A DNA stretch of 64,000 nt, from the NCBI RefSeq assembly GCF_021228235.1, contig NZ_JAJQRG010000001.1:124001-188000 (forward strand), in the 5' to 3' direction. This DNA comes from Pseudophaeobacter flagellatus. Its GTDB lineage: Bacteria; Pseudomonadota; Alphaproteobacteria; Rhodobacterales; Rhodobacteraceae. Shown in pieces: positions 1 through 64,000 of the stretch (positions within the stretch are counted from its first letter, which is position 1; every line of letters starts with the position of its first letter). The notes beneath the pieces were generated by a model, which did no database searches, was not told the origin of the DNA, and worked only from the letters and a program-made list of their open reading frames with translations. A program made the translations under genes and the position numbers.

Positions 1-611
1 AAGATGCGGAAAAAACCGGCGCCATCGACCTTGGCGGCCTTGACCAGATCACTGGGGATGGTGACGTAGAAGTTTCGGAAAAACAAAGTGGTAAAGCCGA
101 TCCCATAGACCACATGGGCAAAGATCAGCCCCGGAATGGTGCCAGCCAGCCCCATCATTCCCAGCATCCTGGCCATGGGAAGCAGCACCACCTGAAAGGG
201 GATGAAACAGCCAAAGAGCATGGCAGAAAAGATCAGATTGGCACCGCGAAAATTCCACTGGGCGATGATATAACCATTGGCGGCCCCCAAAAAGGTGGAA
301 ATCAGGACCGCAGGCACTGCCAGCAGGACCGAGTTCCAGAAATAGGGGCGTAGCCCTTCGCACTGGATGCCGGTACAGGCCCCCGACCAGGCGGTGCGCC
401 AGGCATCAAAGGTTAGCTCTCGCGGGAAGGCCACCAGGCTGCCGCTGCGGATTTCCTCCAGGCTTTTCAGCGAGGTGGTCACCATGACAAACAGCGGCAT
501 CAGGTAGAACAGCGCAAATAGGCCTAGCAGGATGAACAGGAGCCAGCGCAGGGCAATCCTGCCGGGGGCACGCGGTGCCGGGCCAGGGGGAGAGGCGGTG
601 AAATCAGTCAT
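1..611 (-). CDS. Sugar ABC transporter permease (MalG-type), 3' end missing
   Basis: Inner-membrane permease of a binding-protein-dependent carbohydrate importer. The reading frame begins MTDFTASPPGPAP and has a first membrane span (WLLFILLGLFALFYLMPLF), further hydrophobic segments, and an EAA-type loop (VKAAKVDGAGFFRIF) that docks the ATPase. About 203 codons are visible; the family is usually about 280 residues, so the C-terminus and probably the ATPase gene lie beyond the left edge. The start at 611 overlaps the end of the upstream permease gene by 8 bases, so the two are translationally coupled. It resembles the second permease of glucose/mannose-type (GtsC-like) systems; the substrate is inferred from the neighbouring binding protein. 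Confidence 0.85.
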   Translation of the reverse strand, partial: MTDFTASPPGPAPRAPGRIALRWLLFILLGLFALFYLMPLFVMVTTSLKSLEEIRSGSLVAFPRELTFDAWRTAWSGACTGIQCEGLRPYFWNSVLLAVPAVLISTFLGAANGYIIAQWNFRGANLIFSAMLFGCFIPFQVVLLPMARMLGMMGLAGTIPGLIFAHVVYGIGFTTLFFRNFYVTIPSDLVKAAKVDGAGFFRI

Positions 612-1476
612 GTTTTGCCCGCAATTCAGAATAGAGATAGGGAACAACGATGGCAAAGACGACAGCCATCATCACCATGGCAGAGCTGGCCGCCTGGCCA
701 ATATCGCCGCGCGAAAACGCCATGGCATACATATAGGTCGCAGGTAGATCAGTGGCATAGCCAGGCCCGCCGCCGGTCAGGGCGACCACCAGATCAAAGC
801 TCTTGATGGCCAGATGCGCCAGTACGATAAAGGCAGACAGGAAGATCGGCGCCATAGAGGGCAGGATGATGGCGGAATAGATCCGCCAACCTGGGATGCC
901 ATCGACCTGGGCCGCCTTGATGATCTCGCCATCGACGCTGCGCAGGCCTGCTAGAAACAGCGCCATCACAAAGCCCGAGGCCTGCCAGACGCCGGCAACC
1001 ACCACCGCATAGATCGCCATGTCAGGATCAATGATCCAGCTAAAGCGAAAGCTGTCAAACCCCCAGCCGCGCACCATGGCCTCCAACCCTAGGCCGGGAT
1101 TCATGATCCATTTCCAGGCGGTGCCGGTCACGATCATCGAAAGCGCCATGGGATAGAGGTAGATGGTGCGCAGCACCCCTTCGATGCGGATGCGCTGATC
1201 CAGCAGGATCGCCAGCCCCAGCCCCAACAGCATGGAGATGCCGATAAAGAGGCTGCCAAACAGGAACAGATTGTCCATCGCAGTATCCCAGCGCGGCGCC
1301 GCCAGCAGGCGCTTGTACTGGATCAGCCCGTGCAGATCATATCTGGGCAGCAGTTTAGATCGGGTCAGCGAAATCCAGGCGGTCCAGCCGATAAAGCCGT
1401 ACACAAAGATAAGGATCGCCACAAAAGAGGGGGCCAGAACCATCTTGGGGATCTGGCGTTCCAACCATGCATGCAT
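604..1476 (-). CDS. Sugar ABC transporter permease (MalF-type)
   Basis: First permease subunit of the same carbohydrate importer, 290 residues, a normal length for the family. It begins MHAWLERQIPKMVLAPSF, has about six hydrophobic segments, and carries the cytoplasmic EAA loop GEIIKAAQVDGIPGWRIY near residues 185-202. It lies between the binding-protein gene (84 bases upstream, with a stem-loop between them) and the second permease gene (8-base overlap). It should heterodimerise with the second permease to form the membrane channel. Confidence 0.88.
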   Translation of the reverse strand: MHAWLERQIPKMVLAPSFVAILIFVYGFIGWTAWISLTRSKLLPRYDLHGLIQYKRLLAAPRWDTAMDNLFLFGSLFIGISMLLGLGLAILLDQRIRIEGVLRTIYLYPMALSMIVTGTAWKWIMNPGLGLEAMVRGWGFDSFRFSWIIDPDMAIYAVVVAGVWQASGFVMALFLAGLRSVDGEIIKAAQVDGIPGWRIYSAIILPSMAPIFLSAFIVLAHLAIKSFDLVVALTGGGPGYATDLPATYMYAMAFSRGDIGQAASSAMVMMAVVFAIVVPYLYSELRAKHD

Positions 1477-1500
1477 GAGGTTTTGCCTTTATTGGTCGCC

Positions 1501-1529
1501 TGCGCCCTGCCAAATACGGGCAGAGCGCA
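1501..1529 (-). promoter_or_regulatory. Intra-operon stem-loop between binding-protein and permease genes
   Basis: Two 11-base arms (1501-1511 and 1519-1529) flank a 7-base loop. On the minus-strand transcript the only imperfection is one U-G wobble. There is no T-run after it, so it is more likely an mRNA stabiliser or partial attenuator than a full terminator. Such hairpins after periplasmic binding-protein genes are known to leave more message for the binding protein than for the permeases (the malE-malF arrangement); that role here is inferred. Confidence 0.6.
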
Positions 1530-1560
1530 AACGGATCAGAGGGGGCGTGGATCGTTCAGA

Positions 1561-2805
1561 TCAGAGCGAGTTTGCCACGGCTGCGACCAGCATCTCGACC
1601 GCATCCGCAGAGGACATGTCAGAGTTGAAATGCGCGGTGACCACATCGGTGATGGCCCCGGACTGGGCGCCGCGCATCGCCATGCCATGGGCATAGCTGG
1701 GCAGCAGTGTCCCCTCTTCGGAACTGGTCTTCATTTCGGCTGCCGACAGATGGGCGCAGGAGTCAAACGCATCCATTTCGACATCGGTGCGGGCCGGGAT
1801 CGAGCCCTTGTTGAGGTTAAAGACCTTCTGGAAATTCTGGCCGACGATCAGCTTGGCCAAGAGCGCCTGACCCTCTTGTTTGTCGCTGCCAGTGACATCG
1901 AACATGGCAAAGCTGTCGACATTATACAGGAATCCCTCTCCCGGTGCCGAGGCGCAGAGGAAATCCTCACCCGGCACCTTGCCAGCGGCCAGGAATTCGC
2001 CCTTGGCCCAATCGCCCATGATCTGAAAGGCGGCTTCGCCATTCATCACCATAGAGGTGGCCAGGTTCCAGTCGCGGCCGGGGAAGTTACTGTCCACATA
2101 GCCGCGCATCTTGCGCATCTGGTCAAAGACCGCGACCATCTTGTCAGAGGCCAGAACCTCTGGGTCCAGGTCGACAAAGGCCTTGTCAAAATCTTCTGCC
2201 CCCAACAGCCCAAGCGCGACAACTTCAAAAATGGTGGCATCCTGCCAGGCCTGGCCGCCATGGGCCAGCGGGATCACCCCCGCCGCCATCAGCTTGTCAG
2301 CGGCGGCGTTGAACGCGTCCCAGCTGGTTGGCATGGCGATGTCATTGGCGGCCAGGATTTCGGCATTGGCCCAAAGCCAGTCAACCCGGTGGACATTGAC
2401 CGGCGCGGCGCACCATTGGCCTTCGCACTTCATATGCGCCGCAATCGAGGCGGGCAGGACCTTGTCCCAGCCCTCGGCTTCGGCGACGGCAGAAATATCG
2501 GCCAGCACACCTTCTTCGTACCATTCCTGAATGGCAGGGCCTTTCAGCTGCACCGCAGTGGGGGCGTTGCCAGACAGCACCCGCGCCCGCAGCGCCGTCA
2601 TGGCGGCATCGCCACCGCCGCCCGCCACTGGCATATCGGTCCAGGTGCCGCCATTGGCCGCGAATTCTTGCTGCAGCACGGCAACGGATTTTGCCTCGCC
2701 GCCGGATGTCCACCAATGCAGTACTTCGGCCTCGGGGCCGGCCTGGGCCAGGGTTGCGGCGACAAAGGCCAGGGTTGAACTGGCCGCAAATACGGATCTT
2801 TTCAT
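1561..2805 (-). CDS. Sugar ABC transporter substrate-binding protein
   Basis: Periplasmic solute-binding protein, 414 residues, capturing a sugar for the two permeases downstream. The start at 2805 is chosen over an in-frame one 49 codons upstream because it follows a strong GGAGG-type site and begins a classical signal peptide (MKRSVFAASSTLAFVAATLAQA). The mature protein starts GPEAEVLHWWTSGGE, a signature of glucose/mannose-type binding proteins (extracellular family 1), and it keeps aromatic-rich segments such as GDWAKGEF. It lies divergent from a response regulator/kinase pair, as glucose gts operons often do, so that pair probably controls it. Glucose or a related hexose is the best guess; this is inference. 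Confidence 0.87.
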   Translation of the reverse strand: MKRSVFAASSTLAFVAATLAQAGPEAEVLHWWTSGGEAKSVAVLQQEFAANGGTWTDMPVAGGGGDAAMTALRARVLSGNAPTAVQLKGPAIQEWYEEGVLADISAVAEAEGWDKVLPASIAAHMKCEGQWCAAPVNVHRVDWLWANAEILAANDIAMPTSWDAFNAAADKLMAAGVIPLAHGGQAWQDATIFEVVALGLLGAEDFDKAFVDLDPEVLASDKMVAVFDQMRKMRGYVDSNFPGRDWNLATSMVMNGEAAFQIMGDWAKGEFLAAGKVPGEDFLCASAPGEGFLYNVDSFAMFDVTGSDKQEGQALLAKLIVGQNFQKVFNLNKGSIPARTDVEMDAFDSCAHLSAAEMKTSSEEGTLLPSYAHGMAMRGAQSGAITDVVTAHFNSDMSSADAVEMLVAAVANSL

Positions 2806-3002
2806 GGTGTCTTCCTCCCATAGTTGATGCGGGGCCGATGCTGACCCCTTTATGCAGGGCCCGCTCCCTCCTCCTGAGGCGAGTCCCGCAGATGCCACCG
2901 CCTGGGTGACAGTCCTGTGGACAGCCTGCGCTGGCAGTTGCCGCCGGAGCAATGGGCCAAGCGCGCAGTGGCGGGCACAGCGGGCAAAAAAACGGCGGTT
3001 TC

Positions 3003-3028
3003 GTTACATCTTGTTACCAAGCAGTTAT
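3003..3028 (+). promoter_or_regulatory. Three phased GTTA(C/T) repeats, candidate response-regulator site
   Basis: GTTAC at 3003, GTTAC at 3013 and GTTAT at 3024 are spaced 10 and 11 bases apart, about one helical turn, in the 347-base gap between the divergent sugar-transporter operon and the response regulator. OmpR-family dimers bind direct repeats with this pitch. The site could serve either promoter. Nothing else recognisable was found in 2806-3152. Confidence 0.4.
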
Positions 3029-3152
3029 CACCGGCGTTGAAATTGGGCAGTCTGGCCTGACCTCGGGGGCTGACCCATGGCCCGGAGGGCGATACGGGCC
3101 GCAGAGGCGAGGCTGCACTACGGCTGCAAAAACGGAGGCACAGACAGAGGCA

Positions 3153-3902
3153 ATGGCAATCTCCCGGCTCTTGGTGGTGGATGATGATGCGGAAACCCGC
3201 AGCATGTTGACACAATTTCTGCAGCAAAACGGATTTATCGCCCTGGCCGCCAGCAGCGAGGCAGAGATCCGCAGCCATATGCGGGCCGGGCGTATCGACT
3301 TGATCCTGCTGGATGTGATGCTGGGGGATGAAAACGGCGTCGAGATCTGCGCCCGGCTGCGGGCAGAACAGGATGTGCCGATCATCCTGGTTTCCGCCCT
3401 GTCGCAGGATCATCAGCGCATGGCTGGCTACGAGGTGGGGGCAGATGACTATATCGCCAAGCCCTTTAACCCTGATCTGCTGCTGGCGCGGCTTCGGGCG
3501 GTGTTGCAGCGGGCCAGTCGCAGTGCATCACTGGTCTATCGTCGTCGCTTGGCCCTGTTTCGGTTTGGCGGCTGGACCTATGATGGCAAACGCAACGAGG
3601 TGCTGTCGCCGCAGGGCTTTCAGGTGGCGCTGTCCCAACGCGAGACCAGCCTGCTCAAGGTGTTTCTGGCCAATCCGCATATTCCCCTCACGCGGGAAGA
3701 AATCCAGGCCTCCCTGCAAGAGGGGCAGACCTCGGCCCCGGTGGCCGGCGAAGGTGAAGGGTCGGGGCGGGCGATTGACATGCTGGTGGGGCGGCTGCGT
3801 TCCAAGATTGAAAGCGACCCAAAAGAGCCGCAGATGCTGCGTACCGCACGGGGGCTGGGCTATGTGCTGGCGGTGGATGTCAGCGAAGGGCCGCCAGAGT
3901 GA
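3153..3902 (+). CDS. OmpR/PhoB-family response regulator
   Basis: DNA-binding response regulator of 249 residues. The N-terminal receiver domain (about 1-120) shows the acidic pocket VVDDDAE, the phospho-acceptor Asp54 in LILLDVMLGDENG, and Lys103 in YIAKPF. The C-terminal winged helix (about 145-245) has the usual ending MLRTARGLGYVLA. The start at 3153 is preferred because the receiver fold begins there and AGAGG precedes it; the longer frame upstream encodes no recognisable domain. It overlaps the kinase gene by GTGA, so the two are co-translated. It is divergent from the sugar-transporter operon and probably regulates it. Confidence 0.92.
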   Translation: MAISRLLVVDDDAETRSMLTQFLQQNGFIALAASSEAEIRSHMRAGRIDLILLDVMLGDENGVEICARLRAEQDVPIILVSALSQDHQRMAGYEVGADDYIAKPFNPDLLLARLRAVLQRASRSASLVYRRRLALFRFGGWTYDGKRNEVLSPQGFQVALSQRETSLLKVFLANPHIPLTREEIQASLQEGQTSAPVAGEGEGSGRAIDMLVGRLRSKIESDPKEPQMLRTARGLGYVLAVDVSEGPPE

Positions 3903-5383
3903 ACTGGCGCATCGGGTTGAAAGCGCTGGCGCGCCTGTGGATCCTGGCCGCATTCCTGCTGGGCGCTGGCGCAACGGTGCTCTGGCTGCAGTCGGTGCAG
4001 AGCTGGCAACAGCACCTGGCCCGCAGCGAGGTAACGGGGATTTTGCTGTTTGATGCCCTGAAGGGCGAAGCTCAGCCACCACAGGGGGTGCAGATCACTG
4101 CGATGCCGCAGATCCCGGTCACGGGGGCGCGACAGTGGGCGCGACAATGGGTGCGTCAGCAAGGGGCCGGGGCAGGGGTGGATTCAAGCACCGCGCGGGG
4201 TTTTGTCACCGAGGTTTCGATCAAGCCCGGCTTTGCCGCCGGGGGGCCGGGGCAGGCAGGGGCGGGGCTGCGCCTGGTGATCGTATCGCCCGCGCTGCGC
4301 TATGCGGTGGCCGATCTTGCAACCGCCGCAGGGCAAAGCGCTGCGGCCAAGCTGGGGGCGGTGACCCGTCTGCTTGCGACCCATTGCAGTGATCCGGTGG
4401 TTTTTGCCCAGTTTGGCGAACAGGGCTGGCGGCGGATCAATGGTGCCGAGGTCTGGGGTTGCGACGCGGCACCACGGGATCTGCGCCTGCTGGCGGTGAT
4501 TGTGGCGGCGGTGGGGCTGGCCATATTGCTCAGCCAGAGCGGCGAGACCGTGGCGCGCTTTGGTACCTTTGCCCAGCTGTTGCGCCAGCGCCGAACCCTG
4601 GGCGGGCCAGACAGCTATTCCACCCAGGGGCCAGTTGAATTGCAGCAGATCGTTGCGGCAGTGAACGCCCATCTGGCGGCGGCCCGGGCGCAGATTGCCA
4701 AGCGCGCCACGGTGCTTTCTGCGGTAAGTCATGATCTGGGCACGCCGGCCACCCGGCTGCGGTTGCGGGCGGCGTTGATCGCGGATCCGACGCTGCGCCA
4801 GAAGCTGGAGGCCGATATCGACAGTATGACCGGCATGATCGAAAGCGTGCTGACCTATACCCGCTCAGAGCTGAGCCTCGAGGTGCCGCGCCAAATATCG
4901 CTCAGCGCGCTGGTCGAGGCCCTGGTGGCGGATTATCAGGATCTTGGTCGCCCGGTGACCTATGTCAGCCCGGTTCCGGACGTGGTCCTGGGGGCGCAAT
5001 CGCTGTTTTCGGCCCGCAGCGGTCAGGGCGGGCTGCCTGATGCCCGCCGGGTTCTGGTGACGGCCCGGCCCATCTTGCTGCAACGCGCGCTGGCCAATCT
5101 GGTCGACAACGCCTTGAAATATGGCCGCCGCGCCGAGGTTCAGCTAGAGGCGAGTGCGGACTGGGCGATCATCACGGTTGAGGACGAGGGATCGGAGCTG
5201 AGCGTCGCTGAAATCGAAGCGGTGCTGGCCCCCTTTCAGCGTGGTGCCAACAGCACTGCCATCGACGGGTTTGGCTTGGGGCTGACCATCGTCGCCACCG
5301 TTGCGACCCAGCATGGCGGCAACCTTCGGTTTGAACGTGGCAGCCAGGGGCTGCGTGCACGGCTGGAAATACGGCGAAACTAG
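3899..5383 (+). CDS. Sensor histidine kinase partner of the response regulator
   Basis: Membrane histidine kinase of 494 residues with a GTG start overlapping the regulator stop. A membrane span lies at about residues 11-31, a periplasmic sensing region at 32-193, and a second span at about 195-213. The dimerisation/phospho-acceptor helix holds His278 (SAVSHDLGTPATRLR). The ATPase domain shows the N box LVDNALKYG (Asn404) and a G2 box GFGLGL near 457-462. The H box has Gly where most kinases have Arg (SHDLGTP). The sensor domain matches nothing I recognise; by position it may sense sugar availability, directly or through the neighbouring binding protein. Confidence 0.9.
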   Translation: MNWRIGLKALARLWILAAFLLGAGATVLWLQSVQSWQQHLARSEVTGILLFDALKGEAQPPQGVQITAMPQIPVTGARQWARQWVRQQGAGAGVDSSTARGFVTEVSIKPGFAAGGPGQAGAGLRLVIVSPALRYAVADLATAAGQSAAAKLGAVTRLLATHCSDPVVFAQFGEQGWRRINGAEVWGCDAAPRDLRLLAVIVAAVGLAILLSQSGETVARFGTFAQLLRQRRTLGGPDSYSTQGPVELQQIVAAVNAHLAAARAQIAKRATVLSAVSHDLGTPATRLRLRAALIADPTLRQKLEADIDSMTGMIESVLTYTRSELSLEVPRQISLSALVEALVADYQDLGRPVTYVSPVPDVVLGAQSLFSARSGQGGLPDARRVLVTARPILLQRALANLVDNALKYGRRAEVQLEASADWAIITVEDEGSELSVAEIEAVLAPFQRGANSTAIDGFGLGLTIVATVATQHGGNLRFERGSQGLRARLEIRRN

Positions 5384-5616
5384 CCTGGCCAGCCCGCCTG
5401 TCGTGGCCTCCTCTCTCTTGACCTCGCCTTTAAGTTGGCTTTAACCCTGCCAAAATTCAGGGCTACCTGCGGCGACGCGATTCTCGTATTACGCACGGGG
5501 GTGTTTATTGAAATGCAGCCTTGCTAGGTTGCGGTATTGTTCGCGGTATGCAGGTTTGTAAAAACAGGGGAAAAAATTAACATCTTTTCCCTAGTATTTC
5601 AAATGTACGCTTTTGG

Positions 5617-8142
5617 GTGTGGTGGTATGACTCTGTGGTAGAAGCTTCTGAAAAACCCGTTTGGGGGCTGGTAAGGGCCACTTACACTCTTATTCTAGTT
5701 GCATTTTTGGTGATCTTGGCTGGCGGATATTATTCCGAGCAAAAGAATGCCGAGGTCCATGACCGGGCTTTGCGCGCCGAGGTGCGGCGTGAGGCAAATC
5801 GAATAAAATCAAATTTTGAAGGCGCCTTGAACAGCGATATCCAGGTGGCGCGCGGCCTGGTTGCAGTGCTCTCGACCGAACCAGAGATGACGCAGGAGAG
5901 GTTTTCTGAGCTGTCCGAGCGGGTAATTGGCGAAAATACCAGCATCAGCCATATTGCTGCCGCCCCTGATATGGTGGTGTCAATGATCTACCCGCTTGCG
6001 GGCAATGAGGAAGCGCTTGGCCTGGACTACAATCATACCGAAAGCCAACGCGCGGTCGTCATGCGGGTGCGAGACACGGAAGAGCTGATCTTGACCGGTC
6101 CCGTCCCGCTGGTACAGGGCGGCAATGCGCTGCTTGGGCGCTTTCCGGTTTTTACTGGCACGGGTGAGGCGCGGCACTTCTGGGGGATCGTGTCCTCTGT
6201 GATCAAGACGGAACCCTTTTTTGCCAGACATGGTCTGGAGGCAGAGGACCTTGGGATCGAGGTGGCGCTCATCGGGCGGGATGGCACGGGGGCCAAGGGC
6301 GAGCAGTTTTTCGGAGACCCCGATATCGTGACGGACAGGCCGGTGCGGGTGGATGTCTTTTTGCCAGGTGGGTCCTGGCAGATTGCGGCGCGGCCAAAGG
6401 GCGGCTGGGAGGCAAGGCGAAACAATCCCTGGCCCTGGCGCGCGGTACTGTTTGTGGCGGGAACCCTGATTCTGGTTCCGATCTATACCGCCGGGCGCTT
6501 GTCTGCTGCGCGGCACGCCATCATTCGCACTCTGCGCGGCCGCGAGCATGAGCTGGAGACCATCTCTCGGCGGCTCGAGGTTGCGGTGGAGATATCGAAG
6601 ATTGGCATTTGGGAGGTGAACACCAAAACAGGCGAGGTGATCTGGGATGCGAACCTGCGCAAGATGTATGGTCTCAGTGCTGATGAGCCTGTCCGCTTTG
6701 GCACCTGGGAAGTCCATCTGCATCCCGATGACCAAAAACGGGCCGTCCAAGAGCACAGGGATTCGTCCCATGCGGGGGGCAGCTACGCATCGGAATTTCG
6801 CATTCTGCTGCCCACGAATGAGGTAAAGCATATCCGCGCCATGGGCACCGCCTATGTGGATGGGGATGGCTGGCTGCGCATGATTGGCGTCAATCTGGAT
6901 GTGACCAGCGATGTGCATCTGCGTGAAAGGCTGATCGAGGCGAATTCAGCCCTTTTGCAACGCAACAATGAACTGAATGACGCCAAAATCGCTGCCGAAC
7001 GGGCGGACCGTGCCAAATCGGAATTCCTGGCCAATATGAGCCATGAAATCCGTACGCCGATGAACGGCGTTTTGGGCATGGCGGATTTGATGGCAAATTC
7101 GGACCTTGGCCCACAGGAACGACAATACCTTGATACGATCAGAGATTCCTCTGATGCGCTGCTCAAGATCATCAATGATATCCTGGATCTGTCGCGCCTT
7201 GAATCCGGCCAACTGGCGATCAATCCGGTTGATTTCGATCTGCGCCACTGTGTGGCCGGGGCGGTCAACCTACTGCGCCCCAAGGCCCGCGAAAAGGGGC
7301 TGTGGGTCTCGGTTGAGTTTTCCGATGATCTGCCGGACCGGGTGCGTGGCGACGATGGACGACTACGGCAAATTCTGGTCAACCTTGTTGGCAATGCGGT
7401 GAAATTCACCGCGCAGGGCGGGGTGGACATTAAAGTCAGCTGCCAGAAAGAGGATCCCTATCAGCTGCAAATCTCGGTCGACGACACCGGAATCGGCATC
7501 TCTGATAGCCAGGCGGAACATATCTTTGATCGCTTTTCACAGGCGGATGCGGCCATCACTCGCGCCTTTGGCGGCACCGGGCTGGGGCTGACGATTTCCA
7601 GTATTCTGGCGCAGCGTATGGGCGGTGGCATAGAGCTGTGCCGCCAAAAGGAGAAAGGCTCTTGCTTTCGGGTTGCGGTGAATTTTGACAAACCAATTGG
7701 ACCGAAAAGCAACTCTACCGTCGAAGCCCTGCTGGATACTGCGATCTTGGCGGGCTGTCGGGTGCTTTTGGCTGAGGACAATAAAACCAACCGCCTGTTG
7801 GTGCGCAAATATCTGGAAGGGTTGGGGATCCATCTGACCGAGGCCCACAATGGCCGAGAAGCGGTGACCCTGTGCCAACAAATTATGCCGGATATCATCC
7901 TGATGGATATGTCGATGCCAGAGCTAGACGGTCTGGCCGCCACCCGTGAAATTCGCGCGCTTGATATCGCGCAGCCGCAGATTGTTGCCTTGACCGCCAA
8001 TGCCTTTGATACAGATCGCGACGCCTGTCTGGCGGCTGGTATGGATTATTTCCTGCAAAAGCCCATTTCCAAATCTCTGCTGCTGCAAAGCCTCAGCATG
8101 CTGCGGATCGGCCAGGAAACCCGGCATGGTCTTTCAGGTTAG
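5617..8142 (+). CDS. CHASE/PAS hybrid histidine kinase with receiver domain
   Basis: A large orphan hybrid kinase of about 841 residues. In order: membrane span (about 17-40), an extracytoplasmic CHASE-like region (about 50-260), second span (273-292), a PAS fold (about 320-430, with [13 protein letters not shown]), coiled-coil linker, HisKA with His476 in [15 protein letters not shown], HATPase ([20 protein letters not shown]), then a receiver with phospho-acceptor Asp764 in [13 protein letters not shown]. The receiver ends the protein, so a separate phosphotransfer protein or output regulator is expected elsewhere. The start is uncertain: GTG at 5617 has no clear ribosome site, and GTG at 5635 is an alternative. 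The 233-base gap before it is AT-richer than its surroundings and shows no other feature. Confidence 0.88.
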
Positions 8143-8185
8143 CCCATAGTCTTGCTGCCCGCCCCATTCTTTGCCTGTCACGCCC

Positions 8186-8920
8186 TCACTGCGCTAGCCT
8201 GGCGCTGACTGCGGCCTTGGCCTCTTTGCAGGCCTGGTCAAGGCTGGCGCCTGCGGCCAGGGAACAGGCCAGCGCCGTGGCCAGGCTGCAGCCGGTGCCA
8301 CGCTTTTCCAGGGGTAGACGTGGCGCGGCATAGGCGCGATGGCCCTGCGGGGCCTGGGGGCTGAACAGGTGGTCAATGCTGCGATCGCCACCTGCATGGC
8401 CGCCTTTAATCAGCACCGCAGCAACCCCTTTGGCCTGCATGACCTGTGCTTGGCACCGCAAGAGTGCCAGATCGTCTTGCGGGATTGACGCCAGCCCGCT
8501 CAGCCGGGCGCTTTCCTCCAGATTGGGGGTCAGAAGCGTGACCCGGCGCAGTAGCGGTGTCAGGCTGTCCAGCGACATCAATGTGCCGCCAGAGCTGCTC
8601 TTGAGCACCGGATCCAGCACAATGGGCAGGCCCTCGGGCAGGGCGTCTGCCAGATGCCGCGCTGCCTCGGCACTGCCGATCATGCCGATTTTCACCGCTC
8701 TCGGAGCGGTGCTTTTGTCTTCAAAGGCGGCGCGGATCTGGGCAGAGATAATCTGCGGCGGCACCGGGTGGATGGCCTGCAGCGCCTGATCGGTTTGTAC
8801 CGTCACGGCCGTTACCACCGGCGCGACCTCGCAGCCCAGGGTGGTGGCCATGGCCGTGTCGCGGCTCAACCCGGCACCACCGCTGCTATCGGTGCCAGCG
8901 ATGACCAGAATGCGGTTCAT
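8186..8920 (-). CDS. thiD: Hydroxymethylpyrimidine/phosphomethylpyrimidine kinase
   Basis: ThiD phosphorylates HMP to HMP-P and HMP-PP, the pyrimidine half of thiamine. 244 residues of ribokinase fold; the N-terminus ILVIAGTDSSGGAGL binds substrate, and the C-terminal KRGTGCSLATALACSLA is the anion-hole/ATP motif. It is the last gene of the thiamine operon, and its ATG overlaps the stop of the ThiF-like gene by 4 bases. It ends 43 bases from the convergent hybrid-kinase gene. Confidence 0.93.
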   Translation of the reverse strand: MNRILVIAGTDSSGGAGLSRDTAMATTLGCEVAPVVTAVTVQTDQALQAIHPVPPQIISAQIRAAFEDKSTAPRAVKIGMIGSAEAARHLADALPEGLPIVLDPVLKSSSGGTLMSLDSLTPLLRRVTLLTPNLEESARLSGLASIPQDDLALLRCQAQVMQAKGVAAVLIKGGHAGGDRSIDHLFSPQAPQGHRAYAAPRLPLEKRGTGCSLATALACSLAAGASLDQACKEAKAAVSARLAQ

Positions 8921-9885
8921 GCGATGGCTCCGGCAGCAATAATTTCGATCTGTGCAAAGCCGCGCGCCTGCAGATCACGCGCCACCCGCCAGGCGCGCAG
9001 TCCCGAGCGACAGCACAGGACAATCGGGCGCTTGGGACAAAGGTCAGCCGCCGCGATCTCTGCAGGCAGGATGCGGCGGGCCTGGGTGGTGATCAGATCC
9101 GGGGCCTCTGCTTTGGGGCGCAGGTCGATGACCTGCGCCTCTGGGGCGATCAGGGCCGGGCTGGTAAAACGCAGGGGGGCTGCGGGTTCGTCGGCGCCGT
9201 CAAAGCGAAAGCTGCCCAGGCTCAGATTAGCCATGTCCATCTGCATCAGCTGCCCCAAGGGCGAAGGGGCGTGATGCAGCAGAACCTTCAGTGCCATCTG
9301 CGCCTGCAGCGCGCCAATCATGCCAACCACCGGCCCCATCACACCACCGCTGGCGCAGCTGGCGGCGGTCTCGGGCAGGTCCGGGAACAGCGCCCGCAGC
9401 GAGGGCGCGCCAGCGCAAAAGCCGCCGACATAGCCGCGCTGCCCCAGCACCGAGGCAGAGATCAGCGGCAGGGTCTGCCGCAGGCAGGCATCGGACAGAA
9501 TATAGGAAGTGGCAAAATTATCCGCGCCGTCCAGCACAAGATCCACCTCTGTCAGATGCTGATCAACAGTGTCGGCGGTCAGGGCGGTTTTCTGCACCTG
9601 CAGCACCAGCTCTGGGTTGCGCGCTATCAGATGATCACGTGCGGCTGCCACCTTGGGGCGGCCGATGTCCTGCATGGTGAACAGGGTCTGCCGGTGTAGA
9701 TTGCTTTGCTCCACGTGGTCGGGATCCAGCAGGGTAATGCGGCCGATGCCAGCGCCTGCCAGATATTGCAGCGCCGGTGCCGCCAGCCCGCCGGCCCCAA
9801 CCACCAGGACATGGGTGCGCGCCAGCATCGCCTGGCCCTGCGGGCCGACTTCGGGCAGCATCATCTGGCGGGCATAGCGCGACAT
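8917..9885 (-). CDS. thiF: ThiF/MoeB/HesA adenylyltransferase with C-terminal rhodanese domain
   Basis: Activates the C-terminal glycine of the sulfur carrier ThiS by adenylation. 322 residues. The N-terminal E1-like domain has the nucleotide loop VVGAGGLAAPALQYLAGAG, followed by the DPDHVEQSNLHRQ stretch and DGADNF. The last ~90 residues form a rhodanese domain with active-site loop CCRSGLRA, suggesting it also passes sulfur. Some zinc-site cysteines typical of MoeB look absent or reduced. The start at 9885 is chosen because its ATGA overlaps the thiE stop; an in-frame ATG seven codons upstream is less likely. ThiF is inferred from operon position; MoeB-like proteins have the same fold. Confidence 0.85.
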   Translation of the reverse strand: MSRYARQMMLPEVGPQGQAMLARTHVLVVGAGGLAAPALQYLAGAGIGRITLLDPDHVEQSNLHRQTLFTMQDIGRPKVAAARDHLIARNPELVLQVQKTALTADTVDQHLTEVDLVLDGADNFATSYILSDACLRQTLPLISASVLGQRGYVGGFCAGAPSLRALFPDLPETAASCASGGVMGPVVGMIGALQAQMALKVLLHHAPSPLGQLMQMDMANLSLGSFRFDGADEPAAPLRFTSPALIAPEAQVIDLRPKAEAPDLITTQARRILPAEIAAADLCPKRPIVLCCRSGLRAWRVARDLQARGFAQIEIIAAGAIA

Positions 9886-10493
9886 CAGGCGCAGGCCTTT
9901 GCCCATTGGCGGCAGCGGGCTTCGGGGTCTTCGGCCTGTTGAATATCGGTGACCACGGCGGCGCTGTCAGCCCCGGCGGCAAAGACCCCCGGCAGGCGCT
10001 CGGGTGTCAGGCCACCGATGGCCACCAGCGGCGTTGCCCCTGCCTGGGCTTTCCAGCGGCTGACACGCGCCAGCCCCTGTGGTGCCCATTTCATCTGTTT
10101 CAGCAGCGTCGGATAGACCGGCCCCAGCGCCACATAGGCAGGATCATGCGAGAGCGCGCGCTCCAGCTCGGCTTCGTCATGGGTGGAGAGCCCATAGCGC
10201 ACCTCGGCGCGGCGCAGGGCGGCAAAATCGGCCTGCGCCATGTCTTCCTGGCCGAGGTGGACAAAGTTGCAGTTAAGATCCAGCGCGATTTCCCAGTGAT
10301 CATTGATTACCAGCTGGGCATCATGCACCGCGCAGAAATCGCGGGCGCGGGCGATCTGGCGGCGCAGCTCTGCCTCTGGTGCATCCTTGATCCGCAGCTG
10401 TACCAGCTTGGCCCCCTGCGGCACCAAAAGCTCCAACCGGCCCACATGGCCGACGATCAGATAGAAACGTTGCATCGGGTTTTGCTCTTTCAT
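9885..10493 (-). CDS. thiE: Thiamine-phosphate synthase
   Basis: ThiE joins HMP-PP and the thiazole phosphate to give thiamine phosphate. 202 residues of TIM-barrel; visible family segments are [37 protein letters not shown] and VAIGGL. It overlaps thiG upstream by 4 bases and the ThiF-like gene downstream by ATGA. The N-terminus is a little shorter than in many ThiE proteins. Confidence 0.92.
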
Positions 10494-11257
10494 GTTAGCT
10501 CTGCCAGTCCCAGAACCGGGGTCGAGGGCACCGCCATGTCGCGGCGTGGCATCGGGTCTGCCGCATATCCAAGGTGGCCGGCCTCAACCGCCAATGCCAT
10601 CGCGCGGCCCATCGTTGCCGGATCGCCTGCCTTGGCGACCGCCGTGTTGAGCAGCACCGCATCCATGCCCAGCTCCATTGCCTGCGCCGCATCCGAGGGT
10701 CGGCCGATGCCGGCGTCGACGATCAGGGGCACCTTTGGGAAATGCGCCCGCATTGCCCGCAGCGCATCCGGGTTGCGCAGCCCCTGGCCAGAGCCAATCG
10801 GCGCGCCCCAGGGCATCAGCACTTCGCAGCCCGCCTCCAAGAGCTTCTCTCCCACCACCAGGTCATCCGTGGTGTAAGGGAAAACCTGGAATCCGTCCTC
10901 AGCCAGGATCCGGGCCGCTTCCACCAGGCCAAAAACATCCGGCTGCAGCGTGTCGGCATGGCCGACCACCTCCAGCTTGATCCAGGCGGTGTTGAACAGA
11001 TCACGCGCCATATGGGCGGTGGTCACTGCCTCTTGTACTGAATGGCAGCCGGCCGTGTTGGGCAGGATATGGCAGCCGGCCTGTTGCAATCCTTGCCAGA
11101 AACCGGCACCGGAGCCATCGGCGGTTTCCCGGCGCAGCGAGAGGGTGATGATTTCTGTACCGCTGGACGCTATCGCCTCTGCCAGCACCGAGGGCGCGGG
11201 GTATTGCGCGGTGCCGAGCAGCAGTCGCGAGGTGATTTCTGTGCCGTAGACTTGCAT
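10490..11257 (-). CDS. thiG: Thiazole synthase
   Basis: ThiG builds the thiazole ring from deoxyxylulose phosphate, dehydroglycine and ThiS-thiocarboxylate. 255 residues, normal length. The Schiff-base lysine is in [16 protein letters not shown], and phosphate-binding segments [13 protein letters not shown] and [10 protein letters not shown] are present. The start at 11257 is just downstream of thiS and begins MQVYGTEI; the extra 15 codons of the open frame have no family match. The glycine donor would be ThiO, encoded two genes upstream, as no ThiH is seen. Confidence 0.94.
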
Positions 11258-11424
11258 TTCAGCCTCCCTGCATCGGGGCGAGCACTTCCAGCCGGTCGCC
11301 ATTGGTTAACAAAACATCACTGCGTTTCGCGCGCGAAACAAAGACCCCGTTGAGGGCGGTGGCAATTGCCGGGCTGGTAAAGCCCAATTCACAGAGCGCG
11401 GCCTCAAGGGTCTGGGCGCGCACC

Positions 11425-14456
<3,032 letters not shown>

Positions 14457-14499
14457 GGTAGACCTAAGGTGCGCAGTGGCATGGCGTCAATCAGAAATT

Positions 14500-14509
14500 T
14501 GATAGATAA
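14500..14509 (+). promoter_or_regulatory. Second, imperfect BioR box
   Basis: TGATAGATAA differs by one base from the reverse complement of the alphaproteobacterial BioR operator TTATCTATAA. It lies 88 bases from the perfect box, closer to the thiC side. A pair of boxes is common at BioR targets. Confidence 0.5.
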
Positions 14510-14579
14510 AATATAACATTATAATTCAGTACATTAGTTTGTATTTTGCGGGATAATTCCGCGTTGCGGCATAAACCCT

Positions 14580-14607
14580 TTGTGCTGATTGTAAAATTAT
14601 CTATAAA
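14580..14607 (+). promoter_or_regulatory. Putative bioB promoter overlapped by BioR box
   Basis: TTGTGC (14580-14585) and TATAAA (14602-14607) are separated by 16 bases and would serve as -35 and -10. The -10 lies inside the BioR box, which fits repression by promoter occlusion. The transcript would begin near 14615, about 45 bases before bioB. Confidence 0.45.
14597..14606 (+). promoter_or_regulatory. BioR operator upstream of bioB
   Basis: TTATCTATAA matches exactly the published alphaproteobacterial BioR consensus TTATMKATAA (GntR-family biotin repressor). It lies 53 bases before bioB. No bioR gene is in the window. Confidence 0.8.
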
Positions 14608-14658
14608 ACATCAAGCCATCTGGCCCAAGACCGCAACACCCGATCTTCAGGAGAGCCC

Positions 14659-15699
14659 ATGCTGGACGCCGCCCCAATTCGAACCAACTGGACCCGCGCA
14701 GAGGCGGAAGAGATCTACAACAAGCCCTTCATGGATCTGTTGTTTGAGGCCCAGTCGGTGCATCGTCAGCACTATGATCCCAATCAGGTGCAGAAATCCA
14801 AACTGCTGAGCATCAAGACCGGCGGCTGCGCCGAGGATTGCGCCTATTGCTCCCAGTCCGCCCGCAACGGCGCGAAACTCTCTGCCAGCAAGCTGATCGA
14901 GGTGGAGCGGGTTCTGGCAGAGGCGCGCAAAGCCAAGGCAGGCGGCGCCACGCGCTATTGCATGGGCGCGGCCTGGCGCTCGCCCAAGGATCGCGACATG
15001 GCCGCGCTTGAGGCGATGATCGAAGGCGTCAAGGATCTGGGGATGGAGACCTGCATGACCCTGGGCATGCTGGACGACAGCCAGGTCTTTCGCCTGCGCG
15101 ACGCCGGGCTGGATTATTACAACCACAATATCGACACCTCGGAACGCTACTATTCCGAGATCATCACCACCCGCACCTTTGCCGACCGGATCGACACCCT
15201 GAACCGGGTGCGCGAGGCTGGCATGAAGGTCTGCGCCGGTGGCATCGTTGGCATGGGTGAACAGCAGATGGACCGCATCGACATGATCCTGGCGCTGGCC
15301 ACGCTTGAGGAACACCCGGATTCGGTGCCGGTCAACATGCTGATCCCCATGCCGGATACGCCGCTGGCGGATGTGCCCAAGCTCGACCCGATTGAATTTG
15401 TCCGCACCATCGCGCTGGCGCGGATCCTGATGCCAAAATCCCATGTGCGCCTGTCCGCCGGGCGCAGCGATATGTCGGATGAGCTGCAGGCCATGTGCTT
15501 CTTTGCCGGGGCCAATTCGATCTTTGTCGGTGACACTTTGCTGACTGCTGACAATCCCGAAGAGGACAAGGATCAGATGCTGTTTGATCGTCTGGGCATC
15601 ACGGCCATGGGCGTGGGCTGCGACGGCAGCCATAGCGCAAACCAGAGCAAAACAGGCTCCGCCAGCGCAAATGAAACCCGCGCAGAGGTCTCGGCATGA
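14659..15699 (+). CDS. bioB: Biotin synthase
   Basis: Radical-SAM enzyme inserting sulfur into dethiobiotin. 346 residues. The SAM-cluster cysteines are Cys57, Cys61 and Cys64 ([13 protein letters not shown]), and the family segments [17 protein letters not shown] and [12 protein letters not shown] are intact. An AGGAGAG site precedes the ATG. First gene of bioBFDA, coupled to bioF by ATGA. The C-terminal ~20 residues are low-complexity and rich in Ser/Ala. Confidence 0.97.
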
Positions 15700-16865
15700 G
15701 TCAGATTTTTCCACGCCATGCCGCCGGGCTTCAGGACCTTCGCGATCAGGGGCGGTTTCGCCGCTTGATCCCACAGGCCGGGCATGACTTTTCCTCCAAC
15801 GATTACCTTGGGTTGGCGCAGAGCCAGCTGTTGCAAACGGCGGCACTGGAGGCGCTGGAGCGTGGCGTTCCCGTTGGCGCCGGTGGTTCACGGCTGCTGC
15901 GCGGCAATGCCGATGAGCATCTCCTGCTTGAAGCCGAGGCGGCTGCGTTTTTTTGCACCGAGGCCGCGTTGTTTATGGGCGGCGGCTTTAATGCCAATCA
16001 GGCGATTTTCTCAACCCTGCCGCAGCGCGGTGATTTGGTGCTCTATGATGCGCTGATCCACGCCAGCACCCATGATGGCATGCGGTTGGGCCGGGCTGAG
16101 ACGCGCAAATTCAGCCACAATGACCCCAGTGATGCGGCTGTACAGATCGCTGAGTGGCGCGCAACAGGCGGCAGTGGTCAGGTCTGGATCGCCATCGAGT
16201 CGGTCTATTCCATGGAGGGCACCCTGGCGCCGCTGGCGGAATTTGCCGCTTTGGCCGCGCGCGAAGGGGCGGTTCTGGTGGTGGATGAAGCCCATGCTAC
16301 CGGGCTGTTTGGCGATCTGGGGCGGGGGCTGGCGCATGACTATGCCCAGAACCCGGCCGTTCTGACGCTGCACACCTGCGGCAAGGGGCTGGGGGTTTCC
16401 GGTGCCTTGATTTGCGGTGCTCAGGTGCTGATTGACTTCCTGGTCAATCGCGGGCGTGGCTTTATCTTTGCCACCGCGCCCTCGCCGCTGAATGCGGCCC
16501 TGGTGCGGGTGGCGCTGCGCGATCTGGCGCAGAACCCCGAGCGGCGCAACCGGGCCTGGGACCATATCACCCATGCCCACGGCGAGGCGGCGCGGCTGTG
16601 CGGCATCACCGGCTTCCAAAGCCAGATCCTGCCGGTGATCATTGGCGATGACAAGCTGACCATGGCGCTGGCTGAGCGTTTGCAGGGGCAGGGCTTTGAC
16701 ATCCGCGGCATTCGCCCACCGACAGTGCCCAAGGGCACGTCACGGCTGCGGATCTCGCTGACTGGCACGCTGACCAAAGAGCTCATCACCGCGCTGTTTG
16801 AAGCCCTGGCCCCCGAGCTTGCGCGGTTGGAACAACAGCCTGCGGGCCTGGAGCAGGTGGCATGA
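15696..16865 (+). CDS. bioF: 8-amino-7-oxononanoate synthase
   Basis: PLP enzyme condensing pimeloyl thioester with alanine, the first committed ring step of biotin synthesis. 389 residues; [10 protein letters not shown] near the N-terminus, [11 protein letters not shown] (PLP-binding Asp) and the Schiff-base Lys in [12 protein letters not shown] are visible. It overlaps bioB and bioD by ATGA/ATGAGG junctions. Confidence 0.95.
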
Positions 16866-17518
16866 GGACAGTGGTGGTGACCGGAACCGATACCGGTATC
16901 GGCAAAACCATATTTTCTGCGGGTTTGGTTCAGGCGCTGCAGGCCAGCTACTGGAAGCCGGTGCAGTCGGGCCTGGAAGAGGAAACCGACAGCGAGACCG
17001 TGGAGCGGCTCTCAGGCGGGGCAGTCCTGGCTGAGGCCTATCGGCTGCAACATCCCGCCTCGCCACATCTGTCGGCCGAGGCCGAAGGGGTGGAGATCGA
17101 CCCGGAGAGCCTGACGCTGCCGCAGCTGGACGGCCCGCTGGTGGTCGAAGGCGCTGGCGGGGTGATGGTGCCGCTCAACCGTCGGATGCTCTATCTGGAC
17201 CTTTTTGCCAAGTGGGGGGCGCCGGTGATCCTTTGCGCGCGCACCCAACTGGGCACCATCAACCATACGCTCTTGTCGGTGCAGGCGTTGCGGGCGGCGG
17301 GCTGCAGGGTTCTGGGTGTGGTCTTCATTGGTGCGCCCGAACGGGAGGTCGAGGATAGTATCTGCCTGTTTGGCAAGCTGGTGCATCTGGGGCGGCTGCC
17401 GATGATCCCCGAGTTGGGGGCGGCTGTACCCCCGTCGGCCAATGCGGCAGGGGATGACGCTCTGGCTGCGGCCTTTGCAGCCCATATCAAGCTTGATCTG
17501 ATCCGGGCGGTTCTGTGA
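16862..17518 (+). CDS. bioD: Dethiobiotin synthetase
   Basis: ATP-dependent carboxylase closing the ureido ring of dethiobiotin. 218 residues with the P-loop VVTGTDTGIGKT at the N-terminus, and the substrate loop VEGAGGVMVPL. Stop overlaps the bioA start. Somewhat divergent in the C-terminal third, but the motifs are complete. Confidence 0.95.
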   Translation: MRTVVVTGTDTGIGKTIFSAGLVQALQASYWKPVQSGLEEETDSETVERLSGGAVLAEAYRLQHPASPHLSAEAEGVEIDPESLTLPQLDGPLVVEGAGGVMVPLNRRMLYLDLFAKWGAPVILCARTQLGTINHTLLSVQALRAAGCRVLGVVFIGAPEREVEDSICLFGKLVHLGRLPMIPELGAAVPPSANAAGDDALAAAFAAHIKLDLIRAVL

Positions 17519-18816
17519 TGGGGGGATCTGATCTTACGCAGCTGGAGTTCGACCAGCAGCACCTTTGGCATCCCTATACCAATGTGGCCAAACCCGGCCC
17601 GACATTTGTGGTGAAAGAAAGCGAAGGCGTCTATCTGACGCTGGAGGATGGCACCCGGCTGATTGATGCCATGTCGTCCTGGTGGTGCATGATGCATGGC
17701 CACCGCCACCCTGTGATCACGCAGGCCATTCACAACCAGCTGGACCGTCTGCCGCATGTGATGTTTGGCGGGCTGACCCATGATCCGGCAATTGATCTGG
17801 GGCGCAAACTGCTGGAGGTCACACCGGACAGCCTGACGCGGATCTTCTATTGCGACTCTGGATCGGTCTCGGTTGAGGTGGCAATGAAGATGGCGGTGCA
17901 ATACCAGCACGCCATGGGGTTTGACGGGCGCAGCCAGTTCGCCACCGTGCGGTCCGGCTATCACGGTGACACCTGGAAGGCGATGAGCGTCTGCGACCCG
18001 GACACCGGCATGCACCACCTGTTTCAGGGGGCGCTGAGCGTGCAGCATTTCACCCCGCGACCGCCCATCCGGCTGGGCGAAGACTGGATCGAGGACCCGG
18101 CGCTGAATGGTATCGGCGCGCTGCGGGCGCTGCTAGAGGCCGGGGCAGAAAAGATCGCCGGCTTTATTCTGGAACCCGTGGTGCAGGGCACCGGCGGTAT
18201 GTATTTCTATCATCCCGAATATCTGAACCAGGCCCGTGCGCTTTGTGATGAACTGGGGATCTTGCTGATCTTTGACGAGATCGCCACCGGATTTGCCCGC
18301 ACCGGAGAGCTGTTTGCGACTGATTTCTGCTCGGTGGAGCCGGATATCATCTGCCTTGGCAAGGGGTTGACCGGTGGCCATATCTCCTTTGCCTGTACCC
18401 TGACCAATGACCGGGTGGCGCTGGGTATTGGGGGCGGTAATCCGGGTATCTTTATGCATGGGCCAACCTATATGGCCAACCCCTTGGCCTGCGCAGCGGC
18501 CCTGGCGGCGCTGAATGTGCTGACAGGGCAGGACTGGCGCGGCCGGGTCGCGGCGATTTCGGATCAGTTACAGCAAGAACTGGCACTGGCCCACGCGCTG
18601 CCCAATGTCCGCGATGTGCGGGTGCTGGGGGCGATTGGTGTGATCGAGATGCAGCAGCCTGTTTCGGCGGATGCGGCCCATGCGCTGGCACCTGAAATGG
18701 GGGTGTTTCTGCGCCCCTTTGGCAAGAATATCTACACCATGCCCCCCTTTATCACCACGCCCGCGCAGCTGAGCAAGATCACCGCAGGCATGCTGCGGCT
18801 GGCGCAGGATCTGTAG
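17515..18816 (+). CDS. bioA: Adenosylmethionine-8-amino-7-oxononanoate aminotransferase
   Basis: Class III PLP aminotransferase using SAM as amino donor to make 7,8-diaminononanoate. 433 residues from GTG at 17515 (or one shorter from ATG at 17518). Typical segments are HLWHPYTN, DAMSSWWCMMHGH, YHGDTWKAMSV and the PLP lysine in ICLGKGLTGG. Last gene of bioBFDA; no bioC, bioH or bioZ follows, so the pimeloyl-thioester route must be encoded elsewhere. Confidence 0.96.
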   Translation: MMGGSDLTQLEFDQQHLWHPYTNVAKPGPTFVVKESEGVYLTLEDGTRLIDAMSSWWCMMHGHRHPVITQAIHNQLDRLPHVMFGGLTHDPAIDLGRKLLEVTPDSLTRIFYCDSGSVSVEVAMKMAVQYQHAMGFDGRSQFATVRSGYHGDTWKAMSVCDPDTGMHHLFQGALSVQHFTPRPPIRLGEDWIEDPALNGIGALRALLEAGAEKIAGFILEPVVQGTGGMYFYHPEYLNQARALCDELGILLIFDEIATGFARTGELFATDFCSVEPDIICLGKGLTGGHISFACTLTNDRVALGIGGGNPGIFMHGPTYMANPLACAAALAALNVLTGQDWRGRVAAISDQLQQELALAHALPNVRDVRVLGAIGVIEMQQPVSADAAHALAPEMGVFLRPFGKNIYTMPPFITTPAQLSKITAGMLRLAQDL

Positions 18817-19238
18817 CGTCGCGCCGGGGGCGATGGCCTTTGCCCCTTTGTTGCTGCCCTGTTGTGGCGCGGGGGATTGGCCCATAGGTTGCCGACAGTC
18901 TGGCCAAGAATCGAGTCGGCGCTTGCCGTGGCGCGGCGGTGTCGAGGCGGCTTGCCCGGTGAATGATCGGAGTTGAATTGTTCCTTCGTTCAAGAAATTG
19001 AATGATCAATCAAAAAAATAACAGGTCACGCCGTAAAACCTCGACAAAGCGTCGCAAACTGGTCAAACACTTGTGGCAGACCCGGTCACACTTGGTGCAA
19101 TGCCGAGGGCCGCTCCCCGAGGTCACGAGGCACCGCTGCGGCGCCACTGCAATCCTTGGGGCGTGTGAACCACTGGGTTCCATCAAACTGCGCCCGGCCT
19201 ATCCTTGCGATCGGCGGGCAAAAACAGGGAAATCAACA
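18817..19238. other. Gene-free gap between bioA and the quaternary-amine transporter
   Basis: The 422-base stretch holds no convincing gene. The open frame running into it from the transporter lacks homology. It contains a short G/C hairpin just after bioA (around 18830-18855), AT-rich sequence near 18990-19020 with an imperfect palindrome, and the leader of the downstream operon. Confidence 0.6.
18998..19013. promoter_or_regulatory. Imperfect palindrome upstream of the betaine-type transporter
   Basis: TTGAATGATCAATCAA is a 16-base inverted repeat with one mismatched pair, followed by an A-run. The half-site TTGA(A/T) with TCAA resembles TetR-type (for example BetI) operators, which often control choline/betaine uptake. 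The resemblance is loose and the assignment is inference. Confidence 0.3.
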
Positions 19239-20198
19239 ATGAAAACGACGACATTTGCATGTGTTTTGAGCGCGGCATCATTGGCCGCTGGCATGGGGCA
19301 CGCGGCTGAATTGGGCGCGGTCGACAAGCCGATCAAACTGGCAATCAATGAATGGACCGGCCAGCATATTTCGACCCATATCGCGGGTGAAATGCTCAAG
19401 GCGGCGGGCTATCAGGTGGAATATGTCACCGCAGGCATGATGAACCAGTTCCAGGCCATCGCCGATGGTGAAATCCACGCCACAATGGAGATCTGGTCTT
19501 CCAATGTGTCGGACCAATATGCCGAAAAAATCACCGAGGGCACCATCGTCGAGCTGGGCGATCTGGAACTGGCGGCCAAGGAAGGCATCGCCTATCCGGC
19601 CCATGTGGCAGAACTGTGCCCGGGTCTGCCCGCCTGGGAGGCACTGAAAGACTGCGCGCCGCTGTTTGCTTCGGCGGAAACCCTGCCAGCGGGTCGCCTG
19701 GTGGATTACCCTGCTGATTGGGGAACCCCCGGTGCCGATCGTATGACCGGCCTGGCGCTGCCCTTCAAGGCGGTGCCTGCGGGCTCTGAAGGGGCATTGA
19801 TTGCCGAGCTGCGCGCCTCGACCGAGCGCAAATCCCCGCTACTGATTACCTTTTGGCAGCCCCATTGGGCGATGTCTGCCTATGATGTGAAATTTGTCGA
19901 CCTGCCGGTTGGTGAAGAGGCCTGCTTTACCGATCCGGCCTGGGGACCAAACCCCGATGCGGTGAATGACTGTGATTTTGCACCGTCGCGCATCTTCAAG
20001 GCCGCCTGGTCCGGCACGGCCGAAACCTGGCCTGCAGCCTTTGAAATCCTGTCGAACTATACTCTCGCGGTGGACGATCAGCAGCCCATGATGGGCGCGA
20101 TTGATGTCGACGGGGGGGAGGTCACAGAGGTGGTCGCAACCTGGATGTCTGCCAATGAAGACAGCTGGCGCCCCATCGTCGACGCTGCGATCAAGTGA
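19239..20198 (+). CDS. Quaternary-amine (betaine/choline/TMAO-type) ABC substrate-binding protein
   Basis: Periplasmic OpuAC-family binding protein, 319 residues. The start at 19239 begins a signal peptide (MKTTTFACVLSAASLAAGMGHA); the open frame upstream is not homologous. Ligand-cage tryptophans are likely in LAINEWTGQH, MEIWSS, YPADWGTPG and TFWQPHWAM, the aromatic box used to hold trimethylammonium groups. It is followed by its ATPase with a GTGA overlap. Marine roseobacters carry closely related systems for glycine betaine, choline and TMAO (TmoXWV has this gene order); I cannot tell which substrate applies. Confidence 0.85.
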   Translation: MKTTTFACVLSAASLAAGMGHAAELGAVDKPIKLAINEWTGQHISTHIAGEMLKAAGYQVEYVTAGMMNQFQAIADGEIHATMEIWSSNVSDQYAEKITEGTIVELGDLELAAKEGIAYPAHVAELCPGLPAWEALKDCAPLFASAETLPAGRLVDYPADWGTPGADRMTGLALPFKAVPAGSEGALIAELRASTERKSPLLITFWQPHWAMSAYDVKFVDLPVGEEACFTDPAWGPNPDAVNDCDFAPSRIFKAAWSGTAETWPAAFEILSNYTLAVDDQQPMMGAIDVDGGEVTEVVATWMSANEDSWRPIVDAAIK

Positions 20199-21271
20199 GC
20201 GAGGCGACTGCCGTGACCGGGTCTGAAACTCCCGCCATTTCCTGCCGGAATCTCTGGCAGGTCTTTGGCGACAATGCCGATAGCGCCCTGAAACAGGCGC
20301 TGTCACACCATAATAATGCCGATGAGGTTTCGCAGGCGCTGCGTGCCAAAGGGCTGGTTCCTGCGGTGCAGGACGTCAATTTCGAGGTCAAGGAAGGCGA
20401 GCTCTTCGTGATCATGGGCCTGTCCGGTTCTGGGAAATCTACCCTGATCCGCTGCATTTCGCAGTTGCTGCCGGCCTCGGGTGGGGAAATCCGCATCGAA
20501 GGCGAAGACATCGTCTCTGCCAGCAAGGCACGGCTGATCGCGCTGCGGCGCAAGACGCTGGGCATGGTGTTTCAGCATTTTGGCCTGTTTCCCCATATGA
20601 CGGTGGCCGACAATGTGGCCTATCCGCTGCGGGTGCAGGGCATCAAGCGCAAGACGCGGCGCGCCAAGGCGCAGGAGGTCATTGAACTGGTGGGGCTGGC
20701 GGGGCGCGAAGATCGCTATCCGCGGGAATTGTCGGGCGGGCAGCGTCAGCGGGTTGGCATCGCCCGATCGCTGGTGACCGATTGTTCGGTCTGGTTTCTG
20801 GATGAACCCTTCTCGGCGCTGGATCCGCTGATCCGCCGCCAGTTGCAGGATGAATTCCTTGATATTCAGGCCAAGCTGAAGACCACCATCGTCTTTATTA
20901 CCCATGATATCAACGAGGCGCTGAAACTGGCGGATCGTATCGCCATCATGCGCGATGGCAAGATCGTGCAGATTGGCACGCCCGCTGATATCGTGCTGAA
21001 TCCGGTGGACGATTACGTGCGTGAGTTTTCCAAGGATGTTGCCAAGGGGCGTCATGCCAATGTGGCCTCGGTCATGCAAAGCCCAGAAGGCAACAGCTAT
21101 GGCGTCGATGACCCGGGGCTGCGCCGCGACATGACGTTGGATGCGGCGCTGGCCCGCTGTATGGAGCTTTACGACCCTGTGCCGGTGCGCGACAGCAATG
21201 GCACATTGGTTGGGGTTATCAACCCGGCTGACCTGGCAGCAGCCCTGCAGGTGGAAACAGATCATGTCTAA
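20195..21271 (+). CDS. Quaternary-amine ABC transporter ATPase (ProV/OpuAA family)
   Basis: Energising subunit of the importer, 358 residues, GTG start overlapping the binding-protein stop. Walker A (GLSGSGKST) is near residues 75-83, the signature LSGGQ and Walker B WFLDEPFSALDP follow, then the H loop FITHD. The C-terminal ~80 residues form a CBS-like regulatory tail, as in ProV/OpuA where it senses ionic strength. It overlaps the permease gene by 8 bases. Confidence 0.92.
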   Translation: MSEATAVTGSETPAISCRNLWQVFGDNADSALKQALSHHNNADEVSQALRAKGLVPAVQDVNFEVKEGELFVIMGLSGSGKSTLIRCISQLLPASGGEIRIEGEDIVSASKARLIALRRKTLGMVFQHFGLFPHMTVADNVAYPLRVQGIKRKTRRAKAQEVIELVGLAGREDRYPRELSGGQRQRVGIARSLVTDCSVWFLDEPFSALDPLIRRQLQDEFLDIQAKLKTTIVFITHDINEALKLADRIAIMRDGKIVQIGTPADIVLNPVDDYVREFSKDVAKGRHANVASVMQSPEGNSYGVDDPGLRRDMTLDAALARCMELYDPVPVRDSNGTLVGVINPADLAAALQVETDHV

Positions 21272-23318
21272 TGCGCTTGCGGCCAGAGGGCTTGGCAAAG
21301 GCGCCCTGGCGGCGCTGATCGCGGGTGTCGTCGGGGCGTTCTGTCTGCTGTTCGAGGGGCTTTGGCCCTGGTTGAGCAGCTATCCGAACGATTGGGTGCT
21401 GCCGGCCAGTGATGCTGTTGGCACCGCGGTCAAAAGCGGGCTCGACTATGTCAAACCCGCTGCGCGGGTGTTTTCAACCCTGATGGCCTATCCGATGACG
21501 GCGGCCAATACCGTTCTGGCGGTTCTACCCTGGCCGCTGCTGATTGCCGCGACCGTGGCGCTTGGCTGGCGGTTGGGAGGGGGCAAAATGGCGGCCATGG
21601 CAGCGATCGGGCTGGGGCTGGTGCTGGCCTCTGGTTATTGGCAGCAGGGGATGAACACCCTGGCGCTGGTTGCCGTCTCGGTGCCTCTGGCGCTGTTGGC
21701 GGGCGCTATGATTGGCATCTTTGCCAATGAATTCCCGCGCTTTCGCGCGCCGGTACAGGCGCTGCTGGATGTGATGCAGACGGTGCCGACCTTTGCCTAT
21801 CTGACGCCTTTGCTGGTGCTCTTTGGCTTTGGCCCTGTTGTTGGCCTCATTGCCTCGGCGATCTATGCGGCGCCCCCCATGGCGCGCAATGTTCTGCTTG
21901 GGCTGCAACGGGTTGAAGCCGAGGTAAAAGAAGCAGGGGTGATGTCCGGGGGCACCCGGATGCAGCAGCTGTTCCAGGTAGAGATTCCGGCGGCCAAGGT
22001 GCAGATCATGGTGGGGGTCAATCAATGTCTGATGGCGGCCCTGTCGATGGTGATCATTGCTGCCGTCATTGGCGGGTTCAATGACATCGGCTGGGAAGTG
22101 CTGCTGACCATGCGCAAGGCGCAGTTTGGCCCGGCGATGCTGGCGGGCTCGGTGATTGTGATCTTTGCCATCCTGATCGACCGGATGAGCGCCACCCTGG
22201 CGCAGGAGCGCCGTCGGCTTTGGGATGGGCGTATCTCGCTGGCGATCCTGCTGCTGGGGCTGGTTGTCAGCCTGGTCTTCTGGCGCTCGCTTGGCGATCC
22301 GGACAGCTATCAGCTGCTGGATCCAGTGGCGAATGGACTGGACAGTTGGCTGACCGATTTCACCCGTGCCAATGCTGAATTGCTGACCAGCTTCAAGAAT
22401 GGCGTGATGTTCTATGTGCTGTTACCGCTGCGCATTGGCCTGGATCAGGCGATCCTGCCCTTCACCTGGGGGTTTCAGTGGACCTCTGGGATGAGCCTTG
22501 GATTTTATGCGGTGGCAGCACTTGTGGCCTTGGGGCTGGCGCTGCGGGGGCAGCTTACCCTGGGGGTGGTGGTCTTGATCGCCGCCGGCATTCTGGAGAC
22601 CGGTGTGTCACAACTGCCCTGGCCCTTTGTGTTGATCGGTATTGGCACCCTGTCCTGGGTGGCAGGCGGCTATCGTCTGGCACTGCTCTCGGTGGTCCTG
22701 CTCTCGACCATACTGGTTTCGGGCCTGTGGGACCGGGCCTTGCTCTCGCTCTATCTGTCGGGGGCTGCGGTCTTTGCCTGTGCGGTGCTGGGCGGCGGTG
22801 TCGGCGTGCTCAGCGCGGTTTCCCCCATGGCCTGGCGGCTGGTGCGACCAATCTGCGACATGCTGCAGACCATCCCGTTGTTTGTCTTTCTGATCCCGGT
22901 TCTGATGGTGTTTCAGATTGGCGAGTTCTCGGCCTTTCTGGCGATCATCGCGTATGCCATCGTGCCAATGATCCGCTACACAAGACAGGGGCTGATCGCC
23001 ACCCCGGATGAGATGATCGAGGCGGCGACTGCATCCGGCGCGACGCGTTGGCAGATGATGCGCGATGTGCGTGCGCCCTATGCGGCGCCCACCATCCTGC
23101 TGGGGCTGAACCAGACTATTCTCTATGCCTTCGCCATGCTGGTGATTGCGGCGCTGATCGGCACCACCGGTCTGGGCCAGTCGATCTATCTGGCGCTTGG
23201 GCAGGCGGATGTCGGACTGGGCATTTCTGCGGGGGCCGCCATGGCGATCCTGGCGCTGATTGCCGACCGGATCGTTCAGGGCTTTGCCGAAGAACGCAAA
23301 AAGGCGCTGGGGCTTTAG
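21264..23318 (+). CDS. Fused double permease of the quaternary-amine ABC transporter
   Basis: An integral membrane protein of 684 residues, about twice the usual length. It holds two complete BPD-type permease domains: one EAA loop at about residues 220-240 (EVKEAGVMSGGTRMQQLF) and another at about 582-602 (EMIEAATASGATRWQMM). Many hydrophobic spans surround them. The start at 21264 overlaps the ATPase gene; the 41 codons upstream in the same frame are a shadow of the ATPase. A single chain thus supplies both half-channels, an arrangement also seen in some TMAO/betaine systems. Confidence 0.88.
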   Translation: MSNALAARGLGKGALAALIAGVVGAFCLLFEGLWPWLSSYPNDWVLPASDAVGTAVKSGLDYVKPAARVFSTLMAYPMTAANTVLAVLPWPLLIAATVALGWRLGGGKMAAMAAIGLGLVLASGYWQQGMNTLALVAVSVPLALLAGAMIGIFANEFPRFRAPVQALLDVMQTVPTFAYLTPLLVLFGFGPVVGLIASAIYAAPPMARNVLLGLQRVEAEVKEAGVMSGGTRMQQLFQVEIPAAKVQIMVGVNQCLMAALSMVIIAAVIGGFNDIGWEVLLTMRKAQFGPAMLAGSVIVIFAILIDRMSATLAQERRRLWDGRISLAILLLGLVVSLVFWRSLGDPDSYQLLDPVANGLDSWLTDFTRANAELLTSFKNGVMFYVLLPLRIGLDQAILPFTWGFQWTSGMSLGFYAVAALVALGLALRGQLTLGVVVLIAAGILETGVSQLPWPFVLIGIGTLSWVAGGYRLALLSVVLLSTILVSGLWDRALLSLYLSGAAVFACAVLGGGVGVLSAVSPMAWRLVRPICDMLQTIPLFVFLIPVLMVFQIGEFSAFLAIIAYAIVPMIRYTRQGLIATPDEMIEAATASGATRWQMMRDVRAPYAAPTILLGLNQTILYAFAMLVIAALIGTTGLGQSIYLALGQADVGLGISAGAAMAILALIADRIVQGFAEERKKALGL

Positions 23319-23336
23319 CCTGAGTAGCCAGCCTAT

Positions 23337-23371
23337 CCGCGCCGCCCCAGCATTCGCACCGGGCGGCGCGG
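23337..23371 (+). terminator. GC-rich hairpin after the transporter operon
   Basis: An 11-base perfect inverted repeat (arms 23337-23347 and 23361-23371, loop 13) starts 19 bases after the permease stop. No U-run follows, so it may be a transcript-end stabiliser or a Rho-dependent end rather than an intrinsic terminator. Confidence 0.5.
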
Positions 23372-23451
23372 CAATTCCGCCTCTGGTATCAGCGGGAAAT
23401 TGCGGGTAGCACTTCAGGCACAATTTCAAACCACTGATGAGAGGGCTTTTG

Positions 23452-23973
23452 ATGCATCTGGCCTATGTCATGACCGAAACCCGTGGCGGCACCGACCGGC
23501 TGATCAGCAGCTTGGCCGAGGCGCTGGACGCCAAAGGCATTGCGCTGGCGGGCATTGTGCAAACCAATACCGAATGTAGCGATGACACCCTGTGCGACAT
23601 GGATGTGCGGGTGCTGCCGACTGGCGAAACCATCCGCATATCGCAGTCTTTGGGCGCGGGCGCACGGGGGTGCCGGTTGAACCCCGAGGCCCTGGAGCGC
23701 GCCGTCGGACAGGTCAGCAGCAGCCTGCAACAGGAGCCCCGCCCACAGGTTCTGATCGTCAATAAATTTGGCAAACACGAAGCCGATGGCCGCGGTATGC
23801 GCCCGGTGATCGCCGAGGCCCTGTCGCAGGGACTGGTGGTGGTGTCAGGGGTGAATCGGATGAATGTTGAGGCCTTCAAAGCCTTCTCGGATGGTATGGC
23901 AGTGCAGGGCGCAGCCGATCTTGACGGGCTGGTGGCCTGGGTTGAGACCGCACTGGCAAAAGACGCGGCATGA
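23452..23973 (+). CDS. DUF2478 family protein (putative NTP-binding)
   Basis: 173 residues resembling DUF2478, whose members look like small nucleotide-binding proteins and often sit near molybdate uptake genes; function unproven. Visible segments are HLAYVMTETRGGTDRLISSL, GCRLNPEALE, VLIVNKFGKHEADGRGMR and VVSGVN. The start at 23452 is chosen because GAGAGG lies 6 bases ahead; an ATG five codons earlier lacks such a site. No molybdenum genes are nearby. Confidence 0.7.
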   Translation: MHLAYVMTETRGGTDRLISSLAEALDAKGIALAGIVQTNTECSDDTLCDMDVRVLPTGETIRISQSLGAGARGCRLNPEALERAVGQVSSSLQQEPRPQVLIVNKFGKHEADGRGMRPVIAEALSQGLVVVSGVNRMNVEAFKAFSDGMAVQGAADLDGLVAWVETALAKDAA

Positions 23974-24020
23974 TCGGGGCAGCGCGATCACCGGGCCTGT
24001 TTTCTGATTTTTTTTGGTGA

Positions 24021-24059
24021 CTTGGCCTGTCTGACCTATTGGTCGGGCAGGCGTCCAAG
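24021..24059. repeat. Long stem-loop between DUF2478 gene and tRNA-Tyr
   Basis: Arms 24025-24036 and 24041-24052 pair over 12 bases (two G-U in RNA) around a TATT loop, and outer CTTG/CAAG extends the stem. An eight-T run lies just before it on the plus strand. It may end transcription of the DUF2478 gene or of the opposed tRNA gene, but the T-run is misplaced for a standard terminator on either strand. Confidence 0.4.
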
Positions 24060-24193
24060 ATAGAAGAGAGTGGGAGGGCGCAGATCGGGGCTTATCGCCA
24101 GGAATGCGGATCTTATACCGCTGAAACCGGGGGCATTTTTCGGATTATCTGCGTTGAATATATCGCCATTTCCATCCACAGTTTGGGAGGAAA

Positions 24194-24277
24194 TGGTGGG
24201 CGACCCTGGAATCGAACCAGGCGTGCGTCTCCGCGAGGGAGTTACAGTCCCCTGCCACACCTTGCGGCCTGTCGCCC
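24194..24277 (-). tRNA. tRNA-Tyr (anticodon GUA)
   Basis: The minus strand folds as a class II tRNA: acceptor GGGCGAC with GTCGCCC, anticodon stem GGGGA/TCCCT around CTGTAAC (anticodon GTA), a long variable arm, T arm CCTGG-TTCGATT-CCAGG, discriminator A and an encoded CCA at 24194-24196. Confidence 0.97.
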
Positions 24278-24397
24278 ACTGTCAGGTGAGTGTTGCACCT
24301 AACGTGAAGGCGTGATTACTAGCGCCACCGAGGGGCGTCAACCGAAAATCACAAGTTTTTTTGCCCTGACCTGAAATTCCTTTTGCCGGAGAGATCT

Positions 24398-25189
24398 ATG
24401 TCCAAGAAACCCACCAAAAAGCCCCAGTGGGTGATTGAAAAGGAGCAGAACAAGAAGGCCAGCGGAGAAGAGACCGTCTGGCTCTTTGGGCTGCACGCGG
24501 TGCGCGATGCCTTGCTGAACCCAAAGCGGGAAAAGCTGCGCCTGATCGTGACCTTGAATGCCCAGAACAAATTGGAAGAGGCCATCGCCGAGGCGGGGAT
24601 AGAGCCGGAATTGGTTGAGCCGCGTAAATTCAACGCACCGCTGGATCCGAACTCGGTGCATCAGGGGGCTGCGCTGGAGGTGAAGCCGCTGAACTGGGGC
24701 TCGCTGTCGGAAAACTGTATCGGTGCCGAGTTGCCGCGGGTGGTGTTGCTGGATCGGGTGACCGACCCGCATAATGTGGGCGCCATTTTGCGCTCTGCCG
24801 AAGTCTTTGGGGCCAGCGCCGTCATCGGCACCCGGCACCATTCGGCGCCGGAAACCGGTGCCCTGGCCAAAACCGCCAGCGGTGCGCTGGAGCGCCAGCC
24901 CTATCTGCGGATGCGCAACTTGGCCGATACCATCACAGAGCTGCAGAACATGGGCTATGTGGTGCTGGGGTTGGACGGCGAGGCAGAGCAGACAATCGAG
25001 AGCTGCCTGGACGGCCGCAAGGATTTGCCTGTGGCACTGGTCCTGGGGGCCGAAGGTCCGGGGCTGCGGCAAAAAACCAAGGAAACAGTTGATCACCTGG
25101 TGAAAATTGACGCAGCCGGCGGGTTTGGCTCGCTCAACGTCTCAAATGCGGCGGCAATTGCCCTATATGCATCCCTAGAGCGGTCCTGA
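24398..25189 (+). CDS. rlmB: 23S rRNA 2'-O-ribose methyltransferase RlmB (TrmH/SpoU family)
   Basis: Methylates the ribose of a guanosine in 23S rRNA. 263 residues: a lysine-rich start, an L30e-like N-terminal domain (WLFGLHAVRDALLNPKR) and a SPOUT knot domain with motifs VVLLDRVTDPHNVGAILRSA, VALVLGAEGPGLR and FGSLNVSNAAAIALYAS. The start at 24398 follows GGAGAG. It lies divergent from tRNA-Tyr. Confidence 0.93.
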   Translation: MSKKPTKKPQWVIEKEQNKKASGEETVWLFGLHAVRDALLNPKREKLRLIVTLNAQNKLEEAIAEAGIEPELVEPRKFNAPLDPNSVHQGAALEVKPLNWGSLSENCIGAELPRVVLLDRVTDPHNVGAILRSAEVFGASAVIGTRHHSAPETGALAKTASGALERQPYLRMRNLADTITELQNMGYVVLGLDGEAEQTIESCLDGRKDLPVALVLGAEGPGLRQKTKETVDHLVKIDAAGGFGSLNVSNAAAIALYASLERS

Positions 25190-25228
25190 GAAGCCGCCAG
25201 CGTTGAGGTGGAAGGGTAGGTCTAGGCA

Positions 25229-25666
25229 ATGTCACAATGCGGTAGCCATGGCGGCAAGATATTAAGCTGTTGTTATTGCGGCGTGCAGTCGGCCTTTTTG
25301 CCGGTTGCTGCCGCGCAGCGATCCGGGGTGTCGGCGCTGATCTGCAGCACCTGCGGCGCGCCGCTGGCCGCCCAGAAAGCACGCCCCCTGACCCCCGGCA
25401 AGGGCGCCAGCCTGCCAAGAACGACAAGGTCGGCCCCTGTTTCGTCCACAGCGGCAGGCTCTGGCCTTGACCACCCCGGCCTGCCCCCTGGCAGAAGCAA
25501 GCCGCAGAAGAAATGCAAGGCAAAGAAAAGCAGCAAGAAGAAAGCCCAGCAGGCTAAATATGCGCAGCCCTTGCCGCGCAGGGGGAAGGCGGCCAAAAAG
25601 CGCAGGGGCCTGTTTGAAAAACTGCTCTCCGAGGCGGTGGATCTTGTAGAAGATATTTTCGACTGA
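25229..25666 (+). CDS. Small zinc-ribbon protein with lysine-rich tail
   Basis: 145 residues, not recognised beyond its layout. Two Cys-x2-Cys pairs (Cys14/Cys17 and Cys39/Cys42, the second in ICSTCGAP) make a probable zinc ribbon. The middle is Pro/Ser-rich and probably disordered, residues about 91-126 are dense in Lys/Arg/Gln, and the end FEKLLSEAVDLVEDIFD is an acidic amphipathic helix. Nucleic-acid or ribosome binding is a guess from composition and the neighbouring rRNA methylase gene. Codon use agrees with the neighbours. Confidence 0.6.
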   Translation: MSQCGSHGGKILSCCYCGVQSAFLPVAAAQRSGVSALICSTCGAPLAAQKARPLTPGKGASLPRTTRSAPVSSTAAGSGLDHPGLPPGRSKPQKKCKAKKSSKKKAQQAKYAQPLPRRGKAAKKRRGLFEKLLSEAVDLVEDIFD

Positions 25667-25804
25667 TGCCTGGCTGATCCGGGCGCATGGTCAATCTACC
25701 GCCGGGTTTGCCGCGTGATCACATCTGTGTAACCGGGCTTTGCAAAGCCACGGTTCTGAGGCAGGTTTGAAACGTTCCATATCCTGCCTTTGGAGGCTCT
25801 CTTG

Positions 25805-26251
25805 GTGTTTCGCCAGATATTTGCGGCCCTGGCCGTTTTTGTACTGACTGCTCCGCTACCGCTGCGGGCGGATTCGCCGATTTTTTCTAACCGCGATGGT
25901 CTTGCTCTCGGGGGATATGATGTTGTGGCCCTGGTCGAGGACAGAGGCACCATTGCCGGGCTGCAGGACTTTGCCCTGATGTGGAAAGGCGTTGTCTGGC
26001 GCTTTGCGACATCGCAGAATCAGGCCAGGTTTGAGGCCAACCCAAGGGCCTATGCGCCCGTTTTTGGTGGCTATTGCGCCTATGCAATGTCGCAGGGCCA
26101 TCTGGCGACAGGCGATCCGCATCTGTCCTTGATGCGCAATGGGCGGCTGTATTTATTGAACAATCCATCGGTGCGGGACATCTGGCTGGAGGCGGCACCG
26201 CAGCTATTGCTGGCGGCACAGGAGCATTGGCCGATGGTGTTGCGCGACTAA
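25805..26251 (+). CDS. Exported YHS-domain protein
   Basis: 148 residues. A signal peptide (FRQIFAALAVFVLTAPLPLRA) leads to a YHS-like domain: GGYDVVALVED, WRFATSQNQARFEANPRAYA and FGGYCAYAMSQG. YHS domains are linked to metal-related proteins, but the cysteine count here is low and the role unknown. GGAGG at 25792-25796 points to GTG at 25805 or TTG at 25802 as the start; no ATG fits. Confidence 0.7.
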   Translation: MFRQIFAALAVFVLTAPLPLRADSPIFSNRDGLALGGYDVVALVEDRGTIAGLQDFALMWKGVVWRFATSQNQARFEANPRAYAPVFGGYCAYAMSQGHLATGDPHLSLMRNGRLYLLNNPSVRDIWLEAAPQLLLAAQEHWPMVLRD

Positions 26252-26271
26252 GGCGGATTCGATCCGGAATT

Positions 26272-26299
26272 AAAAAAAGATCCACCGACATCTTTTTTT
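26272..26299 (+). terminator. A/T-arm hairpin after the YHS-domain gene
   Basis: AAAAAAAGAT (26272-26281) and ATCTTTTTTT (26290-26299) pair perfectly around an 8-base loop, starting 21 bases after the stop. The U-rich arm would also serve as a tail. First of three T-tailed hairpins before the next gene. Confidence 0.55.
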
Positions 26300-26328
26300 T
26301 CACTGTTGCCATACTACATCTATTGGGA

Positions 26329-26357
26329 CTGCGGAGTGGAACTTCCGTAGATCTTTT
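26329..26357 (+). terminator. Second T-tailed hairpin
   Basis: CTGCGGA and TCCGTAG (arms 26329-26335 and 26344-26350, one G-T pair) around an 8-base loop, then a T5 run at 26353-26357. Confidence 0.5.
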
Positions 26358-26380
26358 TAATGTCCCTCGTTCCATACCTT

Positions 26381-26414
26381 GCGCCTGGATCTCTGTGGTC
26401 TGGGCGCTTTTTTT
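26381..26414 (+). terminator. Strong intrinsic terminator before the CoA-binding gene
   Basis: An 11-pair stem (arms 26381-26391 and 26397-26407, three G-U pairs in RNA) with a 5-base loop is followed immediately by T7 (26408-26414). It is far downstream of the YHS gene (130 bases), with two other hairpins between, so it may end an unannotated short RNA rather than that gene. Confidence 0.75.
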
Positions 26415-26472
26415 GTCCAGGGCGTCGGCCCAGGGCCTAGGCGATGCGCGGCGGGTGCGCTAGGTCTGTTGG

Positions 26473-26943
26473 ATGACAGAGTATAGCGACAGCCATTTGA
26501 AAGCGATTCTGCAACGCAACCGCACCATTGCGGTGGTTGGGGTCTCGATGAACCCGGTGCGCCCCAGTTATTATGTGGCGCGCTATCTTGGCCTGAAAGG
26601 ATATCGGGTGATCCCGGTTAATCCAGCCCATACAGGCAAACGTCTGTTTGGTGAACTGGTGCAGCCTAGCCTTTCGGCGATTGTGGATCCGGTTGACATG
26701 GTGGATATCTTTCGCCGCTCTGAGGCGGTGCCGGCCATTGTCGAAGAGGCGCTTGAGCATTTTTCGGCATTGAAGTGCATCTGGATGCAGATCGGGGTGG
26801 AACATGCCGCTGCCGCCGCCATGGCGGCGGCGCGTGGCGTCGATGTGGTGCAAAACCGCTGCCCCAAGATCGAATATCAGCGCCTCTTTGGCGAGTTGCG
26901 CATGGGTGGTTTTGCCACCGGGATCATTTCCTCAAAACTGTAA
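26473..26943 (+). CDS. CoA-binding domain protein (YccU family)
   Basis: 156 residues forming a single Rossmann-like CoA-binding domain: IAVVGVSMNPVRPSYYVARY, GYRVIPVNP, VDIFRRSE, CIWMQIGVEH and VVQNRCPKIEY. Family members resemble the succinyl-CoA synthetase alpha N-terminus but stand alone; function unknown. No strong ribosome site is visible. Convergent with hisE. Confidence 0.85.
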   Translation: MTEYSDSHLKAILQRNRTIAVVGVSMNPVRPSYYVARYLGLKGYRVIPVNPAHTGKRLFGELVQPSLSAIVDPVDMVDIFRRSEAVPAIVEEALEHFSALKCIWMQIGVEHAAAAAMAAARGVDVVQNRCPKIEYQRLFGELRMGGFATGIISSKL

Positions 26944-27011
26944 CATCCAGCCGCGGCGGGGGCTCCCGCCCGTCGGCTGGCATCATGGATGCCGACCTCC
27001 CGTTGGGTCCA

Positions 27012-27082
27012 GCCGGGCCTGGGGCCCGGCAAGACAGGAAAAAGCGGCTGAGAAGCGTCTGAGGGGCAGATCTGCCCCTCAG
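27012..27082. repeat. Perfect hairpin plus 24-base perfect palindrome in a convergent gap
   Basis: Arms 27012-27019 and 27023-27030 (GCCGGGCC/GGCCCGGC, 3-base loop) are followed at 27059-27082 by a 24-base perfect palindrome centred on AGATCT. Both lie in the 258-base gap between the convergent CoA-binding gene and hisE, which has no gene. They may be bidirectional transcript ends or REP-like elements. Confidence 0.55.
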
Positions 27083-27201
27083 AGCGCTGGTCCGAGTCTG
27101 TGAAATCTGCTGCCTCAAGGGTGAACCGCGCGGGAGCGCGGCCGCCCAGGGGCGGCCCTTGACCCAGCCGTATAACTGCCAAGGCGGCGGAAATGGCAGG
27201 C

Positions 27202-27519
27202 TTAGGTCTGGGGGCGGGCGGCTTTTTCGGCCAGGCCGCTGATGTTCTGGCGTTTGGCGAGCTCATCCAGGACCGCATCCAGTGTGACATCTCGCGCGGC
27301 GAGCATGACCAGGAAGTGGTAGAGCACATCGGCGCCTTCGCTGGCCAGTTTGTCGGTGTCGCCCTTGACGGCCTCGATCAGGGCCTCGATGGCCTCTTCG
27401 CCAAATTTTTCAGCGCATTTTTCCGGCCCCTTGGCCAGCAGTTTGGCGGTCCAGCTGCTGTTGGGATCTGCGGATTTTCGCGCCTGGATGGTGGCTTCTA
27501 GATCGTGCAGGATGCTCAT
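27202..27519 (-). CDS. hisE: Phosphoribosyl-ATP pyrophosphatase
   Basis: HisE hydrolyses PR-ATP to PR-AMP in histidine synthesis. 105 residues of the MazG-like fold; [21 protein letters not shown] and [18 protein letters not shown] carry the acidic metal ligands. Its ATG overlaps the hisF stop by 4 bases. The fused HisI domain of enterics is absent. Confidence 0.95.
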
Positions 27520-28277
27520 GTCAGCCTCATGGGGATACCGGCGGCGGCCATGTGGTGTTTCGCCTGCTGGATGGTGAATTCGCCAAAGTGAAAGATTGAC
27601 GCGGCCAGCACTGCGCTGGCACCGCCCTTGGTGACGCCTTCGACCAGGTGATCAAGGGTGCCCACGCCGCCAGAGGCAATCACCGGCACATTGACCGCAT
27701 CGGAAATTGCACGGGTCAGCGGCAGATTAAAACCGGATTTGGTACCGTCGCGATCCATCGAGGTCAGCAGGATTTCCCCCGCCCCCTTGGCCACCACGGT
27801 GCGGGCAAAGTTGACCGCATCAATGCCGGTTGCGCGACGTCCGCCATGGGTGAAGATTTCCCACTTGCCGGGGCTGACGGTCTTGGCGTCTATGGCGCAG
27901 ACGATGCACTGGCTGCCAAACTGATCGGCGGCCTCGGCAATCACTTCGGGGCGGGCTACGGCGGCAGAGTTGAAAGAGACCTTGTCGGCACCTGCCAGTA
28001 GCAAGGCACGCACGTCTTCCTTGGTTCGCACACCGCCCCCAACGGTCAGTGGCACAAAGCATTGTTCGGCGGTGCGGCGCACCACATCAAACATGGTGCC
28101 GCGGTTTTCATGGGTGGCATGGATGTCGAGAAAGGTGATTTCATCTGCACCGGCGGCGTCATAGGCCTTGGCTGATTCCACCGGATCGCCCGCATCGCGC
28201 AGGCCGACAAAATTGACGCCTTTGACGACGCGGCCGTCGGCCACATCCAGGCAGGGAATGATGCGGGTTTTCAGCAC
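27516..28277 (-). CDS. hisF: Imidazole glycerol phosphate synthase cyclase subunit
   Basis: HisF forms IGP and AICAR using ammonia from HisH. 253 residues, the exact family length when started at GTG 28277 ([22 protein letters not shown]), which has an AGGAAG site; an ATG six bases before is out of frame. Catalytic Asp in PCLDVADG and Asp in CAIDAKT, and phosphate loops GGGVRT and [10 protein letters not shown] are present. Confidence 0.95.
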
Positions 28278-28382
28278 GTCATGACTTCCTTTTGCTGGTC
28301 TTGTGGTCAATGCCACGCCCTGCGGAAAAAGGCTAGTGCAAGCAGATCCCTGCGCAGATCAGGGGCGGGCCGCTTGGTCGGT

Positions 28383-28832
28383 TCAGACGCGTTTCACCGC
28401 ATTGCGGACAATCAGCACATGAAAGGGCATGATCAGGCGCAGATAGAGGCGGCCAAAGCGGTTTTTGGTCCGCACCCAGGTGGCAAAATAAATCAGGCCA
28501 TCCTGTTTGAGCACCGAGATGCGAAAATCCAGATGGCTGTCGTCCAGCCCCAGGATCAATTCATCATCCGACCGGCACACAAGCGGGAAAAACCCGACTT
28601 TTTGGGGGCTGGTCACCTTGGTGTTCAGGCCAAAGGGGGTAACCAGCAGATTGCGCAGGCGCATCAGCGCGGAAACCCAGACGGGAAATTTGAAGGCACG
28701 TTCGGCGGCCTCTTCCAGAGGGCGGTCAGTGGAAGAGGCGTAGCAATCGATAAAATCCCCCGGCTGAATGCCTGCGGGCTGCTGGAACAGCAGGCTGGAT
28801 GCCGGTAGCGCCATTGCCGTGACATGTCCCAT
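28383..28832 (-). CDS. DUF2867 family protein
   Basis: 149 residues resembling DUF2867, a domain often fused to SDR-type proteins, role unknown. Segments FPLVCRSDDELILGLDDSHL, DFRISVLK and GRLYLRLIMPFHVLIVRN are typical. It lies between hisA and hisF in the same direction; its ATG at 28832 is 6 bases past the hisA stop, so it is probably co-transcribed with the histidine genes. A TTG three codons earlier would overlap hisA. Confidence 0.72.
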   Translation of the reverse strand: MGHVTAMALPASSLLFQQPAGIQPGDFIDCYASSTDRPLEEAAERAFKFPVWVSALMRLRNLLVTPFGLNTKVTSPQKVGFFPLVCRSDDELILGLDDSHLDFRISVLKQDGLIYFATWVRTKNRFGRLYLRLIMPFHVLIVRNAVKRV

Positions 28833-28837
28833 GTGGA

Positions 28838-29560
28838 TCAATCCTTTAAGACGGCGAGGGCCGCAGCCAGATCGATGGCACCATCATAAAGTGCCCGGCC
28901 TGAGATGGCCCCGTTCAGCGGTGCGCCGCAGGTTTTCAGATCTTTCAGGTCCTGCAAGGATGACACCCCGCCGGACGCGATCACCGGGATCGAGACCGCA
29001 TTGGCCAGATCGGCGGTGGCCGCCACATTGGGGCCTTTCATCGCGCCGTCGCGCATGATGTCGGTATAGATGATGGCCGCGACGCCTGCGTCTTCAAAGC
29101 TGCGGGCCAGATCGGTGACCATGACATCGGTTTCTGTTGCCCAGCCCTTGGTGGCGACGCGGCCATTGCGCGCGTCAATGCCGACGGCGACTTTGCCGGG
29201 GAATTCGCGCGCGGCCTGGCGCACCAGATCGGGGTTTTCCACCGCGACAGTGCCCAGGATGACCCGCGCCAGCCCCTTGTCGATCCAGCGTTCAATGGTT
29301 TTCATGTCGCGAATGCCGCCGCCCAGCTGGGCTGGCACCTTGCATTGTTTCAGAATTTCCTCGACCGGGGCGGCATTGACCGGCTCTCCGGCAAAGGCAC
29401 CGTTCAGATCAACCAGATGCAGCCAGTCGCAGCCCGCGTTGACGAATTCCAGTGCCTGGGCGGCGGGGTTGTCGTTGAAGACGGTGGTCTTGTCCATGTC
29501 GCCATGCAGCAGGCGCACGGCCTGACCATCTTTGAGATCGATTGCGGGATAGAGGATCAT
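28838..29560 (-). CDS. hisA: ProFAR isomerase HisA
   Basis: Phosphoribosylformimino-5-aminoimidazole carboxamide ribotide isomerase, an Amadori step. 240 residues, half-barrel twin of His[17 protein letters not shown] (catalytic Asp8), [17 protein letters not shown] (catalytic Asp) and IASGGVSSL. The start at 29560 matches the family; a further 22 in-frame codons do not. Confidence 0.95.
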
Positions 29561-29771
29561 ATGCGCAGCCTTTGTGATCTGGGGCGCCGCCTGTGCTGGC
29601 CACGCCTGTTGGGCGGTGTTTTGCACGGGCTGGCTGTGAAATGCAACGCGACCTAAAGTCAGGCTTGCCTGAAAAGCAGTCTCTGCGTCACTGTAGAGAT
29701 CAAAGGGGCGGTTTTGTGCTGCACCCGGACCTATACGACATCAGAGGCAGACAAGAAATGGGAGAGACGCG

Positions 29772-30173
29772 ATGAAACGGTTTATGGCAACTGTATTGAC
29801 CAGCCTGGCCCTGGCCACGCTGACCACTGCCGGAACGGCCCTGGCGGATCCGGTTTTAGGCACCTGGAAGACCCAGCCGGATGATGGCGCCTATGCGCAT
29901 ATTGAGATGGCCCCCTGTGGCGCGGCGATCTGTGGCAAGATCGCGCGCACCTTTAACGATAGTGGCGAATATGCATCGCCCAATATCGGCAAGACCCTGG
30001 TGATTGATATGGTGGCGCAGGGGGATGGCCACTACAGAGGCGAAGTCTGGCGGCCGTCAAATGACAAGATCTATACGGGCAAGATGGATCTGGACGGGAA
30101 TTCCCTGGCGCTGCGCGGCTGTGTTGCGGGCGGGTTGATCTGTTCCAAACAGGACTGGACACGGGTAAAATAG
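29772..30173 (+). CDS. Exported DUF2147 protein
   Basis: 133 residues. A signal peptide (FMATVLTSLALATLTTAGTALA) precedes a DUF2147 domain: DPVLGTWKTQPDDGAYAHIEM, CGAAICGKI, MDLDGNSLALRGCVAGGLIC. The domain is a small beta-barrel of unknown function, common in proteobacteria. An AGAGACGCG stretch precedes the ATG. It points away from hisA. Confidence 0.78.
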   Translation: MKRFMATVLTSLALATLTTAGTALADPVLGTWKTQPDDGAYAHIEMAPCGAAICGKIARTFNDSGEYASPNIGKTLVIDMVAQGDGHYRGEVWRPSNDKIYTGKMDLDGNSLALRGCVAGGLICSKQDWTRVK

Positions 30174-30242
30174 GCGGCAGCTCAGGCCGGGCGGCGAACC
30201 ATGCCCAGGGGGAGACGTGACCTGTGCACACCTGGGCTGGGG

Positions 30243-30494
30243 CTAAAGCAGCCCCAGCTGTACCGGCAATGGCACAAAACCGCGCTTGAGCAGGGCATCA
30301 CGTTGCGCGTCAAAGCGCTGCTGCGCCTCTTGCTGTTGTAGGTAATAGGCGCGGCTTTCCTGTCCGCCCGGGGCGCCAATCGGGCCCTTGGCCTGTTCCA
30401 GGCACCATTCGCCAAACAGCGTCTGGCTGAGCCTGAGAATGCAGTAGCGGTGGCGGCCATCCACATAGTCGAATTTTTCAAGTCGGGTCTGCAC
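30243..30494 (-). CDS. Small WGR-domain protein
   Basis: 83 residues forming one WGR-like domain (RLEKFDYVDGRHRYCILRLSQ and FGEWCLEQ in the expected order, then a helical Gln-rich tail). WGR domains bind nucleic acid in PARPs and in MolR-type regulators; as a stand-alone protein its role is unknown. It lies between hisA and hisH in the same direction, but with 238 bases of gene-free sequence before it. Confidence 0.65.
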   Translation of the reverse strand: MQTRLEKFDYVDGRHRYCILRLSQTLFGEWCLEQAKGPIGAPGGQESRAYYLQQQEAQQRFDAQRDALLKRGFVPLPVQLGLL

Positions 30495-30732
30495 GGGCGA
30501 GATTTGAACCTGTGATTTGCGGGAATTTACCTATGCCCGCAAAGGTGCCCCCTGTCCATTGCTGAGATCGCGCAGTGTTGTGAGCCACGGTCTGGGGCCA
30601 GTTGGGCAAGAGCGCCGACGCTGCGTCCTTGGGATGTATTCGTGCAATTAGGTATTTAGGGTAAGATGAAATCAGCGCAGGGACCAATTGCCATCGGTGT
30701 CTTTGCGGTAGGGCCTTAAGACGGTGGTGGCT

Positions 30733-31371
30733 TCACGGGGTCCAGCGCAGAAAGTTGCCAATCATCCGCAGCCCGACCGCTTGGCTTTTTTCCGGGTGGA
30801 ACTGCATGCCTAGCATGGTGTCGCGGCCAATTACGGCGGTGACGTCGCCGCCGTAGTCCACATGAGCCAGCCGTTGGGCATCGGCGCTGGCGCGGAAATG
30901 GTAGGAATGCACAAAATAGACGTGATCCCCCGAGGTAATACCTTCAAAAACCGGGTGGGGATGGTCAAGTACAAGATCATTCCAGCCCATGTGGGGCACC
31001 TTGAGGCTGGCATCTTCCGGGGTGATTTTCACTACGTCGCCCGCGACCCAGTCGAGGCCGGGGGTGTCGCTGTATTCATGGCCCGTGGTGGCCATCAGCT
31101 GCATGCCAACACAGATTCCCAGGAAGGGGCGGCCCTTTTGTTCTACTGCTTCGAGCATGGCCTCGTAGATGCCTTTATGGCCGCGCAGTTCTGCGGCGCA
31201 GGCCGGGAAGGCGCCGTCACCGGGCAGGACCAGGCGGTCGGCGCGCGCCACCACATCGGCATCCGAGGTGACGATGACCTCTCCGGCATCCATTTCCCGT
31301 GCCATCCGTTGAAAGGCTTTTTCGGCGGAATGAAGATTGCCGGATTCATAGTCGATGATGGCTGTCAGCAT
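30733..31371 (-). CDS. hisH: Imidazole glycerol phosphate synthase glutaminase subunit
   Basis: HisH supplies ammonia from glutamine to HisF. 212 residues with the glutaminase triad Cys87 (FLGICVGMQL), His192 and Glu194 (GMQFHPEKSQ). The start at 31371 gives MLTAIIDYESGNLHS, the family N-terminus. It lies upstream of the WGR gene and hisA. Confidence 0.95.
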   Translation of the reverse strand: MLTAIIDYESGNLHSAEKAFQRMAREMDAGEVIVTSDADVVARADRLVLPGDGAFPACAAELRGHKGIYEAMLEAVEQKGRPFLGICVGMQLMATTGHEYSDTPGLDWVAGDVVKITPEDASLKVPHMGWNDLVLDHPHPVFEGITSGDHVYFVHSYHFRASADAQRLAHVDYGGDVTAVIGRDTMLGMQFHPEKSQAVGLRMIGNFLRWTP

Positions 31372-31466
31372 GGGGGCTTCCTTGATGAGAGGCCTTTGAC
31401 CTCTCTTTATTTGTGCCAAAGGTCAAGAGTGGTGCGATGGAGCTGGTGATTTGGCGCTGCACTCTG

Positions 31467-32084
31467 TCAGTCTGGATCTGGCGCGGCGGCGCCAAGCTGG
31501 TTGAGCAGGGCCATAACAGGCGCAAAGAGAGCATGGTGATCGGACTGCCCGTTTCCGCGGCCAAAGATGCCTGCCAGAAACAGATGCGAAAAGCCGTGGA
31601 TCAGAGACCAGACCTGGGTTTCGACGATCTGGGGGTCCGTGCCGTCGGGCACAAAGGGCGCGCAGGTTTCGCGCAGCAGGCCATAGGCAGTGGCCTCGCC
31701 CGCGTTCAGGCTGTCCTGGTTCTGCGGCAGCGCCCCACAAGAGAAGATCAGCGCAAAAAGCGCCGGGTTTTCCACGGCAAAATCGAGATACCCCCGGCAG
31801 AGCGAGAATATGCGGCCTTCGGGGTCCTGGGGGCCCTGTGCGCGACTGTGCAGCAGGTGGCGGCGAAAGCGGTCAAAGCCTTCCTGGGCGATGGCGGCGC
31901 GCAGCCCGGCCAGGCCGTCAAAGTGATGGGCCGGGGCCGCATGAGAGACCCCGGCGCGGGCAGCGCAGCGCCGCAGGGTCAGCTGGTCTAGCCCCGATTC
32001 GGTCAGGATTTCGATGCCGCTCTGGATCAGCGCGGCGGCGAGATCGCCGTGATGGTGCGGTTTCTTGTCTGTCTGGTTGTTCAT
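31467..32084 (-). CDS. TetR-family transcriptional regulator
   Basis: 205 residues; the N-terminal helix-turn-helix LTLRRCAARAGVSHAAPAHH is clear, and the C-terminal half resembles the TetR_C / WHG type that binds small hydrophobic ligands. Divergent from a DUF2306 membrane protein with an 85-base gap holding two palindromes, so local autoregulation is likely. The pair interrupts the histidine gene order between hisB and hisH. Confidence 0.88.
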   Translation of the reverse strand: MNNQTDKKPHHHGDLAAALIQSGIEILTESGLDQLTLRRCAARAGVSHAAPAHHFDGLAGLRAAIAQEGFDRFRRHLLHSRAQGPQDPEGRIFSLCRGYLDFAVENPALFALIFSCGALPQNQDSLNAGEATAYGLLRETCAPFVPDGTDPQIVETQVWSLIHGFSHLFLAGIFGRGNGQSDHHALFAPVMALLNQLGAAAPDPD

Positions 32085-32101
32085 TTGGTGAGGGTAGCAG
32101 T

Positions 32102-32122
32102 CACCTTGACAGCGTCAAGGTG
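32102..32122. promoter_or_regulatory. Perfect palindrome, candidate TetR operator 1
   Basis: CACCTTGAC-AGC-GTCAAGGTG: two perfect 9-base arms around three bases, 17 bases upstream of the TetR start. It contains TTGACA (32106-32111), which could also be a -35 element. Confidence 0.6.
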
Positions 32123-32137
32123 TTGTGATTTTGACTA

Positions 32138-32150
32138 TGTAAAGTTTACA
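32138..32150. promoter_or_regulatory. TGTAAA-g-TTTACA palindrome, candidate TetR operator 2
   Basis: A perfect 6+1+6 palindrome of the TGTAAAnTTTACA type known for many TetR-family operators, inside a longer imperfect repeat spanning 32131-32157. It is 19 bases before the DUF2306 start and embeds TTGACA on the minus strand, toward the TetR gene. Confidence 0.65.
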
Positions 32151-32169
32151 GTGTCAAATTGGAGAGAAC

Positions 32170-32790
32170 ATGCCTGTCCCACCTTCCCTGATCCGTTTGC
32201 GCAGCGCCGCCTTTTGGGGCTTGTCGATTTTGGTTGCCCTGGCGTCTTGGCGATTCTTGTTGCTGGGGGTAGAGCTTTCGATGCCCTTTGTTGCCTATCA
32301 CGCGCAGGTGCGGCCGCTGGAGTTCTATGCCCATATCGGCCTTGCACCGGTGGCGCTGGCTTTGATGCCGTTTCAGGTCTGGACCGGGCTGCGTCAGCAC
32401 CGTCCGCAGCTGCATCGCTGGATAGGCCGCATCTATGGCCTGGCGATCCTGCTGGCGGGTCTGGGCGGTTTGCAGATGGCATTTGGCACCACGGCGGGGC
32501 CGGTTGCGGGGCTGGGGTTTGGCCTGTTGGCGATTGCCTGGCTGGGGAGCACCGGCCGTGGCATCTGGCTGGCCTGGCAGGGGCGCATCGCAGAGCACCG
32601 GGCCTGGATGATCCGTTCTGCCGCTTTGACATTTGCGGCGGTGACGCTACGGCTCTATCTGCCGCTGCTGTTTGTCTCTCTGGGTGAAACGGCGGGCTAT
32701 AGCCTGGTGGCCTGGGCCTGCTGGCTGCCGAATCTTGCGGTGGCGGAATGGGTCTTGCGGCGTAACCGGTCACTGCTGTCCGCCGCCTGA
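32170..32790 (+). CDS. DUF2306 integral membrane protein
   Basis: 206 residues, mostly hydrophobic, with about six membrane spans. The loop HRPQLHRWIGRIYGLAIL and the later GRIAEHRAWMIRSAALTFAA place conserved histidines and arginines as in DUF2306, some of whose members look like cytochrome-b-like proteins. GGAGAG precedes the ATG. Probably repressed by the divergent TetR regulator. Confidence 0.78.
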   Translation: MPVPPSLIRLRSAAFWGLSILVALASWRFLLLGVELSMPFVAYHAQVRPLEFYAHIGLAPVALALMPFQVWTGLRQHRPQLHRWIGRIYGLAILLAGLGGLQMAFGTTAGPVAGLGFGLLAIAWLGSTGRGIWLAWQGRIAEHRAWMIRSAALTFAAVTLRLYLPLLFVSLGETAGYSLVAWACWLPNLAVAEWVLRRNRSLLSAA

Positions 32791-32792
32791 TC

Positions 32793-32820
32793 TGACGGCG
32801 GGATCTCCCCGCCGCCGTCA
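32793..32820. terminator. Hairpin between convergent DUF2306 gene and hisB
   Basis: GGCGGG and CCCGCC form a short stem, extended by GAC/GTC with a three-base bulge, in the 51-base convergent gap. No T-run; weak evidence as a bidirectional end. Confidence 0.35.
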
Positions 32821-32841
32821 TTCGCCGTTGTGAACCAGGGG

Positions 32842-33429
32842 CTAGAGCGCCCCTTTGGTGGAGGGGATGGCATCTGATTTGCGCGGATCCGTTTCCACCG
32901 CCAGTCGCAGGGCGCGGGCGACAGCCTTAAAGGCGGCTTCGACGATGTGGTGGCTGTTAAAGCCATGCAGCTGTTCAATATGCAGGGTGATGCCGCCGTG
33001 GGTGGCAAAGGCAGTAAAAAACTCGCGCACCAGCTCGGTGTCAAAGGTGCCGATCTTCTGGGTTGGGATGTCAACATTCCAGACCAGATAGGGGCGGGCG
33101 GACAGATCCAGCGCGCAGCGCACCTGGGCGTCATCCATGGGCAGGTGGCACTCGCCATACCGTCGGATGCCTTTCTTGTCGCCAAGCGCCTGGGCCAGAG
33201 CCTGACCGAGGGCAATACCGGTATCTTCGACCGTGTGGTGATCATCAATGTGATAATCACCCTTGGCCCGGATGGTCATGTCGATCAGCGAATGGCGCGA
33301 CAGCTGGTCCAGCATGTGGTCGAAAAAGCCAACTCCGGTCTGGTTGTCATATGAGCCCGACCCGTCGAGATTGATCTCGACCGAGATTTCGGTTTCGGCG
33401 GTCTGGCGGCTGATCTTGGCGCTACGCAT
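32842..33429 (-). CDS. hisB: Imidazoleglycerol-phosphate dehydratase
   Basis: HisB dehydrates IGP in histidine synthesis. 195 residues, monofunctional as in most bacteria. Manganese ligands are in [12 protein letters not shown] and [13 protein letters not shown], and FFDHMLDQL near the N-terminus is typical. The start at 33429 matches the family ([15 protein letters not shown]); 66 extra in-frame codons upstream are not homologous. Confidence 0.95.
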
Positions 33430-33607
33430 GAGGTTATTCCTTGCTGTCTGCGCGGCACTTATAGGGCGGAGAGGGGGCTGGCTCAAGGGCTTTGCGATGG
33501 CCTGCGGATTGAGGGCTGTTTGCCACGGGCAGGCCATTGCGCCGGGCGGCTGTGCGTGCCAGCTTGGGCGGGAAATCAGTTGCTCACACCAGATCAAAGG
33601 GGCGCCC

Positions 33608-33847
33608 ATGTCGACCTGCGTATTCATTCAGATCCGTTGTAAACCCGGTTCCACCTACAAGGTGGCCGAGGATATCGCCCTGCGCGAAATTCACTCTGAA
33701 CTTTATTCCACCAGTGGCGAATATGACCTGCTGATGAAGCTGTATATTCCAACGGATGCCGATGTGGGGAAATATATCAACGATCACTTGCTGGTCATCC
33801 CCAATATTGAACGGTCGCTGACCACCATGACCTATAAGGTCTTTTGA
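33608..33847 (+). CDS. Stand-alone Lrp/AsnC ligand-binding (RAM) domain protein
   Basis: 79 residues with only the effector-binding domain of Lrp/AsnC regulators ([40 protein letters not shown]) and no helix-turn-helix. Such proteins form oligomers that bind amino acids; they may modulate full-length Lrp proteins. Lies beside an aminotransferase gene and shares a bidirectional terminator with it. Confidence 0.85.
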
Positions 33848-33874
33848 CGGCGGGTAAATCCGCCCCGTAATGTG

Positions 33875-33904
33875 AAAACGCCCCAGAGTGATCCGGGGCG
33901 TTTT
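33875..33904. terminator. Bidirectional intrinsic terminator
   Basis: AAAACGCCCC and GGGGCGTTTT (33875-33884 and 33895-33904) pair perfectly around a 10-base loop, with T6 on the plus strand. It follows the RAM gene and lies 24 bases past the aminotransferase stop on the minus strand, where four Ts follow. Confidence 0.85.
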
Positions 33905-33927
33905 TTGTTGTTTTCAGCCGTGGGCGA

Positions 33928-35280
33928 TCAGTTCTCCAGGTGGCCAGCGGCCTTGAGGCTGTCATAGCTGTCATCCAGGGCGATTTTGACCCGAGCCAGC
34001 ATATCATCAATCTCGGGCTTGGTGATGATCAGCGGTGGGCAAAAGGCCAGGGCATTGCCGGCAACCGCGCGCAGGATCACGCCGTTGTCCTGACAGGCCT
34101 TCACGGCGACTGCACCGCCCCTGCCACCGGCAATTGTCGCGCCTGTGGTTTTGTTCGACACCAGCTCCAGGGCGGCGATCAACCCCTTGCCGCGCACTTC
34201 TCCCACCAGCGGGTGGTCGGTAAAGATGCGGCGCAGCTCCGCCTGCATGTAGGCTCCCACGTCGGCGGCGTGACCAAACAGGTTGTCGCGCTCGTAGATT
34301 TCCAGCGTTTTCAGCGCGGCAGCACAGGCAGCGGGGTGGCCGGAATAGGTATAGCCATGGCCAAAGACGCCAACCTCATTCGAGGGCGCCACCATTTCCT
34401 TGTACATCCAGCCGGGGATGACACTGGCCGAGATCGGGAAATAGGCCGAAGACAGCTGTTTGGCAAAGGTCATCAGATCGGGCTTGATGCCCATGGTGGT
34501 ACAGCCAAAATCGGCCCCGGTACGGCCAAAGCCGGTGATGACCTCATCGGCCCAGACCAGAATGCCATGTTTGCGCAGCAGCGCCTGCAGCTTCTCGTAA
34601 TAGCCCTCTGGTGGCACAATCACGCCCGAGGCGCCGGTGATGGGCTCCATGATCATCGCGGCGATGGTGTCGGGGTCTTCAGCCAGGATCTGGTCTTCGA
34701 GGTTTTGCAGGATGCGATCGACAAACTGCGCTTCGGTCTCGTTGCCTTTGCGGCCGGTGTAATAATGTGGCGCATCGGTGCGCAGGATGTGCAGCGCCTC
34801 TACGGGGGCGTCAAAATGCGCCAGATTGGCAGGCAGCGAGGTCAGCGACCCTGCCGCCACGGTAACGCCGTGATAGCCGCGCTCGCGGGTGATGATCTTG
34901 CGCTTTTCCGGCTTGCCGATGGCGTTGAAGTAATAGCGCAGCATCTTGTAGTGGCTGTCATTGGCGTCCGAGCCGGAGTTGCCAAAAAAGATATAGGCAT
35001 CTTCCACCGGCACCATGGCTGCGAGTTTCTCGGCCAGATCAATCAGCGGCTGGTGGGTCTTGCCGCCAAAGGTGTGGCTAAAGGGCAGGGTGTTCAGCTG
35101 GTCGGTGATGGCCTCGATCACCTCTGTGTTGCTATACCCCAGAGAGGTGCACCACAGCCCGGCCAGGCCTTCGATGTATTTGTTGCCTTCTTTGTCAAAG
35201 ACATAGATTCCCTCGCCACGTTCCAGGCACATCTGTTCGGTCGCTGTGAGGTTGGTTGTAGGGTAAACGACTGGAGCCAT
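33928..35280 (-). CDS. Class III (omega) aminotransferase
   Basis: PLP-dependent aminotransferase of 450 residues, probably moving an amino group from an omega-amino compound (such as beta-alanine, taurine or a polyamine) to pyruvate; the substrate cannot be read. Segments: EGIYVFDKEGNKYIEGLAGL, GNSGSDANDSHYKM, RGYHGVTVAAGS, WADEVITGFGRTG and the PLP lysine in LMTFAKQLSSAYFP. The start at 35280 follows AGAGGAATT; 28 earlier in-frame codons are unlikely. Lies between an Lrp-type RAM gene and tRNA-Gly. Confidence 0.9.
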   Translation of the reverse strand: MAPVVYPTTNLTATEQMCLERGEGIYVFDKEGNKYIEGLAGLWCTSLGYSNTEVIEAITDQLNTLPFSHTFGGKTHQPLIDLAEKLAAMVPVEDAYIFFGNSGSDANDSHYKMLRYYFNAIGKPEKRKIITRERGYHGVTVAAGSLTSLPANLAHFDAPVEALHILRTDAPHYYTGRKGNETEAQFVDRILQNLEDQILAEDPDTIAAMIMEPITGASGVIVPPEGYYEKLQALLRKHGILVWADEVITGFGRTGADFGCTTMGIKPDLMTFAKQLSSAYFPISASVIPGWMYKEMVAPSNEVGVFGHGYTYSGHPAACAAALKTLEIYERDNLFGHAADVGAYMQAELRRIFTDHPLVGEVRGKGLIAALELVSNKTTGATIAGGRGGAVAVKACQDNGVILRAVAGNALAFCPPLIITKPEIDDMLARVKIALDDSYDSLKAAGHLEN

Positions 35281-35540
35281 TGCGGAATTCCTCTGGTAGG
35301 GCGCATGTATCTGGGACATGGGCGAAGACAAACAAGGGGCGCGGTATGATTGTAAACCGAGCAACTGTGGCTAGCATTGTCTTGTTTTGCGGGGGAGGTC
35401 AAAGGGATTTGATCAAATATTCTTCTCAGGCCGTCTGCACGATGCTCAGCTCGTCTGGGTGCGCTGGGTGAGTTGGGCGGTCTGCCGGTTGCCTGGGTTG
35501 TCCGCAGGTCTGGAGCTGTCCTGCAAAGGGAATGCGCCAA
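35281..35540. other. Gap upstream of the aminotransferase gene
   Basis: With the terminator that follows, this is a 309-base stretch between the aminotransferase start and the first tRNA-Gly. It should hold the aminotransferase promoter, but I see no convincing element or gene. Confidence 0.4.
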
Positions 35541-35577
35541 ACAAAAGGCCGCCGATGCGGGATGCATCAAGCGGCCT
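35541..35577 (-). terminator. Terminator of tRNA-Gly copy 1
   Basis: On the minus strand, AGGCCG/CGGCCT arms enclose an inner GATGC/GCATC stem and are followed by TTTTGTTT. It lies 13 bases after the tRNA 3' end. Confidence 0.75.
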
Positions 35578-35589
35578 GTTTGATCCAAA

Positions 35590-35664
35590 TGGAGCGGGCG
35601 AGGCGATTCGAACGCCCGACCCTAACCTTGGCAAGGTTATGCTCTACCCCTGAGCTACGCCCGC
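35590..35664 (-). tRNA. tRNA-Gly (anticodon GCC), copy 1
   Basis: 75 bases with encoded CCA. Acceptor GCGGGCG/CGCCCGC, anticodon loop TTGCCAA (GCC), T arm CGGGC-GTTCGAA-T..., discriminator T. Identical to copies 2 and 3, and part of a 279-base tandem duplication with copy 2. Confidence 0.97.
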
Positions 35665-35820
35665 GCTACATTTGGTGAGGCGGTATTTAGGCAAAGCCGG
35701 GCGGGGCCGCAAGGGTAAAATGCGCCACCGAGAAGAGTTTTTGTCTGCAGCGGAGCAACAAGACGCGGCGTATCAGATGCCAGGCGGTCAGCAACCAGGC
35801 GGGCAACAAACAGGCGCCAC

Positions 35821-35860
35821 AAAAAAGGCCGCCGATGCGGATGCATCTGGCGGCCTTTTT
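35821..35860 (-). terminator. Terminator of tRNA-Gly copy 2
   Basis: GGCCGCC/GGCGGCC (35827-35833 and 35849-35855) with an inner GATGC/GCATC stem and T6 on the minus strand; more perfect than the copy 1 terminator, of which it is a duplicate. Confidence 0.85.
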
Positions 35861-35868
35861 GATCCAAA

Positions 35869-35943
35869 TGGAGCGGGCGAGGCGATTCGAACGCCCGACC
35901 CTAACCTTGGCAAGGTTATGCTCTACCCCTGAGCTACGCCCGC
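35869..35943 (-). tRNA. tRNA-Gly (anticodon GCC), copy 2
   Basis: Identical in sequence to copy 1 and exactly 279 bases from it. About 60 bases of 5' flank and the 3' terminator are nearly the same too, so each copy is probably its own transcription unit. The restriction-modification genes begin 76 bases upstream of it. Confidence 0.97.
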
Positions 35944-36018
35944 GCTGCATTTGGTGAGGCGGTATTTAGGCAAAGCCGAGCGGGGCCGCAAGAGGAAAAA
36001 TGCGCCAAGGGCAGAGAT

Positions 36019-36936
36019 TTATTCTGTCCTGGTGTTGTGCGGCAGGGGGGGCAGCCGAAACCCGGCCTGCTGCGCCAGCCGGTGCTGCTGCACGGTGCGC
36101 GGGCGGCAGGAGATGAACTCAGAGCTGCTGCAACTGGCCAGACCCAGCGCCTTGATCAGCTGGCTGTCATAGTGACCCGAGAGCAGCAGAATGCCCTCCT
36201 GCTCTAGCTGGTCGCGGGTGCCGCGCCCGTTGTCGGATCGGATCCGGCGCATGAAATCCTTTTGCTGCGCCACAGCCTCGACCACATCGCGGGCGATGGG
36301 GCTGTTCTGGATCAGGCGAAACAGACTGGCCATGCGGGCGTTGCCAGTGCTGTGGGAAAAAATATCCGCCACCAAATCGGGGTCCTGACAGCGCCAGAAG
36401 TTGGCCGGATAGGGGTGATCACAGAGCAGCCAGAGGATATTGGCGAATCCTGCGGCCGAGATCGCGCCCTTGCCATCCTTGTTCTTGCCCTGGGTCAGAT
36501 AGGCCGGGCGGGCGACAATCAGGCCCAGATAGCAGCGGGCGCGCTGTTCATCGGCGGCCACCAGCAGGCAGGGCTGATCCAGCGCTTCGGTAGGAATCAT
36601 CCAATTGCTGCCCATCGTGTTCTTGATATCGACATCGCGGCCCAGGATCTGGGTATCCAGCCGCCCGCGGGGCAGGCGCAGCAGGGCGCGCAACTCGATC
36701 TCGACGCGGGTGCCGATATAGGTCTTTTCGGTTTTCTCCAGCTCTTCATAGGCGCGCCGTCCGGTTTTGGGCGTCATGATCACATCATCAATGCAGCGGC
36801 GCAACATCGCCGGAAAGCGCTCTTCCAGCACCAAGGCGCCGCCGACTCGGGCGGTGATCTCACTTGCCAGCGCGGTCAGCAGATCATAATCCGCATGTCC
36901 GGGCGCAATCAGGCTATCGGGCAGTTTCTGCTTCAT
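36019..36936 (-). CDS. NaeI-type type II restriction endonuclease
   Basis: 305 residues matching the layout of NaeI (about 317 residues). The Endo domain has KTEKTYIGTRVEIEL and the PD-(D/E)xK-like set Glu79, Asp94, Asp103-Ile-Lys105, with spacings 15/9/2 against 16/9/2 for NaeI Glu70/Asp86/Asp95/Lys97 as I remember it. The C-terminal Topo (CAP-like) domain has NARMASLFRLIQNSPIARDVV, VAQQKDFMRRIRSDNGRGTR and EGILLLSGHYD. NaeI is a type IIE enzyme cutting GCCGGC; whether this one has the same site cannot be told. Its gene follows a cytosine methylase gene by 39 bases, same strand, between tRNA-Gly genes. Confidence 0.85.
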   Translation of the reverse strand: MKQKLPDSLIAPGHADYDLLTALASEITARVGGALVLEERFPAMLRRCIDDVIMTPKTGRRAYEELEKTEKTYIGTRVEIELRALLRLPRGRLDTQILGRDVDIKNTMGSNWMIPTEALDQPCLLVAADEQRARCYLGLIVARPAYLTQGKNKDGKGAISAAGFANILWLLCDHPYPANFWRCQDPDLVADIFSHSTGNARMASLFRLIQNSPIARDVVEAVAQQKDFMRRIRSDNGRGTRDQLEQEGILLLSGHYDSQLIKALGLASCSSSEFISCRPRTVQQHRLAQQAGFRLPPLPHNTRTE

Positions 36937-36975
36937 CTTGGGCCGTTTCCGTCCCCAGGGGCGTGGTGCGGGGTA

Positions 36976-37935
36976 TCAGGCGCGCACAGCATGGAGCTTG
37001 GGCTTGGCGATGGCAGTTTTTAGTTGCAGGGCCACGGCCTCGGCCACCGGCGGCGGGAAGGCATTGCCGACCTGGCGGTAGGCATTGGTCTTGGCGCCGG
37101 TGAAGTGCCAGGCATCGGGAAAGCCCTGAATGCGCGCCACCATGCGCACGGTCAGCCGTGGCATGTCGTTGTGGAATGGATCCGGCGCCTCAACGGCGAT
37201 GGTGCGCCCCTCAACCCCCAGTGACGCCCAGGCGCGCCGGGCCCGTGTTGGGCCGAGGTCTGGCCCGCCGTGTTTTTTTGACCCACCCACAATTGTCGGC
37301 GCGATCTCATCTGCCTGGGCGGCCCAGTCTTTGGCTCCGCGCCAGCCACGCGCCTGCATCAGGTCCAGCAGGGTTTCCCCTACGGTACGCGGATTATGGG
37401 GCAGTGGTTCGGGCCAGGCAAAATCGCCAGCAAATTCGCGCCGCAGGGCAATGATCGCCACGCGTGGTCGCAGCTGTGGCACGCCGTAATCCGACGCATT
37501 CAGCAGCCGCCAGTCGGTTTCATAGCCCAGTTTGGCCAGCTGCCGTTTCAGCTTTTCGCGGTAGTCGTGAAAGGCAGCATCCAGAAAGCCGCGCACATTT
37601 TCGATCATCACCGCGCGGGGGCGGGTGGCATCAACGATATGGATGGCGTCGTCAAACAGGTTGCGTTCGTCCTTTTCGCCCAGCTGTTTGCCAGCCACGG
37701 AAAAGGGCGGGCAGGGCAGGCCGCCAGCCAATAGATCAATACCCCTGTAGGCACTGGCGTCTTCTTTGAACAGCCGCACGTCTTCTTCCAGCACGTTCCA
37801 GTTGGGGCGGTTGTGGCGCAGGGTGGCACAGCAATGCTTGTCTATTTCCACCAAGGCAGTGTGATCAAAACCGGCTCGTTCCAGCCCAAGCGCCTGGCCG
37901 CCAGCCCCGGCGCAAAGTTCCACGGATGTGAGCAT
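36976..37935 (-). CDS. DNA (cytosine-5) methyltransferase of the NaeI-like system
   Basis: Protects host DNA from the adjacent endonuclease. 319 residues with all main m5C motifs: I ELCAGAGGQALGLERAGF, IV with catalytic Cys in GGLPCPPFSVAGKQLG, VI IENVRGF, VIII QLRPRVAI, a target-recognition region (about residues 180-260), and X RQVGNAFPPPVAEAVA. PCPPFS replaces the commoner PCQPFS. It is upstream of the nuclease in the transcription order, which lets methylation come first. Confidence 0.92.
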   Translation of the reverse strand: MLTSVELCAGAGGQALGLERAGFDHTALVEIDKHCCATLRHNRPNWNVLEEDVRLFKEDASAYRGIDLLAGGLPCPPFSVAGKQLGEKDERNLFDDAIHIVDATRPRAVMIENVRGFLDAAFHDYREKLKRQLAKLGYETDWRLLNASDYGVPQLRPRVAIIALRREFAGDFAWPEPLPHNPRTVGETLLDLMQARGWRGAKDWAAQADEIAPTIVGGSKKHGGPDLGPTRARRAWASLGVEGRTIAVEAPDPFHNDMPRLTVRMVARIQGFPDAWHFTGAKTNAYRQVGNAFPPPVAEAVALQLKTAIAKPKLHAVRA

Positions 37936-38035
37936 GTCGTCTTGCCTGCCTGTTTCTGTTTTGCGTTCTGGATCTGTTCCTAGGCGGAAAGCTGATTCCG
38001 CGCAAGCTCTTGCTAGGGTCTCTTATCGCAACGCG

Positions 38036-38065
38036 AAAGGCCACCCCAAGATGGGATGGCCTTTT
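38036..38065 (-). terminator. Terminator of tRNA-Gly copy 3
   Basis: GGCCA/TGGCC arms with a bulged GGG/CCC inner stem, 11 bases after the tRNA 3' end on the minus strand, followed by CCTTTCG. Sequence differs from the copy 1 and 2 terminators. Confidence 0.6.
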
Positions 38066-38075
38066 CGTTTCCAAA

Positions 38076-38150
38076 TGGAGCGGGCGAGGCGATTCGAACG
38101 CCCGACCCTAACCTTGGCAAGGTTATGCTCTACCCCTGAGCTACGCCCGC
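38076..38150 (-). tRNA. tRNA-Gly (anticodon GCC), copy 3
   Basis: Same 75-base tRNA sequence as copies 1 and 2, 2.2 kb away on the other side of the restriction-modification genes. Its flanks differ after about 10 bases, so it is not part of the 279-base tandem unit. Confidence 0.97.
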
Positions 38151-38277
38151 GCAACATTTGGTGAAGCCGAACTATGCATTCCTGCCCCCGCCCGCAAGTT
38201 AAAAATTCCGCTTCGGGGCGAAAAAAGTCAAATCCCGCGACGGAAGCTGGGCAGACCTGCGTTTGGTTCAGAGGGTG

Positions 38278-38315
38278 CCCTGCGACAGGGGGAAATCCTG
38301 CGCCCTGTCGCAGGG
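38278..38315. repeat. 13-base perfect inverted repeat upstream of a small membrane ORF
   Basis: CCCTGCGACAGGG (38278-38290) and CCCTGTCGCAGGG (38303-38315) around a 12-base loop, about 37 bases before the small ORF. No T-run. It could be an operator or a stable leader hairpin. Confidence 0.6.
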
Positions 38316-38351
38316 GCGCGACAAGACAAGATGTCGAAAGTGGAGAGGGAC

Positions 38352-38543
38352 ATGCGTAAAACCAAAGAAACCCTGCGGCTCACAGCCTTAGTGGCGGCGA
38401 TCACTCTGGGGCTTTGCGTGCAACACCTGGCAAGTCCGGGCGGGCCATGGGATCCGCGCGCGGCTTTGAACCTTCCTGAGCAGCAGCCGCATTGGCTGGC
38501 CTCTCCGGTTACGGTTGAAACGCTCGCGCCCTATCTGGGCTAG
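38352..38543 (+). CDS. Small predicted membrane or exported protein
   Basis: 63 residues, no family recognised. A basic N-terminus (MRKTKETLRL) precedes one hydrophobic stretch (TALVAAITLGLCVQHLA) that could be a membrane anchor or signal peptide; the rest is Pro/Trp-containing. GAGAGGG at suitable spacing chooses this ATG over one seven codons earlier. It stands alone between tRNA-Gly and pyc. Confidence 0.5.
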   Translation: MRKTKETLRLTALVAAITLGLCVQHLASPGGPWDPRAALNLPEQQPHWLASPVTVETLAPYLG

Positions 38544-38609
38544 GGCTCTGCCCGATAGATCTGCCGCCCCCGCAGGCAAGGCGGAGGCAGCTGTTCGTTT
38601 CGCGGCGGA

Positions 38610-41600
38610 TCAGTCCAGATCTTCCAGTTCAACCAGCAGATCCTTGGCGTCGATCTGGGTGCCCGGCTGAACATGCAGCGCCTTTACGCGGGCGCTGCGC
38701 TCGGCGTGCAGGCCGGTTTCCATTTTCATCGCCTCGATGGTCAGCAGCATATCGCCTTCGTGCACCTCTTGGCCAAGCTGCACCGCAACAGAGGCGACAA
38801 CGCCGGGCATCGGGGCGCCGATGTGGTTGGCATTGCCCAGCTCTGCCTTGGGGCGGCTTTCGGTGGTGGCCTTGACCAGACGATTGGGCACGCGGATGAC
38901 GCGGGGCTGGCCGTTCAGTTCAAAGAAGACTTTGACCTCGCCCTTTTCATCGGTTTCCCCCAGCGCCTGCAGGCGGATTTCCAGCGTCTTGCCGGGGTCG
39001 ATTTCGGCGGTGATTTCCTCGCCGGGTTCCATCCCGTAAAAGAAGGCCCGCGTGGGCAGGGCGCGGACTGGCCCGTACTGGCGGTGGCGGCCCATATAGT
39101 CGAGAAAGACCTTTGGATACATCAGGTAGCCGTTGAGATCCTCGTCATCGACCTCTTTGCCTTCCAGTTGCTGGCTCAGCTCGCTGCGGGTTTCCTCCAG
39201 ATCGACGGGGGGCAGATGGGCGCCGGGGCGGCTGAGGTTGGGGGCTTCGCCCTTCAGCACCTTGGCGGTGATACCTGCGGGGAAACCACCGGGAGGCTGG
39301 CCCAGGTTGCCGCGCATCATGTCGACGACACTATCGGGGAAAGAAACCTCGGTTGCGGGGTCTTCCACCTGGGCGCGGGTCAGGTTCTGGCTGACCATCA
39401 TCAGCGCCATATCGCCAACCACCTTGGAAGAGGGGGTTACCTTGACGATATCGCCAAACATCTGGTTCACATCCGCATAGGTCTGGGCGACCTCATGCCA
39501 GCGCTCTTCCAGCCCGAGGCTGCGCGCCTGGGCCTTGAGGTTGGTGAACTGTCCGCCGGGCATCTCGTGCAGGTAGACCTCAGAGGCGGGGGCCTGCAAT
39601 CCGCTTTCAAAGGCGGCATATTGCGCCCGAACCTGTTCCCAGTAGTCAGAAATCTCGCGGATTGCCTTGATGTCCAGACCGGTGTCGCGGTCGGTATTGC
39701 GCAGACCTTCCACGATGGAACCAAAGCAGGGCTGCGAGGTGCCGCCAGAGAAGGCGTCCATCGCCACATCCACGGCATCAACCCCGGCATCGGCTGCGGC
39801 CAGAATGGTGGCCCCCGCAATGCCCGATGTATCATGGGTGTGGAAGTGCACCGGCAGGCCGACCTCTTCTTTCAGAGCCTTGATCAGCTGGCGGGCAGCG
39901 GCAGGCTTCATCAACCCTGCCATGTCCTTCAGCCCCAGCACATGGGCACCTGCGGCCTCCAGTTCGCGGGCCATGCCGACATAGTACTTCAGGTCATACT
40001 TGGCGCGGTTGGGGTCCTGGATATCGCCAGTGTAGCAGATGGTGCCTTCACAGAGCTTGCCGGACTCATTCACCGCATCCATGGCGACGCGCATGTTTTC
40101 CACCCAGTTGAGGCTGTCAAAGACCCGGAAGACATCAACGCCGGTTACCGCCGCCTGACGGACAAATTCCTGCACCACATTATCGGGGTAGTTTGTGTAG
40201 CCCACACCGTTGGAGGCGCGCAGCAGCATCTGGGTCATCACGTTGGGCATGGCTTCGCGCAGGTCGCGCAACCGCTGCCAGGGGCATTCCTGTAGGAAGC
40301 GATAGGCCACATCAAATGTCGCACCACCCCAGCATTCGACGGAAAACAGCTGGCTGAGGTTCTGCGCATAGGCGGGGGCCACCTTGATCATGTCATGGCT
40401 GCGCATCCGCGTGGCCAGTAGCGACTGGTGTCCATCGCGCATGGTGGTATCGGTCAGCAAGAGCTGGCGCTGTGCCTTCATCCAATCGGCCACCGCCTGG
40501 GCACCTTTTTGTTCCAGCAGGTTGCGGGTGCCAGAGGGCAGGGGCGCCGGATCCAAATGTGGTGCGCGGGGCTCTTTCAGATCGGCCGGGGGCGCGGCGC
40601 GGCCTTCGGTTTCCGGGTGCCCGTTGACGCTGATATCGGCCAGATAGGTCAGCACCTTGGTGCCGCGGTCGCGGCGCTTGGCAAACTGGAACAGGTCGGG
40701 CGTGTTGTCGATGAAAGTGGTGGTATAGCTGTTGTCGAGGAAGGTCGGATGCTTCAGAAGATTTTCGACAAAGGCGATATTGGTGCTGACACCGCGCACC
40801 CGGAATTCGCGCAGGGCGCGGTCCATGCGGGCGATGGCTTTTTCGGGCGTTGGTGCCCAGGCGGTGACCTTGGTCAGCAGGCTGTCATAATAGCGGGTGA
40901 TGACACCGCCGGCATAGGCCGTGCCGCCATCCAGACGGATCCCCATGCCGGTGGCTGACCGGTAGGCGGTGATGCGGCCATAGTCGGGAATAAAGTTGTT
41001 CAGCGGATCCTCGGTGGTGACGCGGGTTTGCAGCGCATGACCGTTGAGGCGGATTTCATCCTGGCTGGCCTTGCCGGTGGCCTCTGCCAGGGTCTTGCCC
41101 TCGGCAATCAGGATCTGCGCCTGCACGATGTCGATGCCGGTGACTTCCTCGGTGACGGTATGTTCCACCTGCACCCGCGGGTTCACCTCGATGAAGTAGA
41201 ACTTATCGGTCTCCATATCCATCAGGAATTCGACGGTGCCAGCGCATTCATAGTTCACGTGCTGGCAGATCTTGCGCCCCAGATCGCAGATTTCCGCGCG
41301 CTGCGCCTCGGTCAGATAGGGCGCGGGCGCGCGCTCCACCACCTTTTGGTTGCGGCGCTGCACGGAGCAATCCCGCTCGAATAGGTGATAGATTTCACCG
41401 TGCTTGTCGCCCAGGATCTGCACCTCGACGTGGCGGGCGCGGGTGATCATCTTTTCCAGGTAGCCTTCGCCATTGCCAAAGGCGGCTTCGGCCTCGCGCC
41501 GACCTTCCAGCACTTTTTCTACCAGCTCGTCAGGGCCGTGAATGGGCCGCATGCCGCGCCCACCGCCGCCCCAGGACGCCTTGAGCATCAAGGGATAGCC

Positions 41601-42062
41601 GACCTCTTCGGCCTCTTTGGCGATGGCCGCCATATCATCTCCCAGCACTTCGGTTGCTGGAATGACCGGCACGCCTGCCTCGATCGCGACGCGCCGCGCC
41701 GAGGCCTTGTCGCCAAGTGCGCGCATGGTTTCGGCCTTGGGGCCGATGAAGGTGATGCCGTTGCGGGCGCAGGCATCGACAAAATCGGGGTTCTCGGACA
41801 AGAGGCCATAGCCGGGGTGGATCGCATCGGCGCCGCATGCCTTGGCAACGCGAATGATCTCGTCAATGCTCAGATAGGCGGCGACGGGACCCATGCCCTC
41901 GCCAATGCGGTAGGCTTCATCCGCTTTAAAGCGGTGCAGGCCCAGCTTGTCCTCTTCGGCATAGATGGCAACCGTGCGCTTGCCCATTTCATTGGCTGCT
42001 CGCATGACGCGGATGGCGATTTCGCCTCGGTTCGCAATCAGGATCTTTTTGAAGTCAGGCAT
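38610..42062 (-). CDS. pyc: Pyruvate carboxylase
   Basis: Biotin enzyme converting pyruvate and bicarbonate to oxaloacetate (anaplerosis). 1150 residues, one full-length chain: biotin carboxylase at about 1-450 (KILIANRGEIAIRVMRA, ASWGGGGRGM), carboxyltransferase at about 530-810 (TTMRDGHQSLLATRMRS, ECWGGATFDVA, HFHTHDTSG), and a C-terminal biotinyl domain with biotin Lys1113 in IEAMKMETG. The start at 42062 follows GGAGCC. Depends on biotin, whose synthesis genes lie at 14.7-18.8 kb. Confidence 0.97.
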   Translation of the reverse strand: MPDFKKILIANRGEIAIRVMRAANEMGKRTVAIYAEEDKLGLHRFKADEAYRIGEGMGPVAAYLSIDEIIRVAKACGADAIHPGYGLLSENPDFVDACARNGITFIGPKAETMRALGDKASARRVAIEAGVPVIPATEVLGDDMAAIAKEAEEVGYPLMLKASWGGGGRGMRPIHGPDELVEKVLEGRREAEAAFGNGEGYLEKMITRARHVEVQILGDKHGEIYHLFERDCSVQRRNQKVVERAPAPYLTEAQRAEICDLGRKICQHVNYECAGTVEFLMDMETDKFYFIEVNPRVQVEHTVTEEVTGIDIVQAQILIAEGKTLAEATGKASQDEIRLNGHALQTRVTTEDPLNNFIPDYGRITAYRSATGMGIRLDGGTAYAGGVITRYYDSLLTKVTAWAPTPEKAIARMDRALREFRVRGVSTNIAFVENLLKHPTFLDNSYTTTFIDNTPDLFQFAKRRDRGTKVLTYLADISVNGHPETEGRAAPPADLKEPRAPHLDPAPLPSGTRNLLEQKGAQAVADWMKAQRQLLLTDTTMRDGHQSLLATRMRSHDMIKVAPAYAQNLSQLFSVECWGGATFDVAYRFLQECPWQRLRDLREAMPNVMTQMLLRASNGVGYTNYPDNVVQEFVRQAAVTGVDVFRVFDSLNWVENMRVAMDAVNESGKLCEGTICYTGDIQDPNRAKYDLKYYVGMARELEAAGAHVLGLKDMAGLMKPAAARQLIKALKEEVGLPVHFHTHDTSGIAGATILAAADAGVDAVDVAMDAFSGGTSQPCFGSIVEGLRNTDRDTGLDIKAIREISDYWEQVRAQYAAFESGLQAPASEVYLHEMPGGQFTNLKAQARSLGLEERWHEVAQTYADVNQMFGDIVKVTPSSKVVGDMALMMVSQNLTRAQVEDPATEVSFPDSVVDMMRGNLGQPPGGFPAGITAKVLKGEAPNLSRPGAHLPPVDLEETRSELSQQLEGKEVDDEDLNGYLMYPKVFLDYMGRHRQYGPVRALPTRAFFYGMEPGEEITAEIDPGKTLEIRLQALGETDEKGEVKVFFELNGQPRVIRVPNRLVKATTESRPKAELGNANHIGAPMPGVVASVAVQLGQEVHEGDMLLTIEAMKMETGLHAERSARVKALHVQPGTQIDAKDLLVELEDLD

Positions 42063-42276
42063 TGTGGCTCCTTGGGCGGTGTTGTGGGCAAGTGGTGTTT
42101 GGCGAAGTGTTAGGGGCTTCTTAGCGGTTGGTATAGACGTAGTTCTGGGTATCTGCGGCCTGATTGCGCTCTCATGCGGTCAATTTCCGTCTCTTTTGCT
42201 GCAGCTGCGGCATTTGGCCGCCAGCCCCGCAAGCGCCTTGGGCCAGGGCATCGGGAAATTCCAGAGATGGCTCTGG

Positions 42277-42308
42277 CAGCCTGCCACATCAGATGGGGCG
42301 GCAGGCTG
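42277..42308 (-). terminator. Hairpin after the hydroxy-acid dehydrogenase gene
   Basis: CAGCCTGCC/GGCAGGCTG perfect 9-base arms (42277-42285 and 42300-42308), 3 bases after the stop. No T-run. The rest of the 249-base gap to pyc shows no gene. Confidence 0.5.
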
Positions 42309-42311
42309 ATA

Positions 42312-43490
42312 TCAGGGCAGCCCGGTCAACGCAGGAAGCCTGCGGACTTTCAGTTTGCGCAGCTCGGCAAGGTTTTGCAATCCCAGTTGCCCCATGTTTG
42401 CTTCAAGGTCTTTGGACAGAATCTCAATCAGATGCTGCGGTCCACCGGAGCCTAATGCTGCAAGTGCGAAATGAAAAGCCCGACCCAGCATGACAAAATC
42501 GGCCCCAAGCGCCAGGGCACGCAGGATATCCAGCCCGCCCTCAATACCACTGTCAAAGATCAGCGGCAGTTGCGTTGTGGCGCGCAGTTCTGGCAGGGCT
42601 TCGATGCTGGCGGGGGCGGCGTCAAACTGGCGCCCGGCATGGTTAGAGACCCAAAGCGCATCGACGCCGATCTGTTCCAGCGGCGCGGCATCTTCGGCCC
42701 GCAGCACGCCCTTGATGACAAACGATCCCTGCCAGGCGTCGCGCAGCCATTTCACATAGTCCCAGTCGGGCGAGGTGCGCAGCAGATAGCCAATATGTGC
42801 CGTTGAAGACAGGCCGCCGCCGTTTTCGGTGACATATTTATCCAATGTGCGCATATGGGGCATGCCGCCCTCATGTCGGTGTTGGTGGGCCATGCCAAGG
42901 GCCCAGCGAGGTTTGCGGACCACCTGCGCCAGCAAGCGTGGTGTCAGGCGCGGCGGCTGCGTCAGGCCTGAACGCACCTGGCGTTCGCGCCGCGAGGCCA
43001 CTGGCACATCGACAGTCAGCACCAGGGTCGAGAACCCCGCCCGGCGCGCCCGATCCAGCATATCGCTGCGAATGGTCTCGTCCTTGGGCGGATATAGCTG
43101 AAACCAGGCCTCTGGCCCCAGATGCGGTGCCAGATCCTCGGGGGATTGGCTGGCCACGGTAGAGAGGGAATAGGGAATGCCTGCCGCCCCGGCACAGCGC
43201 GCCAGGTGGCCCTCGGCATCGGGCCAAATCAGCCCCGACATGCCAAGCGGTGCTATGCCAAAGGGCAGCGGCAGGTCGCGGCCCATAAAGCGGGTGTTCA
43301 GCGCCACCTCTTGTTCCCCGTGCAGGATAGAGGGCATGAAGCCGATCTGATCCAAGGCACTGCGATTGCGTCGTTTCGTGGCCTCTTGGCCGGTGGCGCT
43401 GTCGAGGTATTCCCAGACGAATTCGGGCAAGCGGCGCTGGGCTGCGGCGCGCAGATCCTCAAGGCCGGGGTATGTTTGATGCAGATCCAT
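42312..43490 (-). CDS. FMN-dependent alpha-hydroxy-acid dehydrogenase (LldD family)
   Basis: 392 residues, oxidising an (S)-2-hydroxy acid such as L-lactate to the keto acid. Visible: FGIAPLGMSGLIWPDAEGHLA, YSLSTVASQSPEDLA, LVLTVDVPVASRRERQVRSG, the catalytic His and Arg in WVSNHAGRQFDAAPAS, and FDSGIEGGLDILRALALGAD for FMN. The usual substrate Tyr in the YxLST region is kept. The start at 43490 (MDLHQTYPGLEDL) is correct; a long open frame upstream, antisense to uvrD, is not homologous. Confidence 0.88.
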   Translation of the reverse strand: MDLHQTYPGLEDLRAAAQRRLPEFVWEYLDSATGQEATKRRNRSALDQIGFMPSILHGEQEVALNTRFMGRDLPLPFGIAPLGMSGLIWPDAEGHLARCAGAAGIPYSLSTVASQSPEDLAPHLGPEAWFQLYPPKDETIRSDMLDRARRAGFSTLVLTVDVPVASRRERQVRSGLTQPPRLTPRLLAQVVRKPRWALGMAHQHRHEGGMPHMRTLDKYVTENGGGLSSTAHIGYLLRTSPDWDYVKWLRDAWQGSFVIKGVLRAEDAAPLEQIGVDALWVSNHAGRQFDAAPASIEALPELRATTQLPLIFDSGIEGGLDILRALALGADFVMLGRAFHFALAALGSGGPQHLIEILSKDLEANMGQLGLQNLAELRKLKVRRLPALTGLP

Positions 43491-43592
43491 GCGGCATTGA
43501 TAGGCGGTGGCGCGCATTTGGCAAGAGCAAGGGGCAATCGCGCCCTGACGCCGCCTTGAAAACCGGGTTTGGCTGGCAGCGGCAAGGTCTGC

Positions 43593-43607
43593 GAACATAA
43601 TGCGAAC
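43593..43607 (+). promoter_or_regulatory. LexA (SOS) box upstream of uvrD
   Basis: GAAC-N7-GAAC, the reverse complement of the alphaproteobacterial LexA operator GTTC-N7-GTTC, 43 bases before the uvrD start and exactly spaced. Confidence 0.7.
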
Positions 43608-43649
43608 GTCCTCTTTTCTCGCAGATTGAATCACGCTAGTATTACGGAC

Positions 43650-46025
43650 ATGAGCAGTTTTGATGAAATGGACGCCTTTGAAGGCGCCTCCCTGTCGTCG
43701 CGGGCCATGGCCGCCCGTCCCAGTCCCTATCTTGAGGGGCTGAATCCTGCCCAACGCGAGGCGGTTGAATGTCTGGACGGGCCGGTCCTGATGCTGGCAG
43801 GGGCGGGAACCGGCAAAACCAAGGCGCTGACGGCGCGCATCGTGCATCTGCTGAACACGCAGTCTGCCCGCACTAATGAAATCTTGGCAGTAACCTTTAC
43901 CAACAAGGCCGCGCGCGAAATGAAAGAACGGGTCGGCAAGTTGCTGGGCCAGCCCGCCGAGGGCATGCAATGGCTGGGCACCTTTCATTCGGTCTGTGTG
44001 AAACTGCTGCGACGTCATGCCGAACTTGTTGGTTTGAAATCGAATTTCACCATTCTGGATAGTGACGATCAGTTGCGGTTGCTCAAACAATTGATCCGCG
44101 CTGCGGATATCGACGAAAAGCGCTGGCCGCCGCGCATGCTGGCCGGAATCATTGATGACTGGAAGAACCGCGCCCTGACGCCGGACAAGCTTTCTGCTGC
44201 CGAGGCGGGCGCTTACAATCACCGTGGCCCTGAATTCTATGCCCAGTATCAAACACGCCTGCGCGAGTTGAACGCCGTCGATTTTGGCGATTTGCTGCTG
44301 CATGTGGTGACGATCTTTCAGACCCATGGCGATATTCTGGCGCAGTATCAGCGCTGGTTCCGTTACATCATGGTGGACGAATACCAGGATACCAATATCG
44401 CCCAATATCTGTGGCTGCGGCTGCTGGCGGGCGGGCACAAAAACATCTGCTGCGTTGGCGATGACGACCAGTCGATCTATGGCTGGCGCGGTGCCGAGGT
44501 GGGCAATATCCTGCGGTTTGAAAAGGATTTTCCTGGGGCCAAGGTGGTCCGGCTAGAGCAGAATTACCGCTCGACCGAACATATTCTGGCTGCGGCCTCC
44601 GGCGTGATCAGCGGCAATTCGGGCCGCTTGGGCAAAGAACTGTGGACTGCGGAAAAGGGCGGCGAAAAAGTTCGGCTGATCGGCCATTGGGATGGCGAGG
44701 AAGAGGCCCGCTGGATCGGAGAAGAGATCGAGGCGATGCAGCGCGGCACCCGTGGCCAGCGCCCGATTGATCTGAACGAGATGGCGATTCTGGTGCGGGC
44801 CTCGCATCAGATGCGCGCCTTTGAAGACCGGTTTTTGACCATTGGCCTGCCTTATCGCGTCATTGGTGGCCCGCGCTTTTATGAGCGGCTCGAAATCCGC
44901 GATGCCATGGGCTATTTCCGTATGGTGACCTCGGTGGATGACGATCTGGCCTTTGAACGGATTGTGAATACGCCAAAACGTGGCCTTGGCGACAAGGCGC
45001 AGCAGACCATTCAGGGGTTTGCCCGTGAAAATGGGGTCTCTTTGTTTGAAGGCGCGCGCCTTGCGGTGCAATCCGGCGCGATCAAGGGCAAGGGCGGCGC
45101 GGCACTGGGGCGGTTGGTCGATAACCTCACCCGCTGGGGTCGTATGGTTGAGGATGCGGATATATCGCATATCGAACTGGCCGAAATCATCTTGGATGAA
45201 AGCGGCTATACGGGCATGTGGCAGGCCGACAAGAACCCTGATTCCCCCGGTCGTCTTGAAAACCTGAAAGAACTGGTCAAAGCGCTGGAGAACTTTGAAA
45301 ACCTGCAAGGGTTTCTGGAGCATGTCAGCCTGGTCATGGACAATGACAAACAGGATTCGGACCAGAAGGTTTCGATCATGACGCTGCACGGCGCCAAGGG
45401 GCTGGAATTCCCTGCCGTGTTTTTGCCCGGCTGGGAAGACGGATTGTTTCCCTCGCAGCGGTCCATGGATGAAACCGGCCTGAAAGGTCTAGAGGAAGAG
45501 CGCCGCCTTGCCTATGTCGGCATCACCCGCGCCGAAGAGGTCTGCACCATTTCCTTTGCCGGCAACCGTCGGGTCTTTGGCCAGTGGCAATCGCAGCTGC
45601 CGTCGCGCTTTGTTGATGAACTGCCCGAGGACCATGTAGAGGTGCTGACACCACCCGGCCTATATGGCGGGGGGTATGGCGCTGCTGCGGGCAGCCAGGA
45701 TGCTGTGCGTTCTACAATTGATGCCAAGGTGGCGCAGGCGGATGGCTATAATTCGCCCGGCTGGAAGCGGATGCAGGCGCGGGCGGGCCAACGCGGCAAC
45801 GCGCAAGCCAAATCGGCCCCGGTCATCGACCTAACAGCCGTTGCCAGCTTTACCCTGGGTGAGCGGGTGTTTCACCAAAAATTCGGCTATGGCGAGATTA
45901 CCGGGATTGAAGGCGACAAGCTGGAAGTGGCCTTTGAAAAAGCGGGCAGCAAAAAGGTGCTGGCGCGTTTCATCACCGCCAGCAGCTCTGCAAGTGGCGC
46001 ATCGGTTGATGATGTTCCGTTTTAG
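43650..46025 (+). CDS. uvrD: DNA helicase UvrD/PcrA
   Basis: 3'-5' SF1 helicase for excision and mismatch repair. 791 residues. Motif Q region LNPAQREAVE, Walker A LAGAGTGKTKA, motif II VDEYQDTN, motif III GDDDQSIYGWRGA, motif IV VVRLEQNYRST, motif V TLHGAKGLEFPAVFL and VI EEERRLAYVGITRA; the C-terminal tail has the RNAP-binding-like fold (RVFHQKFGYGEITG). The start at 43650 is preferred to an in-frame one 27 codons upstream, which spans the SOS box. Confidence 0.95.
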   Translation: MSSFDEMDAFEGASLSSRAMAARPSPYLEGLNPAQREAVECLDGPVLMLAGAGTGKTKALTARIVHLLNTQSARTNEILAVTFTNKAAREMKERVGKLLGQPAEGMQWLGTFHSVCVKLLRRHAELVGLKSNFTILDSDDQLRLLKQLIRAADIDEKRWPPRMLAGIIDDWKNRALTPDKLSAAEAGAYNHRGPEFYAQYQTRLRELNAVDFGDLLLHVVTIFQTHGDILAQYQRWFRYIMVDEYQDTNIAQYLWLRLLAGGHKNICCVGDDDQSIYGWRGAEVGNILRFEKDFPGAKVVRLEQNYRSTEHILAAASGVISGNSGRLGKELWTAEKGGEKVRLIGHWDGEEEARWIGEEIEAMQRGTRGQRPIDLNEMAILVRASHQMRAFEDRFLTIGLPYRVIGGPRFYERLEIRDAMGYFRMVTSVDDDLAFERIVNTPKRGLGDKAQQTIQGFARENGVSLFEGARLAVQSGAIKGKGGAALGRLVDNLTRWGRMVEDADISHIELAEIILDESGYTGMWQADKNPDSPGRLENLKELVKALENFENLQGFLEHVSLVMDNDKQDSDQKVSIMTLHGAKGLEFPAVFLPGWEDGLFPSQRSMDETGLKGLEEERRLAYVGITRAEEVCTISFAGNRRVFGQWQSQLPSRFVDELPEDHVEVLTPPGLYGGGYGAAAGSQDAVRSTIDAKVAQADGYNSPGWKRMQARAGQRGNAQAKSAPVIDLTAVASFTLGERVFHQKFGYGEITGIEGDKLEVAFEKAGSKKVLARFITASSSASGASVDDVPF

Positions 46026-46386
46026 CGGCGATCGTCTGGGCTTAAACGGGCAAGGTTGAAACGGGTATGACTGTGGCCAGGACTTTGACCTGGCAGCCTG
46101 CGACAGTCAGGCGCGCAGCGATTCGGCCACCACCCTGTGGCCCAACTTCCGGCTCACCCAACTGTACGGCTCAACTGTGTAGCCAAACTTAGAGGGGCGT
46201 CCGCGTGGCGGCTCTCTTTCTCTATGTTACGCCGATAGAACGGCGTGCCTGGCGGCATGGGGCAAAGGTTCCGACCCGGGCAAAGGTTCCGACCCGCGAT
46301 TTTCATATTTTGCTGTTGATTGGCCCGTGACACTTGCATCTGCACGGCCTGCGACTGCGCGTTGCTGTGTTTTTTGGTGGGCAGAA
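46026..46386. other. Gap between uvrD and the cuckoo-RNA array
   Basis: No gene is supported in these 361 bases. There is an 18-base tandem repeat at 46261-46296. The minus-strand frame at 46154-46423 has no recognisable protein and overlaps an RNA hairpin. Confidence 0.6.
46261..46296. repeat. 18-base exact tandem repeat (two copies)
   Basis: GGCAAAGGTTCCGACCCG occurs at 46261-46278 and again at 46279-46296. Confidence 0.9.
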
Positions 46387-46430
46387 ACATAAAACGGCGG
46401 CGCCCAGGGAGGAGGAGGGGCACCGCCGTT
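46387..46430 (-). ncRNA. ccsR4: Cuckoo-type RNA hairpin 4 (CcsR4-like), end of array
   Basis: AACGGCGG/CCGCCGTT (46393-46400, 46423-46430) with an inner GCCC/GGGC stem and one C-A mismatch. The loop displays CCTCCTCCC on the minus strand (46407-46415). TTTT follows the stem, so it also acts as the array terminator. Confidence 0.8.
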
Positions 46431-46443
46431 CATTACAACATCA

Positions 46444-46493
46444 GGACCAAGGGAGGAGGAGACCCGGATGCATTCTGGTCCGGCAAAGGCCGG
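46444..46493 (-). ncRNA. ccsR3: Cuckoo-type RNA hairpin 3 (CcsR3-like)
   Basis: GGACCA/TGGTCC arms (46444-46449, 46476-46481) enclose CCTCCTCCC (46451-46459, minus strand); a second small hairpin CCGGC-AAAG-GCCGG lies at 46480-46493, just 5' of it in the transcript. Confidence 0.75.
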
Positions 46494-46502
46494 AATTAGG
46501 GT

Positions 46503-46536
46503 GCGGTGACATCAGGGAGGAGGAGGATGTCACCGC
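46503..46536 (-). ncRNA. ccsR2: Cuckoo-type RNA hairpin 2 (CcsR2-like)
   Basis: An 11-base perfect stem GCGGTGACATC/GATGTCACCGC (46503-46513, 46526-46536) with a 12-base loop holding CCTCCTCCC on the minus strand (46515-46523). Confidence 0.82.
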
Positions 46537-46542
46537 GTAGGA

Positions 46543-46575
46543 CAGGCTCTCTAGGGAGGAGGAGAAAAGAGCCTG
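46543..46575 (-). ncRNA. ccsR1: Cuckoo-type RNA hairpin 1 (CcsR1-like)
   Basis: Stem CAGGCTCT/AGAGCCTG (46543-46550, 46568-46575) with a 17-base loop containing CCTCCTCCC on the minus strand (46554-46562). It begins 8 bases after the DUF1127 stop, so it is co-transcribed with it. Confidence 0.8.
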
Positions 46576-46582
46576 ATCTCTA

Positions 46583-46801
46583 TTAGTTGTTTTCGTATGC
46601 CGCCTGATAGGCGATGCGCTGGATCATCGAACGGTGCAGGCCCAGATCGGCCAGGTCGCGACCGGACAGCGCAGAGAGTTCGTTGTAGGTTTGGCGATAC
46701 AAGCGGTAGCGAGCCAGTTTGGTGCTCAGCGCGTCAAACCAAGCCAAGGGCAGTGCCGCAGAGAGGGCTTTGGACGGGGCGATATGCTGTACGAGGGCCA
46801 T
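46583..46801 (-). CDS. DUF1127 small basic protein (CcaF1-like)
   Basis: 72 residues ending ELSALSGRDLADLGLHRSMIQRIAYQAAYENN; the LS-x2-DL-x-DLG-x2-R-x2-I pattern is the DUF1127 signature. In Rhodobacter sphaeroides the DUF1127 protein encoded before the CcsR RNAs (RSP_6037, CcaF1) binds RNA and affects sRNA levels; the same layout here suggests the same role. Its message continues into four CCUCCUCCC hairpins. Confidence 0.88.
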   Translation of the reverse strand: MALVQHIAPSKALSAALPLAWFDALSTKLARYRLYRQTYNELSALSGRDLADLGLHRSMIQRIAYQAAYENN

Positions 46802-47125
46802 CGGATAGATCCTTGAAACTGGTTATTTGCGTTGTGCCTGTATCGGCGTCTGTTGAGATTAAAATAGCGAATTGCTGCATCTGCACAATCCCCCGTATCG
46901 GCATTTCTGCTATGCAGCATTTGCATGGGTCACCCCTATTCGTTTGTAAACAGACTGTTTTTTGAGCAAACTTATCCAAATCTACTTTCCGCTAGGGAAA
47001 GATTGGCATGGCCTGGTGATGCCTACCCTTGCGGACATCCCCGGTTAAGAGCACTCTCTGGCGCCAGCGATAGGGGCACCGCAGGGTGGTCTTTCGCCCC
47101 TGTAGCAAGAAGAGGCCTGCAACAT
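46802..47125. other. Divergent promoter gap between DUF1127 and mrp
   Basis: 324 gene-free bases with the putative DUF1127 promoter (46861-46888), a TGCTATGCAGCA inverted repeat near 46908-46919, and the leader of mrp. The open frame continuing upstream of mrp is not homologous. Confidence 0.55.
46861..46888 (-). promoter_or_regulatory. Putative promoter of the DUF1127/cuckoo-RNA unit
   Basis: On the minus strand TTGTGC (46888-46883) and TATTTT (46866-46861) are 16 bases apart, giving a leader of about 53 bases. Homologous units use stress sigma factors RpoHI/RpoHII, but the sigma class cannot be fixed from this sequence. Confidence 0.4.
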
Positions 47126-48253
47126 ATGTCGGTGAGTGAGAACCAGATCAAAGAGGCGCAGATCAAAGAGGCACTGGCGCGGCTTGCCCTGCCAGATGGG
47201 GGTACGCTGATCTCGCGGGATATGATCCGTGCCCTGACGCTTCAGCCGGATGCCGCAGAGCCAAGCGCTGTAAAGGTCAGCTTTGTCATCGAGGCGCCAA
47301 GCCCTGAGATCGCCCAACATATGGAGCCATTGCGCCGCGCGGCCGAGGCCGCCGTTCTGGCGCTTGCCGGGGTTGGCTCTGTCTCTGCGGCGCTGACGGC
47401 GCATGGCCCGGCTAGCACCGCGCCGTCCGCTAAGGGGGCGTCGGGTGCCCCAAGTTTCAAGTTCGGTGGCCATGCCAAGCCGCAGGCCGGGCCGATAAAG
47501 CCTGCCGGTGTCGCGCGTATCCTGGCGGTTGCCTCTGGCAAAGGCGGCGTGGGGAAATCCACGGTCAGCGCCAATCTGGCGGTGGCCCTGTCGCGGCAGG
47601 GACGCCGGGTGGGGCTGCTGGATGCTGATATATATGGTCCCAGCCAGCCGCGCATGATGGGAATCACGGGCCGTCCCGGCAGCGCCGATGGCAAGGTGAT
47701 TGAACCCTTGCAGGCGCATGGGGTCACGGTGATGTCGATTGGTCTGATGGTGCCCGAGGATAAGGCGATTGTCTGGCGCGGCCCTATGTTGATGGGGGCG
47801 CTGCAGCAGATGCTGGGCCAGGTGAACTGGGGCGAGCTGGATGTTCTGATTGTGGATCTGCCGCCTGGAACCGGGGATGTGCAGCTGACGCTCTGCACCA
47901 AGAGCGAGCTGAGCGGCGCAATTGTGGTCAGCACCCCGCAGGATGTGGCGCTGATTGATGCGCGAAAAGCCCTGGATATGTTCAAGACGCTCAAGACGCC
48001 GGTTCTGGGGCTGATCGAAAACATGTCATTCTTTACCTGCCCTGATTGCGGCGGGGAGCACCATATCTTTGGCCATGGCGGGGTCGCGGCCGAGGCCAAG
48101 GCGCTTGGCCTGCCTCTGCTGGGGGCTTTGCCAATTGATCTTGAAACCCGGCTGGCCGGGGATGCAGGTCAGCCCGTTGCTGCTGGAGACGGCGCGATTG
48201 CCCAGGCCTATGGGCAGATCGCCAAGGGGCTGATTGCGGGCGGCATGGCCTAG
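47126..48253 (+). CDS. mrp: Mrp/NBP35-type iron-sulfur carrier ATPase
   Basis: 375 residues. An N-terminal DUF59-like (MIP18) domain (about 5-100), a linker, then the deviant Walker A VASGKGGVGKSTVSANLA, DADIYGPSQPRMMG, VDLPPGTGDVQL and the cluster-binding pair Cys-Pro-x-Cys in MSFFTCPDCGGEHHIFG. It assembles or transfers Fe-S clusters, relevant to BioB and ThiC here. The start at 47126 follows AGAAGAGG. Confidence 0.93.
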   Translation: MSVSENQIKEAQIKEALARLALPDGGTLISRDMIRALTLQPDAAEPSAVKVSFVIEAPSPEIAQHMEPLRRAAEAAVLALAGVGSVSAALTAHGPASTAPSAKGASGAPSFKFGGHAKPQAGPIKPAGVARILAVASGKGGVGKSTVSANLAVALSRQGRRVGLLDADIYGPSQPRMMGITGRPGSADGKVIEPLQAHGVTVMSIGLMVPEDKAIVWRGPMLMGALQQMLGQVNWGELDVLIVDLPPGTGDVQLTLCTKSELSGAIVVSTPQDVALIDARKALDMFKTLKTPVLGLIENMSFFTCPDCGGEHHIFGHGGVAAEAKALGLPLLGALPIDLETRLAGDAGQPVAAGDGAIAQAYGQIAKGLIAGGMA

Positions 48254-48574
48254 GCCCTGTTCCGGTCGCTGGATAGCCTTTGCCGATAGGTACGCGGCTG
48301 GGTTTCTCTGCGTGGTGTTTCGGGATTTCGCAGGAGGGTGCGCTTTGTGGTGCCCACCCGTTCATCTGTCTGGAGGGTGGGCTGTTCGGCGATCGTTCCC
48401 TTAGGGTGGCCTGTCCTGATCAGCCGGGCGAGCAGGGGCAGCTTCTGTTCGCAACCAGCAGCTGATCTCGCCCGTTTTGTGACTATACGGGAAATTATGG
48501 GATAAATGGGAAATCATGGGCTGAATACGCGCTACGCCCACCCCGAAGTCGATGAATTAAGAGCGGTGATTCGT

Positions 48575-48611
48575 TTTTCACCCCCGAATCGGTAGGTTCG
48601 CAGGGTGAAAA
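48575..48611. repeat. Long stem-loop downstream of mrp
   Basis: TTTTCACCC/GGGTGAAAA (48575-48583, 48603-48611) with an inner CGAA/TTCG stem. The arms begin with T4 and end with A4, so on the minus strand it looks like a terminator; on the plus strand it has no T tail. Confidence 0.5.
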
Positions 48612-48616
48612 CCTAA

Positions 48617-48637
48617 TTACCCACAGGGTTATGCACA
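48617..48637 (+). promoter_or_regulatory. Pair of DnaA-box-like sites upstream of dcw
   Basis: TTATGCACA (48629-48637) fits the DnaA consensus TTATNCACA exactly; TTACCCACA (48617-48625) has one mismatch. They are 12 bases apart in the same orientation. Confidence 0.5.
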
Positions 48638-48904
48638 GGTAGGGTGCGGAACATTAGTGGAACTCCTTAATGAGGAGGGAAATGCAATTCATATCAATGG
48701 GAATTTATGGGCGTTGTGGGCCGCAGGGTGTGACTTTTTTCACTCTCTACATATGGTGCCTATCTGGATTTGATTAACAATTTGTGCGAATTCACCCATG
48801 ATATTGACCAGGAGTTGCCGCAACTTCTGGGTGGTGAAAGCTATTTGGGCGAAGCTTTTATTCTTTCTGGGTTGCCAGACCATGAATTCCCATAGTATCC
48901 CTTT

Positions 48905-49120
48905 TACATCGGACGCAGTGGAGAGCACATCGGGGCGCCAAAGACCCCAAGCTCATAATAATAAGCAGGTTCATACAGGCCTTCGCTTCTTCCGAACAAC
49001 GAGAGATCCGGCGCGCGGGCGAGCAGACATCCCCCCAGGTGGCGCGCGCAGTCGGACAACCCGCCAAGCGGGAAACAGGAGGCGAGTTGATCAGTGGCAG
49101 CAGATCAACTCGCCTCTTTT
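48905..49120 (+). ncRNA. upsM: UpsM-like 5'-leader sRNA of the dcw cluster
   Basis: A strong terminator 47 bases before mraZ implies a discrete leader RNA. A promoter-like GGTTGC-N17-TAGTAT (48870-48898) would start it near 48905, giving about 216 nt. R. sphaeroides UpsM is a roughly 206-nt, highly abundant sRNA made in the same place by premature termination, then cut by RNase E. Internal hairpins include CCCGC-CAA-GCGGG (49060-49072). Conserved features of RNase P RNA, tmRNA and 6S RNA were looked for and not found. Boundaries are approximate. Confidence 0.65.
49079..49120 (+). terminator. Intrinsic terminator of the mraZ leader
   Basis: A perfect 14-base stem (GAGGCGAGTTGATC, 49079-49092, with its complement at 49103-49116), 10-base loop, then T4. 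The only plausible target is the leader RNA itself, so mraZ and following genes need read-through or another promoter. Confidence 0.9.
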
Positions 49121-49167
49121 AATTTCGGGGAACAGAGCGCGTAAGCGCCGGGATAGAGGGCTGAGAT

Positions 49168-49671
49168 TTGGGCCGCAGGTTCAGAGGCGAAAGCCACCAC
49201 AAGGTGGACACAAAGGGGCGGGTATCCATTCCGGCCTCCTTTCGTCGTGTGATCGAGGCAAGCGATCCCAACTGGAAGTCCGGTGAAAGCCCCGAATTGG
49301 TAATCGTCTACGGCGATCAGCGCCGCAATTACCTGGAATGCTATACGATGGAGGCGATCGAAGAGGTCGACGCCAAAATTGATGCCTTGCCGCGCGGCTC
49401 TATGCAGCGCAAGATGTTGCAGCGCATGTTTCATGGTCAGTCTTTCCCGACAACGGTGGATGAGACCGGCCGCCTGGTGTTGCCTGCCAAGCTGCGCAAC
49501 AAGATCGATCTCGAAAAAGAAGCCTTCTTTATGGCCGCCGGGGATACCTTCCAGATCTGGAAGCCCGAGACCTATGAAGAAGAAGAGCTGGCCCAAACCG
49601 AGAAATGGATGGATGAACTGCCAGAGGGTTTTGACCCGCTGGAGTTCCTAGATAACGCCGGAGGCGCATAG
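49168..49671 (+). CDS. mraZ: MraZ, transcriptional regulator of the dcw cluster
   Basis: 167 residues with two AbrB/SpoVT-like repeats: FRGESHHKVDTKGRVSIPASFR and PTTVDETGRLVLPAKLRN, the DxxGR motifs that contact DNA. MraZ represses its own dcw promoter in E. coli. The start is TTG at 49168 with GAGGG 7 bases ahead; no ATG is available before the conserved N-terminus. A rare start plus an upstream terminator suggests low expression. Confidence 0.95.
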   Translation: MGRRFRGESHHKVDTKGRVSIPASFRRVIEASDPNWKSGESPELVIVYGDQRRNYLECYTMEAIEEVDAKIDALPRGSMQRKMLQRMFHGQSFPTTVDETGRLVLPAKLRNKIDLEKEAFFMAAGDTFQIWKPETYEEEELAQTEKWMDELPEGFDPLEFLDNAGGA

Positions 49672-49674
49672 GCT

Positions 49675-50667
49675 ATGACAACGGATCGCGACACCTCGAC
49701 CGGGCCGCATGTTCCGGTGCTGTTGCGCCCGCTGTTGCAGGCGGTCGCGCCGGTTTCCGGGCGCTGGCTGGATGGCACCTTTGGTGCTGGGGGCTATACG
49801 CGTGGATTGTTGCAGGCCGGGGCCGAACAGGTGATCGGTGTCGACCGCGATCCGCTTGCCTTTGAACTGGCCCAGCCCTGGGCGGCTGACTATGGCGACC
49901 GGCTGGTACTGCAAGAGGGCGTCTTTTCGCGCATGGATGAATATGCGCAAGACCTGGACGGTGTGGTGCTGGACCTTGGGGTCTCTTCCATGCAGTTGGA
50001 TCTGGCCGAACGTGGTTTTTCCTTTATGCGCGACGGGCCGCTGGATATGCGGATGTCGCAGACCGGGCCATCTGCAGCGGACCTGGTGGCCGAGCTGAGC
50101 GAAGTGCAGCTTGCCGATATCCTGTTTCATTTTGGCGAAGAACGCGCCAGCCGCCGCATCGCCAAATCCATCGTCAAGGCGCGTGCGCTGGAGCCGATCA
50201 CCACCACGCTGCAACTGGCCAAGCTGATCGAGGGCTGCCTGCCCCGCGCCAAACAGGGCAAATCGCATCCCGCCACCCGCAGCTTTCAGGCGCTGCGCAT
50301 CGCGGTGAATGCAGAATACGAAGAGCTGTTCAACGGGCTTTTGGCGGCTGAACGCGCCTTGAAACCGGGTGGCCTGTTGGCCGTTGTGACCTTTCATTCG
50401 GTCGAAGATCGCATGGTCAAGCGCTTCTTTCAGCATCGCGCCGGCAAGACGGGCCGCGCCAATCGCTATGCGCCGGAACAGGAAGAACTGGCAGCGCAGT
50501 TTGAACAGGTCACCCGCAAGGCGGTTGGTCCGGATGATGACGAACTGGCACAAAACCCTCGGTCGCGCTCGGCACGGCTGCGGGTGGGGCGGCGCACTGC
50601 CGCAGAGCCGGTGCCCATCAGCGCCAAGGATCTGAGCATGCCGCAGCTGAAAGAGGGGCGCAAATGA
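49675..50667 (+). CDS. rsmH: 16S rRNA m4C1402 methyltransferase
   Basis: RsmH (MraW) methylates N4 of C1402 in 16S rRNA. 330 residues: [30 protein letters not shown] (SAM loop), [34 protein letters not shown] and [19 protein letters not shown] lies 12 bases before the ATG. The stop overlaps ftsL. Confidence 0.96.
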
Positions 50668-51026
50668 AGTCGTTGTTGTATGTGATCACCGCTCTGGCGG
50701 TCTTTGGTCTGGCTTTCTGGGCCTACCGTGAAAACTATGCAACTCAGCAGGTCCTGAAAGAAACCCGCGGGCTGCAGCGCCAGATTGGTGCGGCCCAGAT
50801 CCGGCTGAACGTCCTGCGGGCCGAATGGGCCTATCTGAACCGGCCGGACCGGTTGCTGGAACTGGCCGAGCTGAACTTTGCCAGCCTTGGCCTTTTGCCG
50901 CTGCGCCCGGACCAGTTTGGTCGGGTGGATGAGGTCACATATCCGCTGCAACCCGAATTGACGATTACCGAAGGCGTCGAGGTTTCTGGCCTCAATGCGC
51001 GGTCCCAGTCGGAGCAGAGCCAATGA
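50664..51026 (+). CDS. ftsL: Cell-division protein FtsL
   Basis: 120 residues, bitopic: a membrane span at about residues 3-21 ([19 protein letters not shown]), then a heptad-rich coiled coil ([20 protein letters not shown]) and [17 protein letters not shown], typical for FtsL. It is recognised mainly by position between rsmH and ftsI and by this layout. Coupled by ATGA at both ends. Confidence 0.88.
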
Positions 51027-52807
51027 CCCGCAGACCGCTGCGTCCGCTTGCCCGTATTCTTGATGCCCGTGCCAAGGGCGAAAACCCCGATGCGATCGAA
51101 AAAGAAAACATCCGGCAGCGCCATGACGAGATGCAGGTCAAATCGCGCCAACGCGCCGAGGGCCGCCTGCTGGTTTTGGGGGTTTTCTTCCTCTGTGCCT
51201 ATGCGGCCGTGGCAGGGCGTATGGGGGTTATGGCGACCTCGGAACCGCGCGAACCAGTGGCCAGCACTGCAGGCAGCGCCATTGCCATGCAGCGTGCCGA
51301 TATTGTTGATCGTCAGGGGCGCATTCTGGCCACCAATTTTGAGACCCATTCGCTCTATGCGCAGCCTCCGCAGCTGATCGACCCGGAAGCCACCGCCGCG
51401 CGGCTGGTCGAGATCTTTCCGGATCTGGACCCTGAGCGCCTGCTGGCCGATTTTACCGGCGCGCGCAAGTTCTTGTGGATCAAAAAGAAAATCAGCCCGG
51501 AACAAAAACAGGCGGTGCACGATATTGGTGATCCCGGCCTGATGTTTGGCCCGCGTGAGATGCGTCTTTATCCCAATGGCAGTGTTGCCGCCCATGTTCT
51601 GGGCGGTGCTGGCTTTGGCAAAGAGGGCGTCAGCGCCGCCGAGGTGATCGGTGTTGCCGGCGTGGAAAAGCAGTTTGACAGCTATCTGCGCGATCCCGGT
51701 AATGGCAGTAAGCCGCTGACTCTTTCGCTGGATCTGACCGTGCAGGCCGCGGCCGAGCGGGTGCTGGATGGTGGCATGAAGCTGATGAATGCCAAGGGTG
51801 CCACCTCTATCTTGATGGATGTGCACAGCGGCGAGGTGATTTCGGTGGTGTCGCTGCCGGATTTTGACCCCAATGAACGCCCGCAGCCGCCGACCTCTGG
51901 CTTTGACCCATCGGTCAGCCCGCTGTTCAACCGCGCGGTGCAGGGGGTTTACGAACTGGGCTCTACCTTCAAGATTTTTGCGGTTGCCCAGGCAATGGAT
52001 CTGGGGCTGGCGACGCCGGAGACGGTGATTGATACCCGTGGCCCGCTGCGCTGGGGGAAATTTGCCATCCGGGATTTCCGCAACTATGGCAACGCCTTGT
52101 CGGTGACAAAGATCATTGTGAAATCCTCTAACATCGGGACCGCACGCCTGGCCCAGCAAATTGGGGCTGAACGCCAGCGTGATTTTCTGGATGATCTGGG
52201 GATGCTGGAGGCCACGCCATTTGAAATCGTCGAGGCGCAAGGAGGCAAGCCACTGCTGCCCAAGAACTGGTCTGAGCTTTCAGCCATGACCATCTCTTAC
52301 GGTCATGGGATATCCACCACGCCAATGCATCTGGCGGCAGGTTATGCTGCCATCGCCAATGGCGGGCGCTATGTCAGCCCGACCATCCTTAAACAGGATG
52401 GCCCGCAGATGGGGCGGCGCATCATGACCGAAGAATCGGCCAAGGCGGCACGTCTTATGCTGCGCAAGGTGGTGACTGAAGGCACCGCCAGCTTTGCCCG
52501 CGTTCCCGGCTATCAGGTGGGTGGCAAGACTGGTACCGCGGATAAGCCAAGACCCCGCGGCGGGTATTATGAGGATAAGGTGATCGCCACCTTTGCCTCG
52601 ATGTTTCCGGCGCATGATCCCAAATATGTGCTGGTGGTTACCCTGGATGAACCCTCTGTCTTTGCCTATGGGGAGGAACGCCGCACTGCCGGTTGGACGG
52701 CTGTGCCGGTGGCGGCAGAAATGATTGGCCGTCTGGCACCGCTCCTTGGGTTGAGACCACAAGTTGAACCCGCCGAGGTGACTGGTATAACCCTGACCTC
52801 CAACTGA
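51023..52807 (+). CDS. ftsI: Septal peptidoglycan transpeptidase (PBP3)
   Basis: 594 residues. A membrane anchor (about 53-70, LLVLGVFFLCAYAAVAG), the pedestal with IVDRQGRILATNF, then the transpeptidase domain with Ser314-Thr-Phe-Lys317, Ser368-Ser-Asn370 and Lys502-Thr-Gly-Thr505. Crosslinks septal wall with FtsW. The N-terminal cytoplasmic tail is long (about 50 residues, charged). Confidence 0.96.
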   Translation: MTRRPLRPLARILDARAKGENPDAIEKENIRQRHDEMQVKSRQRAEGRLLVLGVFFLCAYAAVAGRMGVMATSEPREPVASTAGSAIAMQRADIVDRQGRILATNFETHSLYAQPPQLIDPEATAARLVEIFPDLDPERLLADFTGARKFLWIKKKISPEQKQAVHDIGDPGLMFGPREMRLYPNGSVAAHVLGGAGFGKEGVSAAEVIGVAGVEKQFDSYLRDPGNGSKPLTLSLDLTVQAAAERVLDGGMKLMNAKGATSILMDVHSGEVISVVSLPDFDPNERPQPPTSGFDPSVSPLFNRAVQGVYELGSTFKIFAVAQAMDLGLATPETVIDTRGPLRWGKFAIRDFRNYGNALSVTKIIVKSSNIGTARLAQQIGAERQRDFLDDLGMLEATPFEIVEAQGGKPLLPKNWSELSAMTISYGHGISTTPMHLAAGYAAIANGGRYVSPTILKQDGPQMGRRIMTEESAKAARLMLRKVVTEGTASFARVPGYQVGGKTGTADKPRPRGGYYEDKVIATFASMFPAHDPKYVLVVTLDEPSVFAYGEERRTAGWTAVPVAAEMIGRLAPLLGLRPQVEPAEVTGITLTSN

Positions 52808-52851
52808 CCCCGGGGCCGACTCCCGGGCCTAACCCCTGGTGAGGGCCGCAG

Positions 52852-54351
52852 ATGCGCAGCAACCCCGAAGAGACCCCCGAAACCCGCCCGCTAAGCGAGC
52901 TGGGCCTGACGGCCCGTGGCGGTGCCGATCCGCTGATTGCGGGCATCGCAGTCGACAGCCGCAAGGTGGCCGAGGGCTGCCTTTTTGCGGCGCTGCCGGG
53001 CAGCCTGGTCCATGGGGCGAAATTCATCCCAGCCGCGCTGGAGAGGGGGGCAACGGCCATCCTGACCGATGCCGCCGGGGCCAGGATCGCTGCCCAGCCG
53101 CTGGCCGACAGCCATGCGGCGCTGGTAATTGCCGAAGATCCGCGCCAGGCGCTGGCCTATGCCGCTGCCCTGTGGTTTGGCCCCCAGCCAGCCACCATGG
53201 TCGCGGTAACCGGCACCAATGGCAAAACCTCTGTTGCGACATTTGTGCGCCAGATCTGGTGCGAGTTGGGCCATGCCGCCGTCAACCTTGGCACCACCGG
53301 CATCGAAGGCGCCTGGAGCCACCCGCTGGCCCATACCACGCCTGAACCGATCACTCTGCATGCGGCCCTGGCCAAGGCGGCGGCAGCGGGGGTGACCCAT
53401 GCCGCGATGGAGGCCTCTTCGCATGGGCTGGATCAATGCCGCCTTGATGGCGTGCAACTGGCGGCGGCAGGCTTTACCAATTTCACCCAGGATCATCTGG
53501 ATTATCACGAAACCTTCGAGGCCTATTTTGCCGCCAAGGCCGGATTGTTCCGCCGCGTCCTGCCAGAGGATGGCGTTGCGGTGATCAATATGAATGATCC
53601 GCGGGGGTCGGAAATGCGTGCGGTGGCGGCAGCCCGTGGCCAAGAGGTGCTGAGCGTCGGGCGCGGCCTGGGCGATATCAGCCTTAGCGGGCTGCGCTAT
53701 GATGATACCGGCCAGGAGATGCGTTTTAGCTGGCATGACCAGCCCTATCAGGTGCGGCTCAACCTCATCGGCGGCTTTCAGGCGGAGAATGTGCTCTTGG
53801 CCTGCGGTCTGGTGATTGCCAGTGGCGAAGACCCGGCAGCGGTCTTTGCAACCCTGCCGCATCTGACCACGGTGCGCGGCCGTATGGAACATGCCGCGAC
53901 CCGTGACAATGGGGCGGCGGTCTTTGTCGATTACGCCCATACCCCCGATGCGGTGGCCACTGCGATCAAGGCCCTGCGGCCACATGTGTTGGGACGGCTG
54001 ATCGCTATTGTTGGCGCCGGAGGGGATCGCGACGCAGGCAAACGCCCCTTGATGGGGCAGGCCGCACAGGACAATGCCGATCTGGTCATTGTCACGGATG
54101 ACAATCCGCGCACCGAAGATCCGGGCCTGATTCGGGCGCAGGTCAAAAAGGGGGCGCCAGCGGCCCTGGAGGTCGGCGACCGCGCCGAGGCAATTCTGCG
54201 CGGGGTTGATATGCTGGGGACGGGGGATGTCTTGCTGATCTGTGGCAAGGGCCATGAAAGCGGCCAGACCATCGGCACCGATGTGTTGCCCTTTGATGAT
54301 GTGGAACAGGCCAGCCTGGCCGTGGCCGTTTTGGATGGGAAAGCAGTATGA
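52852..54351 (+). CDS. murE: UDP-MurNAc-tripeptide synthetase
   Basis: Adds the third residue (meso-DAP in Gram-negatives) to UDP-MurNAc-dipeptide. 499 residues; GIAVDSRKV, P-loop VAVTGTNGKTSVATF, MEASSHGLDQCRLDG, FVDYAHTPDA and the DNPRTEDP motif typical of DAP-specific enzymes. 44 bases after ftsI; ATGA overlap with murF. Confidence 0.97.
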   Translation: MRSNPEETPETRPLSELGLTARGGADPLIAGIAVDSRKVAEGCLFAALPGSLVHGAKFIPAALERGATAILTDAAGARIAAQPLADSHAALVIAEDPRQALAYAAALWFGPQPATMVAVTGTNGKTSVATFVRQIWCELGHAAVNLGTTGIEGAWSHPLAHTTPEPITLHAALAKAAAAGVTHAAMEASSHGLDQCRLDGVQLAAAGFTNFTQDHLDYHETFEAYFAAKAGLFRRVLPEDGVAVINMNDPRGSEMRAVAAARGQEVLSVGRGLGDISLSGLRYDDTGQEMRFSWHDQPYQVRLNLIGGFQAENVLLACGLVIASGEDPAAVFATLPHLTTVRGRMEHAATRDNGAAVFVDYAHTPDAVATAIKALRPHVLGRLIAIVGAGGDRDAGKRPLMGQAAQDNADLVIVTDDNPRTEDPGLIRAQVKKGAPAALEVGDRAEAILRGVDMLGTGDVLLICGKGHESGQTIGTDVLPFDDVEQASLAVAVLDGKAV

Positions 54352-55766
54352 CAGCGCTCTGGAGTGCGGCAGAGGCCGCGCAGGCAACAGGTGGCGAGGC
54401 CAGTGGTGACTGGCAGGCGACGGGCCTGTCGATCGACACCCGGACGCTAGCACCGGGGGATATGTTTGTGGCGCTGAAGGCCGCGCGCGACGGCCATGAC
54501 TTTGTCGCGCAGGCGCTGGCACTGGGCGCAAGCGCTGCCCTGGTTACGCGTCGCCCGCAAGGCGTGGCACCCGATGCGCCGCTGCTGATTGTGGCGGATG
54601 TCCAGGCGGCGCTAGAGGCTCTGGGCCGGGCGGCGCGGGCGCGCAGCAGTGCCAAGGTGATTGCCGTCACTGGCTCTGTTGGCAAGACCTCGACCAAGGA
54701 AATGCTGGCCTGCATGTTGGCCGATCAGGGGCGCTGCCATGCGGCAGTGGCCAGCTATAACAATCACTGGGGGGTGCCGCTTACCCTGGCGCGGATGCCG
54801 CGGGATTCAGAATATGCGGTGATCGAAATTGGCATGAATCACCCCGGCGAGATCGCGCCATTGGCCCGCCAGGCCCGTCCGCATGTGGCCCTGGTGACCA
54901 CAGTGGCGGCGGTGCATCTGGAGGCCTTTGATGATGTGGCGGGTATTGCCCGCGAAAAGGCGGCCATCCTGGAAGGGTTGGAGCCGGGCGGTACTGCGGT
55001 GCTGAACGCCGATATCGCCGAGGCGCAGGTCCTGGCGCAGGAGGCCCAGCGGTTGGGCGCGCGCGCTGTTTGGTTTGGTCAAACGGCTGATGCCTATCAC
55101 CTGGTCTCTACCCGGATCAGTGGCGGCGAAACCTTGGCTGAGGTGCGTTGCAACGCGACCAAGCTGCAGCTGCATATCCAGTCGCTGGGGGCCCATTTTG
55201 CCATGAACGCGCTGGGGGCATTGGCCGCGGTAGAGGTCGCTGGCGCCGATCTGGCGCGGGCGGCGCGGGTTCTGGCGCTCTGGTCGCCGGTCAAGGGGCG
55301 CGGTGCGCGGGTTGACGTGCCGCTGCAGGGTGGAAAATTGCTGCTGCTGGACGACAGCTATAATGCCAACCCGACATCAATGGCGGCGGCACTGGATGTG
55401 CTTGCGGCTACGCCGCTGCCAGCAGGTGCCCAGGCCCAGAACCCGGGGCGCAGGATCGCCTATCTGGGCGATATGGGCGAGCTTGGCCCACAGGAGGCGG
55501 CGCTACACGCAGGTCTTGCTGATCTGGCGGCGCTGCAGGCAATTGATGAGATCCACTGCATCGGCCCATTGATGGCGCATCTGCATGCGGCCCTGCCCGA
55601 GGCCAAACGGGGCAAACACTATGCCAGTGCAAGCGATGCGCGCCCCGATCTGGCGGCGCAGTTGGGCTGTGGCGATATTGTGCTGGCCAAGGGATCTTTG
55701 AGCGCTGGACTGGCCAAGATCGTTGACGGCATCCGGGAATTGGGTCATGGCAAGCGCACTTCTTAA
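54348..55766 (+). CDS. murF: UDP-MurNAc-tripeptide:D-Ala-D-Ala ligase
   Basis: Adds D-Ala-D-Ala to complete the stem pentapeptide. 472 residues: GLSIDTRTLAPGDMFVAL, P-loop VIAVTGSVGKTSTKEMLA, NNHWGVPLTLARM, EIGMNHPGEI, LLLDDSYNANPTSM. Immediately follows murE. Confidence 0.97.
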   Translation: MTALWSAAEAAQATGGEASGDWQATGLSIDTRTLAPGDMFVALKAARDGHDFVAQALALGASAALVTRRPQGVAPDAPLLIVADVQAALEALGRAARARSSAKVIAVTGSVGKTSTKEMLACMLADQGRCHAAVASYNNHWGVPLTLARMPRDSEYAVIEIGMNHPGEIAPLARQARPHVALVTTVAAVHLEAFDDVAGIAREKAAILEGLEPGGTAVLNADIAEAQVLAQEAQRLGARAVWFGQTADAYHLVSTRISGGETLAEVRCNATKLQLHIQSLGAHFAMNALGALAAVEVAGADLARAARVLALWSPVKGRGARVDVPLQGGKLLLLDDSYNANPTSMAAALDVLAATPLPAGAQAQNPGRRIAYLGDMGELGPQEAALHAGLADLAALQAIDEIHCIGPLMAHLHAALPEAKRGKHYASASDARPDLAAQLGCGDIVLAKGSLSAGLAKIVDGIRELGHGKRTS

Positions 55767-55796
55767 ACCACAACTAAAGGCGAGGATCGCTTCAAG

Positions 55797-56879
55797 ATGC
55801 TCTATTGGCTGACGGCCCTGTCGGATGGCGGTGACTTTTTCAACCTCTTCCGCTATATCACCTTCCGGGCAGGCGGCGCCTTCATGACCGCGCTTGTGTT
55901 TGGCTTCTTGTTCGGCAATCCGCTGATCAATGTGCTTCGCCGCCGTCAGGGCAAGGGGCAGCCGATCCGCGATGACGGCCCAGAGGCGCATATGGCCAAG
56001 GCCGGTACCCCGACCATGGGCGGGCTGCTGATTGTTGGCGCGGTTCTCAGTGCCACGCTGATCTGGGCGCGTCTGGATAATCCCTTTGTCTGGCTGGTGC
56101 TTTTTGTCACCATGTCCTTTGCCCTGATCGGCTTTGCCGATGACTATGCCAAGGTGTCAAAGCAGAATACGGCCGGGGTGTCCGGCAAGGTGCGGCTGCT
56201 GTTGGGGATCTTGATTGCGGTGATCGCGGCGGTCTGGGCCAGGGCCTATCACCCAGAGGCGCTGCAGAGCGAGCTGGCGCTGCCGGTGTTCAAGGATACC
56301 CTGCTGAACCTGGGGTATTTCTATGTGCCCTTTGTGATCTGCGTTATCGTGGGATCGGCCAATGCGGTGAACCTGACGGATGGTCTGGATGGGCTGGCCA
56401 TCATGCCGGTAATGATTGCGGCGGGCACCCTGGGGGTGATCGCCTATGCGGTGGGCCGGGTCGATTTCACTGACTATCTGGATGTGCACTATGTGCCCGG
56501 CACCGGCGAGATCCTGATCTTTACCGCAGCGCTGTTTGGCGGCGGCCTCGGCTTCTTGTGGTATAATGCGCCGCCTGCTGCCGTCTTTATGGGCGATACC
56601 GGATCGCTGGCCCTGGGGGGCGCGCTGGGGGCGATTGCGGTTGTCACCAAACATGAGCTGGTCTGGGCCATCGTTGGTGGGCTGTTTGTGCTGGAGGCGC
56701 TTTCTGTGATCCTGCAGGTGTTGTATTTCAAACGTACCGGTAAGCGGATTTTCCTGATGGCGCCAATCCACCACCACTATGAGAAAAAGGGCTGGGCAGA
56801 GCCGACAATTGTGATCCGGTTCTGGATCATTGCACTGATCCTGGCGATGGTCGGCCTGGCTACGCTCAAGGTGCGATAG
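55797..56879 (+). CDS. mraY: Phospho-MurNAc-pentapeptide transferase
   Basis: Makes lipid I on undecaprenyl phosphate. 360 residues, about ten membrane spans. Family motifs [44 protein letters not shown] and [14 protein letters not shown] are complete. Followed by an intrinsic terminator, so it may end a transcript. Confidence 0.97.
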
Positions 56880-56914
56880 GCCTTTGCAGGGTTTCCTGCT
56901 GCGTGATGGGACGT

Positions 56915-56939
56915 AAAAGGGGGCTGTGGCCTCCTTTTT
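56915..56939 (+). terminator. Intrinsic terminator after mraY
   Basis: AAAAGGGGGC pairs with GCCTCCTTTT (one G-U in RNA) around a TGTG loop; the U-rich arm ends in T5. 35 bases after the mraY stop. Confidence 0.7.
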
Positions 56940-57018
56940 CATGCGTGGCACCTAGCAACAAGGGCGGCGCTCCCGCCAATTTCGAGCGGCGCTGCCGCTC
57001 TGGCAATTGTTGGGGATG

Positions 57019-57041
57019 GCAGAGGCCCCTTGGGCCTCTGC
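57019..57041. repeat. 10-base perfect hairpin in the mraY-murD gap
   Basis: GCAGAGGCCC/GGGCCTCTGC with a 3-base loop. Another short inverted repeat (GAGCGG/CCGCTC) lies near 56984-57000. The 268-base gap has no gene but probably holds a murD promoter. Confidence 0.6.
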
Positions 57042-57147
57042 AGGGGGCGCATGGATGGAGGTTCTCGCCGAGCCTCTGACCTCTTGCAAGTGGGGGGGGG
57101 GCGGTGCACTGTGCGGCGCAAATTTGATCAATTAGGTGAGGTGGGCG

Positions 57148-58545
57148 ATGATCCCGGTTCAAGGGTTTGAAGGCGCAACTGTCGCCGTTTTGGGGTTGGG
57201 GCGGTCTGGTCTTGCCACGGCGCGGGCGCTGCTGGCGGGGGGCGCTACAGCGGTGTGCTGGGATGACCAGCCGCAGGCGCGCGCTGCCGCCGAGGCAGAG
57301 GGCTTTGAGCTGAGGGATCTGCATAGGAGCGGGGCCTTTGATGATGTCGCAGTGTTGATCACCTCGCCGGGCATCCCGCATCTTTACCCGCAGCCCAACC
57401 CGGTGATCCGTGCCGCTCTGGAGGCGGGGGTGCCGGTGGACAATGACATCGGACTTTTCTTTGCATCGTTGCCGGCCCAGGGATGGGATATGCTGGATCA
57501 GCCGCCCAAAGTGGTGGCGGTCACCGGATCCAACGGCAAATCAACCACGGTGGCGCTGTTGCATCACATTCTGGAGTCTGTCGGGCGTGACAGCCAGATG
57601 GCAGGCAATATTGGCCGCGGTGTGCTGGATATTGATCCACCGGGAAACGCCGGCATAGTGGTGCTGGAGCTATCCAGCTATCAGACAGAGCTGGCCCGGG
57701 CGCTGACCCCGGATGTGGCAATTTTGACCAATCTATCGCCCGATCACTTAGATCGCCATGCCGGGCTTGGGGGATATTTTGCCGCCAAACGTCGCCTGTT
57801 TGCCGAGGGCGGCCCGGATCGGGCCATTATCGGTGTTGATGAGGATGAGGGGCTGTTTCTGGCCGGGCAGATGGCGCAGGCGGCCAGCGATGACCGGGTA
57901 ATCCGGGTGGCCTCTGGGCGTAAGCTGACTGGGCCGGGCTGGCAGGTCTTTGCCCGCAAAGGTTTTCTCAGCGAGATGCGCAAGGGGCGTCAGGTGGCCT
58001 CGGTAGATTTGCGGCAGATCACCGGGCTGCCGGGTCAGCACAATCATCAGAATGCCTGTGCTGCCTATGCTGCGGCGCGGGTACTGGGGCTGGCGCCACG
58101 GGTGATTGAGGCGGCACTGGCCGATTATCCGGGCCTGCCGCATCGCAGCCAGACCATCGCCGAGGTGGCAGGCGTGCGTTATGTCAATGACAGCAAGGCC
58201 ACCAATCTGGACAGCGCTGCAAAAGCGCTGAGCGCTTTTAAGAACATTCGCTGGATCTGCGGCGGGTTGGAAAAAGAGGGTGGGCTGGCGGCGCTGGCTG
58301 GTCAAACTGGCGCGGTGCGCAAGGCCTATGTGATCGGCCGAGAGGCGGCGGGCTTTGCCCTGCAGCTGGCTGTCGAGGCCGAGGTTTGCACCACGATGGC
58401 CAGGGCGGTAGAGCGCGCCATGGCAGAGGCCGAGCCGGGGGACGTGGTTCTGTTGGCACCAGCGGCCGCCAGTTTTGATCAATATGACAATTTCGAGCAA
58501 CGTGGCGATGATTTCATTGCGCAGGTTACGGCGGGTCTGGGTTGA
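57148..58545 (+). CDS. murD: UDP-MurNAc-L-Ala:D-Glu ligase
   Basis: Adds D-glutamate to UDP-MurNAc-L-Ala. 465 residues; [25 protein letters not shown]-loop [33 protein letters not shown] and [21 protein letters not shown]. The start at 57148 has GAGGTGG ahead; GTG four codons earlier is the alternative. Unlike its neighbours it is separated from mraY by a terminator. Confidence 0.96.
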
Positions 58546-58669
58546 TCGCGGCGTGGTCGCGGTTTCGATTTGATCTGATCGCGGTGTGTGACAGCAAGAG
58601 TGTCAGGCTGCAGGTTCACCAAAACGGAAAACCGTTTCAGAGGCCTCCCCTGCCTTTTTCCCTGTGATC

Positions 58670-58762
58670 ACAGACCGCGCCACAGGGTCAAGACAAATAG
58701 CCGTCTCCCCTCAGGGCGGAGCCCCTCGGCGATTTGTCTTGACCCTGCAGCTTGCGGTCTGT
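58670..58762. repeat. 93-base interrupted long inverted repeat
   Basis: Outer arms ACAGACCGC/GCGGTCTGT and a perfect 16-base core (CAGGGTCAAGACAAAT at 58683-58698, complement at 58732-58747) around a central region with smaller repeats. It occupies the 284-base convergent gap between murD and the flavoprotein gene. Confidence 0.85.
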
Positions 58763-58829
58763 CCTGATCCGGGCACGGCAAGGGTGGCTCCGAAACGGAG
58801 GTTCAGATGTCGGATCCGCAGCGGCGGTG

Positions 58830-60011
58830 CTAGCGCCGGGCGGCGATGGCGCAGCCTGCGGCATGGCCCGAGGCCCAGGCCCACTGAAAGTTGTAGCCAC
58901 CCAGCCAGCCCGTGACATCCACGGCTTCGCCAATGGCATAGAGGCCCGGGCGGGATTTTGCCTGTAGGGTTTTGGAGGAGAGCGCATCGGTGTCGATACC
59001 GCCAAGCGTGACCTCGGCGGTGCGGTAGCCTTCGCTGCCGCCCGGGGTGAGCGCCCAGTGGGACAGCGCGGTGGTGAGGCTTTGTAAGGCGCTGTCGGAT
59101 TGGTCGGCCAGGCGACCTGAGATGTTGAATTCGGTGGCAAGGAAATCCACCAGGCGGCCCGGTAGGTGGCGGGCGAGTTCAGTGGTGAGGGCGCGGCGGC
59201 CCTGGGTCTGGCGCTGCTCGCGCAGCAGGGTAAAGAGGTCGATCTCGGGGATCAGGTCGAGGCTGATTGCTTCGCCTTCGTGCCAATAGGACGACAGTTG
59301 CAGCACCGATGGGCCGGAGAGGCCGCGATGGGTGAACAGCAGCGCTTCGTCAAAGCTGGCGCGGGGATTGGACAGGCGCGCGGGCAGGGCGGTGCCGGCC
59401 AGGGCGGTAAAGCGCCCCTCGGGAAAGGTGAAGGGCACCAGCCCGGGGCGCGTGTCGAGCACTGGTAGGTCAAACTGGCGGGCAATGTCATAGGCGAGGC
59501 CTGTGGCACCCATCTTGGGGATGCTTTTGCCGCCAGTGGCCAGCACCAGGTTTTTGCAGTCAATGCACTGCTGCGCCCCGTCACGCAGCAGCGTCAGCTG
59601 ATAGCCGTCGCCGCGCGCCTGCACCTGTTGCACTGTGGTCTGCAGCCAGAGCTCGGCGCCGACCTGGGCCATCTCGGCCACCAGCATGGCGACGATCTGC
59701 TTGGCGGACCCGTCGCAGAACAGCTGGCCCAGGGTTTTTTCATGCCAGGCGATGCCGTGGCGATCCACCAGCGAGATAAAATCCCATTGGGTATAGCGCG
59801 CCAAGGCGGATTTGCAGAAATGCGGGTTCTGCGACAGGTAGTTTTCCGGTGTGGTGTCCAGATTGGTGAAATTGCACCGGCCGCCGCCGGAGATGCGGAT
59901 TTTTTCGCCTGGCGCCTTGGCGTGATCTACCACCAGGCAATCGCCGCCCGCCTGGATGGCGCACATCATGCCGGCAGCGCCAGCCCCAAGAATCACGGTG
60001 TTTACATACAT
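58830..60011 (-). CDS. HI0933/BaiN-like NAD(P)/FAD-dependent oxidoreductase
   Basis: 393-residue flavoprotein. N-terminal Rossmann loop VNTVILGAGAAGMMCAIQAG, FAD-contact segment ISGGGRCNFTN, middle ATGGKSIPKMGATG and C-terminal GLYAIGEAVDVTGWLGGYNFQWAWASG. The family (TIGR00275-like) has no agreed role. It points against the dcw genes and separates murD from ftsW. The start at 60011 (MYVNTV) or three codons earlier both fit. Confidence 0.88.
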   Translation of the reverse strand: MYVNTVILGAGAAGMMCAIQAGGDCLVVDHAKAPGEKIRISGGGRCNFTNLDTTPENYLSQNPHFCKSALARYTQWDFISLVDRHGIAWHEKTLGQLFCDGSAKQIVAMLVAEMAQVGAELWLQTTVQQVQARGDGYQLTLLRDGAQQCIDCKNLVLATGGKSIPKMGATGLAYDIARQFDLPVLDTRPGLVPFTFPEGRFTALAGTALPARLSNPRASFDEALLFTHRGLSGPSVLQLSSYWHEGEAISLDLIPEIDLFTLLREQRQTQGRRALTTELARHLPGRLVDFLATEFNISGRLADQSDSALQSLTTALSHWALTPGGSEGYRTAEVTLGGIDTDALSSKTLQAKSRPGLYAIGEAVDVTGWLGGYNFQWAWASGHAAGCAIAARR

Positions 60012-60297
60012 GGACCGCATCCACCATGGATGCCCGAGCGGTGCAAGGGGCGCGGCGCGTCTGTTGACCTGCCTGTTGGTCCCTCCGTCGGCCCGTCGCT
60101 GGCCCGTCGGTTTACCTGTCTGGGTGCCTGGCTAGTGGCGGTCTGCTCTATGGGCGCTCGGTCTGCGGGTTGACTGGCGGCGATTTTGCCGCGCCGCGGG
60201 CATCAAGGGACTGGCCTGAACAGCGTTTTTCGGCTAGTCTGGCATCAATGACCCCAAAATGGGGCTTTCTCGAGGCAAAATTTCTGGCGGTGTTCCC

Positions 60298-61467
60298 ATG
60301 ACTGAGATGGTCTATGGCGCGGTTCCTGTATCCACAGGTGAACCGATCCTTCCCAAATGGTGGCGGACTCTGGACAAGTGGTCCATGTCCTGCATTCTGG
60401 CGCTCTTTGTCTTGGGGCTTTTACTGGGGCTTGCGGCCTCGGTGCCGCTGGCAGAGCGCAACGGATTTGACAATTTCCATTATGTGCAGCGCCAGGCCAT
60501 TTTTGGCACCACGGCGCTGACCGCGATGATCCTCACCTCGATGATGTCGCCGCAGCTGGTGCGACGGCTGGCGGTCATCGGCTTTATCTGTGCCTTTGTG
60601 GCCCTGGCCTTTCTGCCGGTTCTGGGCACCGATTTCGGCAAGGGGGCTGTGCGCTGGTATTCACTCGGCTTTGCATCCTTGCAGCCTTCGGAGTTTCTGA
60701 AGCCGGGATTTGTGGTGGTGGCGGCCTGGATGATTGCCTCGAGCCAGCAGATCAACGGACCGCCTGGTACCCTGATTTCCTTTGGGATCTGCATGGCAGT
60801 GGTGATGATGCTGGTGCTGCAGCCCGATTTTGGTCAGGCCTGTCTGATCCTGTTTGGCTGGGGCGTGATGTATTTTGTCGCTGGTGCGCCCATGCTGCTG
60901 CTGGTCGGCATGGCGGCGGTTGTGGTCATGGGGGGGGTCTTTGCCTATTCCAGTTCCGAACATTTCGCCCGCCGTATTGATGGGTTCTTGAACCCGGAAA
61001 TCGACCCGACCACCCAGATGGGCTATGCCACCAATGCGATCCGCGAAGGCGGGCTGTTTGGCGTCGGCGTCGGCGAAGGCCAGGTGAAGTGGTCGCTGCC
61101 GGATGCCCATACCGATTTCATCGTTGCGGTCGCAGCCGAAGAATACGGGCTTATCCTGGTGCTGGTGCTGATCGGGCTTTACGCCTTGGTGGTGGTGCGG
61201 TCGCTGTTTCGGCTGATGCGTGAGCGCGATATCTTTATCCGCCTTGCGGGCACTGGGCTTGTCTGCATGTTTGGCGTGCAGGCGATGATCAACATGGGGG
61301 TTGCGGTGCGGCTCTTGCCGGCCAAGGGTATGACGCTGCCCTTTGTCAGTTACGGCGGGTCTTCGCTGATCGCCGGCGGGATCGCGCTGGGGATGCTCTT
61401 GTCTTTTACCCGTGCAAGACCGCAGGGTGAGATCGCCGATTTCCTGCGCGGACGCGGGCGCGGCTGA
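60298..61467 (+). CDS. ftsW: Septal peptidoglycan polymerase FtsW
   Basis: SEDS-family glycosyltransferase of 389 residues, about ten membrane spans, working with FtsI. Signature segments: [51 protein letters not shown] (catalytic Asp) and [13 protein letters not shown]. The start at 60298 gives [10 protein letters not shown]; 13 more in-frame codons are less likely. Confidence 0.96.
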
Positions 61468-61535
61468 GCAAAGACCCAAGAGCTGGCCGCTGCCCGAGGT
61501 GGCGGACCAGCCGCAGATATAGAAGCGCGATTGAT

Positions 61536-62627
61536 ATGACACAGAAACTGCTGTTGATGGCCGCCGGTGGCACCGGTGGCCATATGTTTCCGGCCCAGGC
61601 CCTGGCCGAGGCCATGCTCCGCAAAGGCTGGCGGGTGAAACTGTCGACCGATGCACGTGGGGCGCGCTACACAGGCGGCTTTCCCCATAGTACTGAAATT
61701 TCCCAGGTGTCTTCGGCGACCTTTGCCCGGGGCGGGATCCTGGCCAAGGCACTGGTGGGGCCAAAGATTGCCGCTGGTGTTGTGTCGATGGCACTGCAGA
61801 TGCGCGGTGATCGCCCCGATGTGGTGATCGGCTTTGGTGGCTATCCGTCAATTCCAGCGCTGGGGGCGGCGACCCTGTTGAAACGCCCGCGGATGATCCA
61901 CGAACAAAACGGTGTGCTGGGCCGGGTGAACCAGCTGTTTGCCAGCCGCGTTGCCGGGGTTGCCTGCGGCACCTGGCCGACCAATCTGCCTGATACGGTA
62001 CCGCACGAACATGTGGGCAATCCGGTGCGCGCTGCAGTGATGGAACGCGCCGGTGCGGGCTATATCGCGCCGGGGGATTACCCGATGTCGATTCTGGTGA
62101 TGGGCGGCAGCCAGGGCGCGCGCATCCTGTCTGATGTGGTCCCGGCCGCCATTGCTGCCCTGCCAGAGGCCATGCGCAGGTTTCTGCGCATTTCGCATCA
62201 AGCCCGATCCGAAGACATGGAGCGGGTGCGCGCCTTTTATGACAGCCATGGCATCAGCGCCGATGTGCAGAGCTTCTTCAAGGATGTGCCCGCGCGTATG
62301 TCCGAAGCGCAGTTGGTGATCTCGCGCGCTGGGGCGTCTTCGGTGGCGGATATATCTGTCATTGGCCGCCCATCGATCCTGGTGCCCTATGCTGCGGCCA
62401 CTGGCGATCACCAAACCGCCAATGCCCGTGGGCTGGTTGATGCGGGTGGCGCCATTCTGATTCCGGAAAGCGCCCTTGACGTCGCATCGCTAACCGCGCA
62501 AATCAGCGCTGTTTTGAGCAACCCAGAAGCGGCACAGCAAATGTCGCTTGCCGCATTGAGCGCCGGTGTTCCCGATGCCACCCAAAGATTGGTGGCCCTG
62601 GTCGAGCAGCTGGCAGAGGAAGGATAA
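61536..62627 (+). CDS. murG: UDP-GlcNAc:lipid I transferase
   Basis: Adds GlcNAc to lipid I to form lipid II at the inner membrane. 363 residues, GT28 fold: [63 protein letters not shown] and [20 protein letters not shown]. 68 bases after ftsW. Confidence 0.97.
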
Positions 62628-62629
62628 GC

Positions 62630-64000
62630 ATGAACCCTGCAACCAAACTGCCCGGCGACGTTGGCCCCATTCATTTTGTCGGCATCGGCGGTATTGGCAT
62701 GTCCGGCATTGCCGAAGTGCTGCTGAACCTTGGCTATGTGGTGCAGGGCTCTGATCTGAAAAGCTCCAAGATCACCCAGCGGCTGGAAAAGCTGGGGGCT
62801 CTGGTCTTTGTCGGCCAAGAGACAAAAAACCTGGAAGGCGCTGCAGTGGTTGTGATCTCTTCTGCGATCAAGCCCGGCAACCCGGAACTGGACGAAGCGC
62901 GCCGTCGCGGGCTGCCGGTGGTGCGCCGTGCAGAAATGCTGGCGGAATTGATGCGGCTGAAATCCAATATTGCCATTGGTGGTACCCATGGCAAAACCAC
63001 CACCACCACCATGATGGCAGAGCTGATGGTCGCGGGAAAATTCGATCCCACCGTGGTCAATGGCGGTATCATTCATGCCTATGGGTCCAATGCCCGCATG
63101 GGGCAGGGCGAATGGATGGTGGTCGAGGCGGATGAAAGCGACGGCACCTTCAACCGTCTGCCGGCCACTATCGCCGTGGTCACCAATATCGACCCCGAGC
63201 ACATGGAGCACTGGGGTGATTTTGATACCCTGCGCGATGGCTTTTACGAATTTGTCTCTAACATTCCCTTTTACGGCGTTGCGGTCTGCTGCACCGATCA
63301 CGCCGAGGTGCAGGCGCTGGTTGGGCGCATTACCGACCGCCGGGTGGTGACCTATGGGTTCAACGCCCAGGCCGATGTGCGCGCCATCAATCTGACCTAT
63401 AAGGCAGGGATTGCGCATTTTGACATTCACCTGCAGGCCGAAGACCGGATGATCGAGGGCTGCAGCCTGCCGATGCCGGGGGATCACAATGTTTCCAACG
63501 CGCTCTCTGCTGTGGCGGTGGCGCGGCATCTGGGCATGAACAGCAGCGAAATCCGCGAAGCGCTGGCCAATTTTGGCGGCGTCAATCGCCGCTTTACCAA
63601 GGTCGGAGAGGTAGACGGCGTCACCATCATTGATGACTATGGCCACCACCCGGTAGAGATTGCGGCGGTGCTGAAGGCGGCACGTCAGGCCATCGCCGAT
63701 ACCCCAGGCGCGCAGGTGATAGCGGTGCATCAGCCGCACCGCTATTCGCGCCTGGCTGATCTTTTCGAAGATTTCTGCCTTTGCTTCAACGAGGCCGATG
63801 TGGTTGCCATCGCCGAGGTTTTTGCCGCCGGCGAAGACCCGATCCCCGGTGCCAGCCGCGACGATCTGGTGGCGGGGATGATCCGCCATGGGCACCGTCA
63901 CGCCCAGGCACTGCTGAGCGAGGACGACCTGGAAAGCCTGGTGCGCGAGAAGGCCCGTCCAGGGGATATGGTGGTCTGTCTGGGGGCGGGCACCATCAGC
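62630..64000 (+). CDS. murC: UDP-MurNAc:L-alanine ligase, 3' end cut by window
   Basis: First amino-acid addition to UDP-MurNAc. 457 codons are visible of about 470; the frame is still open at 64000. [17 protein letters not shown]-loop [37 protein letters not shown] and [16 protein letters not shown] are present. It starts 2 bases after the murG stop with AGGAAGGA ahead. Confidence 0.97.

Follow-up and report, generated by a model that had tools for sequence, protein, structure and literature searches.

On the minus strand of the window (the whole 64-kb stretch of DNA that was analysed) we found a gene for a small DUF1127 protein followed by an array of hairpins that present one and the same motif in their loops. 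We consider it likely, judging the best explanation jointly as a whole, that this locus is a DUF1127-cuckoo (CIN1-type) stress-RNA operon, of a kind already known. DUF1127 genes with CcsR-like RNAs have been described as CIN1 loci, in which CcaF1 and RNase E mature the CcsR RNAs (PMC10253847; PMC8625941).

A DUF1127 gene and its hairpin array

The frame passes the PF06568 cut-off, as expected of the short DUF1127 protein of a CIN1 locus, and downstream of it, on the same strand, lie four exact copies of the loop motif CCUCCUCCC, the second feature of such loci (Table 1). The sequence-only reading had described this arrangement of a DUF1127 gene and four motif-loop hairpins, and the exact motifs, the Pfam match and the folding given below bear it out. 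It had also placed the array close behind the gene, which stands, at a distance of 8 bases, which does not: we count 7 between the DUF1127 stop codon and the stem of hairpin 1. The stem plus T4 that it saw at the array end is found, with the T4 after hairpin 4.

Table 1. Features of the DUF1127-hairpin locus, in window coordinates
Feature	Position	Strand	Basis and remarks
Conserved block CATGCAAATGCTGCATAGCAGAAATGC, with box TGCA-N6-GCAT at 46912-46925	46901..46927	-	Congener alignment; proposed LsrB/VtlR-type LysR site
ATTGTGCAGATGCAGCAA: second TGCA-N6-GCA(A/T) site, 40 bp from the first box, overlapped by the TTG of a -35-like element	46872..46889	-	
-10-like CTATTTT	46861..46867	-	Congener alignment
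AAGGA, Shine-Dalgarno-like, of the DUF1127 gene	46810..46814	-	Sequence; putative role
DUF1127 protein, 72 aa, CcaF1-like	46583..46801	-	ORF; Pfam PF06568, 51.3 bits (cut-off 23.3)
CcsR-like RNA unit 1 (hairpins 1 and 2)	46498..46579	-	RF02791 match, 36.3 bits, E 3.5e-7 (permissive search)
Hairpin 1, loop with CUCCUCCUCCCU	46543..46575	-	Folding, alignment
Hairpin 2	46503..46536	-	Folding, alignment
Spacer hairpin UCCGGCCUUUGCCGGA, short, without loop motif, between the units	46479..46494	-	Folding; sequence variable among congeners
CcsR-like RNA unit 2 (hairpins 3 and 4)	46389..46475	-	RF02791 match, 34.2 bits, E 1.5e-6 (permissive search)
Hairpin 3, weakest stem, best covariation	46439..46470	-	Folding, alignment
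Hairpin 4 and T4, loop motif and likely intrinsic terminator combined	46391..46430	-	Sequence, alignment

Exact copies of CCTCCTCCC lie on the minus strand at 46554-46562, 46515-46523, 46451-46459 and 46407-46415. The 4.29-Mb genome holds 15 such copies, four of them in this array within about 160 bases; the 11 copies elsewhere lead one to expect about 0.0002 per 165-nt strand stretch. For the 205-nt region the folding energy is -83.8 kcal/mol; shuffles average -51.6 (sd 4.25), which gives z -7.6, and none of 200 folded as well. When 57-nt windows were folded, all nine motif bases were unpaired in hairpins 1, 2 and 4, and six of nine in hairpin 3.

The stems are preserved among congeners while their sequences change. 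Hairpin 3 (9 distinct congener rows, tool alignment) had 89 of 90 cells paired and 4 pairs changed on both sides, a covariation score that none of 500 shuffles reached; hairpin 4 (8 rows, tool alignment) had 104/104 cells paired and one both-side change, with its covariation reached by 10/500 shuffles. For hairpin 1 (8 rows, tool alignment) 96.4% of 55 cells were paired and no covariation was detected (441 of 500 shuffles scored as high), because row L019 was gapped out of register. With the arms of all four hairpins aligned by hand, 457 of 458 cells were standard pairs, and both-side changes appeared in hairpins 1, 3 and 4. Thus the earlier view that the loops are constant and the stems variable holds, with stems that stay paired. 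A 5-bp enclosing stem was present in 807 of 809 distinct clustered motif windows from related loci; since such stems were also frequent in controls (299/400 with shuffled flanks, 19/22 isolated motifs), the median stem of 15 bp is the better sign.

A default Rfam search of the window did not match the array and returned three tRNAs only, at 35593-35664, 35872-35943 and 38079-38150 (minus strand, 65.4 bits each). The covariance-model check proposed in the sequence-only reading succeeded in part: under permissive settings CcsR1 (RF02791) and ar14 (RF02344) both match, each below its curated cut-off. Neither unit reaches the RF02791 gathering cut-off of 65.3, so we do not file the array under that family; RF02344 gave 43.9 bits over 46483-46581 and 31.0 bits, below its gathering cut-off of 58.8, and the three motif hairpins of ar14 are not found here, where each unit has two. 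Because each CcsR1 match spans two hairpins, we read the array as two CcsR-like RNAs. The four single-hairpin members proposed earlier are ruled out by these pair-spanning matches and by the hairpin counts in the family, which range from 3 to 16 per array and are even in 79 of 108 (script count on distinct family arrays away from the locus end). The RF02791 search of the own genome gave two matches, which we take, though not from listed positions, to be the two array units.

Matches to RF02791 at E<=1e-3 occurred in 163 of 198 family genomes and in 1 of 14 control genomes. The cut-off was missed by 154 of the 163, the present genome among them; the Rfam CcsR1 cut-off thus admits just 9 of the 198 family genomes. 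Homologues of the DUF1127 protein turned up in 30 of 60 relatives searched, and a DUF1127 match in 10 of 11 congeners. The four-hairpin array directly follows a close DUF1127 match in 11 of the 12 genus genomes (the own and 11 others), and the twelfth, G004 (86% complete), preserves, where a contig ends, hairpin 4 and a portion of hairpin 3. The conservation on which the sequence-only reading had staked its proposal is therefore there, with arrays in all 11 same-genus loci that have a DUF1127 match. By script count, arrays at L039 (in G086), L170, L029, L155 and L182 reach 14-16 hairpins; at L039 successive pairs are 114-115 bases apart, which suggests recent unit duplication.

The kinship with the R. 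sphaeroides CcsR/DUF1127 (CIN1) locus that had been proposed is upheld by the PF06568 match and the two sub-threshold CcsR1 matches. Like CcaF1-CcsR1-4 (RSP_6037), the present locus has a small DUF1127 gene, then paired CCUCCUCCC-loop hairpins and a probable end terminator, and the CcsR1 model matches each hairpin pair; unlike it, it has two RNA units rather than four, with scores below the CcsR1 cut-off. Sinorhizobium NfeR1 (alpha-r14) also carries CCUCCUCCC loops on variable stems, with TGCA-N6-GCAT similarly placed upstream of its promoter, but it has three hairpins and its own transcript, whereas two hairpins per unit are found here and RF02344 stays below cut-off. We know of no DUF1127 gene on the NfeR1 transcript. 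The ultraconserved CCUCCUCCC of NfeR1 lies in all three hairpins, and mRNA silencing through these seeds has been reported (PMC10746234).

Promoter boxes and a candidate LysR regulator

Alignment of 11 congeneric upstream regions revealed a block CATGCAAATGCTGCATAGC, about 40 bases on ATTGTGCA-NN-YGCAGCA, and then CTATTTT, which is exact in 9 of the 11 loci and reads CTATNTT in 10. The TGCA-N6-GCAT box is present in all 11, and its surrounding block is nearly as constant. The promoter had earlier been placed at 46861-46888, and its -35-like and -10-like elements indeed fall at 46861-46889. In the NfeR1 promoter an LsrB site TGCA-N6-GCAT is reported to span -72 to -60 (PMC10746234); if transcription began some seven bases past CTATTTT, the present box would by our own count occupy about -71 to -58.

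We counted box spacings in 60 loci (L009-L068) with 54 array rows, four arrays being present under two ids (L024/L057, L025/L044, L033/L052 and L028/L063). TGCA-N6-GCAT occurred within 650 bases upstream in 40 of the 54 rows, a number that includes the 11 congeneric loci used to derive the motif, and the N5 spacing in 26; the other spacings N2, 3, 4, 7, 8, 9 and 10 gave 1, 2, 1, 1, 1, 3 and 0; the exact N6 box was absent in the other 14. The exact two-part pattern of block and -35-like element was found in only 57 of 198 family genomes (reversed control, 0) and in at least 118 stretches of the genome collection. We inspected 110 loci, 80 from among the matches listed and 30 from the family search, between which species may overlap. 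Their 111 pattern matches were 42 (54 matches) or 43 (57 matches) bases long, with 36-46 allowed. An array, loosely defined as at least three TCCTCC-type motifs in the next 1.3 kb, followed in 103 of the 111; five had a DUF1127 call and no array, and three had less than 220 bases of sequence left. Part of the block's upstream half (ATGC-NNN-TGCT, ahead of GCAT) lay outside the search pattern and was nonetheless 71-100% conserved at most positions. At six loci (L175, L191, L165, L206, L212 and L279) the two-part promoter precedes cuckoo-type hairpins with no DUF1127 gene recognised by our crude pattern; these are possible stand-alone cuckoo RNAs.

Is there a regulator for such boxes? A scan of 30 trxB loci from class relatives found a LysR frame, by pattern, in only two. 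The frame at L105, rather than a reference LsrB, served as our query, and we take it, by its trxB linkage, to be of the LsrB/VtlR type. Its counterpart in the own genome (G000:C22; PF00126, 83.4 bits; PF03466, 110.7 bits) shows 45% identity at 275.7 bits, the next best match scoring 115.5. Unlike in rhizobia, this gene is not beside trxB, and we therefore call it LsrB/VtlR-like only; the own trxB lies between Lrp/AsnC-like and cyclase-like frames (named by eye). Directly downstream of the LysR gene are the same kind of box and, after it, a Sor-type RNA, which passes the RF02784 (SorX) cut-off (51.2 bits; cut-off 46.6) and matches RF02651 (SorY) at 55.2, below 111. Sor RNAs are AbcR-like, so that the LysR gene has an AbcR-type neighbour, as in Brucella.

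At E<=1e-60 the LysR gene is single-copy in 192 of 198 family genomes. Among the best 30 of these 192 loci, the Sor core CCTCCCTGTTG lies within 500 bases downstream in 28 and TGCA-N6-GCAT in 20, with 0-1 for each of six control spacings. The LysR match was weak (worse than 1e-125) or missing in 14 of 35 genomes without RF02791 and 6 of 163 with it (Fisher p 4e-8, hand-counted), a co-occurrence to which we give no weight because phylogeny confounds it.

These observations recall the Brucella/Agrobacterium VtlR circuit, which combines AbcR RNAs with DUF1127 or small-protein genes. Shared with it are the type of LysR gene, the AbcR-like RNA at its side and, as a prediction, the DUF1127 gene among the targets; Brucella VtlR is reported to activate AbcR2 and three DUF1127 genes, and an AbcR RNA adjoins the VtlR gene (PMC12595884). 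The present case differs in that cuckoo RNAs go with the DUF1127 gene, the RNA adjoining the LysR gene is a SorX/SorY match and the LysR gene itself is unlinked to trxB. LsrB has been called unique to Rhizobiales (PMC11975290), while VtlR/LsrB has elsewhere been placed in many Alphaproteobacteria, with a box that may be Rhizobiales-specific (PMC7486931). The promoter suggests an LsrB/VtlR-type LysR regulator besides, or in place of, RpoH. We thus hypothesize that an activator of this type most likely switches on the operon, and that it would also control the SorX/SorY (AbcR-like) RNA adjoining its own gene.

The RNAs and their mechanism could be as proposed here with transcription driven purely by RpoHI/RpoHII (heat, singlet oxygen), in which case the TGCA boxes would be part of an extended promoter or the site of another factor. 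CCMATNT, which we take to be an RpoH-like -10 element, is found in 20 of 104 distinct family promoters. Reports from R. sphaeroides point the same way, with the DUF1127-CcsR operon driven by RpoHI/RpoHII (PMC10253847) and CcsR1-4, SorX and SorY under RpoE, RpoHI and RpoHII (PMC8307010). However, the present operon differs from that of R. sphaeroides in its -10 CTATTTT and LsrB/VtlR-type boxes: the genus -10 is CTATNTT in 10/11 loci, two boxes about 40 bp apart lie upstream of and over the -35, they match published LsrB/VtlR sites when compared by eye (PMC10746234; PMC12595884; PMC7486931), and such boxes are found again at the LysR-adjacent Sor RNA. Purely RpoH-driven transcription is thus, in our judgement, rather unlikely. 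The LysR circuit that we favour is an extension of the published picture, not a contradiction, as both LysR and RpoH inputs may act.

Proposed action and a predicted target

Our model has a single minus-strand transcript that would begin some 50-55 bases before the DUF1127 gene and finish with hairpin 4. If the R. sphaeroides case is a guide, this transcript would be processed by RNase E and the DUF1127 protein into the DUF1127 mRNA and two two-hairpin CcsR-like RNAs. The loop motif is anti-Shine-Dalgarno in character, as the sequence-only reading had noted, and the loops (UCUCCUCCUCCC), as redundant seeds of this type, would block translation by base-pairing with purine-rich ribosome sites. 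Among the predicted targets a TAT gene ranks first; its GGAGGAGGAG would pair over 10-11 bases.

A search of the own genome for GGAGGAGGAG-N3..9-ATG, which covered ATG starts, gave two matches only, one antisense to the array and one before the gene of a 63-aa TAT protein, where GGAGGAGGAG is the Shine-Dalgarno sequence and is complementary to the array loops over those 10-11 bases. The protein scores 40.2 bits against TIGR02811 (formate dehydrogenase region TAT target), below the cut-off of 48.45. Its gene is followed by the frame of a molybdopterin oxidoreductase (PF00384, 142.8 bits) and preceded by one of the nitrate-reductase-delta/TorD kind (PF02613, 103.2 bits), neighbours that one would expect in a formate dehydrogenase operon. 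Eleven of the 12 genus genomes share GGAGGAGGAGTTCACATG exactly, G006 carrying GGGGGAGGAGTTCACATG, and 18 bases at this site are identical in 11/12 while the upstream bases vary. Loop-site pairing was -21.0 to -24.7 kcal/mol in the 11 genus sites scored, the twelfth (L367) being read by eye. The long complement is not kept at seven homologue loci beyond the genus, two of which scored -15.1 and -14.2 and five of which had a shorter complement or none. In the own genome the pattern is no commoner than its reversed control (2 vs 2; 37 vs 10 in 12 genomes), so that the argument for this target rests on position and conservation, not number.

Other candidates were set aside. In the own genome the 9-base GGGAGGAGG also stands before two frames that are 39 and 21 codons long; a LivF-like frame has GGGAGGAGG before its ATG in G007, G009 and G011 only; and GGGAGGAGGCCTATG, present in five genomes, is followed in the two genomes inspected by nothing longer than frames of 33 and 35 codons.

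The GGAGGAGGAG of the TAT gene might be merely a conserved strong ribosome site, since Shine-Dalgarno sequences are by nature complementary to CCUCC, the own genome shows no excess over the reversed control, and the site is shorter or absent beyond the genus. Yet it is the sole ATG-proximal GGAGGAGGAG site in the own genome besides the array, a loop would pair with it over 10-11 bases where 16S CCUCC pairs over five, and the 18-base identity in 11/12 genomes stands against variable upstream bases; we doubt this reading while taking it seriously. The loops could also be decoys without specific mRNA targets, either mimics of the 16S 3' end that titrate Shine-Dalgarno-binding factors or sites that titrate the DUF1127 protein. 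Such a role would suit arrays that repeat one loop so many times (3-16 hairpins each by script), and CcaF1 is reported to bind RNA (PMC12501420), but the related NfeR1 represses ntrB via seed pairing, an effect abolished by mutating three seeds (PMC10746234), and the 10-11 base target match is conserved in the genus. Decoy action is in our view improbable, and 16S rRNA mimicry, while possible, is less economical than pairing to ribosome sites. Were the plus strand the functional RNA, its complement would display GGGAGGAGG loops whose GGA motifs could act as a CsrA sponge. However, folding of the 809 motif windows favoured the minus-strand sense in 533 and the complement in 271 (5 ties), the wobble pairs agree with the minus strand, and promoter, DUF1127 gene and terminator are all on that strand; folding and wobble pairs rule out a CsrB-like plus-strand sponge, and we give a plus-strand function almost no credence.

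Keeping to minus-strand RNAs with anti-Shine-Dalgarno seeds, we propose for the Rhodobacteraceae as a whole that one LsrB/VtlR-type LysR activator, whose gene adjoins a SorX/SorY-AbcR RNA of its own, acts through twin TGCA-N6-GCAT sites to switch on both this RNA and the DUF1127-cuckoo operon, and that in this genus the loops silence a formate-dehydrogenase-type operon, a proposal whose chances we consider evenly balanced. It joins LsrB/VtlR, the SorX/SorY RNAs and the DUF1127-CcsR RNAs in one testable circuit, names a likely activator for the RNA class matched in those 163 of 198 family genomes and offers one sharply conserved predicted target site for testing. If it is true, the LysR circuit of rhizobia and Brucella would have an older origin and a wider range than has been stated, CcsR and SorY, stress RNAs of R. 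sphaeroides, would belong to one LysR regulon, and cuckoo loops in the genus would tie directly to C1 metabolism. A reported CcsR effect on R. sphaeroides C1 metabolism (PMC8625941) fits a formate target. Neither control of CcsR or of a Rhodobacteraceae DUF1127 gene by a LysR protein nor formate dehydrogenase as a CcsR target was found in the literature searched, a search whose reach excluded most subscription and core papers and which is therefore no proof of novelty.

Neighbouring genes and other copies of the loop motif

Divergent from the array is an Mrp/NUBPL-type P-loop ATPase gene (46925-48253, plus strand; PF10609, 324.4 bits), whose true start is probably near 47126 because the longest frame begins at the edge of the conserved promoter block. 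An MraZ gene (PF02381) follows at 49168-49671 on the plus strand. In R. sphaeroides the UpsM RNA comes from the division-cluster leader (PMC8625941); here, upstream of mraZ, no Rfam match was found at E<=0.1 in 48250-49250.

When the 11 other genomic copies of CCTCCTCCC were folded in 57-nt windows, three (C12:477617, C1:399805 and C23:296082) had an enclosing stem with the whole nine-base motif left unpaired within it; in the remaining copies the motif was partly paired or stemless. The C23:296082 copy lies inside a long coding frame. The C12:477617 copy (L405, about 945-1020, minus strand) forms a terminator-like hairpin of -41.0 kcal/mol with the whole CCUCCUCCC in its loop, in the leader of an NMT1-like nitrate-type transporter gene (PF13379, tested on the L088 piece). 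A like leader is present in 4 of 11 congeners (G002, G007, G008 and G011), at about 1635-1710 in L086, L088 and L089 and with a changed motif in L087; if transcription terminates there, the leader could release a cuckoo-like RNA. At C1:399805 (L006, about 1470-1575) a hairpin that leaves all nine CCUCCUCCC bases unpaired is flanked by the end of a phasin-like frame on one side and a terminator-like stem on the other; it is a possible 3'-UTR anti-Shine-Dalgarno RNA. Both the C12:477617 and C1:399805 hairpins may be further sources of anti-Shine-Dalgarno loops.
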